From NCBI RefSeq assembly GCF_015207505.1, contig NZ_JADEWT010000014.1, positions 1 to 64,000 on the forward strand: 64,000 bases of DNA. The letters are read 5' to 3'. Positions within the stretch are counted from its first letter, which is position 1, and each line of letters begins with the position of its first letter. The translations under genes were made by a program, and so were the position numbers. This document shows, piece after piece, positions 1-64,000 of the stretch. Origin of the DNA: Tychonema sp. LEGE 06208 (GTDB taxonomy: Bacteria > Cyanobacteriota > Cyanobacteriia > Cyanobacteriales > Microcoleaceae). The notes under the pieces are model-generated. The model was not told the origin of the DNA, did not search any database, and was given only the letters and a program-made list of their open reading frames with translations.

Positions 1-1
1 C

Positions 2-118
2 GCCCGTAATTTGGCCCTCAATCTCTATCGGGAGCAGGGGGAAACTAATATGGCTCAAGCTCAACGTCAGGCAGGATTTGGCCTTGAATTCCTCAAAACC
101 CTATTCAGAATGAAATAG
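2..118 (+). pseudogene. C-terminal end of a DDE-type transposase (ISAs1-like)
   Basis: An open frame enters from the left edge and ends at a TAG. The 38 visible residues include ALNLYREQG, NMAQAQRQ and FGLEFLKTLFRMK, which resemble the extreme C-terminus of ISAs1/H-repeat-type transposases (recalled family resemblance, not searched). No catalytic residues are in view, so I cannot tell whether the whole gene is intact outside the window. Its last bases lie inside the 3' end of the opposing tnpB frame, which suggests this element landed in tnpB and cut it short. Confidence 0.45.
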
Positions 119-660
119 CCCTGACTTGCATTGCCTAACTCTTTCTGTTCTATGTCAAATCTGAAACTGATAAACCACCTGTCGGCTTGACGGGATATCG
201 TACAAGACTTGATTGATACTTGCGGTAGCCTTTCATAAGTTTTCAGAATTCCAATTACAGGAACTTGAATTTTGTGGTTCCCCAAGATTTTGACTGTTCC
301 TTCCAATGTGAAAGAGTCACGCCGCCCTTTCTTCTTAAACTTAGGTACGCCAGCAGTTTTTTTAAAACACCGCTTCCATGCTTCCCGCAATGCCATTAAT
401 GCCTGTTGCGGTGTAGATTTGGAGCATTCATAGTACCAAGCATTCTCCGACTTCACGAGTGCTACTAACAATTTGTGCAAGTCAATAGCTGTGGGAAATT
501 TGAGTTTTTCGTTGGGATTGGTTTTATTGTGGTTGAGTATGTTTTTGGTCAGCCACAATCCCCAATTCCAAGCGTGACGCGCTACTCCACAATGCTTGGC
601 TAACTGCGTTCGCTGTTGATTATTTAGTTTCAACTCTGTCTTGAATCCTAACAACATCAT
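67..660 (-). pseudogene. tnpB: Truncated TnpB (IS200/IS605/IS607 accessory nuclease)
   Basis: TnpB proteins are RNA-guided nucleases carried by IS200/IS605 and IS607 elements. About 180 residues of the N-terminal half are present: the start MLLGFKTELKLN, the HCGVARHAWNWGL segment, the CSKSTPQQALMAL segment and KKTAGVPKFKKKGRRDSF, all typical of TnpB. The normal protein is about 400 residues; the RuvC-like catalytic half and the zinc finger are missing. The last roughly 17 residues are read from the antisense strand of the neighbouring transposase fragment. The start codon overlaps the tnpA stop in an ATGA, as expected for an IS607 operon. The product should be nuclease-dead. Confidence 0.85.
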
Positions 661-1301
661 TGCTTTGCCTCGTTTACAGCAGCAGTCATGCCATCAATTA
701 GCTTTTTGTTTTTCTTGCTTCTCGATCCGTAAAGACGTGCCGAAAACACAGTAATAAGCTCAATCATGTCTTGTACTAATTCCTGCTCAAATGTCACTTC
801 CTCCGAAGTTTTGTTAATGATTACAACCTCTGTCTCAAACTCCTCACAGATAGCAAATACAAGCTCTGCACCGAATCGTAGCAACCTATCTTTGTGCGTT
901 ATCACCAGTCTTGCAACATCACCTTGCATGATGCGTTTTAGCAGTTTTTGGAGTCCTTTTTTTTGGTAGTTCAAGCCACTTCCTAAATCCTGAATTGTTT
1001 CGTACTGCCAACCGTTAACGCTGCTAAAAGCTTCTAAAACTTGGGCTTGACGGACTAAATCTTCTTTCTGGTCATGGCTTGAAACACGAGCATAGTTGAT
1101 AGTTATGCGTTCATCTAGCTGCTTTAAATCTCTGGGCGTAATGCGTTTAATATCAGCTAGAAAGAATCTTCTTTGACCAGTGGGCGATCGCTCTGATTTA
1201 ATCTTGCCAGAGTCGGCCCAGCGTCTTAAAGTCTTGGTAGAAACGCCTAATTCCTTTGCGGCGTCTCCGATACTGACCGTCACTTCTGATGTATTCTCCA
1301 T
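657..1301 (-). CDS. tnpA: IS607-family serine recombinase (TnpA)
   Basis: This 214-residue protein is the transposase of an IS607-type element. Residues about 9-55 form a MerR-like helix-turn-helix (AAKELGVSTKTLRRWADSGKI) that binds element ends. Residues 66 to the end are a small serine-recombinase domain; YARVSS holds the likely catalytic serine near residue 74, followed by the DLGSGLNYQKKGL and VITHKDRLLRFG motifs. Length is normal for IS607 TnpA. I chose the ATG at 1301 rather than an upstream TTG. It overlaps the truncated tnpB by four bases. Because TnpA appears whole, the element may still be mobilisable, although TnpB is broken. Confidence 0.93.
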   Translation of the reverse strand: MENTSEVTVSIGDAAKELGVSTKTLRRWADSGKIKSERSPTGQRRFFLADIKRITPRDLKQLDERITINYARVSSHDQKEDLVRQAQVLEAFSSVNGWQYETIQDLGSGLNYQKKGLQKLLKRIMQGDVARLVITHKDRLLRFGAELVFAICEEFETEVVIINKTSEEVTFEQELVQDMIELITVFSARLYGSRSKKNKKLIDGMTAAVNEAKQ

Positions 1302-1407
1302 CAACTCAACTGATACAGACTACACCATTATTCTTGCCCAATCCGGGAAGGATGTCAATAGATGTCTAAGAATTTAGTTACAGTTTCTTCCCCATTGGAC
1401 ATCTTTG

Positions 1408-1545
1408 AGTTTTTGGGTTGGGTGACGAGAAATATAGAGAGAAACTGGTTTCTGAGATTTACGCGGGCGAGAAACCGGGTATTCTTGGAGTTTTTGGTTG
1501 GGTGACGAGAAATATAGAGAGAAACCCGGTTTCTGAAGATTTACT
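1408..1545. repeat. Direct repeat with AGAAACCCGGTTTCT palindromes
   Basis: The segment GGTTGGGTGACGAGAAATAT followed by AGAGAAAC occurs twice, about 82 bp apart. Around it are three variants of the palindrome AGAAACC-CG-GGTTTCT: one decayed (GAAACTGGTTTCT), one single-arm (GAAACCGGGTATTC) and one intact. The same palindrome recurs after rpoC1, rpoC2, the first hli gene and the NTRC gene. Confidence 0.7.
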
Positions 1546-1548
1546 CTA

Positions 1549-1662
1549 TATAGCCTTTCTCAAGCGTGGTGAGGTATGCCTTATGCCCTATGCCCACGGA
1601 AACCTATATCCACGGAGGCCTATGGCGCATAGTACCTCATACCAGAGCACAGAAAGGCTATA
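1549..1662. mobile_element. Mini-element with TATAGCCTTTCT inverted ends
   Basis: The element starts TATAGCCTTTCTCAAGCG and ends AGAAAGGCTATA, giving perfect 12-bp terminal inverted repeats around about 90 bp of imperfectly repeated sequence (CCTATGCCCA-type words and an internal GAGGTA/TACCTC pair). It encodes no protein. Related elements lie at 16042-16150, 35266-35365, 45363-45396 and 60634-60743. I read these as a family of non-autonomous miniature elements; mobility is inferred. Confidence 0.6.
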
Positions 1663-2166
1663 GTTTAATTTTGATTTTTCCGGGAATGGGATTTTAAGCA
1701 GAATAGATGCTATATTAGTTTTTCCAACACCCGATAGTTTTTTTATAGAAAAACGCCAAATTATTGTATAATTGAAAATTGCGTGTCAGAAACCGTGACT
1801 TTAACTCGTGACGGTCGATCGCCCGCAACTAGCCTCTGTAACACCTGTATCATACCTTTGGGTATCGTCAGGGATAAAAAATTGGCAGTTAAATGAGTCA
1901 ATAAAAAATTATTGCGTCGCCCGAAAGTACCCACAGACTCATCTCGATCTGAGCTAGCGGTAGTGGCTGTCCGAACCGCCCAAAAACGGAAGCCCCCGAC
2001 ACTCGCCTAGTCGTGAGTCGTGGAGAACTCAAAATTTTAGACTTTGGTTCGAGATCCCAGGTTCACCTGCGGACTAAATCTAAAATTTTCAACCTCAAAT
2101 CGACAGACTCAGCCTTTAAAAATCAAGCTTTTTGTGGCTCGCTCCCGAAAAGCTTGTCGCAAAATT

Positions 2167-2196
2167 CCCGTGTCTGGAGAAAATGTCCAGACGGGG
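2167..2196 (+). promoter_or_regulatory. Hairpin in the rpsT leader
   Basis: CCCG-T-GTCTGGA and TCCAGAC-GGGG can pair into a stem of about 10 bp with a GAAAATG loop, ending 36 bases before the rpsT start. There is no U-run after it, so it is not a typical terminator. S20 is autogenously regulated in Escherichia coli; a similar role here is only a possibility. Confidence 0.4.
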
Positions 2197-2232
2197 ATGT
2201 ATCAATGAATACCTACTTCCAGCAACTGAACT

Positions 2233-2532
2233 ATGGCAAATATTAAGTCCTCAGTCAAACGAATCAAAATCGCCGAGCGCAACCGCTTGTACAACAAGTC
2301 TTACAAGTCAGCCGTCAAAACTTTGATGAAGAAGTATTTTGTAGCCGTCGAAAAGTACGCCGCAACTCCGAGTCCTGAATTAATGCAAGAAGTTCAGCAG
2401 CGGATGTCTGAGGCCTACAGCAAAATTGACAAAGCTGTCAAAAAAGGCGTACTCCACCGCAACAACGGCGCTCGCAAAAAGTCCCGCTTGGCAAGAACCC
2501 TAAAGCCGCACGAAACACAAGCAGCATCCTAA
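2233..2532 (+). CDS. rpsT: 30S ribosomal protein S20
   Basis: S20 binds 16S rRNA in the body of the small subunit. The 99-residue product begins [18 protein letters not shown] and continues with the lysine-rich helical pattern of the family ([41 protein letters not shown]). Length is normal. No clear Shine-Dalgarno sequence precedes the ATG; instead a 13-codon frame starting at 2205 overlaps it. It is the first gene of the order rpsT-tatD-rpoB-rpoC1-rpoC2 found in many cyanobacteria. Confidence 0.97.
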
Positions 2533-2650
2533 GACAGAAGGAAGAAGGAAGAAGGAAGTTCGGCAACGAGCAATGTACGGGATGTAACGGATGTAACGGA
2601 TGTAAGTCCGTCGGAAGAAGGAAAAGGGAAGAGGTCCGAGGGAAGAGGGA
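2533..2650. repeat. Inverse copy of the 50-bp ACATCCGTTACATCCC unit
   Basis: Immediately after the rpsT stop is a GAAGAAGGAAGG run, then GTTCGGCAACGAGCAATG and TACGGGATGTAACGGATGTA, then GTCCGTCGGAAGAAGG and GTCCGAGGGAAG. This is the reverse complement of the unit repeated four times at 15789-16035 downstream of rpoC2, so the tatD-rpo block is bracketed by inverted copies. The GTCCGAGGGAAG word also appears inside the ABC ATPase gene at 21140-21190. Confidence 0.75.
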
Positions 2651-2660
2651 AGAAAGAGAA

Positions 2661-2784
2661 TTTTTCCCACTTCCTCTCCCACTCTTCCACTCTCCCACTC
2701 TCCCACTCTCCCACTCTCCCCATCCCAACTCTCCCCATCTCCCACTCTCCCCATCTCCCACTCTCCCCATCCCAACTCTCCCGT
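2661..2784. repeat. CT-rich minisatellite CTCCCACT/CTCCCCAT
   Basis: About 120 bp is made of CTCTCCCACT and CTCCCCATCC-type units with nearly all purines on the minus strand. Long minus-strand frames here (for example 2438-2770) are only translations of the repeat. The stretch lies between rpsT and tatD and holds no gene. Confidence 0.8.
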
Positions 2785-2828
2785 CAACAACTCGGATGCT
2801 CTGGTATCAAATCTAATCTGCTTCCCCC

Positions 2829-3635
2829 ATGCAGCTCATTGACACTCACGTTCATATCAACTTTGAGACTTACAAGTCTGAATTAGAAACTATTCGACAA
2901 CGCTGGCGCGAAGCTGGTGTGGTTCGGCTAGTTCATTCTTGTGTGGAGCCTGCAGAGTTTGCCTCAATTCAAGCAATCGCCGATCAATTTCCAGAAGTCT
3001 CGTTTGCGGTGGGGCTTCACCCCCTAGATGCCGCCAAGTGGAAAGACGAAACTGCGAATCAGATTCGCTTCAAGGCAAGTTCTGACTCTAGGGTAGTGGC
3101 GATCGGCGAAACCGGACTCGACTTTTTTAAAGCTGACGATCGCGAACACCAGTTTAAAGTGTTTGAGGCACAGCTTGAAATCGCCAGGGAACTTGACAAA
3201 CCAGTCATTATCCACTGTCGCGACGCTGCCGCCCCAATGGCCGAAATGCTGCGGAACTTTTGGGAAAAACGCGGCCCGGTGCGGGGAGTGATGCACTGCT
3301 GGGGAGGTACGCCCGAAGAAACCCAGTGGTTTTTAGACTTGGGTTTCTACATCAGTTTTAGCGGTACAGTAACCTTTAAAAAAGCCTTGCAAATACAAGA
3401 ATCAGCTTGTATGGTAAATAGCGATCGCATCTTAGTTGAGACGGATTGCCCTTTTCTCGCCCCCGCACCCCAGCGGGGAAAACGCAACGAACCAGCTTAC
3501 GTATACTACGTAGCCGAGCAAGTTGCGAAATTGAGAGGAGTTTCTCTTTTAACTTTGTCGCGGCAGACAACCGAAAATGCCTGTCAGCTATTCGGCCTTT
3601 CACTCGCTATAGAGCAAGGAAACGAGGAAAACTAA
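2829..3635 (+). CDS. tatD: TatD-family metal-dependent deoxyribonuclease
   Basis: This 268-residue TIM-barrel hydrolase matches the TatD/YcfH family, which acts as a divalent-metal DNase or exonuclease. Metal-binding signatures are all visible: DTHVHIN near residue 5, GETGLDFF (Glu) near 92, IIHCRDA (His) near 128, GVMHCWGG (His) near 153 and [15 protein letters not shown] (Asp) near 205. Length is typical. It lies between rpsT and rpoB as in many cyanobacteria, although both flanks have expanded with repeats, so co-transcription is uncertain. The start ATG is the first plausible one and gives the conserved MQLIDTHVH beginning. Confidence 0.95.
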
Positions 3636-4216
3636 TCGATTTAGAGGCAAGCCTTCGGGGTAAGGGGTAATCTCATCTATATTTTGTTTGCCCTAAAAAC
3701 CGGATTCAGCCTCGATCAATTCCTTTGACGTTGGCGGCACGCGATCGAATTTGCGTCCTATAATAATAGAACCAGCCGATCGAGCTTTGGCTGACTATCC
3801 CCGCGATCGCAGCAGCCGGCGAACTGCAAGCAATCGGGCCAACACGCCGTCCCAACGCTCGCCAAAACTTCCAGCAAAAACTCTTTCCTTACACAGTAAA
3901 ACTTACAACAGATCGGAATAAACTTAGAACCTCAGCAATTTGGCAATAGCTTTAGAGTCAATTTGAGGAGTCAAATGTATGGGAAATTTACCCTAAAACA
4001 GCCGAACATCGGTTCTAAAAACATCTCAATCAAGCGCAAATCCGCAGAAAGATAATGCGAGCAACCCGCAAAAATAACCGTTGCAACAGTCCGATCGCGA
4101 TCGAAAATATCATATACATTCTCTCACACAATCCATCAAAAAAACACAACAAAGTAAAAACGCCAAGCCTTGGCGCAATGTAAAAAGCTAGAGCCACAGC
4201 GGAAAAAAGGACACCC
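3636..4216. other. Upstream region of rpoB
   Basis: No recognisable protein gene. A 26-codon frame at 3975-4055 has a GAGGAG Shine-Dalgarno five bases ahead of its ATG and might encode a leader peptide. The rest has HIP1-like words (GCGATCGC at 3803) and presumably the rpoB promoter, which I cannot place with confidence. Confidence 0.5.
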
Positions 4217-7200
4217 ATGATCACTAAAGATTACGCAGAATTCGCCTTCACCTTGCCCGACCTGATCGAAATCCAGCGGGCAAGTTTTCGCTGGTTCCTA
4301 GAAGCCGGACTGATCGAAGAACTCGATAGCTTTTCCCCGATCTCAGACTACACCGGCAAACTAGAACTCCACTTCATGGGCAAAGACTTCAAACTCAAGC
4401 GCCCGAAATACGACGTGGACGAAGCCAAGCGCCGGGACAGCACCTACTCGGTACAAATGTACGTACCAACCCGCCTGATCAACAAAGAAACAGGCGAAAT
4501 TAAAGAACAAGAAGTCTTCATCGGCGACTTGCCATTGATGACAGAACGGGGAACCTTCATCATCAACGGTGCGGAACGAGTAATCGTCAACCAAATCGTC
4601 CGTTCCCCCGGCGTATACTACAAATCGGAAACCGACAAAAACGGCCGCCGCACCTACAACGCCAGTCTCATCCCCAACCGCGGCGCGTGGCTGAAATTCG
4701 AGACCGACAAAAACGACTTAGTTTGGGTCAGAATCGACAAAACCCGCAAACTATCGGCCCAAGTCCTCCTCAAAGCCCTAGGACTCACAGACGGGGAAAT
4801 CTACGACAGTTTGCGCCACCCCGAATACTTCCAAAAAACCATCGAAAAAGAAGGACAGTTCGGCGAAGAAGAAGCTCTAATGGAGCTCTACCGCAAACTG
4901 CGACCGGGCGAACCCCCCACCGTAGCGGGAGGAGAACAGCTCCTCAATTCCCGCTTTTTCGACCCCAAACGCTACGATTTAGGCAAAGTCGGCCGCTACA
5001 AACTCAACAAAAAACTGCGGTTGACAGTCCCCGACACCGTGCGGGTGCTGACATCCCAAGATATCTTGACGGCGATCGACTATTTGATCAACCTCGAATT
5101 CGACATCGGCTCGACGGATGACATCGACCACTTAGGAAACCGTCGCGTCCGCAGCGTCGGCGAACTGCTGCAAAACCAAGTCAGAGTCGGACTCAACCGC
5201 CTAGAACGGATCATCCGCGAACGCATGACAGTCTCCGACGCAGACTCCCTCACCCCCGCCTCCCTAGTCAACCCCAAACCCCTGGTAGCAGCAATCAAGG
5301 AATTTTTCGGTTCCTCGCAGCTATCCCAGTTCATGGATCAAACCAATCCCCTCGCAGAACTGACCCACAAACGCCGGCTTTCCGCCCTCGGCCCGGGAGG
5401 TCTGACCCGCGAACGCGCAGGTTTCGCAGTGCGGGACATTCACCCGTCCCACTACGGCCGGATTTGCCCGATCGAAACACCAGAAGGCCCCAACGCCGGA
5501 CTGATCGGTTCCCTAGCAACCCACGCCCGCGTCAACCCCTACGGCTTCATCGAAACACCATTCTACCCAGTAGAAAAAGGACAGGTGCTGCGGGACAAAG
5601 CCCCCATCTACATGACAGCCGATGAAGAAGACGACTTGCGCGTCGCCCCCGGAGACATCAGCCTCGACGAAAACAACAACCTCTTGGGCGAAACCGTAGC
5701 CGTCCGCTACCGCCAAGAATTCACCACCACCACCCCGATGCAGGTGGACTACATGGCGATTTCACCCGTACAAATCGTCTCCGTTGCCACCTCCCTGATC
5801 CCGTTCTTGGAACACGACGACGCCAACCGCGCTCTGATGGGGTCGAATATGCAGCGGCAAGCCGTGCCGCTGCTCAAACCCGAACGCCCCCTCGTCGGTA
5901 CTGGTCTCGAAGCTCAGGCCGCCCGAGATTCCGGGATGGTGGTAGTTTCCCGGATTGACGGCGAAGTCATTTACATCGATGCGACCCGGATTATTGTCAA
6001 GCCCCTGGCTGCAGATGCCGAGTCTAATTCCAGCGAAGAACATTTCCTGATTCGCGAGTACGACGAACTCAAAGTCAGACAGCCTTCGGTTTGGAAGCAA
6101 AAATACGCCGGCTGCATCGAACACGAACTGCAAAAATACCAGCGATCTAACCAAGATACCTGCTTGAACCAGCGCCCCCTCATCTATGAGGGCGATCGTG
6201 TCGTAGCAGGTCAAGTCCTCGCCGACGGTTCCTCCACCGAAGGCGCAGAACTCGCCCTCGGTCAGAACATCCTCGTAGCCTATATGCCTTGGGAAGGATA
6301 CAACTACGAAGACGCAATGCTCATCAGCGAGCGATTGGTCTACGAAGACGTATACACCAGCATCCACATCGAGAAATACGAAATCGAAGCCCGCCAAACC
6401 AAACTAGGCCCCGAAGAAATCACCCGCGAAATTCCCAACGTCGGCGAAGACGCCCTCCGCCAGCTAGACGAAGGAGGCATCATCCGCAAAGGCGCTTGGG
6501 TAGAATCTGGCGACATCCTAGTCGGCAAAGTCACCCCCAAAGGCGAATCCGACCAACCCCCCGAAGAAAAACTGCTCAGAGCAATCTTCGGTGAAAAAGC
6601 TCGCGACGTGCGCGACAACTCGCTGCGCGTTCCCAACGGAGAAAAAGGCCGCGTCGTAGATGTGCGCGTTTTTACCCGCGAACAAGGCGACGAACTGCCC
6701 CCGGGCGCTAACATGGTCGTCCGCGTCTACGTCGCCCAAAAGCGAAAAATTCAAGTCGGCGATAAAATGGCCGGCCGCCACGGCAACAAAGGCATCGTCT
6801 CCCGGATTCTGCCGAAGGAAGATATGCCCTACTTGCCCGATGGCACTCCGATTGACATCGTGCTCAACCCCTTGGGCGTACCGTCGCGGATGAACGTCGG
6901 TCAAATTTTCGAGTGCTTGCTAGGCTGGGCGGGCGAAAATCTGTCGATGCGGTTCAAGATGGTGCCGTTTGACGAAATGCACGGCGCTGAAAAGTCGCGG
7001 GAAACCGTTCACGGCAAGTTGGAGGAAGCGCGGGAAAAAACTGGCAAGCCTTGGGTGTTTAACGACAAACACCCAGGCAAGACTATAGTTTATGACGGCA
7101 GAACTGGGGAAGCGTTCGATCGCCCAGTCACAGTCGGCATCGCCTATATGCTCAAACTCGTCCACTTGGTAGACGACAAAATCCACGCCCGCAGCACAGG

Positions 7201-7600
7201 GCCTTACTCCTTGGTGACGCAGCAGCCTTTGGGCGGCAAAGCGCAGCAGGGCGGACAGCGGTTCGGGGAAATGGAAGTCTGGGCCTTGGAGGCCTTCGGC
7301 TGCGCTTACACCTTGCAGGAGTTGCTGACAGTCAAGTCGGACGATATGCAGGGCAGAAACGAGGCTTTAAACGCGATCGTCAAGGGTAAATCCATCCCGC
7401 GCCCCGGTACGCCGGAATCGTTCAAAGTGTTGATGCGGGAGTTGCAGTCTTTGTGTTTGGACATTGCCGTGCACAAAGTGAATACGAACGACGACGGCAG
7501 CGAGCACGTTGAGGTGGATTTGATGGCGGATGCTGGCGGGCGGCGATCGCCCTCCAGGCCTACTTACGAATCGCTTTCTCGCGACGAAGACGAAGATTAG
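4217..7600 (+). CDS. rpoB: DNA-directed RNA polymerase subunit beta
   Basis: This 1127-residue subunit forms one half of the polymerase active-site cleft. The order of conserved parts is intact: N-terminal lobe (FRWFLEAGL), [20 protein letters not shown] near 115, the rifampicin pocket with [19 protein letters not shown] and [13 protein letters not shown] at about residues 366-405, [20 protein letters not shown] near 414, [12 protein letters not shown] near 848, and the C-terminal clamp region ([25 protein letters not shown]). Length fits cyanobacterial RpoB, which lacks some enterobacterial insertions. The serine, histidine and aspartate usually altered in rifampicin-resistant mutants are wild-type. 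Downstream, an HNH reading frame separates it from rpoC1. Confidence 0.99.
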
Positions 7601-7615
7601 GGATTTGAGATTTTT

Positions 7616-7667
7616 CGATTTTAAATTTTAGATTTTTTAGTAATATTTAATCTAAAATTTAAAATCG
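7616..7667. terminator. Long perfect hairpin after rpoB
   Basis: A 19-bp perfect inverted repeat (CGATTTTAAATTTTAGATT at 7616-7634 and its complement at 7649-7667) with a 14-base T/A-rich loop begins 15 bases after the rpoB stop. It is AT-rich rather than the GC-stem/U-run type, so it may instead be an mRNA-stabilising or processing structure, or another mini-element. Confidence 0.45.
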
Positions 7668-7685
7668 ACAATCTCGAATAAAAAT

Positions 7686-7716
7686 GCCTCAGCAGTGTTC
7701 GTACCACTACTGAGGC
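7686..7716 (+). promoter_or_regulatory. Hairpin just upstream of the HNH frame
   Basis: GCCTCAG-C-AGTG pairs with CACT-A-CTGAGGC around TTCGTAC. It sits between the rpoB 3' hairpin and the AAGGAG/ATG of the HNH frame, so it could be part of the 5' leader of that gene or of the inserted segment. Confidence 0.35.
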
Positions 7717-7748
7717 GAATCAACGCTCTAACAAGGAGATGCGCTGAC

Positions 7749-8858
7749 ATGATTATTTTAACAGTTATCCCCGGAATTGAAGGAGAATTCGATCGGGAGA
7801 CAGGCTGTATTAACTGGTAAAGTAGTAAGTTTGGCAATGGTTACGGGCGTAAGTGGATGTCGGGCAAAACGGTATTAGTCCACCGATTAGTCCTCGAATC
7901 AAAAATAGCAGGATTCCTAGATTCCAGTTATTTTGCTTGCCACACCTGCGACAATCCAGGCTGCATCAACCCGGAACATCTCGTAGCGGGGTCTGCCGCT
8001 GAGAACACGGGACAGATGATGGGGCGCGATCCTCTTCGAGGGCTGCGCTAACGCAAAACTCCCAGACGCAAAAGTATTCCGGGAATTGATAACTTGTCGA
8101 TCGTACAACTGCGAGAAATTCAGACTAAATATTTATCGGAAAAAGTCAAGAACCACCTAGCAAAAGAGTATGGGGTACAACATGAAACTATTACTAAGAT
8201 CGTTCAGACAAATATTCCCGATAACTTCACCACAGTTTCTCCACATTTTTTAGGAGAAATTCAAGACAACGGCTGCATAATTTTTCAAGGCGGAAAATAT
8301 TGTTCAGGCTATGGCAGATACTGGAAAAATGGGAATTTGAAATCAGTGACTCGTGCTGTTTTAGCAGAGAAATTAGGATATGAAGTTCCCACATATATGG
8401 ATGCTTGTCATACCTGCGATACTCCCAGTTGTATAAATCCAGAACACCTCTGGGCTGGTACTCGTTCCCAAAATGCCTTAGATGCTTCAAAAAAAGGACG
8501 CACCCAAGGAAAAAGTCATCCCCTTTCCAATGCAAAATTAGACTGGGAAAAGGTGCGAGAAATCCGGCAAAAACTAGCAGCAGGAGAGAGAATGAAGGAT
8601 CTAGCTGAAGCATACAGCGTCAATCCGATAACTATACACAATATTAAGTATCACCTGACATGGAAGGAAGAAGGCGAAGAGATTCCGATTCCTCCCATGG
8701 GTGGATATCTCGATCGCAAACTGACTTTTGATCGAGCACAGGATGTGCGAGAACGCATTAAAGCTGGAGAATCTCTTGCTAAGATTTCGCGCGAATTTGG
8801 AGTGTCAAAAAGTGTCATTTATGACATTAAAACTAATGCCACATATCAAGGAGTATGA
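7749..8858 (+). pseudogene. Tandem HNH endonuclease frame with two in-frame TAA stops
   Basis: From an ATG at 7749 (AAGGAG ten bases upstream) to the stop at 8858 there is one continuous frame of 370 codons broken only by TAA at 7818-7820 and TAA at 8049-8051. It encodes two related units. Unit 1: GCINW-stop, FGNGYGRKW, VHRLVLE, CHTCDNPGCINPEHLVAG, then after the second stop a helix-turn-helix tail. Unit 2: GCIIFQGGKYCSGYGRYW, CHTCDTPSCINPEHLWAG, then two helix-turn-helix segments (LAEAYSVNPITIHNIKY; ISREFGVSKSVIYDIKTNA). The CxxC and NPEH motifs are those of HNH homing-type endonucleases. Only unit 2 (TTG at 8094, 254 residues) could be made without readthrough. The second stop lies in a short repeat also found at 25498-25529. 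Confidence 0.75.
8094..8858 (+). CDS. HNH endonuclease with helix-turn-helix repeats (intact second unit)
   Basis: If translated alone from TTG 8094, this 254-residue protein starts with a helix-turn-helix remnant (residues about 20-45, NHLAKEYGVQHETITKI), then an HNH domain (about 55-115) with the zinc or fold cysteines of CHTCDTPSCINPEHL, then two resolvase-like HTH repeats (about 135-170 and 205-250). This architecture matches phage and organelle freestanding homing endonucleases with NUMOD-like DNA-binding repeats. Its context between rpoB and rpoC1, two essential genes, suits a freestanding homing gene. Its base composition is more AT-rich than rpoB. No Shine-Dalgarno stands before the TTG, so expression is doubtful. 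Confidence 0.65.
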   Translation: MSIVQLREIQTKYLSEKVKNHLAKEYGVQHETITKIVQTNIPDNFTTVSPHFLGEIQDNGCIIFQGGKYCSGYGRYWKNGNLKSVTRAVLAEKLGYEVPTYMDACHTCDTPSCINPEHLWAGTRSQNALDASKKGRTQGKSHPLSNAKLDWEKVREIRQKLAAGERMKDLAEAYSVNPITIHNIKYHLTWKEEGEEIPIPPMGGYLDRKLTFDRAQDVRERIKAGESLAKISREFGVSKSVIYDIKTNATYQGV

Positions 8859-8941
8859 CATTGATTTAATCGCCAAACAATCAATCAAAACAGATAAATT
8901 ACAGCAAATAATTTCAAGTAAATCATCGATTGGAGTCAAGA

Positions 8942-10816
8942 ATGGCTAAGATAGAACAACGATTTGATTATGTAAAGATTGGGTTAGCTTCACCTGAAAG
9001 AATTCGACAATGGGGAGAGAGAACTTTACCCAACGGTCAGCTAACTGGCGAAGTCATAAAACCAGAAACCATAAATTACAGAACATTAAAGCCCGAAATG
9101 GACGGGTTGTTTTGTGAGCGAATTTTTGGGCCTGCAAAAGATTGGGAATGTCATTGTGGCAAGTACAAGAGAGTTCGTCATAGAGGCATTGTTTGCGAGA
9201 GATGCGGTGTTGAAGTAACCGAATCTCGCGTCCGTCGCCACCGCATGGGATTTATCAAATTAGCAGCTCCAGTCGCTCACGTTTGGTATCTCAAAGGTAT
9301 CCCCAGTTACATGGCGATTCTGTTAGATATGCCGCTGCGAGATGTCGAACAAATTGTCTATTTCAATGCCTATGTTGTGTTGAATGCTGGCAATGCTGAA
9401 AAGCTGCAATACAAGCAATTGCTCACAGAAGATGCTTGGCTGGAAATAGAAGATGAACTTTACAGCGAAGATTCCACGCTGACCGGCGTAGAAGTAGGAA
9501 TCGGTGCTGAAGCTTTGCAAGTTTTGCTGCAAAATATTCCGCTAGAAAGCGAAGCGGAAAAGCTGCGCGAAGATATTGCTAATGCTAAAGGTCAAAAACG
9601 AGCGAAGTTAATCAAACGTTTGCGGGTAATTGACAACTTTATCGCTACGGGTTCTCATCCCGATTGGATGGTGCTGTCGGTGATTCCGGTGATTCCCCCA
9701 GACTTGCGGCCGATGGTACAGCTAGACGGCGGGCGTTTTGCAACGAGCGACCTCAACGATCTTTATCGGAGAGTAATTAACCGTAACAACCGCTTGGCGA
9801 GACTGCAAGAAATCCTAGCGCCGGAAATTATCATCCGCAACGAAAAACGGATGCTGCAAGAAGCTGTGGATGCGCTGATTGACAACGGCCGCCGCGGCCG
9901 GACTGTCGTGGGCGCAAACAACCGCCCGCTGAAATCTCTGTCGGACATTATTGAAGGGAAACAAGGCCGCTTCCGGCAAAACTTGCTCGGGAAACGGGTT
10001 GACTATTCTGGACGTTCGGTGATTGTGGTGGGGCCGAAACTGAAAATTCATCAGTGCGGTTTACCGAGGGAAATGGCGATCGAACTTTTCCAGCCCTTCG
10101 TCATCCACCGCCTCATCCGCCAAGGATTGGTCAATAACATCAAAGCTGCCAAAAAATTGATTCAGCGCAGCGACCCAAGCATCTGGGAGGTGCTTCAAGA
10201 AGTGATTGAAGGACACCCAGTCATGCTGAACCGGGCCCCCACCCTGCACCGTTTGGGAATTCAAGCCTTCGAGCCCATTTTGGTAGACGGGAGGGCGATT
10301 CAGCTTCACCCGCTAGTTTGTCCGGCTTTTAACGCTGACTTTGACGGCGACCAAATGGCCGTGCACGTGCCCTTGTCTCTGGAATCTCAGGCGGAAGCCC
10401 GCTTGCTGATGCTGGCTTCTAATAACATTATGTCGCCCGCAACCGGAAGACCGATTGTCACTCCTTCGCAAGATATGGTGCTCGGTTGCTATTACTTGAC
10501 AGCGGAAAATCGCGACGCTCAAAAAGGAGCAGGTCACTATTTCTCTAACCTCACCGATGCGGTTGTAGCCTACGAACAAGGAGTTGTTGACTTGCATTCC
10601 TACGTGTGGGTGAGATTTCAAGGCCGGATAGAAAATATAGAACCAGAAGGAGAACCGCTGAAACTAGAACGATCGACCGACGGTACGGTGACGAAAGAAT
10701 TCAAGTTTCGCCGGATTCGAGAAGACAAAGAAGGCAACTTGCTCAATCAGTTTATTCGCACTACTCCCGGTCGAATTATCTATCACCAAACGATCGAATC
10801 GGTCATTAATAATTAG
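8942..10816 (+). CDS. rpoC1: DNA-directed RNA polymerase subunit gamma (RpoC1)
   Basis: RpoC1 is the N-terminal part of beta' that is encoded separately in cyanobacteria and plastids. The product is 624 residues. It has the zinc ribbon CHCGKYKR...CERC near residues 70-88, the clamp and lid region, and the catalytic [14 protein letters not shown] motif near residue 464, whose three aspartates hold the active-site magnesium. ATG 8942 gives [14 protein letters not shown], the conserved start; a TTG twelve bases upstream is less likely. The first few hundred bases look more AT-rich than the rest of the gene. It follows the HNH frame by only 83 bases. Confidence 0.98.
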
Positions 10817-11070
10817 GAATTGGAAAATTGGGAAATAACAGCGGGTAATAGGCGATCGGTCAGTCTAGGAGCGAGAAACTAGGTTTCTAAGGGTTGGGTT
10901 ATGTGACCAAAAATATTCTCAGAAACCCGGTTTCTGAACTGATGACCGATGAGTGATGCGCCAGGAGCGAGAAACCGGGTTTCTACAGGTTGGGCTTGGT
11001 GAGGAGAAATATTCTCAGAAACCCGGTTTCTAAACTGATGACTGACGAGTAAATTACTAACAGCAAACAA
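10817..11070. repeat. Palindrome-rich tandem repeat between rpoC1 and rpoC2
   Basis: Two copies of a roughly 105-bp unit are visible: GAGCGAGAAAC..GGTTTCTA, a GGTTGGG word, AAATATTCTCAGAAACCCGG and TTTCTgAACTGATGAC. Each unit has two arms of the AGAAACCCGGTTTCT palindrome facing each other across about 45 bases, so the transcript could fold into large hairpins between two essential operon genes. No protein is encoded. Confidence 0.8.
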
Positions 11071-14000
11071 ATGACTGAATACAAAGAAAATAAAGAAATT
11101 GTTTTTCGCAACCGAGTTGTTGACAAAGGTCAGCTCAAAAAATTAATCTCTTGGTCGTTCATGGAATACGGAACTGCCCGCACCGCGCAAATGGCAGACA
11201 AACTCAAGGACTTGGGTTTTCGCTTTGCTACGCGCGCCGGAGTTTCCATCAGCGTAGACGACTTGCAAGTACCACCAATCAAACGACAACTGCTGGATGC
11301 AGCCGAAGAAGAAATCCGCATCACCGAACAGCGGTACACCAGAGGCGAAATCACCGAAGTCGAACGCTTCCAAAAAGTAATCGACACTTGGAACAGCACC
11401 TCAGAAGACCTCAAAGACGAAGTAGTCAAAAACTTCCGAGCCACGGATCCCCTCAACTCGGTCTACATGATGGCCTTCTCCGGTGCCCGGGGAAATATCT
11501 CCCAAGTGCGGCAGCTTGTCGGAATGCGCGGATTGATGGCAGACCCCCAGGGAGAAATCATCGACTTGCCAATTAAAACCAACTTCCGAGAAGGCCTCAC
11601 TGTCACGGAATACATTATTTCTTCCTACGGAGCGCGCAAAGGACTGGTCGATACGGCCCTCCGCACCGCCGACTCCGGCTACCTGACGCGCCGCCTGGTA
11701 GACGTGTCCCAAGACGTAATCGTCCGGGAAGTAGATTGTGGCACCCAACGCGGGATTCGAGTCCGGCCGATGACCGACGGAGCTACGGTGCTGATACCCC
11801 TGAAAGACAGGCTGCTGGGCCGCGTGTTTGCAAAAGACGTGGTGCACCCCAAAACCAAAGAAATCGTAAGGTTTGGCAACATCCTGGCAGTCCGCAACCA
11901 GCCAATTAGTGAGGAGCTGGCAGAGGCGGTAGGGGCTTCAGGAGTTGGCGAGGTGTATTTGCGATCGCCCCTAACCTGCGAAGCCACCCGTTCCGTCTGT
12001 CAGTGCTGCTACGGCTGGAGCCTCGCCCACCTGAAAATGGTAGACATGGGAGAAGCGATCGGGATTATTGCCGCCCAGTCGATCGGCGAACCCGGAACCC
12101 AGCTCACCATGCGTACTTTCCACACCGGAGGCGTGTTCACTGGAGAAGTCGCCAAACAAGAACGGGCACCATTCCCCGGCGTGGCAAAGTTTAAGAACTT
12201 GCGAACCCGTTCCTTCCGCACTTCTCACGGAGAAGAAGCCCTGATCGCCGAAAACGGCGGCAAGCTCGTATTCGAGGGCGACGGCTTCGAGGAAGGCAAA
12301 TCGGGAGCCAAAAATCAGAAACTAAAGATTGAACTGGCGATCGCCCAAGGTTCCACGCTCATGGTCAAAGACGGACAGCGCGCCATCCAAGGTCAAATAT
12401 TAGCCCAAGTGCCGATCGTCGGACGCGCAGCCCGCAAAACCACCGAAAAAGTCACCACAGACGTAGCCTCAGACTTAGCCGGCGAAGCCAAATTTGCCGA
12501 CATCGTACCCGAAGAAAAAACCGACCGCCAAGGTAACACCACCCGCACCGCCAGCCGGGGCGGACTGATTTGGATACTTTCTGGAGAAGTCTACAACCTC
12601 CCTCCCGGCGCGGAACCGGCAGTCAAAAACGGCTCCCGAATTCCCGAAAACAGCGTCATCGCCGAAACCAAACTCGTCTCCGAACACGGGGGCGTAGTCC
12701 GCATCGCCGACGAGCGAGAAATTGAAATCATCACCGCCCAAGTATTGCTCGACCAAGCCGTCGTCCGAGCCGAAAGCACCGGCGGCCGAGAATATTACAC
12801 GATCGAAACAACTTCCAACCAGCGGTTCTCGCTCAAAACAACTCCCGGAAGCAAAGTCATCAACGGCGAAGTCGTAGCCGAACTGCTCGACGACACCTAC
12901 CGCACCGCCACCGGAGGCATTGTCAAATACGCGGGAGTCGAAGTTCAAAAACGCGGCAAAGCCAAACAAGGACTCGAAGTCATCAAGGGCGGCACCCTGC
13001 TGTGGATACCGGAAGAATGCCACGAAGTCAACAAAGACATCTCTCTGTTGCTAGTCGAAGACGGCCAGTACGTCGAAGCCGGCACTGAAGTAGTCAAAGA
13101 TATCTTCTGCCAAACCAGCGGTGCTGTAGAAGTGACGCAAAAAAATGACATTTTGCGGGAAATTGTCATCAAACCTGGAACCCTGCACGTCGTTGACCGC
13201 CCCCCACTTTCGGCAACCGAAGGTCAAATTGTCAACGCGGGTCAAGAAATCTTCCCCGGCTTGGTTGCTGAAGAACTCGCCTATGCCGAATACATCGAAA
13301 CACCCGAAGGCCCAGCATTGCTGCTGCGGCCCGTCGTAGAGTTTCCTGTTCCCGACAAGCCGCCGGTGCCTTCCCAGACGGCGCTCAACGAGTCGATCGC
13401 CCTCAAAGCAGTCCAGCGCCTCCCCTACAAGGACGGAGAGCGCGTCAAATCAGTAGAAGGACTCGAACTCCTGCGGACTCAGCTCATCCTAGAAATCGGT
13501 TCAGGAGCTCCGCAACTGGCGGCAGATATCGAACTTTTGCCAGACCCAGAAGATGATACCGCCTTGTCGGACAACGATTATGACTTTAACTCAAGCGCCT
13601 CCGACTCCACCGCCCTCTCCCAAGAATTGGCGGTCGAAGGCGACGAAGCACCGCCGGTTTCCAAGACCTTCCGCCTGCAGTTAGTGATTTTAGAATCCCT
13701 CGTGGTTCGGCGCGACGTGTCGGCAGACCCCACCCAGGGAAGCACTCAGACGCGGCTGTTGGTGGAAGACGGACAGTCGATCGCTCCGGGCGCAGTAGTA
13801 GCCCGCACCGAAATTCTCTGCAAAGAAGCAGGGACGGTTCGGGGCATCCGCGAAGGACAAAACGAGCCGGTGCGCCGCCTCTTGGTCATGCGGGAAGCCG
13901 ACTCGATTTCGATCGACCTCCCCGTCGCCCCAGATTTCAGTCCCGGTCAACTGCTAGTAGCCGGTACGGAAATCGCCCCCGGCACGTTTTTGGAAGAATC

Positions 14001-15210
14001 CGGCCAAGTGGTCAAGGTGGTACCCTCGAACGGCTCGGAACCTGCCAAAATGGTGCTCAGAATAGCTCGTCCTTACCGGGTTTCGGCCGGTGCAGTCCTC
14101 CACGTCGATGACGGTGACTTGGTGCAGCGGGGCGACAATTTGGTCATCCTGGTGTTCGAGCGGGCGAAAACAGGCGACATCATCCAGGGTTTGCCCCGGA
14201 TTGAAGAACTCCTAGAAGGGCGCAAGCCGAAGGAAGCCTGCATTTTGGCCCATCGCCCGGGGACTGCCCGCGTATCCACGGAGGAAGATATGGTCGAACT
14301 GGCTGTAGTTGAAGATGACGGCCGCATCGAAGCATATCCTTTGCTACCGGGGCAGAATCCGATCGTCTCCGACGGACAGCGAGTAGGTGTGGCGGAAGCT
14401 CTGACTGACGGGCCCGCCAACCCCCACGAAATTCTCGAGGTTTTCTTCCAAGCTCTCAAGGAGCGCCAGTCCACCTTTGAAGCAGCTTTGGAAAGTTTCC
14501 AGCAGGTGCAAACCCTCTTGGTAAACGAGGTGCAATCTGTCTATCAATCCCAAGGGGTAGATATTTCTGACAAGCACATTGAGGTAATTGTGCGGCAGAT
14601 GACCAACAAGGTCCGGGTAGAAGACGGCGGCGACACTACGATGCTACCGGGGGAGCTGGTGGAGCTGCGGCAGGTAGAGCAGGTGAACGAGGCTATGTCG
14701 ATTACTGGCGGGGCTCCGGCAGATTACACTCCGGTGCTACTGGGAATTACTAAGGCTTCGCTCAATACTGACAGTTTTATTTCTGCGGCTTCTTTCCAAG
14801 AAACCACCAGGGTGCTGACCGAAGCGGCGATCGAAGGCAAGTCCGACTGGCTCCGAGGCCTGAAGGAAAACGTGATCATCGGCCGCTTGATTCCCGCCGG
14901 TACTGGTTTCAATGCTTACGAAGATGCCAGCGTTCAGGATGCGGGTTTTGAAGGTGCCGTGTTTGATGACGATTTCCAAGATTTGCAGGAGGATGTGGTA
15001 CTTGATGACCGTACTGCCCGCCGCAAATATACGATCGAAAGCAGTTTCGATACTGCGGTAGTTTCTGACCTTGAGCCTGATGAGGAGTTTGAGGAAATTG
15101 AGGTTGATGAGGATGATTTTGTCGGCTCAAGTGATGATGGTTCGTTAGAAGTTTTGGCTGACGATGAGGATGATGATATTGGTTTCGATTTTGATGAGGA
15201 CGAGGATTAA
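11071..15210 (+). CDS. rpoC2: DNA-directed RNA polymerase subunit beta' (RpoC2)
   Basis: RpoC2 is the C-terminal part of beta' in cyanobacteria, here 1379 residues. Near the N-terminus are the cysteines of [16 protein letters not shown] and the trigger-loop/bridge region [20 protein letters not shown] at about 330-345. A very large insertion of sandwich-barrel-hybrid-like repeats follows (about residues 370-1000), corresponding to the cyanobacterial SI3 insertion. The conserved C-terminal part resumes with [21 protein letters not shown] near 1030 and [20 protein letters not shown] near 1245. The protein ends with a strongly acidic tail rich in Asp and Glu. It completes the rpoB-rpoC1-rpoC2 set. 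Confidence 0.98.
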
Positions 15211-15234
15211 TACAGGACTTACTCGCGGGTGGTT

Positions 15235-15299
15235 AGAAACCGGGTTTTTTCGACAATTTTTCCCACTCGCTTACTGATTTGGTAAAAAACCCGGTTTCT
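15235..15299. terminator. AGAAACCGGGTTTTTT hairpin after rpoC2
   Basis: Perfect 16-bp arms (15235-15250 and 15284-15299) enclose a 33-base loop 25 bases after the rpoC2 stop. The left arm ends in six T residues and the right arm starts with six A residues, so the structure could terminate transcription in either direction. The same pair is found after hli (22536-22603) and after the NTRC gene (29348-29412). Confidence 0.6.
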
Positions 15300-16041
<742 letters not shown>

Positions 16042-16150
16042 TATAGCGGTTCTCAAGCTTGGTGAGGTATACGGGCTCTTTCCACTCCTGCCTATGCCCG
16101 GTTTGGCCTATGCCCACTCCTAGCACCTCATGTTACCGAGAAAGGCTATA
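16042..16150. mobile_element. Mini-element with TATAGCGGTTCTC / GAGAAAGGCTATA ends
   Basis: The left end is TATAGCGGTTCTCAAGCTTG and the right end GTTACCGAGAAAGGCTATA, an imperfect terminal inverted repeat. The inside has GTGAGGTATA and CACCTCATG arms and CCTATGCCC words like the element at 1549-1662. It abuts the 50-bp tandem repeat on its left and ends nine bases before the receiver gene's 3' end. Confidence 0.55.
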
Positions 16151-16158
16151 TATGTCAC

Positions 16159-16554
16159 TCAATCAGGGAGCAAAGCCTTGATCTGAGCGACAAACTCTTG
16201 ATGGTCTACCACGGGTTTAGAGATGTAACCGTCCGCACCACTTTGATTTAGAAAAGTTTCTCTATCACCGGCCATCGCGTGAGCTGTTACCAAAATAATT
16301 GGTAGCGAGGCCGTTTGCGGGTCTGCTTTCAGCAGTTGAGTAATTTTAATACCGTCAACAGCTTTTCCTTGATAGACGCTGCGTGAAAGAGACACATCCA
16401 TTAAAATCAAATCAGCTTCTCCAGACGCAGCAATCTGCATCACCTCTTCAACATTTTCTGTGTGCTTCACGGCTAAGCCACCCCGCTTAGTCAGAATTTT
16501 AGAAAAAACTCTAGCGTTAACCAAATCGTCCTCTACAATCAGAACGGTTTTCAT
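16159..16554 (-). CDS. Single-domain response regulator (CheY-like receiver)
   Basis: The 131-residue protein is only a receiver domain. Acidic pocket residues are in VEDD near 8-10, the phosphorylatable aspartate is in LILMDVS near 52, the conserved threonine is in LVTAHAM near 90 and the lysine in ISKPV near 112. There is no DNA-binding or enzymatic output domain, so it probably signals to a partner by protein contact, as in cyanobacterial hybrid-kinase or motility pathways. No kinase gene is nearby. The loop after the aspartate (SLSRSVYQGKAVDG) is slightly long, as in many receivers attached to hybrid kinases. Confidence 0.92.
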   Translation of the reverse strand: MKTVLIVEDDLVNARVFSKILTKRGGLAVKHTENVEEVMQIAASGEADLILMDVSLSRSVYQGKAVDGIKITQLLKADPQTASLPIILVTAHAMAGDRETFLNQSGADGYISKPVVDHQEFVAQIKALLPD

Positions 16555-16693
16555 CTTGGCGATCTCCTAGATACCACCTTCCAATGCGCTTTACTCAGCA
16601 CGGGGAAAGCGAGTGGAAAGGATGGACAACAATACGGCTGCATACAAATAGCCATCTTTTTTGTGAATGTGTTTGCAATACTTTTGACATCCG

Positions 16694-16715
16694 CCCCGCC
16701 GTAAAATGGACGGGG
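16694..16715. other. Hairpin resembling an IS200/IS605 end
   Basis: CCCCGCC-GTAAAAT-GGACGGGG forms a short GC-rich hairpin about 85 bases past the 3' end of the tnpB relic. IS200/IS605 elements have such imperfect hairpins near their ends, and TnpB guide RNA is made from that region. It may be the right end of the relic. Confidence 0.4.
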
Positions 16716-16798
16716 ATTTCATCTATTTCAAAGCGTCAAAAATTGACAACTGTCGAAATTCTGGTTGGGTTAACGCTTGGCGCTAGGATGCAGCTACT

Positions 16799-17158
16799 TT
16801 AAAAGCAGTGTTGTGCTTGACTCCACGTTTGTTTTTCGTCTCCGAGTGCAACGGCGGCTACTAGAATATTAACCGCAGCATTGATATTTATATCATGGTT
16901 AGCAGACAAGCTAAATTCCTCCCTCTGCTGCCGATCGACCAATCCTTGAATTCGAGGTTTATTAATTAGTTTTGGGTCAACAGTTTGGCTGATGTAGTTG
17001 CAAGCATCAGAAAATACCTTGAGAGTCGCGTCCAGTTTTGGGGCTACTTTAGGAGGTACTTCAAGCTTGTAAGCTATTGTCAAAACTTGTTTCATCAAGC
17101 TAGTTATATCACAGATGGCACTAGGTGGCTCCGATCCGCGAATTGCGTTTCCCTTCAA
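16799..17158 (-). pseudogene. tnpB: Internally deleted TnpB relic
   Basis: The frame joins a TnpB N-terminus (MKQVLTIAYKLEVPP, LDATLKVFSDACNYI near residues 22-56) directly to the extreme C-terminal part (NHDININAAVNILVAAVALG, near 87-106), where TnpB has the ADxNAAxNI segment after its zinc finger. About 250 residues with the catalytic RuvC core are missing, so it cannot be an active nuclease. The reading frame stays open across the junction. No tnpA accompanies it. The likely native start is the ATG of MKQVLTIAYK, about 21 codons inside the open frame. Confidence 0.75.
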
Positions 17159-17988
17159 CTCGGTTGTCTTGGGCCCGCTGGTTTTTAGGCGAAATAGCCT
17201 ACAGATGCCTAAAATTTTCCAGGGAGTATCTCATTTCTGTCGCCAAGCATTTTTTTGCGAGTGCAAGGCGGTGGCGATCGACCTATATAAGACTCGATCG
17301 CCAGACAGCACTATAAATGGGCTGTCAAAAAAATACTTACTGCATTGATTGAGGTGCTCCCCCTCACACTGACAACAGTCTCAAAATTCTTGATTAGCAG
17401 GTTTTTAGGATTTTTTTTCTGGGTCAAGCCTGCGACTTAGAGTCGGGGGAGTGTGACAATTGTTTTATGTGCTGCCCTTAAAATCAAGCAATGTTGTTTC
17501 AGGTACTGCCGCTGAAGCATTCGGAGTTGGGAACATAGCGGGGATTGTTCAGGATTGGCAATTCTTAGTTTAGACCGATCGACATTGCTTTAAAATATCG
17601 ACGCTTCGATCGATCGCAGGTCAGACTAGGACAGCTCATGAGAAAAGCTTTTGACGGCTGAATTCTCAAAGATCGGCATTTGTGAGCGATTATAAATAAA
17701 AGCATGGCTGTAAATCAACCTTCTCGCGGCGGACGGTAAATAGACAGGTAGTCGCAACGGTCGGCAATATAGAGGTTAGGGTAAGAGTGGAGAGTAAGAG
17801 GCAAGTGTTGTCTGTCTTCGGCACTCTGATTTTGCTTTAACCTGTTAAATTTATTTTTATCCTCCTGCTGGGCGGTTTTATCGAACTATCGGTTTGCTTG
17901 AAGGCAAACGCTTTTCATTCGAGACAGGCAACCTGAGCATTATTGACAGAGGCTGTCTTCACTCAGGAATTAACGGACACAAGAACTC
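17159..17988. other. Upstream region of the topoisomerase gene
   Basis: No protein gene is supported. Frames at 17115-17348 have no family resemblance. The region holds several CGATCGA-type words and presumably the promoter. I see no clear Shine-Dalgarno before ATG 17989 (GGACACAAGAACTC precedes it). Confidence 0.5.
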
Positions 17989-20541
17989 ATGGCCAAACAA
18001 CTAAACCTACTTTCCGGGCAAGTAATTTCTACGCCTCTGCACGCCGAGATGCAGCAATCGTACCTCGAATATGCCATGAGTGTGATCGTCGGGCGAGCTT
18101 TGCCTGATGTCCGCGACGGTTTAAAACCCGTGCACCGTCGAATTTTGTACGCGATGCACGAACTTGGTTTGACACCAGACAGACCTTACCGCAAGTGCGC
18201 CCGGGTAGTTGGAGATGTTTTGGGAAAATATCACCCCCACGGCGACCAATCGGTTTACGACGCTCTGGTGCGTATGGTTCAGGAGTTTTCGAGCCGCTAT
18301 CCTTTGCTTGCGGGTCACGGCAATTTCGGTTCGGTGGACAATGACCCGGCTGCTGCGATGCGCTACACGGAAACTAGACTGGCACCGATCGCCCACGAAG
18401 CTATGCTAACCCAAGTCGGCGATGCAACTGTTGATTTTGCAGCTAACTTTGACAGTTCCGAACAGGAACCGACAGCACTACCGGCTCAGTTGCCGTTTCT
18501 GTTACTCAATGGCTGTACTGGGATTGCTGTGGGGATGGCAACTAATATTCCGCCGCACAATTTGGGAGAGGTGGTAGACGGTTTAATTGCTTTGATTGAA
18601 AATCCCGAAGTCTCGGACGAGAAGTTGATTGAACTGATTCCGGGCCCGGATTTCCCGACGGGAGGGGAAATCGTCGCTACAGAGGGCATTGTTGATGCCT
18701 ACACTAAGGGTCGAGGCAGCATTGCGGTCAGGGGTGTGGCTGGGGTGGAAGAAGTGCCTGGTAATCGCAAGGTGCGGACTAAAACGGCGATCGTGGTGAC
18801 GGAGTTTCCGTTTCAGGTGAATAAGGCGAGTTGGATTGAAAAGGTGGCGGATTTGGTGAATGCCGGCCGCCTCGACGGTATTTCTGATTTGCGCGATGAG
18901 AGCGATCGCGATGGCATTCGAGTTGTGATTGAACTCAAGCGAGAATTTACTCCCGAAGCGGTGCTAGCTCGTCTTTACCAACAAACTGACCTGCAAACAA
19001 ATTTTGGTGCGATTTTGCTGGCAATTGTCAACGGTCAACCCCGACAGTTGACGCTCAGACAATTGTTGCAGGAATTTCTGGATTTCCGAGAAGTGACTCT
19101 CACCAGGCGCTACAATTACGAGTTGCAGGTGGCAGAACGTCGGTGTCACATTGTCCAAGGCTTAATGTTGGCTTTGACAAATCTCGATACTACGATCGAC
19201 ATTCTCAGAAATTCTCCTGACGGTACTACTGCTAAGCAAACTTTCCAAGTTCGCCTCGATTTGAGCGAAAGTCAATCTGATGCGATTTTGGCGATGCCGA
19301 TGCGCCGGCTGACTGGTTTGGAAAGGCAACATTTGCAAGCTGAACTGGATGAGTTGACGGGAAATATTCAAGAATTGCAGCGGTTGTTGAGCGACAGGCG
19401 CGAACTTTTGAAGGCTTTGAAGAAGGAATTGCGATCGCTCAAACGCAAGTACGCTGACCCCCGCCGCACTAAATTTGCTCGGGAAACAGGACGCGCGGCC
19501 AAGACAGACACACAATTTTCTGGTAAGAAAAATTCTGGACTCAAGCAGTTATCGCCGGCAACGATTCAGCCTAACTTATTGCCGGTTCTAGAGCCTGAAG
19601 AAACAATTGTTGAATTTTCGCACAAGCAGTACGTGCGGCGCTTGCCGGCTCACGATCGCCCGCGCTCGAAAAGTCGCGAAAAATCGGTTTCAGCTTTAGA
19701 AAAAAATGAAGATTTTATTGTGACTGCAGAGCTGACTAAAACCGATCGCACTTTGGTAGTCTTAACTCCTAACGGCAAAGCTTACCCGCTGAAAGTGGCT
19801 GATATTCCTAGCAGCAATCCAAAAGACCGAGGAAAGCCGATTGTCGGTTTGTTATCCCCTAGTGCTACTAAAGACAGTACGGATCGCGCTTTGTCGGAAA
19901 TTACTATCGCACACTTTATTTTGCCGGAAAATTCGGAGGGGGTGGATTTAGTAACTATGACTCAGCAAGGCAAAATTAAACGTTTGCCGATGCAGGAATT
20001 GGCTGATGTGACTAATCGCGGCATGACTGTTGTTAAACTCAAGGAGGACGATCGGCTCCGCAGCGCTAGTCTGAGCAAAGTCGGCGAGCAAGTGGCCGTC
20101 GCAACTTCGGGAGGCCGAGTTCTCCGGTTTGATGTTGATGACGAACAACTGCCACCAATGGGCCGCAGCGCCCTAGGTTCTCAAGTAACCAGGTTGCGGA
20201 AGCAGGAAGTTTTGGTGGGTTGTATTACGATCGAGCCCGAAGACAGTCTGGTGCTATTTTCGGAGTTGGGTTGGGCTAAACGAATGCCCGCAGGTTCTGT
20301 CAGACTTACTAATCGCGGCGAAATTGGCACTCAAGCTTTTCGTTTCGCAGAACCTAAAGATGCTTTGGTTGGCTTGCTGCGATCGGTTCCGGGTACGGAT
20401 GTTAAACTTTTTACTACTTCTGGCCGCTTGCTGCGATCGACTACTGATGCTATAGCTTTTTGGGGGAAAGATGCTCCGGGCGATCGAGTTTTTGACCTCA
20501 ATCCCGGTGAAAAAATTATTAAGGTTATTAGCAGTCAATAG
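17989..20541 (+). CDS. gyrA: Type IIA DNA topoisomerase subunit A (GyrA/ParC family)
   Basis: This 850-residue subunit cleaves and rejoins DNA. The conserved [36 protein letters not shown] and [20 protein letters not shown] are present; Tyr126 in RYTETRL is the catalytic residue. A coiled-coil tower follows (about 370-500) and a beta-pinwheel C-terminal domain begins near 560. At the pinwheel start, where gyrases have a GyrA box like QRRGGKG, the sequence is [12 protein letters not shown], so the wrapping motif seems absent and the enzyme may relax or decatenate rather than supercoil. Cyanobacteria usually have two paralogues; this could be the topoisomerase IV-like one. The gyrase symbol is therefore tentative. 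Confidence 0.93.
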
Positions 20542-20626
20542 TCATTAGTCAATAGTCAATAGTCATTAGTCAACAGTCATTGGTCAATAGTCATTAGTCA
20601 ACAGTCATTGGTCAATAGTCATAAGA
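20541..20626. repeat. 7-bp repeat array (GTCATTA / GTCAATA)
   Basis: About twelve head-to-tail heptamers of AGTCATT, AGTCAAT or AGTCAAC type start exactly at the stop codon of the topoisomerase gene. The array is of the short tandemly repeated repetitive type common in filamentous cyanobacteria. Confidence 0.85.
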
Positions 20627-20737
20627 CTTGTTCCCAGGCAGAGCCTGGGAATACATACCTGGAGGCTCGGCCTCCAATTCCCCCAATTCCCAATTCTAAA
20701 AATCTAAACTCTAAAAGATAAAATCTAAAATTGTTTG

Positions 20738-22186
20738 ATGGCGAAAGTTGTATTAGAAAATATCTACAAAAGTTTTCCACTCCGCCAAGGAGAACAGGAA
20801 AAAAAAGCAAACAACGTCGCAGAAAGTGTCTCGCCCGAAGCCTCTATTTCAACTTCTAACAGCGTTTTGCGGCGGATTAACCTGACGGTCGAAGACGGGG
20901 AATTTATGGTGCTGGTGGGGCCTTCGGGCTGCGGAAAAAGCACTCTGCTGCGATCGATCGCCGGTTTGGAAGTTTTGACTGCCGGCAATATTTGGATTGG
21001 CGATCGCCTCCTCAACGATTTGCCCCCCAAAGACCGAAATATCGCTATGGTATTTCAAAATTATGCTCTCTATCCTCACTTAACAGTTTACGATAATCTC
21101 GCCTTTGGATTGCGCCGCTCTCAGAAGGAAGAAGTCCGAGGGAAGAAGGAAGAAGGAAGAAGTCCGAGGGAAGAAGTCCGAGGGAAGAGGGAAGAAGGAA
21201 GAGGGAAAAAGGAAGAAGAGACAAAGACAGAGACAGAGGCGGAAAAAAGCAGCCTGGTTCAGGCAGAAAAAATAAAAAATCAGTTAAAAGAGGTGATTAA
21301 TTATTTAGCTTCTAATACTTTAAACAAAGAGCAGATATATACTTTAGGGGAGGACTTTTTAGTTGGAGCAACTCGCAAGCTTCCTCCGGGTTTGCGCTAT
21401 TTTTCGGAACGGGAAAAGGCTGTAGGCAAAAGAGTTAGGGCGGTAGCTCAATTATTGCAAATAGAACCGCTTTTAAATCGCTTGCCGAAACAACTTTCGG
21501 GAGGACAAAAGCAGCGAGTAGCTTTGGGTAGGGCGATGGCTCGAAATCCTGAAGTTTTTTTGATGGACGAACCGCTATCTAATCTTGATGCGAAATTGAG
21601 GGCCCAAACGAGATCGCAAATTGTGCAGTTGCAGCGACAGTTGGGAACTACGACTATTTATGTGACTCACGACCAGACTGAGGCGATGACTATGGGCGAT
21701 CGCATTGCGATTATGAATGCAGGTCAGCTTCAGCAAGTCGCTCAACCTCTGGAGCTTTACAACAAGCCCGCTAATCTATTTGTGGCTGAGTTTATCGGTT
21801 CTCCGCCGATGAATTTTTTGCCGGTGCAGTTTACAGCCCCGCTGTTGATTTCTCACCCGCAATTTCGCTTTACTTTACCGGATATTTGGGCAAAAAACCT
21901 ACAGCAATATGACGGGCGAGAGCTGATTTTGGGCATCCGGCCCGAACATCTGAGCATTCACCCTCCTGCTACCAAAAATCTGTCTGTACAAGTGGAAATT
22001 GTGGAGGCTTTGGGGCACGAAACTTATTTGCGGGTGTGTTTGACTGATGCTCCGGCTGTGCGGATGCAGGTGCGGGTTCCTCCTGAGCGATCGATCCGTG
22101 TTGGTGAGGAGCTTTGGCTGGCCGTCGCCCATGACAAGATTCACTTGTTTGACCCGGATACGGAGTTGGCTATTTTCCCTCGTTAG
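20738..22186 (+). CDS. ABC transporter ATP-binding protein (MalK/UgpC-like) with low-complexity insertion
   Basis: This ATPase drives import of sugars or similar solutes; the permease genes are not nearby. Walker A GPSGCGKST is near residue 59, the Q-loop in VFQNYALYPHLTVYDNLAFG near 108, signature LSGGQKQRVALGRAMA near 253, Walker B VFLMDEPLSNLDA near 272 and the H-loop TIYVTHDQTEAM near 305. A TOBE-type regulatory domain (GIRPEH, VEALGHETYLRV) follows. Walker A and signature are about 195 residues apart instead of the usual 100. The extra residues begin with repeats such as KEEVRGKKEEGRSPREE, encoded by the same GAAGAAG/GTCCGAGGGAAG sequence that occurs between genes elsewhere. Start ATG 20738 is preferred over TTG 20735. 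Confidence 0.93.
   Translation: MAKVVLENIYKSFPLRQGEQEKKANNVAESVSPEASISTSNSVLRRINLTVEDGEFMVLVGPSGCGKSTLLRSIAGLEVLTAGNIWIGDRLLNDLPPKDRNIAMVFQNYALYPHLTVYDNLAFGLRRSQKEEVRGKKEEGRSPREEVRGKREEGRGKKEEETKTETEAEKSSLVQAEKIKNQLKEVINYLASNTLNKEQIYTLGEDFLVGATRKLPPGLRYFSEREKAVGKRVRAVAQLLQIEPLLNRLPKQLSGGQKQRVALGRAMARNPEVFLMDEPLSNLDAKLRAQTRSQIVQLQRQLGTTTIYVTHDQTEAMTMGDRIAIMNAGQLQQVAQPLELYNKPANLFVAEFIGSPPMNFLPVQFTAPLLISHPQFRFTLPDIWAKNLQQYDGRELILGIRPEHLSIHPPATKNLSVQVEIVEALGHETYLRVCLTDAPAVRMQVRVPPERSIRVGEELWLAVAHDKIHLFDPDTELAIFPR
21124..21232. repeat. Purine-rich GAAGAAGTCCGAGGGAAG repeat inside the ABC ATPase gene
   Basis: Units of GGAAGAAGTCCGAGGGAAGA and GGAAGAAGG run for about 110 bp in frame with the ATPase gene. 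The same words follow rpsT at 2533-2660. The strand is nearly all purine, so every frame on it is open and codes for Lys, Glu, Arg and Gly. Confidence 0.85.
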
Positions 22187-22312
22187 GCGAAATTCTCAAG
22201 GTCGATCGGCCTTTGCGATCGATCTCACACATCATAAACTTGCATTTTTTTCAAGTTGCTGTTATATTAATTTACATAAGCCTTACAAAAGTTAACAAAA
22301 AGAGTTCGCACT

Positions 22313-22465
22313 ATGCAAGAACAAAAACGCAACGCTTGGAACTGGGGCTTCAGCGAAGGAGCTGAAAATTGGAACGGTCGTTTAGCGATGATTGGTTTCT
22401 CTGCCGCTGTGATTATCGAATTGGTTTCCGGTCAAGGCCTGCTTCACTTCTGGGGCGTGATCTAG
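22313..22465 (+). CDS. hli: High-light-inducible protein (one-helix CAB-like)
   Basis: This 50-residue protein begins [18 protein letters not shown] and contains [15 protein letters not shown], the chlorophyll-binding helix signature of the Hli/Scp family (ExxNxRxAMIGF), followed by a hydrophobic stretch that forms the single membrane helix. Hli proteins bind chlorophyll and carotenoids at photosystem II assembly intermediates and protect against excess light. The ATG is preceded by an AT-rich leader with GTTAACAAAAAGAG; length is short but complete. It lies 126 bases after the ABC ATPase and has a hairpin (22536-22603) behind it. A second, longer hli gene is at 54214. Confidence 0.95.
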
Positions 22466-22535
22466 TACGATTTTAGCTTTTAGATTTGAGATTGGAGAAT
22501 TGGGACACCATTCTTTTCTCGATCTGACTAAGATT

Positions 22536-22603
22536 AAAAAACCCGGTTTCTTTGACGCGAGTAGCTGCTCTTCGAGTGACTCCGATCGAGAAACCGGGTT
22601 TTT
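22536..22603. terminator. AAAAAACCCGGTTTC ... GAAACCGGGTTTTT hairpin after hli
   Basis: Arms of about 14 bp enclose a loop of about 39 bases. The right arm runs into TTTTT, giving a fair rho-independent terminator shape on the plus strand, 71 bases after the hli stop. Confidence 0.55.
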
Positions 22604-22770
22604 GAACTGCAATGCGCGAGCCAACTGCTTTCAACGAATCTAATTTTTCAGTTGAGATTGTTTAGACAATAGAAAGCTTGGGAGTCCCCAAAAGAACTCC
22701 CAAAATTTTTCCCGCGCACTTTTAGCAGCGCAATTTTTGCAGGGCGATTTACCTGTAGCAAATAGCTATC

Positions 22771-22896
22771 TCATGTCCGTTGGATTGACCGCAATCAGAT
22801 TCGTTTGTAGTGCGGATTTAACTCCGCAGAATTTGGCGGACTGAAGTCCGCACTACGAACCGTTTTTGTGATGGTAATCGACCCGAAATGATATGA
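22771..22896. mobile_element. Inverted-repeat shell carrying a GTAGTGCGG hairpin
   Basis: The right end reads CCCGAAATGATATGA and the left TCATGTCCGTT, an imperfect pair. The inside has TTTGTAGTGCGGATTTAACT and GAAGTCCGCACTACGAAC, which can pair as a long hairpin. The same hairpin type is inside the element at 58762-58896. Confidence 0.5.
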
Positions 22897-22997
22897 TATC
22901 AAATCCTCTATTCATCGGAATAGTAAATTAACAGTTAACAGTTAACAGTTAACAGTTAACAGTTAACTTCATTCCGGTTTCACCGGAATTGATATGA
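22894..22997. mobile_element. Inverted-repeat shell carrying a GTTAACA heptamer array
   Basis: The left end TGATATCAAATCC and right end CACCGGAATTGATATGA enclose five GTTAACA heptamers (about 22929-22966). It shares its left border with the right border of the neighbouring shell. Its ends match those at 44904-45053, 58762-58896 and 62315-62417. Confidence 0.5.
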
Positions 22998-23061
22998 CTC
23001 GCAGTGCAGCGAACACAAAAAGTTTAACAACCATCGCTCCCAAAAAAGCTATGGTTCGATC

Positions 23062-23088
23062 CCCAAAAGAGCCAATCACTCTTTTGGG
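23062..23088 (-). terminator. Probable sigA terminator hairpin
   Basis: CCCAAAAGAG and CTCTTTTGGG form a perfect 10-bp stem with a 7-base loop, 19 bases past the sigA stop on the minus strand. A TTTTTT stretch on that strand follows only after about 20 bases, so it is an imperfect rho-independent terminator. Confidence 0.5.
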
Positions 23089-23106
23089 TGATGCCAGACA
23101 AATACT

Positions 23107-24276
23107 CTAGCGGATATATTCTTTTAAGATGCTGTTGCGGTTGGGATGGCGCAGCTTCCGCAGCGCTTTAGCCTCGATTTGACGAATCCGCTCGCGAGTG
23201 ACGTTAAAGATTTGACCAATTTCCTCCAAGGTCTTCATCCGTCCGTCGTCTAAGCCGTAACGCAGTCGCAATACATCTCGTTCTCTAGGGCTTAGAGTAT
23301 CCAAAACGCTCTCTAAATCTTCTCTTAGCAAGTTTTTCGAGACTTGATCTTCTGGCGTTTCTCCGTCAGATTCAATAAAGTCTCCCAGACGCGAGTCTTC
23401 TTCTTTGCCAATTGGAGTTTCTAAAGAAATAGGCAACTGTGCGGACTTAGCGATGAAACGCAACTTCTCGATCGTCATCTCCATTTTAGTCGCGATTTCT
23501 TCTTCCGTAGGCTTGCGGCCCATTTCCTGAGAAAGAAGTTTGGTAGTTTTCTTAATCCGCGAGATGGTTTCGTAAAGATGAACCGGTAGGCGGATAGTCC
23601 GGGATTGGTCGGCGATTGCTCTGGTGATGGCTTGACGTATCCACCAAGTTGCGTAGGTGGAAAATTTGTAGCCTTTTTCGTGATCGAATTTTTCAGCGGC
23701 CCGGATCAGACCCAAAGAGCCTTCCTGAATCAAATCTTGGAAAGACAAACCGCGATTCATGTACTTTTTGGCGATCGACACCACCAAACGCAGGTTTGAC
23801 TGTACCATCTTCTCCTTGGCCCGCCGACCGACATGGAGTCTGTGACGGAATGCCGGAAGTGCCATATCTACAGCATTAGCCCATTCGTTATCTTTGGGTT
23901 CGCGGTCTAACTCTTCGAGGAGTTGTTCTCGAACTCGCTCTAATTCCAGCAAATCGGCAATCTTGCGGGCGAGTTCAATCTCTTCGTCGGCTCGCAGCAG
24001 TCGAATTCTACCAATTTCTTGGAGGTAAAGACGAATAGAGTCTTCTGTATAATGCTTTTTCTTGGCTTGGGCCCGACGGCGGGCTTTGACACCTTTGCCA
24101 ACTTTAGTATCGTCTTCTTCAGATGGGCTGTCTAGAAAATCTTCTCGATCGTCGTCTTCGTCGATAAAAAGTTCCAACTCGCTTTCGGGTAGAACGCTTT
24201 TGGCGTTCCTAAGCAACTCGATGGTTTCCATTTCGGGTGTGATTGTGGTTTCGAGTACGGTGTTAGCCTGGATCAT
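23107..24276 (-). CDS. sigA: Principal RNA polymerase sigma factor (sigma-70 group 1)
   Basis: This 389-residue sigma factor directs polymerase to housekeeping promoters. A short acidic N-terminal part replaces most of region 1.1. Region 1.2 is [15 protein letters not shown] near 80, region 2 contains [19 protein letters not shown] and [18 protein letters not shown], then [20 protein letters not shown] (-10 recognition), and region 4 ends with [20 protein letters not shown] (-35 recognition HTH). [15 protein letters not shown] is the usual end of cyanobacterial SigA. GAGGAAGG five bases ahead of the ATG is a good ribosome binding site. Length and motifs fit group 1 rather than the shorter group 2 factors. 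Confidence 0.95.
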
Positions 24277-25990
24277 GCCGCCTTCCTCATGCTCCTGAAT
24301 TAAAGAATAAATAACAGTGGAATAGTGTCTGTTTGTAGTTTAGACAAGTTAGCCAGTATTGGCATTTCCGCAGTAAGAAATAGTGGGCTTTTCAGTTTGC
24401 TAAATGAAGCAGTGACCGAAACTGCGTTTGTTTGACGAGTCAAATTTCGACTTCTGGTTGAAAGAAGCAGCGAGTACATTCAATCTATCGCATATTTTTA
24501 ACGTTGCAACCTATATTGAGGGTGCAGCTTTTTCTTTCACAGCGAGTTATCGCCTCATCTGCGATACCTTACCCAGAAAAACGAATGCCAGAGATGCGAT
24601 CGCACGCAGGTCAAAATACTGGCTTTTTTTTGCCCGGTACTTCGATCTTTTACCCGTACCAGTTTTCTGGTACTGAACCCTCTAACTTTTGTGTTTGAGG
24701 TGTCGAACTTTTGAGAAAGCCGACAGGGTGCGAGTGACGATGTTGTCAGATCTCACAGTTGCACGGCTAATTTTTGCCATCTCGGATGTAGGTTTGCTGC
24801 TTCAAACGCAACAGCAGAGAGTCGTAGCACCAAATGGTGAGAATCGGATCTGGCAAAGACCCTTCCGATTGTAGCCGTTCTCACAAAAAATGGAAGTTAT
24901 TTTCAATTTTTGTCAAGAACTCGGAAAAATTTGTCAGCTTAGCTTGACAATAGTGACTCATGGTCGATTCAGCTCAATCCTGAGAAAGCCCCCTAAAAAC
25001 CTGGGTACGATCGAACTGCGCTGTTTTTTGTGCTGATGTGGGTGAACGGCTGCGGCGCAGTCTGCCAGACAGTTAGCAGACAATTTTTGATTTGCTGGAA
25101 GTGAAACCAATAAAATCTTTGTAGATGCACCCATCATTACCCTGTTTCCCTGAATTGAATCATACGCAATCTGCGATCTAATAAAGCTTGCGAACTTGAG
25201 TTGTAAGTCGGCCGCTCTGAAGTAGAAACCGACGATTTCCCCTAATGAAGCGTTGCGGGTTTAATAGTGCAACAGGGGCTTTCTTTGTTAAGTTAGCTCA
25301 AATCCCAGAAATTGGGTTTAATTTCGACATTAAATCACATTAAGTTATTAACGTCACATTTTCATTTAAGCAGTGGGACACGAGTTTATGGCAGAGCGTG
25401 GCAAAAACCACCCGGATAAATTCTACTGAGAGTTAACCCGTCGCGCAACTCCCGGCAGCAAATGTCTCTAAAATTTGCTGGCTTTCGGCTCGCACTTGCG
25501 CGATCCTCTTCTGCAAGCTTCGCTAACGCCCATTTTCACAAGCAAGACAATTCGCTATTTCCCGAAAGCACAACTTCACATTTACTTTAAATATATCCTA
25601 ACAGTGTGAAGCTTTGACAAAGCAAATTCATCAATTTCAAGTAAAATTACTGGTGTTGTGTGGAAGATTTCCAGCAGACAGAACAAAAGCCCAGCAGACT
25701 TTGCTACAGCGGAGGGCGGAGGATAGCTTTTAAAAAAAAGAAACTTACCGAGTGTAGTGATGTGCTTGCTGTTTGGCGATCGTCCAAAAGCTGCCGAGTT
25801 CGTTCAAAGCTGTTAAACAATAGGACTCTGGTGCTATGTGAAGATTTTTGTTACATTTATTTACAGCCCTTCCTCCGAAAGCAGGTATCCGGCCACTCTG
25901 GTTTAAATCATGTGGCTCGATAGCTAGGGTATTTCGCTATCAGGATAAATTTCTGCTCCGCATCTGTCTTGACAACGCCGGCAAAGTTGA
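24277..25990. other. Long 1.7-kb region without a recognised gene
   Basis: It lies between the sigA start and the DUF4276 gene's 3' end, both on the minus strand. The near part should hold the sigA promoter(s). Small frames at 24428-24698, 24689-24874 and 25660-25923 have no motif, ribosome binding site or composition that supports them. A short repeat with GCGCGATCCTCTTC and CTTCGCTAACGCC at 25498-25529 is shared with 8024-8054. I found no tRNA- or 6S-like fold by eye, but a structured RNA cannot be excluded. Confidence 0.5.
25498..25529. repeat. GCGCGATCCTCTTC-CTTCGCTAACGC repeat
   Basis: This about 32-bp word occurs here and, with changes in the middle, at 8024-8054, where its TAA makes the second stop of the HNH frame. 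It looks like a small dispersed repeat with HIP1-like bases. Confidence 0.55.
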
Positions 25991-26614
25991 TTATATCTGT
26001 TTATTATTGATGCAGTCTAATAAACCTCGATAAAAAGCTTGGAAACTTGTAGAGCGATTTAATTCAGGATTCATATATTTAGAAATTTCGCTAGAGGCTT
26101 TATATTTTTCTAGTCCTCCCTGATGGTATCCAGCCTTCCGTAATACTCTTTCTAAAGCCTCCCAGGTGCCTCCTTTGATAGCATCAGGCTCTCGATATTT
26201 TTTTTGAGTAGCTAAATTGGGAGAGACTTTAGGGTAAGCTTGGCAAATTGCTTCAACATCGCCGAAAAACCACGCTTCTAATTCTTCAACTACAATTCGA
26301 TTTAAGACTTGGAATAATTTATCTTTTTGACAGGAAGATTTAGTGATTAATCCCGATGATATTGCCATTATTTCTAGTTGTTGTTTTAATTTGAGACAAT
26401 CTTCTCGATCTTTATCTATTAAAACAACTATTTTCCTGTCAGGCGGAAGCCATGCTTGATAACCTTTCAAACGGTTAGGCAATTTAGCCAGTAAATCTGT
26501 TTTCCCTCGAAAAGCATGAATTTTATAGGTGACAGTCGATGGCAATATTTTGGGTAAAATCTGGGTTAAAGCTGATTCTAGTGATGCTTCTTCCACTAAA
26601 AATTCAAGATGCAA
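25991..26614 (-). CDS. DUF4276-family protein, possible TOPRIM-type nuclease
   Basis: The product of about 207 residues matches the DUF4276 family in layout. Acidic residues are arranged as in TOPRIM folds: EE in FLVEEASLES near residue 10, DKDRED after the strand IVVLI near 70, and EELEAW near 114. These could bind metal for nucleic-acid cleavage (inference). GAGGAGGTGAGCATT precedes TTG 26614 with ideal spacing, whereas the GTG at 26623 lies inside the Shine-Dalgarno, so I chose TTG. The gene starts 33 bases after the AAA ATPase stop, and the two are surely one operon. ATPase plus TOPRIM-like pairs (OLD, PARIS, Gabija) act in phage defence; such a role is inferred here. Confidence 0.75.
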   Translation of the reverse strand: MHLEFLVEEASLESALTQILPKILPSTVTYKIHAFRGKTDLLAKLPNRLKGYQAWLPPDRKIVVLIDKDREDCLKLKQQLEIMAISSGLITKSSCQKDKLFQVLNRIVVEELEAWFFGDVEAICQAYPKVSPNLATQKKYREPDAIKGGTWEALERVLRKAGYHQGGLEKYKASSEISKYMNPELNRSTSFQAFYRGLLDCINNKQI

Positions 26615-26647
26615 AATGCTCACCTCCTCTTAATTTTCAAGTTAAAA

Positions 26648-27847
26648 TTATTGCGGTGCACCCGCGTTTTTGAGGGGATTTCCCACATCGAAGAAATCTT
26701 CCATCCACAGCGAACCGAGTAAGGAACCGTTTTCTATAAATTGTTTAATTCCCTGCATATCTGCGGTTCTTTTGGCTTGAGTAAAACCTTTTTCATCTCT
26801 ATATAATACCCATAATTCTTCTGGTTTTAAACGATCTACAAAAAAGGGAGAATGGGTTGTTATCATTAATTGAGTATTCGCCGAAGCCGAACGACATTCT
26901 TCTGCAAGCTGAGGTAATAATTGCGGATGCAAATGATTTTCTGGTTCTTCTATTCCCACTAATTGCGGGGGATTTGGATCGAATAAAACTGTCAAATAAG
27001 CTAAGAGTTTTAAGGTACCATCAGAGGCATATTTTGCCAAAATGGGATGAGAAAAAGGAGCATCTTTAATTTCCAACAAAAGTCGGCCATCCTGCATGAC
27101 AAGAGCCTCGACTTTTTCGAGGCGTGGAATACGAGCAGAAAGGGTTTTTAGTATTTCTTCTAACCGTTGGTGATGTTGTTCTTTTAGGTATTGGATAACA
27201 TTAGGTAAATTGTCACCAGTGGGGGACAATCTTTCCTGTGCACCTGCTTCGGGAAGGCTGCGGGTATTATCTGCGGTTAAATAGGATAAATACCAACCTG
27301 TAATAAAGCGTCTTAATGCGCTGACGCGAGGATGTTTGGCAAATTGTCCTAAGGTATTTACTGCTAAAAATTCAGATGATTCTAGTTTTTCGGTGATCCT
27401 TTCACCTTCTTCATCAGGACTTTCGCCACTAATAACTTGTCCTTCGCCTTTTTTGAAGTCTAAAAACCGAAAAGGTTTACCTTGGCTGGCTCGCCTCCAC
27501 TGTAACGATTCTTCAGCAATGAAAGGACGATTATTTTCTTCATCTATGGCGAGATGATAGGTAATTAACGGTGATTTTGATGTCTCTCGATATTTTAATT
27601 CAATAATGATGCAGCCTGTACTATCTCTGGTGCGTAATTCTCGAAATCTGCCCCTTCTATCCCATGCTTTTCTGAGGCTTTCATTGAAACATTCAGACAA
27701 AAAAGCAAAAACATCAAAAATAGTTGATTTTCCGCTACCATTAGGTCCTAAGAGGACAGTTAAGGGGGTAATTTTTTTAAGTTCTAGATTATGTAAAGCT
27801 CGGTAATTTTGGACTTTTAGATATTCTATACGGGGAATATTTTTCAT
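26648..27847 (-). CDS. AAA family ATPase (AAA_21/OLD-like)
   Basis: This 399-residue protein is an ABC-type/SMC-like ATPase. Walker [10 protein letters not shown] is at residues 34-42 after the typical start [33 protein letters not shown] corresponds to the signature region, Walker B is in [16 protein letters not shown] and the H-loop is [11 protein letters not shown]. There is no nuclease domain in the chain; that function may lie in the DUF4276 partner. AAGGAGGTGAA stands before ATGATG; I chose the second ATG (27847) for its better spacing, but 27850 or an in-frame start at 27913 are alternatives. It follows the ABC permease on the same strand. The composition looks AT-richer than neighbours, which suits a transferable defence module. 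Confidence 0.85.
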
Positions 27848-27970
27848 CATTTCACCTCCTTGATTGGATTTTATGTCTCGTGAATTAAAATATTTAACAA
27901 GTTGTGAGTTCATCTCTCGCTAAAAAATGCACTCGCAACTTAATTGTGATTAATTCACCAGCGAGACAAA

Positions 27971-28876
27971 TTATTGTTGATTTCGCAGCCGAGGGTTAAC
28001 AAATTCGTTCAATCCTTCTCCTACTAAAGATAGTCCGATTACCATTAAAGTCATTGCCAAACCAGGAAATAATGCTGTCCACCAAATGCCTGTAGGTAAC
28101 GCATCCAAGGCTAAACGCAAGTCGTGTCCCCATTCTGGGGTTTGTTCGGGAAGTCCCAAACCGAGAAATCCTAAGCCTCCTAATGTTAAAATCGCGTCGG
28201 CGGCGTTAAGGGCAAACAGCACGGGTACGCTTTGAATCACGTTTAGGAAGAGGTAGCGCGAAAGCACTGTCTGAGTGTCTGCACCCATTGCTCGGGCGGC
28301 TTCGACAAATAATTCGGTTTTGATGCTGGCGGTGTGATTCCTGACTACGCGGTAGTATTGAGGGATGTAGGAAATGCTCAGGGCGATCGCAGCGTTGAAT
28401 ACTCCTCTTCCTACTACAAACGCCAGTGTCAAGGACAGCAGCAGCCCCGGCAAAGTATAAATTGTATCCATTAAAAATAACAGCGCTCGATCGAGCTTAC
28501 CGCCCAAATAACCGCTAAGCAAACCTAGCGGTACGCCGATAAACAAGCTCAAACTTGTGGCTAAAATCACCACTTGCCAAGCAGCGCGAGAAGCAAACAG
28601 CGTGCGGGAAAAAACATCGTAGCCGCTGCGGCTGGTACCAAACCAATAATTCGCGGACGGTGGTTCGTGAATCGGATTAATCAAAGCATCGGTAGGATTT
28701 TGCAGCCATCCCCAAGCTTGCATGGCCGGAGACAAAGTGGCTACCAATACAAACACGGCAGTTATTGTCAAACCCGCCCACATCATTTTCATTGACAGGC
28801 TTGACGTTGAGGCAAGGTTGAGAAATTTCGGTAGTCGGAGGCGGCTTTGGGTCATATTTATGAGGGAAGATGTCAT
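27971..28876 (-). CDS. ABC transporter permease, DppC/OppC/NikC type
   Basis: This 301-residue inner-membrane protein belongs to the binding-protein-dependent permeases for peptides or nickel. Six hydrophobic segments are visible, starting with MMWAGLTITAVFVLVATLSP, and the EAA-type cytoplasmic loop is VEAARAMGADTQTVLSRYLF. The PANYWFGTSRSGYDVFSR-like segment after the first helix and GLGLPEQTPEWGHDL are typical of DppC-like subunits. Its partner permease, binding protein and ATPases are not adjacent, so it works with genes elsewhere. The first ATG lies right at the end of the 7-bp array upstream; the in-frame ATG seven codons later is an alternative start. Confidence 0.92.
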   Translation of the reverse strand: MTSSLINMTQSRLRLPKFLNLASTSSLSMKMMWAGLTITAVFVLVATLSPAMQAWGWLQNPTDALINPIHEPPSANYWFGTSRSGYDVFSRTLFASRAAWQVVILATSLSLFIGVPLGLLSGYLGGKLDRALLFLMDTIYTLPGLLLSLTLAFVVGRGVFNAAIALSISYIPQYYRVVRNHTASIKTELFVEAARAMGADTQTVLSRYLFLNVIQSVPVLFALNAADAILTLGGLGFLGLGLPEQTPEWGHDLRLALDALPTGIWWTALFPGLAMTLMVIGLSLVGEGLNEFVNPRLRNQQ

Positions 28877-29128
28877 TAGTCATTAGTCATTAGTCATTAG
28901 TCATTAGTCATTAGTCATCAGTCATTAGTCATTAGTCATTAGTCATTAGTCATTAGTCATCAGTCATCAGTCATTAGTCATTAGTCATTAGTCATTAGTC
29001 ATTAGTCATCAGTCATTAGTCATTAGTCATCAGTCATCAGTCATTAGTCATTAGTCATTAGTCATTAGTCATTAGTCATCAGTCATCAGTCATCAGTCAT
29101 CAGTCATTAGTCATCAGTCATTAGTCAT
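28877..29128. repeat. About 250-bp array of 7-bp repeats (CATTAGT / CATCAGT)
   Basis: Roughly 36 head-to-tail heptamers of TCATTAG with interspersed TCATCAG variants run from the permease start codon to 29128. There are no unique spacers, so it is not a CRISPR array. It is the longest heptamer array in the window and must be part of the permease leader or promoter region. Confidence 0.92.
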
Positions 29129-29431
29129 GTTTTGCTGTCGCCTCTGAGCTTTCCGTACAACGTCATCAGGAAGAGGGATGAAAGGGTTTTAGCAATTAAG
29201 AATTTTCTAAGTGTCGGGCGCGGTTGCCATAATTGCGATCGACAAATATGAGACTTTTCGATTTTAGTAGCACCTAGGCGAAAAAATCCGCAACAGTCAA
29301 AAATTCTCTCCCTTAGTCGCCGAATACTAACTACCCGCTGTGACTCAAGAAACCGGGTTTTTTTGTGGGTTATCGAGCTACAACAGGTATTTTCGTGAAA
29401 AACCCGGTTTCTGGAAACCCGCGAGTAAGTC
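29129..29431. other. Intergenic region downstream of the NTRC gene
   Basis: No gene is supported; the minus-strand frame 29125-29448 is repeat and hairpin sequence. It contains the AGAAACCGGGTTTTTTT hairpin at 29348-29412. Confidence 0.6.
29348..29412. terminator. AGAAACCGGGTTTTT hairpin after the NTRC gene
   Basis: Arms AGAAACCGGGTTTTT and AAAAACCCGGTTTCT enclose a loop of about 35 bases beginning 20 bases past the NTRC stop on the minus strand; the outgoing arm on that strand ends in a T-run, giving a plausible terminator. Confidence 0.55.
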
Positions 29432-30802
29432 CTACAAATTACTGGCAATTAGCTCGCGGTACTGACTTTTCGGCTTAACTCCTTTGAGTTCGACTACCAA
29501 TTCTTTGTCTTTGAAATACTGAATCGTCGGCGTACCAGTCACGCCAGCATTTTCAGCAATTTCTGGATCTTCTTCAATGTCGATTTCCACATAGTGAATT
29601 TTGCCCTCGAACTCATCTACTACTTTGCTCAAAATCGGCTTGAGACTGTGACAAGGGCCACAAGTCGGAGCGGAGTATTTGACCACAATTAGTCGATCGC
29701 TATCGTGGAACAACTTCCGCAAAGCATAACCTCCTTCGTGGCGCGTGTCTGTGATATCAAAGTTCTCACTGGTTTTGCGTACTTTTTGAGCTTCCGGCGC
29801 AGAGGCTGGCTGCTCGGATTCCTCGGTTTGATGGAATTCCTGGGTTAAAGCATTGACCGAGAGCCAACGCTCTGCTAGCATCGCCCCCATGCAGCCGCTA
29901 CCTGCTGCAGTAATGGCTTGGCGAAACTCGTGGTCTTGCACGTCGCCCACGGCGTAAACTCCCTCGACGCTAGTTTCTACTGTGCCGTGTTTGGTGGCGA
30001 TGTAACCTATTTCGTCGAGTTCTAGCTGACCTTGGAACAGTTGAGTGTTGGGAGTGTGACCGATCGCGTAAAACAATCCCTTCACCTGCAAATCTGTTTC
30101 AGCGCCAGTCTCGACATTTCTAATTCTCAACCCATCCATTTTGCTTCCGGGCACTCCCAAAACATCTACAGCTTCGGTGTTCCAGTGCACGGTGATTTTG
30201 GGATTGCTCAGCACTCGGTCTTGCATGGCTTTGCTGGCGCGCATCCGATCGCGCCGCACCAGCATATGTACGTGAGAGCCGTATTTTGTCAAATAAATAG
30301 ATTCTTCCGCTGCGGTATCGCCCGCGCCGATGACTGCTAAATCAACTCCTTTAAAAATTGGGGTAGCGCCGTCACAAATCGCACAGGCAGAAATGCCGTG
30401 GCTCCAAAATACGTGTTCGCTAGGCAGACCCAACCTTTTTGCTGTTGCGCCTGTAGCGATTACTATGGTGTGGGTTTTGATTTCTCGGTCTTCCGATCGC
30501 ACTGTAAATGGACGATTCGTTAAATCAACAGAAATTACATCTTCGGTGTATAATTGAGCACCCCAGCGCACTGCTTGAGCTTTCATCCGATCCATCAGTT
30601 GCGGCCCGGTGATGCCTTCGGGAAAGCCGGGGAAGTTTTCGACTTCTGTGGTGGTCATCAGTTGACCGCCGGGAATGCCTCCGGTTTGGTAGCCTTCAAA
30701 GACTACGGGTTTGAGGTTGGCTCTCCCGGCGTAGATGGCTGCGGTGTAGCCTGCTGGGCCTGAGCCGATAATTACTAGGTTTTCTACAGTTTCGTTGGTC
30801 AC
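29432..30802 (-). CDS. NADPH thioredoxin reductase with fused thioredoxin domain (NTRC)
   Basis: The 456-residue protein moves electrons from NADPH through FAD to an attached thioredoxin, which reduces 2-Cys peroxiredoxin and metabolic enzymes. The FAD-binding [18 protein letters not shown] is at residues about 11-28, the reductase disulfide CAIC near 136-139, the NADPH site [16 protein letters not shown] near 157 and the second FAD motif VYAVGDVQD near 285. After a linker (about 320-350) the thioredoxin domain begins; its site is CGPC near 380. The fusion is known from plants and many filamentous cyanobacteria. The start [13 protein letters not shown] leaves a normal N-terminus. Confidence 0.96.
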
Positions 30803-31527
30803 AGTTATTTATTCAAACTCATAACGACTTCGTTTAACTCAATTTTAGCAGAGTTCTAGCTTGGGGCGATACCATTTGAGATTTGAGCTGGCAATGGCTA
30901 ATTTTGTATTGGTTTGCAGCTTGCAAGCGAGTTGCATTATTTTTTCACTGGTTGGTTTTATTGTGCGATCGTACTTACTATTTTTCAAGGTCGATCGAGC
31001 TTCGCGACAACTTCCACCCGTTTCATAACCAAAGACAATCGAAAAGTCTATTTAGTTTTAAATGTTGTATCTAATTTGCCCCCTCAAATCTTAAGCAAAT
31101 CTAAAGACCGCTCAACTTATTGACTTCATTCTCAATAATTTGACGTATTTACTTTGTTTGAGCTTTGTGGTACGATTTTCATAATCTGACAGTTTTTGTG
31201 ACTGCTTTTACGTTTTTTGGCTGAAACCTTTTAAAATCGTCAAATCACTCTACTCTATTCATGCAATTACTTAAAGAATTTATGCAAAAAACGCATAATC
31301 GATAGATAAGAATTGTAACGAGATTTGGGGCTGATTTGACAAATAGCAGCTTTTGTGCAGTGCCAGGGCGCGGGGGCAAATTTGCATAAATCTGGGATTG
31401 ATAAGTCAACCGCAGATATCAGCGGATAAACACACCAATCGAACAGATAATTTCAAAAATTGAGAGCGAATCGAGTTTTAACCTTGATGTAGGCGGGTAA
31501 AATACAGATAAAGTTTACTTTGGTGCG
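30803..31527. other. Divergent promoter region without genes
   Basis: About 720 bases between the NTRC gene (minus) and the phosphatase-methyltransferase gene (plus). Short frames at 30883-31123 have no support. It is AT-rich; no convincing RNA gene or repeat was recognised. Confidence 0.5.
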
Positions 31528-32547
31528 ATGGATCAAACAAAATTATTGTTTGTTTGCAGCCGGAATAAGTGGAGAAGTTTGACTGCACAGAAGATATGCG
31601 AGAATGTTAGCGGCTTGAGTGTGCGATCGGCTGGAACGGAAAAAGGTGCCAGAATTAGAGTGACTGAGGGTTTGCTGGGTTGGGCAGATTTGATATTTGT
31701 GATGGAGAAGAAGCACGGCGATCGACTTGCTAGCAAGTTTCCCGCAAGTCTTAAAGGCAAAAAAGTTATTTGTCTGCAAATCGCCGATAATTACGAGTAT
31801 ATGGAACCGCAGTTGGTCGAAATTTTGCAGGCGAAACTCGGTTCGTATCTGGTGGAAATGTCAGACAGTAGGACAGGTTTTATGCAGCGCGTTCTAGAGC
31901 CGGAGGTTATGGATTCTTGGGAAGAAGCTGTTGAGTATGACTCGATGGATTTTACTGAGGTGAATGCGGCTTTTGCTAAAAGTGCGATCGAATTAGGGCC
32001 GATGTCTGGGAAAATCTTAGATGCTGGGACTGGTACGGCGAGAATCCCGATCGCCATTGCTCGAATCCGCCCTGCTTGGGAGTTGACTTGCATCGATATG
32101 TCGGCAAATATGCTGAAATTAGGACTGGAAAATGTGTCTGAGGCGAATGTGCGATCGCAAATTAATCTAGAATTAGTTGATGCTAAAGCTATGCCGTATC
32201 CAGACAGTTATTTTGATATGGTGATTTCTAACAGCATTATCCACCATTTGCCCGATCCGCTGCCGTTTTTGCGCGAAGTTCGGCGAGTCTTAAAACCAAA
32301 TGGAGCAATATTTTTGCGGGATTTGTTCAGGCCTGAAGATGAAGCAATCAGGGATAATTTAGTTGAGATGTATGCGGGAGATTGCAACTCGCATCAAAAA
32401 CAGTTATTCAGCGATTCGCTGCACGCGGCTTTTACTCTGGCTGAAATACAGACAATGATGGAAACTGCAGGATTGGAAGGTGTGAGGATTTATGAATCTT
32501 CGGACAGGCACTGGACGGCTGAGCGTGCTTGGTGCGAGACTTTGTAA
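31528..32547 (+). CDS. Fusion of a low-molecular-weight phosphatase-like domain and a SAM methyltransferase
   Basis: The 339-residue protein has two domains. Residues 1-110 resemble a low-molecular-weight tyrosine-phosphatase-like family: LLFVCSRNKWRSLTA contains the CX5R loop (Cys10, Arg16) followed by Ser17, ADLIFVMEKKH is the usual next element, and DNYEYMEPQLVEIL ends the domain. Residues about 140-339 are a class I methyltransferase: ILDAGTGTARIPIAIA is motif I, IDMSANMLKLG motif II, DAKAMPYPDSYFDMVISNSI motif III-IV, and VRRVLKPNGAIFLRD follows. I know no characterised function for the pairing. One uninterrupted frame spans both, so it is not a sequencing-created fusion. No operon partners are present. 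Confidence 0.88.
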   Translation: MDQTKLLFVCSRNKWRSLTAQKICENVSGLSVRSAGTEKGARIRVTEGLLGWADLIFVMEKKHGDRLASKFPASLKGKKVICLQIADNYEYMEPQLVEILQAKLGSYLVEMSDSRTGFMQRVLEPEVMDSWEEAVEYDSMDFTEVNAAFAKSAIELGPMSGKILDAGTGTARIPIAIARIRPAWELTCIDMSANMLKLGLENVSEANVRSQINLELVDAKAMPYPDSYFDMVISNSIIHHLPDPLPFLREVRRVLKPNGAIFLRDLFRPEDEAIRDNLVEMYAGDCNSHQKQLFSDSLHAAFTLAEIQTMMETAGLEGVRIYESSDRHWTAERAWCETL

Positions 32548-32661
32548 ACTGGGACGATCGGTTGCAAATATCTACTTTTGGGCAGGAAGAATTAGTATGA
32601 TTGAACCGCGAAGACGCGAAGGACACGAAGGAAGAATAGGAAGAAAAAGCCAGAATCAGCG

Positions 32662-33582
32662 TTAGGGTAATGGAATTATGCGGCGCATGAGGTTTCCCCT
32701 AATGTCTTCATCCAACCACTCAAGTGCATCGGGTTCCCAGTAGGCAGTTGCTAGCGGCAACCAACCAAAAAAAGAGCCAAGTCCACCGCAAATGGAGCAT
32801 CCGCCGTCTCCGCCTCGGACTGTATGTTTGTCGCTAATTACCTCGCCATCGTAAGGATTTTGAGCGATGTGGAGTCCGAAAAGGTTGGGCTGCAAGTGGA
32901 GTTTCCAGTCGGCTGCCTTGTCAGTTGGGTAGCAATCGCTAGGATTTAAGTCTCCCCAGCGAAATAGAGTGGTACTTCCGGCACCGCAAGCATACTCCCA
33001 TTCGTCGAAAGTTAGCAAGCGCAGTCCTTCAGTCGCCAATTCAGTCGCGAGTTCTTCATGCGTTTTGCTCGTAATTTGCCAAGCCTCAATCGAGCCATCC
33101 TCAGCACGATCGAATCCGTATCTATCGTTACATATCATCCTCTGCCTGTCTGGAAACTCTTTTAATAAATTCTGGATTTTAAGTGACTCCGAACTAATTG
33201 CCTCAAGACCGATTTTTGTTGGTTTAATTTCTACAAGCATCGGCGAAAATGTCACCTTTCGAGGAGGTGTAGTGACGCTTTGGACGTAAGAGTATATATC
33301 TCGATCGATCTCATACACCTCGGCAGTATCTTGAAATGATTCAATTTGCTCGTCTGTCGGGCGAAAGTTGCCGACTTCGCATCCAATTTGAACCTCACCC
33401 CCTGGCATCAGAGAAAATAAAGCTCCTCCATACTCGAAAATGGCAATAGAGAGTTCGCTGCCACCATCAGGGTAAAATCGCAAACCTTTAAAAATTACTG
33501 ACTGTGGCAGATGTGCTGCTAATTCCTGTGAGTAGCGATTTTTTTTTTCGTCGCTCAAGTTTTGCCATTCCTGCAATTCCAT
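32662..33582 (-). CDS. FGE-sulfatase (SUMF1)-fold-like protein, function unknown
   Basis: The 306-residue protein has a C-terminal half resembling the formylglycine-generating enzyme/C-type-lectin-like fold: LRLLTFDEWEYACGAGST, TLFRWGD, NLFGLHIAQNPYDGE and HTVRGGDGG are in the order expected. A pair of cysteines in GGCSICGGLGSF is present, but whether they act as in FGE is unknown. The N-terminal half is not recognised. The family includes EgtB-type, variant diversity-generating target proteins and degenerate non-enzymatic members. It stands 29 bases from the GGDEF gene on the same strand and may be co-transcribed. Start ATG gives MELQEWQNLS; RBS not obvious. Confidence 0.65.
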   Translation of the reverse strand: MELQEWQNLSDEKKNRYSQELAAHLPQSVIFKGLRFYPDGGSELSIAIFEYGGALFSLMPGGEVQIGCEVGNFRPTDEQIESFQDTAEVYEIDRDIYSYVQSVTTPPRKVTFSPMLVEIKPTKIGLEAISSESLKIQNLLKEFPDRQRMICNDRYGFDRAEDGSIEAWQITSKTHEELATELATEGLRLLTFDEWEYACGAGSTTLFRWGDLNPSDCYPTDKAADWKLHLQPNLFGLHIAQNPYDGEVISDKHTVRGGDGGCSICGGLGSFFGWLPLATAYWEPDALEWLDEDIRGNLMRRIIPLP

Positions 33583-33611
33583 AAGCCAAAAGTTCCTGAA
33601 CTCAACCTCTT

Positions 33612-34730
33612 CTACTTATCTAATTTGATATTACCTAAAATTGCCCGATCGCGCCCTCCGTCTTTAGCTTCATAAAGCGAACGATCGGCAGCTTCAATCA
33701 AATCTTTTTTGGAAATTTCCAGTTGAGGCACCGTACTCGACACTCCCAAACTTAGTGTAACACAACCAGAGTTGGGCGATTTAATATTTTTAATTTCAAG
33801 TTTTTTCACCCTGACTCGAATTTGCTCTGCAATCGTGACAGCCATTTCGGATGAAGTTCTAGGCAAAATTACCGCAAATTCTTCACCTCCGTAACGGGCC
33901 ACCAGCGTCTCCCGCAAAACTTCCCCCGCTGAGAATTTTACCGCCTCAACAATAGTTTTGGCTACCTGTTGCAAACAAGCATCTCCCGCCTGATGTCCGT
34001 AAGTATCGTTGTATGTCTTAAAAAAGTCAATATCGCATAAAATTAAAGATAATTCTGCTGCTTCTTCTCCCAAACTTTGCCATTTTTTCTCTAAGTATTC
34101 ATTAAAACATCGTCGGTTAGCAACCTGAGTTAAACCATCTGAATTTGCCAGGCGATATAATTCCAAATTAGCTGCTGTTAATTGAGAATTTGCTGCTTCT
34201 AACTCCGATTGCGTGACAGATAAATTATAATAAAGTTCGCTAATATACCAAGTAGCTTGTTGGTGGATTTGAGATAAAGCTATTAACACTTGATGCACGT
34301 CTAAAAGTCGGTAAACTTGAGGTTCTAACTGCACGACAATCGGTTCGTAAAGCTGTTCTGGCTGTCGCTGCACTGCTCGCTGAGCTGCCATGACAATTAG
34401 GGCGACTCCTGGTAAAATCAAAATATCGGTTTTAGCTATTTGATACAAAGCCACAATCGGTCGGCAAGCAAATATATCTACTCCGTAAGGGCGACTCATG
34501 CGTTCCATAAATCGCCGGCGAGATATCATTCCTAAAAATTCGCCATTTACGGTCAAGATAACTCCCGGAAGCAGCGGGTGAGACTGAAACAACCGAGATA
34601 CATCTTTGGCAATACATGAATGTTGAACCTGAACATTAAATACAGCTAGATCTTTAAGAGTAGACTCTAAAGATAAATTTTTAGGTAGTTTTTCGGGTTC
34701 TAGGGGTGGCGTGATAAATTTAGCAAACAC
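33612..34730 (-). CDS. GGDEF diguanylate cyclase with N-terminal sensory domain
   Basis: The 372-residue protein should make cyclic di-GMP. The C-terminal GGDEF domain begins near 200 (LANSDGLTQVANRRCFNEYL); metal-binding Asp is in LILCDIDFFKTYND and the active motif is ARYGGEEFAVILP near 283. The position of the inhibitory RxxD site five residues ahead reads RETL, so product inhibition through that site seems lost. The N-terminal 160 residues, with VSRLFQSHPLLPGVILTVNG and FLGMISRRRFMERM, look like a CBS-like or SLOG-type regulatory region as found before GGDEF in cyanobacteria; no membrane helix is certain. It starts with GTG. A short coiled-coil linker is likely at 165-200. Confidence 0.9.
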   Translation of the reverse strand: MFAKFITPPLEPEKLPKNLSLESTLKDLAVFNVQVQHSCIAKDVSRLFQSHPLLPGVILTVNGEFLGMISRRRFMERMSRPYGVDIFACRPIVALYQIAKTDILILPGVALIVMAAQRAVQRQPEQLYEPIVVQLEPQVYRLLDVHQVLIALSQIHQQATWYISELYYNLSVTQSELEAANSQLTAANLELYRLANSDGLTQVANRRCFNEYLEKKWQSLGEEAAELSLILCDIDFFKTYNDTYGHQAGDACLQQVAKTIVEAVKFSAGEVLRETLVARYGGEEFAVILPRTSSEMAVTIAEQIRVRVKKLEIKNIKSPNSGCVTLSLGVSSTVPQLEISKKDLIEAADRSLYEAKDGGRDRAILGNIKLDK

Positions 34731-35383
34731 AGCGCATATCCAAAATCAACTATACAGCAGCAACAAACCTACTGTCAACATTTTTTCGAGATTAACTTAA
34801 TATACTATAACTGGTTGTATTGTGAATTACAATAAAAAAAGGTCGCTTATCTCAGGAGTCTATTGATTCATTAATTGGTATTCATGTAATTGTATAACAC
34901 TTAAATTATCGATCGTATTTAAATGTGAATTTTCACTGGAGAATATTAACCCCCATACTTTTCAAGAGTTGACAGTTGAGGGCGACTTCAGCCAGCGAAT
35001 TTTTAGAATAGCGCAGCCCAACCAAGTCTTCGGGTTGACGAAAGGACAGTTACCCGATAGTCGATCGCTTTTGAAATTTCCTGCGAGGGAAATTAATTTG
35101 GGAGCATCTCCTGCATCGCAAAAAGGATTTTTTTTACAGTGCGAGCGTCCCCGCTCGCACTACAAATGCAAAACACCAGATGCACCCAATTAATTGTTTC
35201 TTTCGCCTGACAATGAGAAGGCTTTCAACCATTTTTTTTGGCAAAAACTAGGTTGTTGGCACCACTATAGCGGTTCTCAAGCGTGGTGAGGATAGCCCTG
35301 CGCGGCCCAATCCCTCCGCGGCCCAATCCCTCCGCTTCGCTCCGCCCAATGCCCTGCGCGGCCCAAACTCAAAACTAATTCTC
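34731..35383. other. Intergenic region with hairpin and mini-element
   Basis: No gene is supported. GTGCGAGCG-TCCC-CGCTCGCAC near 35139-35161 is a perfect 9-bp hairpin; a TATAGCGGTTCTC element starts at 35266 and runs close to the DUF427 3' end. The frame 34969-35193 has no family resemblance. Confidence 0.6.
35266..35365. mobile_element. TATAGCGGTTCTC mini-element, right end degenerate
   Basis: The left end TATAGCGGTTCTCAAGCG matches the family. The inside has repeats of CGGCCCAATCCCTCCG and CCCTGCGCGGCCCAA. No matching right inverted end is found before the DUF427 gene, so the copy is probably truncated. Confidence 0.45.
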
Positions 35384-35899
35384 TCACCAACCCCAAGTTC
35401 CCATTCCTCCCTTAAACGGGCCGACAATATCTTTAGTAATCCAACCGCCGTAAAAATCTCCTGGTTGAGCTTGTACTAATTCTCCGTCCACATAACAGGC
35501 ATCCATCTTGCTAGGATAAAAAGCCACATAATCTTTAATAGCTGCAAAAACCTGATTGGGTTCGGGATAAAACCAAGCAGCATTTACTACTTCCTTTTCT
35601 CCCACCGTCACAGTGTAATAACCTGCTTGTCCCTTCCACTCGCACCATGAGCCCCGTGAAGTTTTGTGCAAATATTGCATTTGGATATCCTCGGGGGAGA
35701 TATAGTAGACTGGAGGGTGACTTGTCTCCAACACCCGCTGAGGATGTCGCGTGTCGGCGATCGTCACTTCATTAAAAATAATCTGTACGTGTTTGGTCAA
35801 TTCCTCAAGGCGAGGGGGACGAGGGTAATCCCAAACAGACTCTTGACCAATGCCAGGTTCTATGCGATCGAAGTTCACTTGCACAATCTCCCCTGCCAA
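35384..35899 (-). CDS. DUF427 domain protein
   Basis: This 171-residue protein belongs to the DUF427 family. Characteristic parts are VWDYPRPPRLE, VRILFN-like VQIIFNEVTIADTRHPQRVL, PPVYYISPEDIQM, SRGSWCEWKGQAGYYTV, AWFYPEP and KDYVAFYPSKMDACYVDGE, with the end GWITKDIVGPFKGGMGTWGW. Function is unknown; it is a small beta-rich soluble fold. The longest frame begins at TTG 35899. GGGGAG stands 9 bases ahead of a GTG at 35878, giving a seven-residue shorter protein, so the start is uncertain. No operon partners. Confidence 0.9.
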   Translation of the reverse strand: MAGEIVQVNFDRIEPGIGQESVWDYPRPPRLEELTKHVQIIFNEVTIADTRHPQRVLETSHPPVYYISPEDIQMQYLHKTSRGSWCEWKGQAGYYTVTVGEKEVVNAAWFYPEPNQVFAAIKDYVAFYPSKMDACYVDGELVQAQPGDFYGGWITKDIVGPFKGGMGTWGW

Positions 35900-36836
35900 A
35901 AAATAATTAGGGACTGAGCGTTATCAACCTAGTCCTAGTCCAAATAGTGCCTTAATTTGACTGCAAAGTCAAGTTTTTACCTCTATTTTAGGATGCTTTA
36001 CTCAACAATTGCGGACAAAGGCTTTAGCTCAAAACACTAATTTTTGATTATATAGATTTCAGTAAACTCGATCGCGGTTTCGCAGACCAAGACAAAACTT
36101 TAGATTAGCTGCGACACAAAAATATCTGCGTCCATCAGTGTTAATCGGCTTGAAATCTGCGGTTCATCCATCAATCATTTTTTTTTGCAACTCAAGCCTG
36201 CTGTCCCAATTATCCGATTTAACCGATATATAGCTTTCAAGCGTTGAAAAAACAGAGATCGAACCATTTTTTCAGAGTACCCAATTCCTAACTATAGCCT
36301 TTTTTAAGAAGGTCAGAAGTCAGTCGATTTTAGATGCTTCGGCTTGCTTCGGCTACCTTCAACTAAGCTCAGGACAAGACGCTGACTCACAAGTTGCGAG
36401 CGTACAAGTTTTAGATTTTAGATTTTAGATTGGGGGATTGAGGGATTGAGGGATTGAGGGATGGCTGGCTGGATGCCTCATTTTTTTCTAGAACTGCTAT
36501 ACCAATCAATCTTATTTGTGCGAGGTACAGATTGGGAATTAGTAATTCTCAGCAATTATCAAATATTTGCCGAATTATGACCTCATTTTAGCCATTGAGC
36601 CAAAAAGCCTTCAACTTTCAGCCTTTGGGAATCTACTTTCAGAAGGGGCTACTGGCATCTTTGACGCTAAGAGAATTATCTGATAAAGTTATAGCGAATA
36701 TTAAGGTTTTTTAATCTTATTAGCAAAAATCTAGGGTCGTGCCGAGTTTGTAGCGGCGCAAAATCTAGCGCCTGTAATCACATAACCCCCGATCGCACTT
36801 TGAAAACGGATAGGACAGCCTGTCATAATTAGATCT
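35900..36836. other. Intergenic region before the antiporter gene
   Basis: About 940 bases without a supported gene. It includes a decayed TATAGC..TATAGCCTTTTTT pair (about 36230-36305) resembling the mini-element ends, and a GATTTTA / GGGATTGAG 7-9-bp repeat run (about 36412-36465). The antiporter promoter should lie in the last 150 bases, but no clear boxes were identified. Confidence 0.5.
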
Positions 36837-38792
36837 ATGGAAACCCCCTTTAACATCACCCTGTTGATGGTCATGACCGTCACCTGTGGCATCAGCGCTC
36901 AAGTTCTGGCCGCTTATCTGAAAGTTCCGGCGATCGTATTTTTGCTGCTGTTCGGCATTTTAGCAGGCCCGGATTGCTTGGGAATCCTGCATCCGAGTCT
37001 GTTGGGAAACGGCTTGGAAGTTATGGTATCCCTTTGCGTAGCCTTAATTCTGTTTGAAGGCGGCTTGAATTTAGAATTGCGAGACTTGGGCAAAGTTTCT
37101 GGAAGCATCCGCAATTTAGTTACTTTCGGCACTTTGATTACGCTAATTGGTGGCGGAATGGCAGCGCACTGGCTGGGGGAATTCCCCTGGTCGATCGCCT
37201 TTCTGTATGCTTCTCTAGTAGTCGTCACAGGCCCGACAGTCATCGGCCCTTTGCTCAAACAAGTATCCGTTGACAAAAAAGTCGCCGCCTTGCTAGAAGG
37301 CGAAGGTGTTTTAGTCGATCCCGTTGGGGCAATTCTGGCAGTATTGGTACTGAACGTGGTTTTAAACGGCAATACCGACTTGCTGATTTTGTTCAGAGAT
37401 TTAATGGTGCGGCTTGGTATTGGCACAGTTATCGGAGTTACCGGAGGTTGGCTGCTAGGCCTCATTCTCAAACGAGCGAAATTCCTGTCAGAAGACCTCA
37501 AAAATTTAGTAGTTTTAGCCGGTTTGTGGGGATTATTCGCCATTTCAGAACAAATCACCAGTGAATCGGGACTGATGGCGGCCGTACTATCGGGCATAGT
37601 GCTCAGAGCCGCTTCAGTGCCGGAAGAAAGGCTGCTGAGGAGGTTTAAAGGTCAGCTCACAGTCCTCTCTATATCCGTACTTTTCGTGCTGCTGGCGGCG
37701 GATTTATCCCTCGAAAGTGTGGTCGCCCTCGGTTGGGGGAGTGTGTTTACAGTTTTAGCTTTAATGTGGATAGTGAGACCGATTAACATTTGGCTTTGCA
37801 CCATCAACAGCGGGCTAAACTGGAGGCAAAAATTATTTGCTTGTTGGGTAGCGCCGAGGGGAATTATTTCCGCTTCAATCGCCTCTTTATTTGCAATTTT
37901 GCTCACCCAGCGAGGAGTCACCGGCGGGGATTCAATTAAAGCCTTAGTTTTCCTCACAATAATTATCACAGTTTTTTTACAGGGATTGACTGCAGGCCCG
38001 ATCGCTAAAATTTTGGACATCACCTTAAAATCAGCTACCGGTGCCATGATTGTGGGATCAAATCCTTTGAGCAGATTAATTGCTCGCTTGTTTCAAGAAC
38101 GCGGAGAATCTGTCGCCATTATCGACACTGACCCGGAAGCTTGCGAACAAGCAGAAAAAGCAGGTTTGCGAGTGTTTTTAAGCAGTGCTCTGGATCACAG
38201 CATTTTAGAAGAAGCTGGACTTGATTCGATGGGAACTTTTTTGGCAATGACTAACAACGGTGAAGTAAACTTAGTGTTAGCTCAACGAGCAGCCGAGGAA
38301 TTTGCACCGCCGAGGGTTTTAGCAATGTTTCCCAAAGATCCGCAGGGAAATGCGCCCGCAAATCAGAATAAAATAAATCAAGCTTTTGTCTCCGATTTGC
38401 CGCTGAAGGATTGGAATGAATATTTGAACAACAGCGAAGTAAAATTGGGAGAAACCGAGTTAAGAAGTGAGGGATTGAAGTTTCAGATTGCTCACTTGGA
38501 AGCTTTGGTGCAAGGCGGGGAATTAGCGCCGTTGCTAGTGGAAAGACAGGGATACTTGCAAGTAGTGTCTGCAGCCCAAATTTGGGAAGCGGGCGATCGA
38601 ATTATTTATTTGCTGCACGATCCAACACCGAAATTGCTAAAAAGATTATCTGGTGGGTCGCAGTCTCGATTAACTTTAGAAAAGCATCAGGTAGTAGAGG
38701 AAGTGCCGATTCCCGATCCGGTTTTAGAGCCTGTTTTGAAAGAAGCGGCAATCGTAAAAGAGGCTGAAATTTTGCCGCCAGTTTCGCGTTAG
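36837..38792 (+). CDS. Cation/proton antiporter (CPA family) with TrkA-N domain
   Basis: This 651-residue membrane protein exchanges Na+ or K+ for H+. Residues 1-400 form about twelve membrane helices with CPA1-type motifs: LILFEGGLNL near 75, VTGPTVIGPLLKQVSV near 130, LLEGEGVLVDPVGAILAVLV near 155 (including the ion-binding Asp) and WVAPRGIISASIASLFAILL near 340. The C-terminal cytoplasmic part begins with a nucleotide-binding TrkA-N fold (GAMIVGSNPLSRLIARLF; SVAIIDTDPEACEQAEKAG near 400-450), then a TrkA-C-like region. Such gating domains sense NAD(H) or nucleotides. The start METPFNIT leaves a short periplasmic lead before the first helix. Confidence 0.94.
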   Translation: METPFNITLLMVMTVTCGISAQVLAAYLKVPAIVFLLLFGILAGPDCLGILHPSLLGNGLEVMVSLCVALILFEGGLNLELRDLGKVSGSIRNLVTFGTLITLIGGGMAAHWLGEFPWSIAFLYASLVVVTGPTVIGPLLKQVSVDKKVAALLEGEGVLVDPVGAILAVLVLNVVLNGNTDLLILFRDLMVRLGIGTVIGVTGGWLLGLILKRAKFLSEDLKNLVVLAGLWGLFAISEQITSESGLMAAVLSGIVLRAASVPEERLLRRFKGQLTVLSISVLFVLLAADLSLESVVALGWGSVFTVLALMWIVRPINIWLCTINSGLNWRQKLFACWVAPRGIISASIASLFAILLTQRGVTGGDSIKALVFLTIIITVFLQGLTAGPIAKILDITLKSATGAMIVGSNPLSRLIARLFQERGESVAIIDTDPEACEQAEKAGLRVFLSSALDHSILEEAGLDSMGTFLAMTNNGEVNLVLAQRAAEEFAPPRVLAMFPKDPQGNAPANQNKINQAFVSDLPLKDWNEYLNNSEVKLGETELRSEGLKFQIAHLEALVQGGELAPLLVERQGYLQVVSAAQIWEAGDRIIYLLHDPTPKLLKRLSGGSQSRLTLEKHQVVEEVPIPDPVLEPVLKEAAIVKEAEILPPVSR

Positions 38793-38960
38793 GGGCATTA
38801 ACCTAAGACTTCGATCGATAGAACAACCGCAAATGTGAGGCAGATGCAACACTGATTAACGCAGATAATTTAAAGATGGTTTGTGACTTTTAAGCTAAGC
38901 GAAGTTTCATCTGTCTTACCTGCGCTAAAATGCTGTAGAAGCAAGAAGAAGGAAAATTTT

Positions 38961-39779
38961 ATGCTAGGAGAAGGTTCGTATCAAGCAAACACGTACAATC
39001 TGGAATTTGAGGGAGAAATCCAGCGGTTAAAAGCTCAAGTTCTCCTCAGTTGGGAAAAGGAAGCGCGCAATTTAAAGTGGTTCGGTTTGGACGACGGGAT
39101 GAATGTTTTGGAAGCGGGTAGCGGGCCGGGATTTTTCACGGAAAAGTTGTTAGAATTGCTGCCAAATAGTTCGATAACAGCGGTAGAAATTGACCCCGCA
39201 CTGCAGGAAAAAGCAGTAGAATATTTGCACCTTAAAGGGGGCGATCGAGTAAATTACGTGCAAGCGTCGGTGGCGGATACTGGCTTACCTGCTAACTCTT
39301 TTGATTTTGCGATCGCCCGTTTGCTATTCGTCCACCTCCCCGAGCCCGTCGCAGCAGCTAGAGAAATATTCCGCATCTTGAAGCCTGGGGGAAAACTGGT
39401 GATTGTCGATAGCGACGCGGATCTGTTTTGGCTGACAAATCCACCCATGTCAGTCGAGATTGTCAGGGAGAAATTTAAGCAGGTGATAGCTTGTCGGGGC
39501 GGCGATTTGTCGATCGGGCGAAATCTGTGCCGCATTCTCCAAGAAGCTGGGTTTGGTAGCATCAATTTAGAAGCGGTTGTCAGCCATAGCGATATCATAG
39601 GAATTGAAGCGTTTCAACCTTTGCTGGACTCCGGGCCTATTTTACAAATGGTCAAACAAGGGTTGATTTCCGAGTCGGAAATAGAAAGCTATCTGGTTTC
39701 GCGGGATAAATTTTTAGCTGAGGGCGATCGATCGATGATGAGTTTTTGGTTGATGGCTTGCGGAGAAAAAAATAAATAG
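38961..39779 (+). CDS. SAM-dependent methyltransferase
   Basis: The 272-residue protein is a class I methyltransferase of unknown substrate. Motif I is NVLEAGSGPGFFTEKLLELL near residue 50, the acidic motif II is TAVEIDPAL near 76, the adenine-binding region is QASVADTGLPANSFDFAIAR near 105, and VREIFRILKPGG-like REIFRILKPGGKLVIVDSD follows. I chose ATG 38961 because AGAAGGAAAA lies just ahead; a GTG at 38883 would add 26 residues that lack resemblance to the family. It follows the antiporter gene by about 170 bases, so co-transcription is possible but not shown. Confidence 0.88.
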   Translation: MLGEGSYQANTYNLEFEGEIQRLKAQVLLSWEKEARNLKWFGLDDGMNVLEAGSGPGFFTEKLLELLPNSSITAVEIDPALQEKAVEYLHLKGGDRVNYVQASVADTGLPANSFDFAIARLLFVHLPEPVAAAREIFRILKPGGKLVIVDSDADLFWLTNPPMSVEIVREKFKQVIACRGGDLSIGRNLCRILQEAGFGSINLEAVVSHSDIIGIEAFQPLLDSGPILQMVKQGLISESEIESYLVSRDKFLAEGDRSMMSFWLMACGEKNK

Positions 39780-39817
39780 ACATCTCGAATAACTCTCCAG
39801 CTTCCTCCCAGCAATGA

Positions 39818-40510
39818 CTAAGGACTAATGACCAATGACTCTAAAAAACTCTGATGTTCGGCTGTGGTCAATCCCTGCTGCAAAACCTCCAACACCCTCG
39901 CCAAATTCCCAGCTAACAAAGCATACTTGTCCAACCGCAAACCCGGAAATACTTCCGAACAAATTATCCCTTCAGCATTAGGTTCAAGCTGCACGTATTC
40001 CCCATCCCTCAACTTAAACCAATCTAATTCACAATTATAAACCAGCCAAACTACGTATTCTTGTACTCCGTTGCGGCGGTAGACTCGGAGTTTTTCGTGC
40101 AAATCGTAGGAAGCGCTGCTGGCGGCAATTTCAACAATTAATTCCGGTGCACCTTCAACATAATCATCATCGCTGATGTGCGATCGACCTCCCGTATCAA
40201 TTCTCAACAAAGCATCCGGCTGAGGTTCATTATCCGCATCCAAGCGCACAGTCGCATTGTCCCCCAATTCCACCCCAAGTGTAGCAGCCTCGTAAGTCCC
40301 CAGCCAAGTCATAATATGAGCGTGGGGCTTCCCGTGACTTCTGAATCTTAAAGGTGATGCCATATAAACCATTCCTTCAATCAATTCAGCTTTTTTTAGT
40401 TCCGGCATTGCGCTGTAACGGCGCTCGAATTCAGCGCGGCTGAGCCGATCGCCATTTTCCAAAGGAAGTACAGTTAAAAGAGGATTGAGCAATCGCGGGC
40501 GTGCCATCAT
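39818..40510 (-). CDS. Uma2-family (DUF820) endonuclease-like protein
   Basis: The 230-residue protein belongs to the Uma2/DUF820 family, which is greatly expanded in cyanobacteria and has a restriction-endonuclease-like fold. Typical parts are LSRAEFERRYSAMPELKKAELIEGMVYMASP at the start, GDNATVRLDADNEPQPDALLRI (with the PD of the nuclease motif) near 105 and GAPELIVEIAASSASYDLHEKLRVYRRNGVQEYVVW (ExxS.. and the downstream D..K) near 140. Its last residues (SLVISP) and stop are read from a CATTGGTCATTAGTC heptamer-like stretch, so the repeat supplies the C-terminus. Function in the cell is unknown; many copies are accessory genes. Confidence 0.9.
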   Translation of the reverse strand: MMARPRLLNPLLTVLPLENGDRLSRAEFERRYSAMPELKKAELIEGMVYMASPLRFRSHGKPHAHIMTWLGTYEAATLGVELGDNATVRLDADNEPQPDALLRIDTGGRSHISDDDYVEGAPELIVEIAASSASYDLHEKLRVYRRNGVQEYVVWLVYNCELDWFKLRDGEYVQLEPNAEGIICSEVFPGLRLDKYALLAGNLARVLEVLQQGLTTAEHQSFLESLVISP

Positions 40511-40677
40511 AATAGTTACAGTTCAATAAAAAATTAAGCAAACATAGCATCGCGGGGAGCGAGTTTCGTAGCAAAAAACTCACTCCCAAGATAAATTCTA
40601 ACCAAATCTTCCGCTTCTTCCTTCGCGTCCTAGCGCTGACGCGCGGCGAAAGCCTAAAGCGCCTTCGCGGTTCGTTT

Positions 40678-41380
40678 CTACCGCAAATATCCAATCCAAG
40701 CCGACAGAACCTCCGGCGAACCGTACCACTTCCCCGGAGAACGAGGCGAATGCCACACTCCCTCCAACACCAAATTTTCGGCCCCCTCCAAATGAGCAGC
40801 TTCCACCGGCGTAATTCCATCGCCCCAAGTTTCGCCCTTCCCCACAGTCAACTCATAACTTTTATAAGCCAGCCAAGTTCCCAAACCGGGCTGCCCAAAA
40901 ACAGCCTTCCCAGCAGCGCACACCTAGCGCACCTGCGGGTGAAAAGCTCCCGGATAGTGCATTTTGACAAAATCTAGATTTTTGCGCGTCCAGCACTCTT
41001 GAGAGATTTGTGGCGTGCCTAAACAGATTAAAGTATTGACAGATGAGTGAGCTTCCCACAAACCCGCGTCTTCAAGCACGTCCCCGTGAATGGTGTAAGG
41101 CTTTTCGCCCAAATAGATGCGAGAAATCCATCCGCCGGCGGAATGACCGATGAGATTGATCTGTTGGCAGCCGTATTGTTGTAACATTTGTTTGACCGCC
41201 CGATTGAGCTGCCGCAAAATAGGCACCATCGACTGCCCCCCAAAAGTCGGCAACCAATCTCGCTTGCAAGCGAGGTACTGTTACAGTTGGAAAACCTCGA
41301 TCGACTAGAGATTTTTCTAATTCCCGATAGTCCGAAGCAGCAGCAAAATATCCAGGCAAAATCACAGTTGGTAATGACAC
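40678..41380 (-). pseudogene. Broken alpha/beta-hydrolase (lipase-like) gene
   Basis: Three segments of one protein are spread over two frames. Segment 1 starts at 41380 (PTVILPGYFAAASDYRELEKSL). A one-base shift near 41255-41275 is needed to continue with DWLPTFGGQSMVPILRQLNR, followed by LIGHSAGGWISRIYLG with the nucleophile serine. A TAG at 40924-40926 then interrupts the frame; directly beyond it, in the same frame, the protein goes on with CAAGKAVFGQPGLGTWLAYK to the end at 40678. Two independent lesions suggest a true pseudogene. An intact version would be about 230 residues and is common in cyanobacteria as a lipase-like hydrolase. Confidence 0.8.
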
Positions 41381-41630
41381 AATAGATTTTAGATTTTAGA
41401 TTTTAGATTTTAGGATTGGTGGCCAATCGATTATCGATTTTAGATTATTCGATTGCTGGTGCGGGGGTGGTAGGATTTGAGATTTGAGATTTGAGATTTG
41501 AGATTATTGGATTGGTGGCCAGGGGATGCTACGATATGTTTTTCAAGTTCACAAACGCTTGAAAAAGCACTCTTTGGATGGCTAACACCTGTCGCTGGTT
41601 AAACTTTTTGCTTGGGGAATATCTACTTCT
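41381..41630. repeat. GATTTTA and GATTTGA heptamer runs
   Basis: Short arrays of AGATTTT (about 41388-41415) and GAGATTT (about 41473-41505) lie between the broken lipase gene and the Nudix gene. No gene is present. Confidence 0.7.
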
Positions 41631-42110
41631 ATGGCTCGCGAGCCGATTCCAACATTGTATTTTACCCTAGTTGTCGTTCACTTAGAAGACCGTTTTCTAC
41701 TGGTACAAGAGCGCAAGTACGATCGGCAGTGGTATCTCCCAGCAGGGCGGGTGGAAAAAGGGGAGACTTTGCTCGATGCCGCTGTTCGCAATACCGTCCA
41801 AGAAGCGGGCATTTCTGTGATCGTGGAAGGAATTCTCAGGGTAGAGCATACGGTGATGCCTAGGGGGAACGTGCGCCTCCGAGTCATTTTTGTGGCTCGT
41901 CCTGAAGATAAAACACCGCCTAAGAGCAAGCCGGACGAGTATACTTTGTGTGCTGGTTGGTATTCTCTCAAAGAATTAGACCAGTTGTCGCTGCGGGGAG
42001 AGGAAGTTCGGGAGATGTTTCAGTATCTGGCAAGCGGGGCTCCTATTTATCCGATCGACTTGCTGAGCATCGAGGGAGCTCCTTTTAAAACTTACCGCTA
42101 TCGCTGGTGA
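41631..42110 (+). CDS. Nudix hydrolase with altered Nudix box
   Basis: This 159-residue protein has the Nudix fold that cleaves nucleoside diphosphates linked to X. The box region GRVEKGETLLDAAVRNTVQE followed by AGI fits GX5EX7REUXEEXGU in spacing, but the Glu after Arg is Asn and the first Glu of the EE pair is Gln. One metal-binding glutamate remains. Activity may therefore be low or specialised. LVQERKYDRQWYLPAGRVEKGE before the box is normal. It starts at ATG 41631 shortly after the pseudogene on the opposite strand; no operon partner. Confidence 0.88.
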   Translation: MAREPIPTLYFTLVVVHLEDRFLLVQERKYDRQWYLPAGRVEKGETLLDAAVRNTVQEAGISVIVEGILRVEHTVMPRGNVRLRVIFVARPEDKTPPKSKPDEYTLCAGWYSLKELDQLSLRGEEVREMFQYLASGAPIYPIDLLSIEGAPFKTYRYRW

Positions 42111-42698
42111 ATCGAGGCAGTAGTTTTGAGATTCCAGCTAAGTAAGTCGGTGGGGAAAAACACAACTGTGTTAAGAAAGATAAATGAGGCTAAAACCCCA
42201 ATCCCTCCTGCATTCTGTCTCCTGACTCCTGCCTCATCCCAACTACAAATATTTACGCCTTTCTACTTACAGCCCCGAATTTTGAGTTGTGAGTTTTTGT
42301 GATGGCGTTTCCAATTCGGTTACGCCGATCGATCTGTGCGAGCGATCGTGTTTAATTGGTTCAGCCCACAACAGGGGTATGACCACAGCGCAGTCTGTGC
42401 CATCACCTCCAGCAGCAATAGTTCTATGAATCCGCCAGATGGCCTGATGCCCCGAATACGATTCTCAGCAATAACTGAGAAACCCGGTACAGCATCCAGC
42501 CTCCTGCCTAAAAACAGCGGAATCGTCATCAAAGTCGATCGGGCAATTTCAATGCCGACCGTGCTAAAATTATACCTTTGAATTCCAGAACAACCGCTTT
42601 TAAATCGGTCAAAATAAAAAAATATCAACTAATAACTATTAACCTCCTATTCCAAATTATCAATTCCCAAATTACCAGTTACCAATTACTTATTCCCT
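42111..42698. other. Intergenic region before the TonB-like gene
   Basis: No gene is supported. Frames 42320-42628 in either direction lack motifs. A single GAGAAACCCGGTA arm of the dispersed palindrome is at 42478. The last 60 bases are ACCAATTA-type repeats that run up to the ATG. Confidence 0.5.
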
Positions 42699-44438
42699 AT
42701 GGTCATGACAGACTCTTCGTCCCTAGCCAACACCCTTTCTGAACCGGTGCGCCAACCTTTTTGGTGGGCAGCCCTAGCCTCTGTCGGCGTTCACGGAATC
42801 CTCGGAGTAGGTGCCCCGACGATTTCAAACTTAATGAATGGTGGAAATTCCTCAAACAAAAATATCCCCGGTTCCGTCGGCTTCGTACAATTAACTCCGG
42901 CCCAAGCGGGGCGCTTGCCACAAACTATACCACCAAAGCCCTCCAATACACCGTTTTCCCTCGTCGCCCCTGTTCCTGTTCCCCTCACGCCCAAGTTAGC
43001 CCCGCCTTTACCCCCCGCACCTCCAAGCATTAACTTGCCCGCCATGCCTCCGGGAATGCCCCCTCCAGGGTTCTTTTCCCCTCTCCCTCCCTCTCTCGGG
43101 CCCTTAACAGCCCCAACAGCCCCAACAGCCCCGCCGCTTCCCAAAACTCCAGCCCCAACTCTCAAAATCCCCTCCCCCACAACACCGACTATCCTGCCGC
43201 CACTGCCTCCCGGCAGTGTAATTTTTCCACCATTGCCCGGTAATTTCGATCGCAATATCCCAGCGCCACCATCGCTGACAGAAGCGCCCCAGCTTCCCGG
43301 CGGGCCCTCGGAAGACGAGGCAGAAACGCTCAAAAAAATCATAGGTAGTAGAGGCGGACTGCCGCTATTTCCAGACGGTGCTCCAGTCTTCACGCCCGAA
43401 TTTCCAATTGCCGGCAGGAATTCGGGAATCGAGGGAGGGCCAAAATTGACTCAAAAAGATCCGAATAAAAGGAATCTGATTGCAGAAACTCCCGAAGAAA
43501 GACTCAGGAGGCAACAATTTGACCAGGGACAGCAACAGCTAGAACAGCAGGGAGTTCCCGGTTCAAACTTGCCCCGCGACAGAGAGACACAGCTTGCTGC
43601 TGCAAATACCTATGTTGGTTTGTTTGAGAAATTCAAAAAAGCTTATCCCGACTTGGAAATGACCGGGCCTACTCCTGTGGATGTGGCTTATCCTGCTGCT
43701 GCTTGCTCGCAAAAACTCGAAGGAGTCGCAGTTTTTGGAGCAGTTGTCAGCCCTCAAGGTTTGCTCAAAGCCGAGCCACAGGCGATCGTCCCCACGGGTT
43801 ACAGTATTCTAGACAACACGGCTAAAACTGCGATTATCAACCCAGCTCTGACATTTCCAGCATCCAGCACGCACAAGCTTTACCAGGTAGCTGTCGCATT
43901 TAAATACGACGAAAAAATTTGCCGCGGCATTCCTGTAACGCCATCCACCGCCCCAGCCAGCCCCCGACCAACAGGCCAGCAGCCGCCAGCCCTAGCGCCG
44001 ACACAACCGAGTCCGACAAGCCAGCCATCCCCAGCACCTGCGGAAGTCAAACCCCAGTTTGAGAAGCCACCCGCCGGTCCAAACAAACCGCAACCAGGTT
44101 CAAAACAGTCGCCGCCGGCACCTGCGCCCGCCGCCAAACCGTCGCCCTCGCCTCAACCGAAACCATCCGGCGAAGTGTCGCCGTCGCCGCAACCTGCTCC
44201 GTCGCCGGAAGCTGCGCCTTCTCCCGCCGAAGTGTCGCCGTCTCCTGCTCCTGCTCCCTCACCGGAAGCCTCGCCCTCACCGGAAGCTGCGCCTTCTCCC
44301 GCCGAAGCCTCGCCCTCACCGGAAGCTGCGCCTGCTCCCGCCGAAGCCTCGCCATCGCCGGAAGCTGCTCCGTCGCCGTCGCCGGAAGCTGCGCCTTCTC
44401 CCGCCGAAGTGTCGCCTTCTCCTCCTACCGAAAATTAA
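42699..44438 (+). CDS. Proline-rich TonB-like protein
   Basis: The 579-residue protein has the layout of an energy transducer for outer-membrane transport. One membrane helix (WWAALASVGVHGILGVG near residues 23-40) follows a short cytoplasmic N-terminus. Residues 80-200 are a proline-rich spacer, then a Gln-rich part, and about 300-405 resemble the TonB C-terminal domain (VAYPAAACSQKLEGVAVFGA, VVSPQGLLKAEPQAI, GYSILDNTAKTAIINPALTFP). Unusually, another proline-rich region of about 160 residues with repeated PSPEAAPSPAE units follows the domain to the C-terminus. ExbB/ExbD genes are not in the window. A wall- or pilus-related role is an alternative. ATG 42705 is a possible second start. Confidence 0.7.
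   Translation: MVMTDSSSLANTLSEPVRQPFWWAALASVGVHGILGVGAPTISNLMNGGNSSNKNIPGSVGFVQLTPAQAGRLPQTIPPKPSNTPFSLVAPVPVPLTPKLAPPLPPAPPSINLPAMPPGMPPPGFFSPLPPSLGPLTAPTAPTAPPLPKTPAPTLKIPSPTTPTILPPLPPGSVIFPPLPGNFDRNIPAPPSLTEAPQLPGGPSEDEAETLKKIIGSRGGLPLFPDGAPVFTPEFPIAGRNSGIEGGPKLTQKDPNKRNLIAETPEERLRRQQFDQGQQQLEQQGVPGSNLPRDRETQLAAANTYVGLFEKFKKAYPDLEMTGPTPVDVAYPAAACSQKLEGVAVFGAVVSPQGLLKAEPQAIVPTGYSILDNTAKTAIINPALTFPASSTHKLYQVAVAFKYDEKICRGIPVTPSTAPASPRPTGQQPPALAPTQPSPTSQPSPAPAEVKPQFEKPPAGPNKPQPGSKQSPPAPAPAAKPSPSPQPKPSGEVSPSPQPAPSPEAAPSPAEVSPSPAPAPSPEASPSPEAAPSPAEASPSPEAAPAPAEASPSPEAAPSPSPEAAPSPAEVSPSPPTEN
44158..44425 (+). repeat. Coding repeat for PSPEAAPSPAE units
   Basis: GC-rich units such as CCGGAAGCTGCGCCTTCTCC and CGCCGAAGCCTCGCCCTCAC repeat through the 3' end of the TonB-like gene. 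The units are similar at DNA level, so copy number may vary between strains. Confidence 0.8.
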
Positions 44439-44663
44439 TTGTTTGTGACTAATTGGGAATCGGTAATTGGGAATTACAGCACTTCCCGATGTTATGAGGT
44501 GCAATAGAATCGACTAAAAATAATGGTTATTCCTTACTTGGTATGCTAAGGTACTCGCGGAAAAATAAAATACCAGTTAAAATGGGATAATCGTGATATC
44601 CCATTTTTGTCAAGTTTCATAACTTGCCATTCCCATAAAGGTAATCCTGCATAGCAAGGAAAA

Positions 44664-45362
44664 TTAAGGACTTTCATTAATACATAAACTGGCGTTATAC
44701 TCATGAATAAAATGCCAAAGAGCTGCCAATATGATTGGAGAGTTTTTTAGAGAATGAAATATTTTTTCTCACCAATCGAGATATTCTTTGTCTCATCGTA
44801 TTATTAAATCTTTCTATATGGTTTGTCAGACCAGTCTCATTTCCTACTTTCTTGTATATTTTCTGAGAAAAAATCTGACCTAGGCATTCCAAAATTCTGT
44901 ATAATATCGTTTCCGGTAGCATCGTCAGGTGATTTAACCGGCGCTAGGGCGCAGAGAACACAGAGGAAGACAAGAGAGAGATGAATACAGAACTATGAAG
45001 CGCGGATTTGATCTGACTCGATTTTATAATTCCGATGCTACCGGATTTGATATAACTTACGGCACATTGACCATAAACGGGTGGCAAAGAATCCCATAAT
45101 CCTTGAGCGCCAGCTCGATCTTTTTTGCCAATATATACTCCTACAATTTATGAATATTGAGGCATCAATGGCAAGCCCAATCTACTGCTTATTATCCTTA
45201 TTACCTACAAATGACAACATTTCATCACATTGAATTGTTAGCTTCCCCTTTTTTTTGACTTCACTTCTACTTGTCTTTTTACAGTTCCTAATTTTTTATA
45301 AACATATAGTATTGCAACCACCGTTCCGAAACCCCAGTCGCCCTCACAATCCCAGCCAGAGA
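44664..45362 (-). pseudogene. IS1-family transposase relic, nested by mini-elements
   Basis: Read on the minus strand, pieces of an IS1-type (InsAB) transposase appear in order: IVRATGVSERWLQYY (45362 side), VEVKKKGKLTIQCDEMLSFV, GNKDNKQ-stop, then YIGKKDRAGAQGLWDSLPP, VYGQCAV, a 150-bp inverted-repeat element (44904-45053), then KVGNETGLTNHIERFNNTMR, QRISRLVRKNISFSKKLSNHIG, a frameshift and ALWHFIHEYNASL to a stop at 44664. At least one stop codon, frameshifts and the insertion make it dead. Its 5' part is cut by the palindromic element at 45363-45396. Confidence 0.8.
44904..45053. mobile_element. 150-bp inverted-repeat element inside the IS1 relic
   Basis: The left end ATATCGTTTCCGGTAGCATCG and right end CGATGCTACCGGATTTGATAT are near-perfect terminal inverted repeats of about 20 bp. 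The inside starts TCAGGTGATT and ends GACTCGATTTTATAATTC, as in the element at 62315-62417, but the centre is different (AGGGCGCAGAGAACACAGAG). It interrupts a known transposase gene, which fixes both borders. Confidence 0.8.
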
Positions 45363-45396
45363 TATAGCGGTTCTCACTTTTGTGAGAACCGCTATA
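45363..45396. mobile_element. Minimal palindromic TATAGCGGTTCTCAC element
   Basis: TATAGCGGTTCTCAC and GTGAGAACCGCTATA are perfect 15-bp inverted repeats separated by only TTTT. The ends are those of the TATAGC family, so this looks like a version without interior. It borders the IS1 relic. Confidence 0.75.
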
Positions 45397-45663
45397 TAAA
45401 GTTTACACCGCCAACCCAGAAAACCCGTTTTTACACGATTTGTAGCTAAAAACGCAGATTTTTCGTAAAAAAACCAGGTTGATGACCGCCCGTGTATCAG
45501 TTCTAATCAAGTCTAAAAATTGAATAGGATTGCTATATCAAACTATAGCAATCCAGGTGTTTTAACAACTAGACAAATTTAACATCTAACTCAAGGTAGA
45601 TTAATTTTATATTAATTTGAAAAATTATGGCGATCGCAGTATAAAAACCCAACCGTGAAAAAA

Positions 45664-46245
45664 CTAATCAGAAATTTCTAATTGCGAAATTGCATAGCGG
45701 GCGACAGTCAAACCAACTCTCGCCTGTTCTATTTCCGACAATTGCGCCCAAGGTCTTTTAGTCTCCACAACCGCTTCCACCCCGGACGAATCACCCTCTC
45801 GCATGGCATAAGCCAAAGGACGCGCCAACACCTGCAAATCTTCCTCAGCCCACTGAGGCAAAATATTTAACACGCACTCTACCATTTGGTCAGCTAAAGA
45901 TTGATACTTCACAGTTGCATTTTGGACGCTTTGAGCGATGCGGGTCAAAAAATCTTCAGGAACGCCAGCAAATTTATCGCCCAAAGACTTTTGCAGGGCG
46001 CTAGAAAGCCAAACTTGTTCTAATTGCGCGAATAAAACTCCCGACTTCAGGGCAATATCGCTGTCGCTGAAAGAGTCAGACAGTGAAAATTCCTGCTCTA
46101 AATCCGCCCAATAAGATTCTGATTCAAGCTGTGCCGGATTCCAGGGATAGGCAACATCAGTCTGAACAATTGTGGCGAGCAGTTCCATTTCGGCCTGAGA
46201 AAGCGAGTCGCGAAAATATTGAGAATCGGGAGATTGGGTAGCCAT
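45664..46245 (-). CDS. Conserved cyanobacterial protein of unknown function
   Basis: The 193-residue protein is soluble, acidic and mostly helical, with segments such as SLSQAEMELLATIVQTDVAYPWNP at the start and LSEIEQARVGLTVARYAISQLEIS at the end. No motif or family was recognised beyond a feeling that it is a cyanobacterial conserved hypothetical. No signal peptide or membrane helix is present. It lies 159 bases downstream of the CHAT-FHA gene on the same strand, so a functional link is possible. Confidence 0.7.
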   Translation of the reverse strand: MATQSPDSQYFRDSLSQAEMELLATIVQTDVAYPWNPAQLESESYWADLEQEFSLSDSFSDSDIALKSGVLFAQLEQVWLSSALQKSLGDKFAGVPEDFLTRIAQSVQNATVKYQSLADQMVECVLNILPQWAEEDLQVLARPLAYAMREGDSSGVEAVVETKRPWAQLSEIEQARVGLTVARYAISQLEISD

Positions 46246-46404
46246 GATGTAATACCTAAGTGCTTCAAGGAAAGTACAGAAAGTGGATTCTACTAAGTGA
46301 TAGTTGCGAGCGGCCTGCGGTGAGTAACTCTTTTAACTTCAGACTTGAGACTTAACGCTCAGAAGTTTGCTGTTTCGATCGCATTCATTAACTACACCCG
46401 CACC

Positions 46405-48243
46405 TTAATTGGTTCCGCAATCAGTCTCACTGTAGCCCGAACTTTTTGGAACCTCAATAGTAAACTCAAAAATCTGACCTTGAGAACTGCCAAATTTTAG
46501 CTGAGTGCCCGATTGCAACAGCAGTTCTTGGTGGTGAACTCTCACCCATCCCTGGGCCCCCAAAACTAAAGTCCCGTAACGAGAAAAATCGCGCAAAAAG
46601 TAGCTAGGTTCTTCCCGGCTATCTCTGATGCTGTTGCGGCAGAAAATCTCGGCGTGTTTCTGAGAAACCCACTGTTCTCGAATCACTACGTCGTTTTCTT
46701 CCCAGCGTCCGACTCGAACCATCCCGGCGCAAATCTGCCAAACCTGATTGGTTGATTCGGTGGATTTGACATTGGGTCGATCGCGCCCCCGCAAGTAAGC
46801 ACAAGACGGCAAACGTCCCAGCCAAGTAGAAGAATTTAAAGGCAATTCCGTTTTCAGGTCATCTACCGGCTCAGTCAGTTCACCGTCAAACTCTGGGTGC
46901 ATATACAGCACCGGCAGCGTCCAAGCCGGTTGATTGAACTTGTAAAGCGTCAGTAGCTGCTGTCTGGCGACGGCGACGGCCCGATCGACCGACATCCGCC
47001 CGGCCAAAGCTCGAGCAAAAGTTTGGATAAAACTTAGGGCCTCGCGATCGGCGATCGAGTCCCGCATCCCCAACACCGCCGGCACCCCGTGATGGATCAG
47101 TACCTCAGCCAAACTGCTGCGGGCGATGGCCTGTTGCTGGCCGTTATTGGAGTGCTGCCTCTCCACCGCCGGCTGAGCTCCCCAACAGGCATTAAACACT
47201 GCCAGAGTCACGCGACACCGAACTAAAACCTGAGCCAGTTCAGTACCGTTCATCGTCGTGTCCGGCGCCAAAAACAGCAAGCCGCCGTCAGGCCCCGGTA
47301 TCCCGTGGCCCGAGTAGAACAGAATGTTATAAGCTTGCGTTTCCAGCCGAGAAATTAGTTCGGCCGGAGTAGGTTCGATCAAAGTATCAACGCGAGTCGG
47401 AACGCTAATATCGAAATATTTGTCGCTGTCGTCGGTTTGAAAAGCACTTTCAAGAACCCCAGCGAGGGCGAGTGCTTCAGCTTCCAACTGCAAATGACGG
47501 TTATTGCTCGTAGAAAATTCAGCATTAGCACCGCGGCCTGGTTCTGCTTGTCCCAAAACTAGCAAAATGTTCAGCGACTCGGCAGGACGCAGGGGCGGCA
47601 AAGGCTCGACATTGCTGGTAGTGCGGCTGAACAGCAATTGCTGCGACAGAGAAATTGCCGGTTGACCGGCTTGAGGCTGCATAATTTCCCAAGGCAAAGC
47701 AATTAAATAGGGTTCGCGCAAATCTATGCGAACCCGCAGGGGTAGATTTTGCCCGATCGCGATACCTTTACTTTCCTGCAGACTGCCCTGAATCGGCCCT
47801 TCAAACAGCCACCGCCAAAGATCGATTCCCAAATGCTGCATCAGGCGGCTGCTGTAGCTTGCAGGTGGCTGCTGCTGGTTCGGCTCGCCCCTGTCGCCCC
47901 ACCCCCCTTGACCGAGCTGAAGCGACACAGAGGGGAGCGGTGGAGGTAGTTGTAGCGACTTAGGAGTTCGTTTTTCAGTTTCTGCAAGTATATTCTGGTT
48001 GTTTTCCGGCGAAACGAAACTGCCATCTGGATGTAGGGGCAATTCGTGAATTGTCCCGGAGGGGGAAAACATTTCCTGCCAAGCTTTCCAGGATTGGGAG
48101 AGGGTATCGGGCCACATACAGTCGTGGTGAACGTACCCGCTGGGATAGGGAGCTTGTAGAACCCAGGTGGCAAAATGGTTTGCCCCAGCGGTTCTCAGGC
48201 GAGCGATCGCTATACTGAGGCAAGGACTTTCAGGGCGCGCCAT
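46405..48243 (-). CDS. CHAT-domain protease-like protein with C-terminal FHA domain
   Basis: The 612-residue protein joins a caspase-like CHAT domain to a phosphothreonine-binding FHA domain. The CHAT part (about 170-480) shows the catalytic His in NILFYSGHGIPGPDGGLLFL near 309 and the catalytic Cys in LAVFNACWGAQPA near 351, then VLIHHGVPAVLGMRDSI and QPAWTLPVLYMHPEF, which close the domain. The FHA part (about 510-605) shows VRVGRWEENDVVI, QKHAEIFCRN and FLRDFSRYGTLV. The first 150 residues include CLSIAIARLRTAGANHF, a segment seen in other cyanobacterial CHAT proteins. FHA could bring kinase control to a protease. A Pro/Gln-rich linker is at 85-135. Confidence 0.92.
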   Translation of the reverse strand: MARPESPCLSIAIARLRTAGANHFATWVLQAPYPSGYVHHDCMWPDTLSQSWKAWQEMFSPSGTIHELPLHPDGSFVSPENNQNILAETEKRTPKSLQLPPPLPSVSLQLGQGGWGDRGEPNQQQPPASYSSRLMQHLGIDLWRWLFEGPIQGSLQESKGIAIGQNLPLRVRIDLREPYLIALPWEIMQPQAGQPAISLSQQLLFSRTTSNVEPLPPLRPAESLNILLVLGQAEPGRGANAEFSTSNNRHLQLEAEALALAGVLESAFQTDDSDKYFDISVPTRVDTLIEPTPAELISRLETQAYNILFYSGHGIPGPDGGLLFLAPDTTMNGTELAQVLVRCRVTLAVFNACWGAQPAVERQHSNNGQQQAIARSSLAEVLIHHGVPAVLGMRDSIADREALSFIQTFARALAGRMSVDRAVAVARQQLLTLYKFNQPAWTLPVLYMHPEFDGELTEPVDDLKTELPLNSSTWLGRLPSCAYLRGRDRPNVKSTESTNQVWQICAGMVRVGRWEENDVVIREQWVSQKHAEIFCRNSIRDSREEPSYFLRDFSRYGTLVLGAQGWVRVHHQELLLQSGTQLKFGSSQGQIFEFTIEVPKSSGYSETDCGTN

Positions 48244-48346
48244 CTTACGACTCTGGATATAAGGGGTGATCGAGTTTATCTATATCGTAGTTTATCGGGT
48301 TTGGGGCGCGATCGAGTGGGAGAGATTACTTTGTGAGTTTTTAATT

Positions 48347-49486
48347 TTACTTACTGCCCAAAAATTTATCTAAATTCGGTACATCCACCCAAGTTCCCGT
48401 AGCATTTGACTCCTGAGTCAAATCCATCAACAACTGCGAGTAAACTCCTTCTTTGAGCGACGGTATCAAAGATTTCCCCGCATCTATTGCTTCTACCCAC
48501 CTATCCACTACTCGAATAAACGGTGCAATTCTCCCGTCTGGATAAACTTGAGGAAACTCCCATCTTTGAGGAATCTTAATTTCAGCTAAAGGTTCTCCAG
48601 CTTGGGAACCCCACAAACGAAATCCGTGGACGTAATCCTGCTGATTGTCGCTTCCCAATACCAAAGTACCCTTACTCCCGTAAATTTCGACCCAATGTCC
48701 CCGCCCTTGATAAGTAACGGAACTCAAACAAACTTGACAAGGCATTCCCCCGGCCAATTCCAACATCAACGTGCAAGAATCATCAGCATCAACAGGTTTT
48801 AAATTTCCCGAATCCTTCGGATCTGGTCGCGCCGAAATTCCTGTAATCAATTGCCCAGAAAGCCTCTGCACGGGCCCGAACAGCCAGCTAAGATAATCAA
48901 AAACGTGGGAACCTGTCGCCCCCAAAACTCCGCCACCTAGCTCTTTTTGCGCGTACCAATTCCAAGGGCGAGCAGCATCAGCGCGCCCAGACACCAACCA
49001 ATCAATCTTAATTAAACGGTTTTCTCCTACATATCCTGCTGCTAATAATTCTGCTAGCATTTGCCATGCGGGGATGAAGCGAAACTCAAAGTCCATTGTG
49101 GCAATTGCTCTCGAACCACTGTTGTTAACATTAGTTTGAGATTCGCTGTTTGTTAATCGGTAAAGTTCCCTGGCTTCATAAGCTGTGAGGGCTGTCGGTT
49201 TTTCTAATAATAAATGTTTGCCTGCTTGCAAGACGGTTTTTGCCATTTCAAAATGCAAAAATGGCGGGGTGGAAATGCTGACTCCCGCTACTTCTGGGAT
49301 GGCTGCTATATCTGCGATCGAGTTACAAGCATAGGGGATGTTGTGGGTGCTGGCGATCGCCTGAGCTTTGTCTAAATTCCGGTGGTAAACAGCCACAACC
49401 TCTGTCCGGTGGTGTGCCTGGAATCCGGGAAGGTGCACTTTTTGACCGAAACCTGTACCGACTATTGCAACGCCAATTTTTGACAT
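48347..49486 (-). CDS. Gfo/Idh/MocA-family NAD(P)-dependent oxidoreductase
   Basis: The 379-residue enzyme oxidises or reduces a sugar or related substrate. The Rossmann motif VAIVGTGFGQKVHLPGFQ is at residues about 6-23, the family motif LLLEKPTALTAYEARELYRL near 92 includes the catalytic Lys of EKP, and WNWYAQKELGGGVLGATGSH near 180 matches the GGG...D/H segment. The C-terminal beta-sheet domain is complete. Substrate cannot be told from the sequence. A heptamer array lies directly upstream of the ATG. Confidence 0.93.
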   Translation of the reverse strand: MSKIGVAIVGTGFGQKVHLPGFQAHHRTEVVAVYHRNLDKAQAIASTHNIPYACNSIADIAAIPEVAGVSISTPPFLHFEMAKTVLQAGKHLLLEKPTALTAYEARELYRLTNSESQTNVNNSGSRAIATMDFEFRFIPAWQMLAELLAAGYVGENRLIKIDWLVSGRADAARPWNWYAQKELGGGVLGATGSHVFDYLSWLFGPVQRLSGQLITGISARPDPKDSGNLKPVDADDSCTLMLELAGGMPCQVCLSSVTYQGRGHWVEIYGSKGTLVLGSDNQQDYVHGFRLWGSQAGEPLAEIKIPQRWEFPQVYPDGRIAPFIRVVDRWVEAIDAGKSLIPSLKEGVYSQLLMDLTQESNATGTWVDVPNLDKFLGSK

Positions 49487-49494
49487 GATTTAAT

Positions 49495-49718
49495 AATTGT
49501 TGACTGTTGACTGTTGACTGTTGGCTGTTGACTGTTAACTGTTGACTGTTGACTGTTGTTAGTTGTTAGTTGTTAGTTGTTAGTTGTTAGTTGTTAGTTG
49601 TTAGTTGTTATTAGCTGCAACCAATAACCAATAACCAATAACCAATAACCAATAACCAATAACCAATAACCAATAACCAATAACTAATAACTAATGACTG
49701 ATGACTACTGACTACTGA
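49495..49718. repeat. Three consecutive 7-bp repeat arrays
   Basis: TGTTGAC units (about 49498-49556), TTAGTTG units (about 49556-49612) and ACCAATA units (about 49619-49686) follow one another, then ACTAATG/ACTGACT variants run into the gshB 3' end. The arrays are all 7 bp but differ in sequence, so one unit seems to have mutated and re-expanded in steps. Confidence 0.9.
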
Positions 49719-50678
49719 CTAATGACTAACTACCCATTCAATTACTTGTTTGCCCAAACTAACGCCGTCAAGCAAGTCAATTTCTCTGATCCCTGTAGGG
49801 CTGGTGACATTAACTTCGGTGAGATAACCGCCAATGATATCAATGCCAACAAAGTACAGTCCGTCCCGTTGCAGTACCGGTGCTAAGTCAGCGCAAATTT
49901 GATATTCGCGATCGGTAATTTCTGTTTGTGCGACTCGGCCGCCGACGGCCATGTTGCCACGAAATTCGTTGCCGGTGGGAATGCGGTTGACAGCGCCGAT
50001 GGGCTTGCCGTTTAAGAGGATGATTCGTTTATCTCCGTCTTTTGCTGCGGGCAGATATGTCTGAATCATCACTGGGATTTGCCCTTGTTGAGTGCTGATT
50101 TCGACTAGGGAGTTGAGATTGCGATCGCCCGCTTCCAATAACAAAATCCCTTCGCCAGCTTTCCCACCTAATGGTTTAAGAACTGCCGCTCCTTTTTTCT
50201 CAACAAATTGCCTAATTACCCTCTTATTTTGAGAAACAATTGTTTCGGGGATCGAGTTCTCAAATTGCAAAGCATACATTTTTTCATTGGCTGCGCGCAA
50301 TCCTTTGGGGCTGTTAACTACCAAAGTTTTAGCGGGATCGATGCCGTCTAGAAGGTAAGTAGCGTAAAGGTAAGGAATATTGACAGGGGGGTCTGTCCGC
50401 ATAAATACTGCGTCCATTGCTTCGAGAGGCCCGAAAGTAGGCTGTTCTACTTCGTACCACACCTGAGCTGCTTCCCAGCGTCCCTCTACGATTTTTACAG
50501 GGGTTAGGGCTACCCGGTTGAGGGTAGCCCAGGTTTTGCCGTCGATGACGCTTAATTCGTTGGCTTGAGTCGCCCAAACTTCGTGACCCAATTCTTGAGC
50601 GGCTTCCATCAGCGCTACGCTGGTATCGTGTCCTGGAATTAGTCGCGCGAGGGAATCGATGATGAATGCAAATTTCAT
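49719..50678 (-). CDS. gshB: Glutathione synthetase
   Basis: GshB joins gamma-glutamylcysteine and glycine with ATP. The 319-residue product has the prokaryotic GshB layout: MKFAFIIDSLARLIPGHDTS at the start, VFMRTDPPVNIPYLYATYLLD near 87, and the ATP-grasp segments KPLGGKAGEGILLL near 160, MIQTYLPAAKDGDKRIILLN near 205 and RIPTGNEFRGNMAVGG near 230, ending with VNVTSPTGIREIDLLDG. Length is normal. It is 60 bases downstream of the glutaredoxin gene on the same strand, a logical glutathione operon. The last bases overlap the heptamer repeats. Confidence 0.97.
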   Translation of the reverse strand: MKFAFIIDSLARLIPGHDTSVALMEAAQELGHEVWATQANELSVIDGKTWATLNRVALTPVKIVEGRWEAAQVWYEVEQPTFGPLEAMDAVFMRTDPPVNIPYLYATYLLDGIDPAKTLVVNSPKGLRAANEKMYALQFENSIPETIVSQNKRVIRQFVEKKGAAVLKPLGGKAGEGILLLEAGDRNLNSLVEISTQQGQIPVMIQTYLPAAKDGDKRIILLNGKPIGAVNRIPTGNEFRGNMAVGGRVAQTEITDREYQICADLAPVLQRDGLYFVGIDIIGGYLTEVNVTSPTGIREIDLLDGVSLGKQVIEWVVSH

Positions 50679-50737
50679 TGTTCAGTTGGCACTTATGAAT
50701 TGGTTTGAGGAAAATTTGGTAAGCGATGGACTAATGT

Positions 50738-50998
50738 TTATTTTGCCAGCAGCGGGTCGAGTTGGCCGCGAGCATCGAGTGCGTGGAGTTCGTCGCAGCC
50801 GCCTATGTGTTGGTCGTTAATGAAGATTTGGGGCAGGGTGCGGCCTCCCTTGGCTCGATCGCTCATTTTGTCCCGTGCTGCTGCATCTCCATCGATCGCG
50901 TACTCTGTAAAATCTACCCCTTTTCGCTTCAGCAGTGCTTTGGCCCGAATGCAAAACGGGCAGGTTCTCCAAGTGTAAATTTCTACTTTAGGGGTCAT
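50738..50998 (-). CDS. grxC: Glutaredoxin 3
   Basis: This 86-residue glutathione-dependent disulfide reductase has the active site TCPFC (near residue 11-15) in YTWRTCPFCIRAKALL, the cis-proline segment GGRTLPQIFIND and the glutathione-binding GGCDEL. ATG 50998 gives MTPKVEIYTW, the normal start; in-frame TTG codons upstream would add seven residues without resemblance. It probably shares an mRNA with gshB, which makes its cofactor. Confidence 0.97.
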   Translation of the reverse strand: MTPKVEIYTWRTCPFCIRAKALLKRKGVDFTEYAIDGDAAARDKMSDRAKGGRTLPQIFINDQHIGGCDELHALDARGQLDPLLAK

Positions 50999-51187
50999 CG
51001 GGCGCTCAAACAATAACAATATTTTTTTATTGTAATCTTAACCAATCTTATTTTTATTTTTATATAGTTGTAGCCAGCGACCTGTAATGTTATTATTTAT
51101 ACAACTTTTTTTAAATTTGTCTAAAAATACCAAAATATCCGCCCTTCTTGAAACGGAGAGATTTTGACAATTAGCAGCACGATCGGT

Positions 51188-51598
51188 CTATCGTGACTGA
51201 CCGACCTGCTTGTTTCGTTTTCTGCCGGAACCGATGATTCCTGCGCCTGTCACTAGGAGTGCTACCACAGTGCCCGGTTCTGGGATAGATGTTGCTGCTC
51301 TCTGCGGGGTGGCGTTGTTGGTGTATATTTTTGTGAAGTTCAGCGATTGTGCCGGCGGTGGGTCTGGCGATTTCTCTACCGCGTCTGATGCTTGTGTCCC
51401 AGAGCGCAGAGACTCTATGGATGGGCTTGATGGTGGTGTCGGGCTTGGGGAATTGTCAGGGCTACAGGCGCTTGAAAAGTTTCCCGGCCCGCACACATCT
51501 ACCTGTGCTACACCCGGAGGGGCGGCAGCCAAATAGAAGAACCCTGTTGCCATTGTGGCAGAGAGTCCGATTGCTAGTTTTGCCAGTGGCGTACACAT
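51188..51598 (-). CDS. PEP-CTERM sorted exported protein
   Basis: The 136-residue protein has a signal peptide (LAKLAIGLSATMATGFFYLA, residues about 5-24, with cleavage after AVAQ-like GVAQ near 32), a proline/serine-rich middle and a C-terminal PEP-CTERM sorting signal: SIPEPGT near 108, a hydrophobic helix VVALLVTGAGIIG and the basic end SGRKRNKQ. Such proteins are processed by an exosortase, which must be encoded elsewhere, and sent to the cell surface or extracellular matrix. The mature part has no recognised domain. Confidence 0.88.
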   Translation of the reverse strand: MCTPLAKLAIGLSATMATGFFYLAAAPPGVAQVDVCGPGNFSSACSPDNSPSPTPPSSPSIESLRSGTQASDAVEKSPDPPPAQSLNFTKIYTNNATPQRAATSIPEPGTVVALLVTGAGIIGSGRKRNKQVGQSR

Positions 51599-52084
51599 AA
51601 CTATTTAGTTAAAAAGTGGTAAAATCGGAAATTAGAAATAGTGCTAGAGATGAGCGTTGCGGGGTTGGTAAGGATTTTAGAGTTATTACAATAGATGGAT
51701 GCTTTTGTCGCGCCCGTATAGTATAGTATAGCGCTTGGGGAGGTCGCCCAAACACTTTAATAATCTTATTTTCTTACACCTTGAGGTCGAGAACTTCGTG
51801 GTTGGCACTAGGTTACTTAGTGCTTTGTAGGAAGCGATCGAGCAACATCTTCTGGCAACATCTCCACCACCAGCAGTTACAGTCATTAACAAAGAGTGTT
51901 GTTACCAGTACCGCCACCTCCTGAAATTAATTATTTAACTCCTCGCAAACTAGCTCTGCTTTATCGTACTTGGCAATGCACAATCTGACTACTCTTTTAT
52001 CGTCTCATGCTGCGATAGCAACTGTCCTCAGTATATGTACGTGTATTCGGGACTGTCAACTACTTAAAAGGAATATTTAAGTAT
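51599..52084. other. Intergenic region between the PEP-CTERM gene and hflX
   Basis: No gene is supported; the minus frame at 51686-51892 has no motif. The leader and promoter of the PEP-CTERM gene should be in the first part. AGTATAGTATAG near 51716 is a short repeat. Confidence 0.5.
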
Positions 52085-53896
52085 TTACCGAGGATAGAGG
52101 GCGTATTCAATGAGTTGCGCTAATCGATCGCGCAGAGTTTCCAATCCGAGACCTTTGGCGGCCGAAATAAATACGGCTTGAGGAAACTCTTCTCGTGCCA
52201 GAGCGAGTCTATCTTCATCTACGGCATCGATTTTGTTGAAAACTACAAGAGCAGGCCCGGGAGTTACGGGCATATCTGTCAAAATATTCATGACCGATCG
52301 AATTTGGTTTTGCCATGCGGGATGGGAGAGATCGACGAGGTGCAGTAAAGCGTCGGCGTCTGTGACTTCTTCGAGGGTAGCCCGAAAAGCGTCGATCAGT
52401 GAGGGGGGCAGTTCGCGAATAAAGCCCACTGTGTCTGTGAGGACGAGCGACAAAAGTTCCCTGCCCTCGGCGCTAGGAATTGTCAGCTTGCGGGTGGTGG
52501 GGTCGAGGGTGGCAAATAACTGGTCGGCGGCGTAGACCTCGGAATTGGTGAGCAGGTTGAGCAGAGTCGATTTACCGGCGTTTGTGTAGCCGACGATGGC
52601 GACTGAGGGTACGTCATTGTGGTGCCGGTTCTGCCGCAGCCGGAAGCGGTGAGCGAGGAGTTGATTTACTTCTTGCTGCAATCGAGTAATGCGTTTGGCG
52701 ATCGTCCGCCGTTCGGTTTCTAGTTTAGTTTCCCCAGGGCCTCTGGTACCGATGCCACCGCCCTGCTTTGACATGGCCTGACCGATCCCTCTGAGTCGGG
52801 GCAGGGTGTATTGTAGTTGAGCGAGTTCGACTTGCAATTTACCTTCGCTCGATCGCGCTCTTTGGGCGAAAATGTCCAGAATTACCTCCGTGCGATCGAC
52901 TACGCGAATGCCGAGAAGAGTTTCTAGGTTACGTATTTGTGCGGGTGCCAGGTCGCGATCGAATACCACGAGGTTAGCGCTAACCGTCTGAGCGGTGAGA
53001 GCAATTTCTTGAACTTTGCCTTCGCCAACGACTGTCTGAGGATGGGGGCGCGATCGTTTTTGGCGCACTGTTTGCAGAACTTGACCCCCGGCGCTTTCCA
53101 CCAGCCGCGTTATTTCTGCGAGTCCGTCCTCAAAATCCAGCAGAGTCATCTGCTGAGTCATTACACCTACCAGCAGAACTTTGTCTTGGTCTGCATCTAC
53201 CTGCTTGGCGACAAACTCTGCTTGAAACTCTGCTTCGAGTCCTTCCACCAACTCCTGAAAATCTTGGTCTGCGAGGTCGTCCAAATTCAGCGGTTCTGAG
53301 ATTGTCCAGGGAAAGTGTTGAGTTTTGATTGGTGAGTTTTGAACTGAAGACTCTTCTATTTCATCAGTTTCATCAGTTTCATCAGTTGCAGATTTTTGTA
53401 ACTGAGCGCTTAACACGGAAAACTCAAAATTTGGTCGGTCTCCTTGAGGTATCAGGTGAACGAGATAAGTTTCTTGGATGTAACCTGTCGCACCGCCGCC
53501 GCGACGCTGAAATCCTCCGCCGGTCAGCGTCAGCCACACTAGGGCATCTAGGCGCTGAATTGCCATTGCTGTGAGAGCTGCTTCGCTTGGGGTTTCTGGC
53601 TTCAGGTGGGTGGCGATGCAGCGAATGCCGCTGAGGCGACCTCCGCCGTATCGGGGCAATTCTAGGGGCGAAATTTGGGTTTGGCGGGGTGTACCTACGC
53701 CGACGCGAATTACTTGTCCGCGACGGTTGATGTAGGTGCAGATTGGTTTGTCGATTTCGGTGCTGATGGCTGCGACGCGCTGGGCGAATTCTGCCGTGGT
53801 GATGCGATCGCCCGGTAGTCGCTGGTGGTAAAGCTTTTCGAGTTGCTTGAGCTGGCTGGACTTTAAACCTTGAAGATTGCCGTAGATGGTTTCGAT
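52085..53896 (-). CDS. hflX: GTPase HflX, apparent ATC start codon
   Basis: HflX binds the large ribosomal subunit and helps split stalled ribosomes. The G-domain has VAIVGYTNAGKSTLLN (P-loop), the DTVGFIRELPPSLIDAF switch region and VVFNKIDAVD; GETKLETERR and GIGTRGPGE-like RGPGETKLE precede it. An in-frame extension with family resemblance (ETIYGNLQGLKSSQLKQLEK, YHQRLPGDRITTAEFAQRV) reaches back to 53896, but it contains no ATG, GTG or TTG: the first usual start is TTG 53659 (524 residues). Homologues I recall begin METIHGNLQG, so the start appears to be ATC, with GGGAG about nine bases ahead. The full product would be 603 residues. Confidence 0.9.
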   Translation of the reverse strand: METIYGNLQGLKSSQLKQLEKLYHQRLPGDRITTAEFAQRVAAISTEIDKPICTYINRRGQVIRVGVGTPRQTQISPLELPRYGGGRLSGIRCIATHLKPETPSEAALTAMAIQRLDALVWLTLTGGGFQRRGGGATGYIQETYLVHLIPQGDRPNFEFSVLSAQLQKSATDETDETDEIEESSVQNSPIKTQHFPWTISEPLNLDDLADQDFQELVEGLEAEFQAEFVAKQVDADQDKVLLVGVMTQQMTLLDFEDGLAEITRLVESAGGQVLQTVRQKRSRPHPQTVVGEGKVQEIALTAQTVSANLVVFDRDLAPAQIRNLETLLGIRVVDRTEVILDIFAQRARSSEGKLQVELAQLQYTLPRLRGIGQAMSKQGGGIGTRGPGETKLETERRTIAKRITRLQQEVNQLLAHRFRLRQNRHHNDVPSVAIVGYTNAGKSTLLNLLTNSEVYAADQLFATLDPTTRKLTIPSAEGRELLSLVLTDTVGFIRELPPSLIDAFRATLEEVTDADALLHLVDLSHPAWQNQIRSVMNILTDMPVTPGPALVVFNKIDAVDEDRLALAREEFPQAVFISAAKGLGLETLRDRLAQLIEYALYPR

Positions 53897-54213
53897 AACT
53901 GTTTCTCCCTCGCGCTCTGTGAATCTTATATTTTACTTAACTCCGGGCGATCGTGTTGTGGTTTGAAGTTTAAATTTACCATTCCTGCCATGAGACACTT
54001 CCTTTGACAACAGCAGTCTCAACTTGTACTTGTCTTTTGTATCTGCTGATACAGGCGATCGCTAAAAAAAAACGTTAACAAAACTTAACACATATTTTTG
54101 TGTTTCAGAATCCTCCTTTAGACTTGTGTGTATCTTGAGCCTAGAGACAGATAGCAAACTAAAAATTAGGTCGCTACTATGATAAGCGAAACATTGTTAA
54201 GGAATGTAAAAAC

Positions 54214-54426
54214 ATGGAAACTCGTCCTACTAACGTACCTACAACCACTAATGCTTACAACGGCAAAGATCGCAATGCCTTTTTGTTTGGCTTCAACCCG
54301 CAAGCAGAACTTTGGAACGGCCGCTTAGCGATGATAGGCTTCTTAGCTTATTTGCTCTGGGACTTGGCTGGATATAGCGTTCTACGCGACATCCTTCACT
54401 TTCTGCCTACCTATATTGCTCGCTAA
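54214..54426 (+). CDS. hli: High-light-inducible protein (longer form)
   Basis: The 70-residue protein has an N-terminal tail of about 28 residues followed by the CAB-like helix signature [21 protein letters not shown] and a hydrophobic run to the end. It binds pigment in thylakoid membranes and protects from excess light. GTTAAGGAATG before the ATG is an acceptable ribosome binding site. It is followed closely by an inverted repeat CCGGTCTGGCAGT / ACTGCCAGACCGG (about 54441-54483) that probably terminates the transcript. PsaK, also a photosystem protein, is next on the same strand. Confidence 0.96.
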   Translation: METRPTNVPTTTNAYNGKDRNAFLFGFNPQAELWNGRLAMIGFLAYLLWDLAGYSVLRDILHFLPTYIAR

Positions 54427-54440
54427 TAACGAGCATTGTT

Positions 54441-54483
54441 TCCGGTCTGGCAGTATGAGTAAATGCCACAACTGCCAGACCGG
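54441..54483 (+). terminator. Hairpin after hli
   Basis: CCGGTCTGGCAGT and ACTGCCAGACCGG form a perfect 13-bp stem with a loop of about 17 bases, 15 bases after the hli stop. No long U-run follows, so it could be a terminator or an mRNA-stabilising structure. Confidence 0.55.
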
Positions 54484-54726
54484 CTAAAAGTTACAAATAG
54501 CAGCGAGTATAATTTAGTTCGTTTGTAGCTTGCGTTACTTTTGACTGGCATTATAAAGATTTATTGCTGTGACTTGATGATTGCAGTTGGGGCGCGATCG
54601 CTGGCGCAGCGAATATTAAGAGCAAAACAGATATTTATTCCTGAGATGCGATCGCCCCTGCTGTATTTTTGGCAAGAAATTTCATCGATAACCTCTGATT
54701 GTATAGGAAAAATAGGAGCATCAACG

Positions 54727-55005
54727 ATGATCGACTCAAATTTACTGGCAGTAGTAGAATCAGCTCTGACTGACACAGCATCAGGAAACTGGCAAAAGCC
54801 GATAGTGATGTTTGTTTGCAATATTTTAGCATTGCTAGTTCTGAGCCGCGTAATTTGGCATCCCCACGTCGGCCCTAAAATGCCTTTGCCCTTCCCGTCT
54901 CTGTTTAACAATGTTAGTGTTCCCGCATTTTTGGCATCAATGAGCGCCGGTCACATTCTAGGAGTATTAATGATTTTGACGATGGGCATCGATAAGTATA
55001 TTTAG
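54727..55005 (+). CDS. psaK: Photosystem I reaction-centre subunit PsaK
   Basis: The 92-residue protein has the PsaK layout of two membrane helices with a central loop: IVMFVCNILALLVLSRVIW (first helix), then HPHVGPKMPLPFPSLF, the family's conserved loop, and LASMSAGHILGVLMILTMG (second helix). PsaK sits at the edge of photosystem I and helps couple antenna or state transitions. ATG 54727 follows AGGAGCATCAACG, a good ribosome binding site; a longer frame from 54541 adds unrelated sequence. Cyanobacteria often have two psaK genes, one of which is high-light-induced; the neighbouring hli makes that an attractive but unproved idea. Confidence 0.88.
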   Translation: MIDSNLLAVVESALTDTASGNWQKPIVMFVCNILALLVLSRVIWHPHVGPKMPLPFPSLFNNVSVPAFLASMSAGHILGVLMILTMGIDKYI

Positions 55006-55670
55006 GAGCAATTGCGCTGCTGTTTTGGGGAATTTTTCCTTTAATGGATAGAGTGAAATCCGCAGAAAGTTTGTAGGGGTTAGTGAAATGGACTCACCCC
55101 TAATTTTAGGTTTGTATCTAAACTTTGTCTCAAATCAGTAGTAGACTTCTTCATAAGTTTTCGTTCAATACATAAACCGCAGATGAAAGGCAGATGCAAC
55201 ATCGATTGACGCAGATAATTTTAGATGATTTGTGCGTGAGTGCAAGAGTTACAGTATGGTGCATCAGATTGTTGGCTGGAAATAGCGGAGCAAATGTAAG
55301 GGTCTGACAGACCATACTATCTAAGTTCGGAAAAAATTAATTACAAAAAGGCTTTGGACGCTTACAGACTTTTAGGTGAAATTTTATTAAATTAATTCTG
55401 TCCAGCTACTTAACTACTTTAGACAGACGCAGGAGCCCGGGAAAGAGAGATAGATTTTAAAGAATCGGGTTTTGTCAAAACAAAATGCCTGAGCGTAGAA
55501 GTTTCAGCAGTGAAGCAATCCACGCCGATCCAGAATTGGGGAAGAAGATTTGTTGAATGCGAAAGCAATTCAAACTATTCAATGATAGCCCAACGGTGGG
55601 CAGCGTGCCGCAGAACTGCCCGACTAGCGGCGTTTAGCTATTTTTCGATTAATAGATGAGGTTTAAAACA
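55006..55670. other. Intergenic region between psaK and the SRPBCC gene
   Basis: About 660 bases without a supported gene. It contains CGCAGATGAAAGGCAGATGC-type sequence like that at 38826-38850, suggesting another small dispersed repeat. No RNA gene was recognised. Confidence 0.5.
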
Positions 55671-56363
55671 ATGGATTCTAATTCGATCGCAAATTCTGAC
55701 AAAGAAAACCAAACTAACACTGGCGATACCGAACGCTGGGCTTCGTTAATTGGTGGCGGGGCGCTGGTGTTGTTTGGTTTGTCGCAGCGTTCTTTGAGAG
55801 GTGCTTTGCTGGCGGTTGCCGGTGGCGGTTTGGCGGCGCGCGGGCTGGGGGTTGCGGAGGGTTTGCAGTCGGCTGCAGATGCCAATCAAAGCATTAAAGT
55901 TGAAAAGACGGTGACGATCGACAAACCGGCTGATGAATTGTACCGTTTCTGGCGCGATTTTGAAAATTTACCTCGGTTTATGAAGCATCTCAAACACGTT
56001 ACGGTAATAGATGACAAGCGTTCTCACTGGATTGCCAGCGCGCCGATCGGCAATAGTGTAGAATGGGATGCAGAAATTGTCCGCGAAGAAGAAAATCGAT
56101 TAATTGCGTGGGTGTCTGTGGAAGGCGCGGATGTTGAGAATTCGGGTTTTGTACGCTTTCAACCAGCACCTGCAGGACGCGGTACTGAGGTCAAAGTTGC
56201 GATCGAATACAACCCTCCGGGCGGTGCGATTGCTGGTGCAGCGGCTAAGCTATTTGGGGAAGTCCCAGAACAGCAAATTGCTGACGATTTGCGCCGGTTT
56301 AAGCAGTTTATGGAAGCTGGGGAAATAGCTACGACGGCCGGTCAATCTTCTGGCCGCAAGTAA
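55671..56363 (+). CDS. SRPBCC-family (polyketide cyclase/START-like) membrane-anchored protein
   Basis: The 230-residue protein has an N-terminal glycine-rich hydrophobic part (WASLIGGGALVLFGLSQRSL, LLAVAGGGLAARGL, residues about 25-60) similar to DUF2892-type two-helix anchors, and a C-terminal SRPBCC ligand-binding domain (residues about 75-215: VEKTVTIDKPADELYRFWRD, ENLPRFMKHL, WDAEIVREEENRLIAW). Such proteins are stress-associated in cyanobacteria; the ligand is unknown. GAGG nine bases ahead supports ATG 55671 over 55656. Confidence 0.88.
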   Translation: MDSNSIANSDKENQTNTGDTERWASLIGGGALVLFGLSQRSLRGALLAVAGGGLAARGLGVAEGLQSAADANQSIKVEKTVTIDKPADELYRFWRDFENLPRFMKHLKHVTVIDDKRSHWIASAPIGNSVEWDAEIVREEENRLIAWVSVEGADVENSGFVRFQPAPAGRGTEVKVAIEYNPPGGAIAGAAAKLFGEVPEQQIADDLRRFKQFMEAGEIATTAGQSSGRK

Positions 56364-56568
56364 TAATTGCGATCGCATCGGATAAATTAATTGTAATTCC
56401 GCTCCGGGGTGGGTTTTACCAACAATCCAAGATTCACAACATCCACAATAGATTTCTGGCAAAAGTTTTTTTCATCAATTTATAGGGCAGGCGAGACACC
56501 CCACAATAAAAAATAATTCTTGTGGGATGGGCCGGAAAGCCTGCCCTAGTTATTTTTGCAAGAGGTTA

Positions 56569-57648
56569 TTAATAATTAAGTTTAACTTCGGGAACTAAAA
56601 CGCGGCCGCTGTAACCCGCACGCTGGTATCGATCGATCGCCTCTGCTGCGATAACATCCGTTTTACCTGTCTCGACGAGCGCAACGCAAGCACCGCCAAA
56701 ACCTCCACCCGTCAGCCTTGCACCGAAGACTCGGGGGATTGACTGCAAGATGGCCGCCAGCGTGTCTGCAGCGGGCACTGAAACTTCGCAGTCGTCGCGC
56801 AAACTCGCGTGGGAAGCATTCATTAACTCGCCGAAACGCTTTGCTGACAAAGATTTTACCGCTTGCAGTACCCGGTTGTTTTCGGTAATGACGTGGCGAG
56901 CTCGCCTTCTGAGGGGTTCGGGCAATACTTCCACTGCTTTGGGATCGGCGATATCTCTGAGAGCTTTAACTCCCAATATTCGGGCGGATTCCTCGCACTC
57001 AGCGCGCCGCTTGTTGTAGCCGCTTCCTGCTGCTAGTTGGTGGCTTTCGCCGCTGTCAATTACTAAAATTTCGGTGTCAGGAGGAAAAGGTATCGGGCGG
57101 TATTTGAGGCTGCGGGTGTCGAGAAATAGCATGGTGTTGGTGTCTGCTAAACTCGATGCCATTTGATCCATGATGCCACAGTTCAAACCGGCGTACCGGA
57201 TTTCGGCTAGCTGTCCGATTTGAGCTAGCCGCACGTCGTCTAGGGGGAGGTTGAGCAAAGCGCGCATTCCTCTGAGGGTGGCTATTTCTAAGGCTGCGCT
57301 GCTGGACAAACCTGCGCCGATCGGCACGTTGGAGGTAATGTAAAGATTTATTGGCGGTATTTTGTATCCTTCTTTTTCTAAAAGTCTGAGGCAGCCGCAG
57401 ATATAAGTTACGAATGTTTGCGGTATGGTATCGTCGTCTGAAAAATTTATGAGTTCGTCATATTCTGCTGAATAAAAATGGTGGCGATCGTCGCTGCTGA
57501 AGCCAATTTGTACTGTTGTGCGCTGGGGAATTGCCGTCGGCAGTACAAATCCGTCGTTGTAGTCTGTGTGTTCGCCCAGCAGGTTTACTCTTCCGGGCGC
57601 GCTGGCTTGGGTTTTGGGTAATGTACCAAATACTCGTTGGAAATTCAT
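56569..57648 (-). CDS. galK: Galactokinase
   Basis: GalK phosphorylates galactose at C1. The 359-residue protein shows the three GHMP kinase motifs: APGRVNLLGEHTDYNDGFVL near residues 18-37 (galactokinase signature), VPIGAGLSSSAALEIA near 110 (ATP loop) and GARLTGGGFGGACVAL near 325. Length is a little below the E. coli enzyme but typical of bacteria. No other Leloir-pathway gene is near. The start at ATG 57648 gives MNFQRVFG; the leader contains GGTTATTTGT-type heptamer remnants. Confidence 0.96.
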   Translation of the reverse strand: MNFQRVFGTLPKTQASAPGRVNLLGEHTDYNDGFVLPTAIPQRTTVQIGFSSDDRHHFYSAEYDELINFSDDDTIPQTFVTYICGCLRLLEKEGYKIPPINLYITSNVPIGAGLSSSAALEIATLRGMRALLNLPLDDVRLAQIGQLAEIRYAGLNCGIMDQMASSLADTNTMLFLDTRSLKYRPIPFPPDTEILVIDSGESHQLAAGSGYNKRRAECEESARILGVKALRDIADPKAVEVLPEPLRRRARHVITENNRVLQAVKSLSAKRFGELMNASHASLRDDCEVSVPAADTLAAILQSIPRVFGARLTGGGFGGACVALVETGKTDVIAAEAIDRYQRAGYSGRVLVPEVKLNY

Positions 57649-57925
57649 TTTTGGGGAATTGCTAATTGGTTCTTGGTTATTTGTTATTGGTTAGTTGTTA
57701 TGGGTTATTTGGAAAAATAGCTATCTGTGTATCCGTGACTTCCGTGTCGTGCTGCTGGTAATTGGGAAGAAATAAATTTATTTTTTATCGTTGCTGCTTT
57801 TATAGTGCCTAAGTTTTTTGGTTAATTCAAGCCATGTTAACAAAAATCAACATGGCTGTAGGTGAGGAAAAAATATGAGGTTGTGATAAAATGACAGGCT
57901 AAGATTTCTCCCAGCAATTCAAAAA

Positions 57926-58750
57926 ATGCGATCGACCAGACCCCGGAAACAGTTTGCTCAACATTGGCTCAAAAGCGAGAAAGCCTTAGATAGGATTGTC
58001 AAAGCAGCGAATTTGGATGGTTCTCGCGTCCTGGAAATCGGGCCGGGCACTGGGATTCTGACTCGGCGCTTGCTGCCGGAGGCTGAGTCTGTTGTTGCGG
58101 TGGAGATCGATCGAGATTTGTGCCTAAAACTAGCCAAGCAACTAGGCAAAACCGACAACTTTTTACTGCTACAGGGCGATTTTTTGGAAATAAACTTAGA
58201 TGCTGAACTAACAGCCTTTCCAAAATTCCAAAATCCCAATAAAGTTGTTGCCAACATTCCCTATAATATCACCGGCCCGATCCTGCAAAAACTGCTGGGA
58301 ACGATATCTGCGCCTGCTGCTAAACCCTTTGATTCGATCGTGCTGTTAGTGCAGAAAGAAGTCGCCCAAAGACTTTACGCTAAACCGGGTTCTACAGCTT
58401 TTGGCGCTTTGTCGGTGCGGGTACAATATTTAGCAGAATGCGAGTTAGTTTGTGATGTGCCTTCTAGAGATTTTTATCCGCCTCCAAAAGTCGATTCTGC
58501 CGTGGTGCGGCTGCGTCCTAGACAGATAGAAACTACGGCTGTTAATCCACGCTATTTAGAGACTTTATTGAAGTTGGGATTTGGCAGCAAGCGCAAGATG
58601 CTGCGAAATAATTTGAAAGGGGCTGTGGATTTAGATAAGCTCGTTCAATTGTTAGAAAATTTACAGATAAATCCTCAATCTCGCGCTGAAGATTTGAGCG
58701 TGGATCAATGGGTAAATTTGAGCAATAATTTGTTTTCGGATGACCACTGA
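57926..58750 (+). CDS. rsmA: 16S rRNA dimethyladenosine transferase
   Basis: RsmA (KsgA) dimethylates two adjacent adenosines near the 3' end of 16S rRNA during small-subunit maturation. The 274-residue protein starts RPRKQFAQHWLKSEKALDRI; motif I is VLEIGPGTGILTRRLL near residue 35, and the catalytic NIPYNITGPILQKLL is near 110. VPSRDFYPPPKVDSAVVRL is the family's C-terminal signature. It precedes ispE as in many bacteria; the 280-base gap holds an inverted-repeat element. Confidence 0.97.
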   Translation: MRSTRPRKQFAQHWLKSEKALDRIVKAANLDGSRVLEIGPGTGILTRRLLPEAESVVAVEIDRDLCLKLAKQLGKTDNFLLLQGDFLEINLDAELTAFPKFQNPNKVVANIPYNITGPILQKLLGTISAPAAKPFDSIVLLVQKEVAQRLYAKPGSTAFGALSVRVQYLAECELVCDVPSRDFYPPPKVDSAVVRLRPRQIETTAVNPRYLETLLKLGFGSKRKMLRNNLKGAVDLDKLVQLLENLQINPQSRAEDLSVDQWVNLSNNLFSDDH

Positions 58751-58761
58751 CCAATCACTAA

Positions 58762-58896
58762 TGATATCATATTCGGTAGATTAATAACAAAAATGTTTGG
58801 TTCGTAGTGCGGAATGCGAGTCCGCAACTTGGATCGGACTCGCATTCCGCACTACGAACTAATTTTAGCTCGATAGACCGACCGGACGTGATATGA
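58762..58896. mobile_element. Inverted-repeat shell carrying a perfect 25-bp GTAGTGCGG hairpin
   Basis: Ends TGATATCATATTCGGT and ACCGGACGTGATATGA are an imperfect inverted pair of the family at 44904 and 62315. Inside, 58800-58824 (GTTCGTAGTGCGGAATGCGA...) and 58835-58859 are perfect complements of 25 bp with a 10-base loop. It lies between rsmA and ispE and could form a large hairpin in the mRNA. Confidence 0.7.
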
Positions 58897-59029
58897 CTGC
58901 TGACTAATGACCAATAACTAATGACTGCCGATCCTGCATAATATTTCCTTTGAGTTGTGAGAAAATGGACTCGGACTGGTATCAATTAATTTCAACCAGG
59001 TGTTTCTTTCACCTGCGGCTTAATTACCT

Positions 59030-60007
59030 ATGCGTTCATATTCTCTCCTAGCTTCAGCAAAAATCAATCTGTATTTGGAAATAATAGGCGATCGCCCCGA
59101 CGGATATCACGAACTGGCGATGGTACTTCAAAGCATAGATTTGGCCGATCGAATTGACTTGCGCGCGATTGGTACCGACACGATTCGCGTGCGTTGCGAT
59201 CACCCGCAAGTTCCTCCTGACAAAAATAATTTGGCTTACCGGGCGGCGGATTTGCTGGCGCAGCAATTCCCCGATGCTTTGGCAAAATACGGCGGAGTCG
59301 AGATTGCGATTCACAAGCAGATTCCGGTGGCGGCGGGGCTCGCCGGCGGTTCTGCAAATGCGGCTGCGGTTTTAGTCGGGATGGATTTGCTTTGGCAATT
59401 GGGACTCACTCAGTCGGAGTTGCAAGAGTTGGGGGGAACTTTGGGTTCGGATGTGCCTTTTTGCATTGGTGGAGGTACGGCTTTGGCAACTGGTCGCGGG
59501 GATAAACTGTCGCCACTGCCGGATTTGGGAGGTTTTTCTGTGGTGCTGGCGAAGTACCGCAATCTCAGTATTTCTACGGCATGGTCGTATCAAACTTATC
59601 GCCAGCAGTTCAGTAGTTCCTATTGTGGATCGGAGGATTTGGACTGTCGCCGGGAACGGCTGCACTCGGGGCCGATGGTGGGGGCGATCGCCCAAAAAGA
59701 TCGATCGAAAATTGGTCAATTGCTGCACAACGATTTAGAAAAAGTGGCTTTACCCGTGTACCCGCAGGTGTTGCAGTTGCGGGAAGCATTTGAGTCGGCG
59801 GGGGTTTTGGGAACGATGATGTCGGGTTCCGGGCCGACGGTGTTTGCACTCTGCGAGTCTCAAGAGCAGGCTCAGCAGATTGTGGAACGGGTGAAAAGTG
59901 CGATCGCTTCTCCCGATTTGGATTTTTGGGTAGCAAATTTTAGCAATACTGGGATTCGGATTTGTTCGGAGGGAAACGATACAAAACCGCCGATTGCGAG
60001 GGTGTAA
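59030..60007 (+). CDS. ispE: 4-diphosphocytidyl-2-C-methyl-D-erythritol kinase
   Basis: IspE phosphorylates CDP-methylerythritol in the MEP pathway that feeds carotenoid, chlorophyll-phytol and quinone synthesis. The 325-residue protein shows AKINLYLEIIGDRPDGYHEL at the start (substrate-binding), PVAAGLAGGSANAAAVLVGM near 97 (GHMP ATP loop), GSDVPFCIGGGTALATGRG near 140 and MSGSGPTVFAL near 264. Length is normal for cyanobacteria. The order rsmA-ispE-DUF3082 is shared with other cyanobacteria, so the three may be an ancestral operon. Confidence 0.97.
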   Translation: MRSYSLLASAKINLYLEIIGDRPDGYHELAMVLQSIDLADRIDLRAIGTDTIRVRCDHPQVPPDKNNLAYRAADLLAQQFPDALAKYGGVEIAIHKQIPVAAGLAGGSANAAAVLVGMDLLWQLGLTQSELQELGGTLGSDVPFCIGGGTALATGRGDKLSPLPDLGGFSVVLAKYRNLSISTAWSYQTYRQQFSSSYCGSEDLDCRRERLHSGPMVGAIAQKDRSKIGQLLHNDLEKVALPVYPQVLQLREAFESAGVLGTMMSGSGPTVFALCESQEQAQQIVERVKSAIASPDLDFWVANFSNTGIRICSEGNDTKPPIARV

Positions 60008-60212
60008 CTCGCAGGTGGTGCGATCGCGATCGCCCTAATTGGCCAATTAGGGCGATCGAGTCCGATCTATCTAACTTTGCGTAGAGTCTATTGAGATAGA
60101 AGAACTGATAAAATGGCATGAAACACGGATTTTAGTTTGGTTAATTCACCAAAAATCTAAAATCTTATACTTGTTCTGAGTGAAGTCGAAGAATCTAAAA
60201 TCTCAAATCGCC

Positions 60213-60566
60213 ATGACTGATTTAACTAATCCAAATTCTACTTCTCAACCTCTAAATTCTGCTGGGGATGCAGCGCCCGCATCTGGGCGACAGCCTACAG
60301 TTTTGCGGTGCATAACGGGTTCCCTAATCGCAAGCGCGTTAACTTTTGCTTTGTATTCGCTAACTATGTCGATCGCTCTAAGTTTTGCTAGCAAGCCGGT
60401 GCAGTCCAGCAATATTGCTGTGCTTAAAATTAGTGTCGCCGTGCGAACTTTGGTAGTGGGAATGACGGCTTTGGGTATGGGCGTATTTGGACTGGCGGCT
60501 GTCGGTTTGATGCTGCTGGGTTTGCAAATTTGGATTCAAAAATTGGGGAAAAAACCCACAGTTTGA
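60213..60566 (+). CDS. DUF3082 membrane protein
   Basis: The 117-residue protein has a hydrophilic lead of about 30 residues and two membrane helices (LIASALTFALYSLTMSIAL and TLVVGMTALGMGVFGLAAVG). This matches DUF3082, a small cyanobacterial and plant-related family often found next to ispE. Function is unknown. ATG 60213 is chosen over an upstream in-frame GTG-like start because the residues before it (KSKNLKSQ) come from AATCTAAAATC repeat sequence. Confidence 0.82.
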   Translation: MTDLTNPNSTSQPLNSAGDAAPASGRQPTVLRCITGSLIASALTFALYSLTMSIALSFASKPVQSSNIAVLKISVAVRTLVVGMTALGMGVFGLAAVGLMLLGLQIWIQKLGKKPTV

Positions 60567-60633
60567 AGTCTACAGGTTGAAACCATCGGGCCAAACAAAC
60601 TCTCGTCCCCCTCGCAAAAACTGAATAGTCAGA

Positions 60634-60743
60634 TAGAGCCTTTATCAGAAAGATGAGGTGCTGTCGGCCAAACCGGCCCAACCGGCCCGCGCAGGGCATT
60701 GGCCCGCGCAGGGCATACCTCACAACGCGATCGAACCGCTATA
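60634..60743. mobile_element. Mini-element ending in GAACCGCTATA just before the DUF488 gene
   Basis: Read in reverse, it starts TATAGCGGTTCGATCGCG, continues TTGTGAGGTATG, has CCTGCGCGGGCCAATG words like the copy at 35266, then CACCTCATC and ends near GGCTCTA. Its right end is seven bases from the DUF488 ATG, so it supplies that gene's leader. Confidence 0.55.
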
Positions 60744-60749
60744 GAAGCA

Positions 60750-61364
60750 ATGGAATTATTTACGATCGGACACTCCAATCAGAGTATTGAATCGTTTCTT
60801 TTGCTGCTGAAAAAACACGGAATAACAGCGGTTGCGGACGTGAGATCGCATCCTTTCAGCCGCTATTTACCTCATTTCAATAAATCAGAAATTACCGCTT
60901 TTTTGTCAGCAGCCCGCATTCAATATGTTTTTTTAGGCAAAGAGTTAGGTGCGAGACCGGAAGATTTAAGCTGTTATGATACTGAGGGTAAAGCTTTGTA
61001 CGATCGCATAGCAGCAACTCCTCTATTTTCCGCCGGAATTCAGCGCTTGCTCAAAGGCGCAGCCAATTATAAAATCAGTTTAATGTGTGCCGAAAAAGAC
61101 CCGATAACTTGTCATCGCACTATTTTAGTTTGCCACAAACTCAAAGCATTTAATTTGCAAATTAAGCACATTCTGTCCGATGGAACTTTAGAGTCGCACC
61201 AGGATTTAGAAGCAAGACTTTTGAGCAAGTTTAACCAAGCAAAAAACCACGAGCTGCCAATTCAGTTAAGCTTGTTTGAATTAGCACCTCAAGTTGATGA
61301 AATAGTTGATTTAGAAACAGCTTATTATCGTTACGGATTGACAAGGGCATATATCAGTAAATAA
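60750..61364 (+). CDS. DUF488 family protein
   Basis: The 204-residue protein matches DUF488: it begins ELFTIGHSNQSIESFLLLLK, then VADVRSHPFSRYLPHFNKSE, YVFLGKELGARPED and the conserved cysteine/histidine motif LMCAEKDPITCHR near residue 118. The family is found widely, sometimes near defence or DNA-modification genes, but function is not established. ATG 60750 is preceded by AGAAGCA and by the end of a mini-element; an upstream frame start at 60699 lies inside that element and is rejected. Confidence 0.9.
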   Translation: MELFTIGHSNQSIESFLLLLKKHGITAVADVRSHPFSRYLPHFNKSEITAFLSAARIQYVFLGKELGARPEDLSCYDTEGKALYDRIAATPLFSAGIQRLLKGAANYKISLMCAEKDPITCHRTILVCHKLKAFNLQIKHILSDGTLESHQDLEARLLSKFNQAKNHELPIQLSLFELAPQVDEIVDLETAYYRYGLTRAYISK

Positions 61365-61546
61365 GGCAATTATCGGCTATACATTCTTTATTTTTGATGA
61401 ATTATAGCAGCAACTCTTGACATTTCATACATTGGACAGTATCGTAGGGCGATCGGCGCGCACCATAGCGTTTAAAATTTTATTCTAGATTTAACGTTCT
61501 TCGTGGTATAATTCTTCGGCACTGTAGCAGAAAGGAGTGCTTTTTT

Positions 61547-62272
61547 ATGAAAGCAGAATTTTATTATGACTGTCACAGATATATTTGTAGTTTAGTTCAA
61601 GTTGATTTTGTCAAAGAATTAAAAATTAAAAATCATCAAGGTTTTGTGTTAGCTGTTAAGCAAGGCGAAAAGATTGGGCTTTTGGGAAAAAGTCGCCATA
61701 ATGCTAAACAAATTGATGTTTCTAAGCCGCATTTTTATAATGTGATTAAAGCAGCTATGAGCGCTTTGGAATTAGAAACGAGAAATGAGGTGATATTAGA
61801 GAGGAATCGCACGATTGCTGAGGGCGAAGATATGATTCAGCAGCAAAATCGAGAAATTCGTCTTTTGAATGAACAGCTGAGAATTCAAGCGACTAAAATT
61901 GAACAATTGTTAAGGGAAAATCAGCAGTTATCGGCGCAGCTTGTAGAGAAGGAAATTAGAGCAACTCAAATTATTCCAGCCATTGAGGAAGATTTGGCGG
62001 CGGAAATTGAGGATGGAATTGGAGAAGCTGAAATTAGTCAAGAAATTGATGATTTGCCGATTATAGATGCTGGGTTAGAGGTGCATTTAATCGAAAATCA
62101 GCAGGATTTGGAGGAGGTTGAGATAGCGGAAACAATCAGCGAGGGCGGTGTTGAAGTTGTTGATTTAGAAATCATAGAAGAAGTAGACGCTACATTAGAA
62201 GTTGCAGGAGGTGAAAGTGAAATTAAGCACCTAGCGAAAAGGGGTTCACAGAGAAGGAATAAAAAGAAATAA
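61547..62272 (+). CDS. Unknown protein with coiled coil and acidic tail
   Basis: The 241-residue protein is unrecognised. Residues 1-65 form a globular basic part (FYYDCHRYICSLVQVDF, GEKIGLLGKSRHNAKQIDV); residues 75-135 predict a coiled coil (EVILERNRTIAEGEDMIQQQ, LRIQATKIEQLLRENQQLSA); residues 140-225 are strongly acidic, and the end is basic (KRGSQRRNKKK). AGAAAGGAGTGC precedes the ATG with good spacing, so the frame is likely real. Composition is AT-rich compared with neighbours. It is alone on its transcript. Confidence 0.75.
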   Translation: MKAEFYYDCHRYICSLVQVDFVKELKIKNHQGFVLAVKQGEKIGLLGKSRHNAKQIDVSKPHFYNVIKAAMSALELETRNEVILERNRTIAEGEDMIQQQNREIRLLNEQLRIQATKIEQLLRENQQLSAQLVEKEIRATQIIPAIEEDLAAEIEDGIGEAEISQEIDDLPIIDAGLEVHLIENQQDLEEVEIAETISEGGVEVVDLEIIEEVDATLEVAGGESEIKHLAKRGSQRRNKKK

Positions 62273-62730
62273 TGACATTTTTTAATATTTTTTAATATTC
62301 AAAGGTTGGTTGTGTTATCAATTCCGGTTGCACCGTCAGGTGATTGTTGATTGTTGACTGTTGACTGTTGACTGTTGACTCGATTTTATTATTCCGATGC
62401 AACCGGAAACGATATGAGAACTTCACTCCTGAGATTTTTCTGATTACTTCTGTTCTCACTAAGTAAAAAGGCGCAAATAAACAGCACTGTGCAATGAAAT
62501 GTCAATCGCACGCTTCTCCTCAAGCCGAACTGCCTCCTGCGTGATGCCAAGGATAAATATTCGCGCCGATTTAGTGATAGCAATCCTCAATCAGTACAAA
62601 TATGTAGGATAGTGCCAAGAATGCCTGCCCGCAGCGATCGGGGTGGGTTTACCGGATCTATTTTTTTTATTTATAAATATTGGCGAAGCGAACTCCTACA
62701 GGAATCGCAACTAATTGAGCGGAGATGATA
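62273..62730. other. Intergenic region with an inverted-repeat element
   Basis: No gene is supported. The element at 62315-62417 takes up the first part. The minus-strand frame 62389-62583 has no motif. Confidence 0.6.
62315..62417. mobile_element. Inverted-repeat shell carrying a TGTTGAC heptamer array
   Basis: Left end TTATCAATTCCGGTTGCACC and right end GATGCAACCGGAAACGATAT are inverted repeats. TCAGGTGATT and CTCGATTTTATTATTC next to the ends match the element at 44904-45053. The centre is five TGTTGAC-type heptamers (about 62345-62380), identical in kind to the array at 49498. Confidence 0.75.
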
Positions 62731-63246
62731 TTATGCCATTTTTAGTCTGGCTTTTTCAGCTATCAGGTACTCCGGCACCCAAAATCGATCGACAGACATC
62801 AGAATAGCTACAGATATGAAAATATCAATATTCTCTCCCATTTCCTCAGTCGGCAACAAACCAAACAATTCGTCAAATTCCTTGACATCTGCTAAAATTT
62901 TATCAAAGTCCTTGACAAGTTCGTCCGGGTAGATGCCGTGAATTGCTCCATTATCTTCATAATAGGCTTCTTCGTCGGGGAAAAATTGTGACGGTTTGAG
63001 TTCTTCCAGCAGGTAATCTAGTTTTTGAAACTCTTCTTCCAAAACAATGGTGGCGATGTCTTCCCCGGCTTGCTGTAAGATAATTCGATCGCCCTTTTGC
63101 ATGACTCGTTTAATTATCTCGATCGCATTTTTGCAAAAATCCTCAACAGTTAAGCGAAAAAAAACCTCGCCACTGGCCAATTTTTCCCCCGCAGCATCGC
63201 CCGCAGCCAAATTTTGAGAATTATCTAGGGCGATCGGTAAAATCAC
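62731..63246 (-). CDS. Unknown acidic protein with a Phd/YefM-like segment
   Basis: The 171-residue protein is acidic. Residues 30-80 (EDFCKNAIEIIKRVMQKGDR, IILQQAGEDIATIVLEEEFQ) resemble in pattern the N-terminal part of Phd/YefM antitoxins, in which a basic helix is followed by the strand RIVLTRxGKPVAAIV. The rest (PDEEAYYEDNGAIHGIYPDE, VKDFDKILADVKEFDELFGL) is not recognised. No toxin gene is adjacent. The start uses the first ATG; no clear ribosome binding site. Confidence 0.65.
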   Translation of the reverse strand: MILPIALDNSQNLAAGDAAGEKLASGEVFFRLTVEDFCKNAIEIIKRVMQKGDRIILQQAGEDIATIVLEEEFQKLDYLLEELKPSQFFPDEEAYYEDNGAIHGIYPDELVKDFDKILADVKEFDELFGLLPTEEMGENIDIFISVAILMSVDRFWVPEYLIAEKARLKMA

Positions 63247-63404
63247 AGGTGCGATGGCTACGCCCCGGCTTGCGCCTACGAACTATTGTCACTAACATTA
63301 AATCCTTCAGTCATCAGCAATTCCCCAAGATAGGCATAATTGTTGAGAATATTGCACAATAGATCAAAATGTAAACATATAGCACCTACGTCTTTTTACC
63401 GCCG

Positions 63405-64000
63405 ATGAATAGCAGATTTCTCGATCGACTCCACCACCCCTCGCGCCCAGTCATCGTCTTCGACGGCGCCATGGGAACCAACCTGCAAGTCCAAAACCTC
63501 ACCGCAGAAGACTTCGGCGGCAAAGAATACGAAGGCTGTAACGAATATCTCGTGCACACCAAACCGGAAGCCGTCGCCACCGTGCACAGAGGATTCCTCG
63601 AAGCAGGCGCTGATGTCATCGAAACAGACACCTTCGGCGCTGCTTCCATCGTGCTCGCCGAATACGATTTAGCAGACAAAGCATATTATCTTAACAAAAC
63701 AGCGGCAGAACTTGCCAAGGGAATCGCCGCCGAATTTGACACGCCAGAAAAACCGAGATTTGTCGCAGGATCGATCGGGCCAGGCACCAAATTGCCAACC
63801 TTAGGACACATTGATTTCGACACGCTAACCGCCGCTTTTACCGAACAAGCAGAAGGACTTTATGACGGCGGCGTTGACTTATTTCTTGTCGAAACTTGTC
63901 AAGACGTGCTGCAAATTAAATCAGCATTAAATGCTATTGAAGAAGTATTTAAGAAAAAAGGTGCGCGGATTCCATTAATGGTATCAATCACAATGGAAGC
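63405..64000 (+). CDS. metH: Methionine synthase (cobalamin-dependent), N-terminal part, cut by the window edge
   Basis: MetH moves a methyl group from 5-methyltetrahydrofolate to homocysteine. The visible 198 codons are the start of the homocysteine-binding module: [20 protein letters not shown] near residue 14, [20 protein letters not shown] near 45, [14 protein letters not shown] near 64, [15 protein letters not shown] near 120 and [19 protein letters not shown] near 160. Zinc-binding cysteines and the folate, B12 and activation domains lie beyond the edge. Codon choice is GC-rich like rpoB. I saw no cobalamin or SAM/SAH riboswitch-like pattern in the 158 bases upstream. Confidence 0.96.

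Follow-up and report, generated by a model that had tools for sequence, protein, structure and literature searches.

Why should a frame that encodes two HNH nuclease units, broken by two stop codons, lie between rpoB and rpoC1 in Tychonema sp. LEGE 06208? The window analysed here is a stretch of 64,000 nucleotides in which both rpo genes are complete on either side of the frame (Table 1). A frame scan agrees with the preliminary description that the 370 codons (7749-8858, plus strand) are interrupted only by TAA at 7818 and TAA at 8049. The gene had also been called unusual for this junction, and the comparison bears this out: the rpoB-rpoC1 spacer has a median of 157 nt in the 93 genomes of the order outside the genus that have a measured junction.

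Table 1. Features at the rpoB-rpoC1 junction, in window positions
Feature	Position	Strand	Basis or remark
rpoB, upstream neighbour	4217-7600	+	1127-aa ORF
AT-rich inverted repeat, 23 bp, directly after rpoB	7612-7671	unspecified	
Leader hairpin GCCTCAGCAGTG-TTCGTAC-CACTACTGAGGC	7686-7716	+	stem retained in 20 genus copies
AAGGAG, likely ribosome-binding site ahead of ATG 7749	7733-7738	+	read from the sequence; most leaders keep it
Two-unit HNH/His-Me nuclease pseudogene, 370 codons including stops	7749-8858	+	
Unit 1, HNH_3/zf-His_Me domain	7794-8018	+	motif 7938-7982; predicted catalytic H65, N86
Stop 1, TAA replacing Gln/Arg codon (residue 24) of relatives	7818-7820	+	alignment with relatives
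21-nt SDR-like insertion CCTCTTCGAGGGCTGCGCTAA into CGAT/CG (HIP1 core)	8031-8051	+	relatives' uninterrupted alleles
HTH segment between units	8100-8207	+	helices of orthologue model
Unit 2 HNH motif (8406-8450)	8406-8480	+	predicted catalytic H221, N242
Second HTH segment	8544-8651	+	profile matches; helices of orthologue model
Third HTH segment, CENP-B_N/HTH_7-like	8727-8831	+	profile matches; helices of orthologue model
rpoC1, downstream neighbour	8942-10816	+	first ~80 codons move together with the HNH allele

The genus sample consists of 30 genomes (named records are Microcoleus, Tychonema BBK16, Lyngbya CCAP 1446/10 and others), and rpoC1 was found in 27 of them. A full-length HNH frame lies directly upstream of rpoC1 in 19 of the 27, and in 17 it is an uninterrupted two-unit orthologue of about 362 amino acids with three HTH segments, 75-90% identical to the window copy. 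Microcoleus vaginatus HSN003 (L045) carries an intact orthologue. Intact orthologues at the same location with this degree of identity place the frame far beyond chance. A lack of intact two-unit homologues, which the preliminary description held to speak against a mobile gene, is thus not what is seen. The interrupted full-length frames are those of G035, with one TAA, and of the window's own genome (G000), with two. Six genomes have a partial or remnant gene and two have no recognisable gene, so the occupied and empty spacer alleles that had been proposed as a mark of homing both exist among the relatives. The gene is cut at the contig end in G033, G030 has the insert stop of the window and an internal deletion as well, unit 2 is missing in G026 and G027, and a decayed N-terminal stretch is all that remains in G028 and G029. 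The spacer in G016 is 380 nt long with leader-like fragments, and that in G012 is 116 nt long with no trace of the HNH gene. Because intact, broken, remnant and empty states all occur in the genus, the window copy is a decayed version of a gene spread across the genus, that is, a pseudogene allele of a widespread Microcoleus two-unit HNH gene.

The gene in the window has been killed by a point mutation and by a 21-nt mobile repeat. At the first stop the relatives have Q (R in one) and TAA is found in G000 only. At the second lesion most relatives read GCGCGATCGCAAAACTCC and the window reads GCGCGATC-CTCTTCGAGGGCTGCGCTAAC-GCAAAACTCC, with an insert edge that is ambiguous by one base. The insert adds PLRGLR and the stop TAA at 8049, and it preserves the frame because it is 21 nt long. 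The suggestion that a repeat insertion had made the second stop was correct, but the 31-bp word said to recur at 25498 reduces to 14 exact bases shared, around 8025-8038. A 22-nt sibling repeat is located at 25505-25526, inside a CGAT...CG context (25501-25528).

The insertion site, CGATCG, is the core of HIP1 (GCGATCGC). The core of the repeat itself, GAGGGCTKCGCTAA, has 30 copies in G000, with CGAT at the expected distance before 29 of the 30 and CG after 27. Throughout the 30 genus genomes there are 680 cores, and 610 of them (90%) are found in the arrangement CGAT-N7-core-CG, compared with 17 for the reversed control. A sibling 21-nt insert occurs in the same HNH gene of G038 (L020) at a different CGATCG, where it encodes the seven sense codons LSEGCAN without a stop and leaves the reading frame intact. 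No mobilising enzyme is known for this 21-nt mobile repeat, which offers clean empty-site pairs and base-exact placement in the HIP1 palindrome. According to PMC4390886, citing Elhai et al. 2008, SDR5 enters HIP1 after its third nucleotide, between nucleotides 3 and 4. On the opposite strand the insertion point of the 21-nt element is GCG/ATCGC, the one given there for SDR5. The element shares with SDR5 and other very small cyanobacterial repeats, as described there, its size (21 nt, in a range of about 20-27 nt), its dispersed occurrence and its precise insertion into HIP1; it differs in host genus. Judged by size and insertion site, the insert is one of a family of very small mobile repeats that resemble SDR5.

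That the stops were made by sequencing or assembly errors is very improbable. A single assembly of the window genome was read, which would allow for such an error, but lesion 2 is present base for base in G035 and G030 and the insert is a member of a repeat family with many copies in G000. The presence of the same insert at the same position in these three genomes is nevertheless difficult to trace to a single event, one of the two others being in a distant clade. On the HNH gene, the AU test rejects one ancestral insertion with G000, G035 and G030 as a clade (p 4e-79), and for G000 and G035 alone it gives p 0.22 on HNH and a rejection on rpoC1. The flanks of the insert in G030 resemble those of G019, which is without the insert. 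Given this rejection and these flanks, the shared insert requires either that the repeat inserted in parallel or that conversion acted over a very short tract.

The median dN/dS is 0.25 for pairs of intact HNH genes and 0.037 for rpoC1, which indicates that the intact orthologues are under purifying selection. Values of 0.26-0.27 for G000 and G035 against intact copies suggest that the decay is recent or has been recombined in. The preliminary description left a choice between recent decay and readthrough, and only the former has stood: readthrough is unneeded and unsupported because 17 relatives lack both stops and G000 alone has the first one. Readthrough, or re-initiation of unit 2 at TTG 8094 as a separate 254-aa protein, is therefore quite unlikely, although the downstream frame (8094-8858) is fully open with no frameshift and the dN/dS between G000 and G035 past the insert is 0.31, not near 1. 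A low dN/dS is compatible with recent decay too, and the two lesions are of different kinds. The private changes of G000 also tell against a working product, with 17.5 nonsynonymous versus 9.5 synonymous changes plus a stop, the nonsynonymous count being among the highest in the clade.

The protein encoded by the gene has two homologous halves. The two CHTCD-x-P-x-CINPEHL motifs reported earlier are in register and followed by HTH segments, as both the motifs and the Pfam matches confirm. On the read-through frame, zf-His_Me_endon (PF05551, 1.2e-10) and HNH_3 (PF13392, 4.9e-10) each match two stretches, with HTH matches at the C-terminal side, and in the intact orthologue PF05551/PF13392 are above the cut-off. 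Both units have the pattern C-H-x-C-D-x3-C-x-N-P-x-H-L and an Asn nine residues past the last His, and in an alignment of six homologues the catalytic H and N do not vary in either unit. In orthologue numbering the I-PpoI pattern is H65/C67/C72/H77/N86 in unit 1 and H214/C216/C221/H226/N235 in unit 2. Unit 2 lacks the HR-motif His of unit 1 (VTRAVL) in all Microcoleus orthologues; this His of unit 2 is present in the homologues of G001 and G013. The AlphaFold2 model of an intact orthologue is poor (pLDDT 51, pTM 0.24) and was not taken to a fold search, so the proposed nuclease fold rests on motifs and profiles. A single-sequence search of the PDB gave nothing useful.

Upstream of the gene, the 7-nt loop of the leader hairpin (7698-7704) is found in two orientations among relatives, TTCGTAC, as in the window, and GTACGAA. 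Each is the reverse complement of the other, which looks like an inversion of the loop with the arms of the hairpin left in place. The hairpin was also considered as a covarying RNA: the stem is conserved but only a single pair covaries, and any role, as RNA or as DNA, is putative. No intron or other RNA family of Rfam matched window 1-30000 at the gathering threshold.

Other repeats and mobile elements are seen in the surroundings of the operon. The rpoC1-rpoC2 spacer (10879-11070) has a duplicated segment, with HQFRNRVSENI... appearing twice in one minus-strand frame, and downstream of rpoC2 there is a low-complexity tract (15761-16123) of SLHPLHPVHCSLPNFLLP-type tandem units. At 67-1304 on the minus strand, a transposase of the serine-recombinase type (657-1304), together with a short ORF that is TnpB-like (67-660), can be read as an IS607-like pair.

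The HNH tree conflicts with the rpoC1 tree. HNH dS is 0.36 between G025 and G024 and 0.40 between G014 and G036, versus 0.084 and 0.105 for internal rpoC1, while for G031 and G024 the order is reversed (0.08 versus 0.28). Synonymous distances in rpoC1 codons 1-80 follow HNH (correlation 0.78) more closely than they follow the remaining rpoC1 (0.54), and HNH correlates with internal rpoC1 at 0.53; these dS correlations are descriptive because the pairs are not independent. Sliding identities put the ends of the exchange tracts shortly inside rpoC1, at about 9.1-9.3 kb. HNH alleles have thus been exchanged between lineages together with the 5' end of rpoC1. Such tracts would be expected if a cut close to the start of rpoC1 were repaired with co-conversion, and ordinary homologous recombination, which can produce short-tract allele exchange, would give them as well.

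HNH genes are also found at rpo junctions elsewhere in the order. Six of the 93 genomes outside the genus have one in the rpoB-rpoC1 spacer. Three of these genes are decayed copies (f20/g30), two are two-unit genes (f20/g72) and one belongs to f8/g18. The two-unit gene of G160 (f20/g72) is C-terminally frameshifted and that of G176 is intact and different. G001 has a two-unit HNH gene between rpoC1 and rpoC2; the groups with HNH genes in rpo junctions are f20, f8 and genus g2. In G160 (L158, 2037-8088) the rpoC1-rpoC2 junction holds in addition a 265-aa HNH gene of the classical type in antisense orientation, which is present in G176 too, and a 210-aa one-unit HNH gene with two HTH segments follows rpoC2. 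In the literature searched, HNH genes are not reported from the rpoB-rpoC1 spacer or the rpo operon of any bacterium, which does not prove their absence from it.

A second two-unit HNH lineage is seen in L031 (1516-2373), flanked by genes for a chemotaxis receptor and a CheA-like protein, and frames similar to it occur in many Microcoleus genomes.

The intact gene is most likely a free-standing homing endonuclease with a predicted cleavage activity, because there is no intron, because occupied, empty and decaying alleles coexist, because alleles are exchanged with the rpoC1 5' end and because the same operon carries other HNH genes in other genomes. We infer the homing activity and its target from these comparisons. 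The intact enzyme would recognise, through its HTH segments, a conserved sequence in the rpo genes next to it and would cut or nick alleles without the HNH gene. Recombination repair might then copy the gene into such an allele and convert flanking rpoC1 sequence along with it, that is, intronless homing. After fixation, selection would be relaxed and the gene might erode by stops, SDR insertions and unit deletions to remnants and finally an empty spacer. A dead allele of a two-unit His-Me/HNH homing-type gene, with intronless homing and post-fixation erosion, is on the whole a probable reading of the locus. A more specific version is possible but tentative: a single-chain HNH enzyme with two active sites that invades the essential rpoBC operon of filamentous cyanobacteria and targets the rpoC1 start, the operon being a chromosomal nest of homing genes, with silencing of the gene by one 21-bp HIP1-targeting element, independently in separate lineages, at the same site.

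Broad retention and the dN/dS of the intact genes also fit a regulator that serves the host. The gene might accordingly encode a domesticated protein, perhaps a nuclease that is dead, which binds DNA and regulates the rpoBC operon, is beneficial to the host and was lost in a few lineages. The conserved leader hairpin and ribosome-binding site would agree with this, as would purifying selection at one locus kept across most of the genus and the loss of the HR histidine from unit 2. Such a regulator is still unlikely, since the predicted catalytic His and Asn are kept in both units, losses and remnants are frequent, alleles are exchanged contrary to the rpoC1 history, and unrelated HNH genes are found at neighbouring junctions in other families.

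Free-standing homing genes have been studied mainly in phages. Here one genus holds, at one junction of an essential chromosomal operon, alleles that are intact, exchanged, broken by a nonsense codon or a repeat insertion, partly deleted or reduced to remnants, as well as empty spacers; with every expected stage of the life cycle in a single genus, homing in the chromosome of a bacterium can be put to the test.

The closest cyanobacterial counterparts are the two-unit genes L031, L024 (rpoC1-rpoC2) and L159 (rpoB-rpoC1), which share the two-unit architecture and the position at operon junctions. L031 and L024 differ from the window gene in being about 40% identical to it, in lying at other junctions and in having one HTH after unit 2. 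Among viral contigs there are three distant matches only.

In T4, free-standing HNH genes occupy the intergenic regions of conserved genes and home although they lie in no intron (PMC2988022); other phages have their homing genes clustered close to essential genes (PMC10448857). The window gene resembles such phage genes (T4 mobA-E; 7.7C of Citrobacter phage CR44b) in its intergenic, intron-free location next to conserved essential genes, its patchy presence and its HNH core with DNA-binding segments. The phage relatives have 33-38% identity at best among the matches listed, and some are annotated as homing endonucleases. Those listed (T7-like HNH+HTH, for example CR44b 7.7C) have one unit, whereas the window gene has two HNH units per chain, lies inside the rpo operon of a bacterial chromosome and has a putative homing activity.

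I-PpoI is a eukaryotic enzyme and a homodimer of single units, with a catalytic His, a Zn-binding Cys/Cys/His and a Mg-binding Asn. Its His-Cys box (PF05551) has the spacing H98-x-C100-x4-C105-x4-H110-x8-N119, which is found exactly in both units of the window gene. The family profile aligns to I-PpoI at just those residues, although weakly (E 0.28, 28 residues), and similarity beyond these approximately 28 residues is not significant. I-PpoI is also intron-encoded, unlike the gene at this junction. A two-unit chain with the I-PpoI catalytic residues in both halves, located in a bacterial rpo operon, appears to be a new arrangement of a known type of gene.
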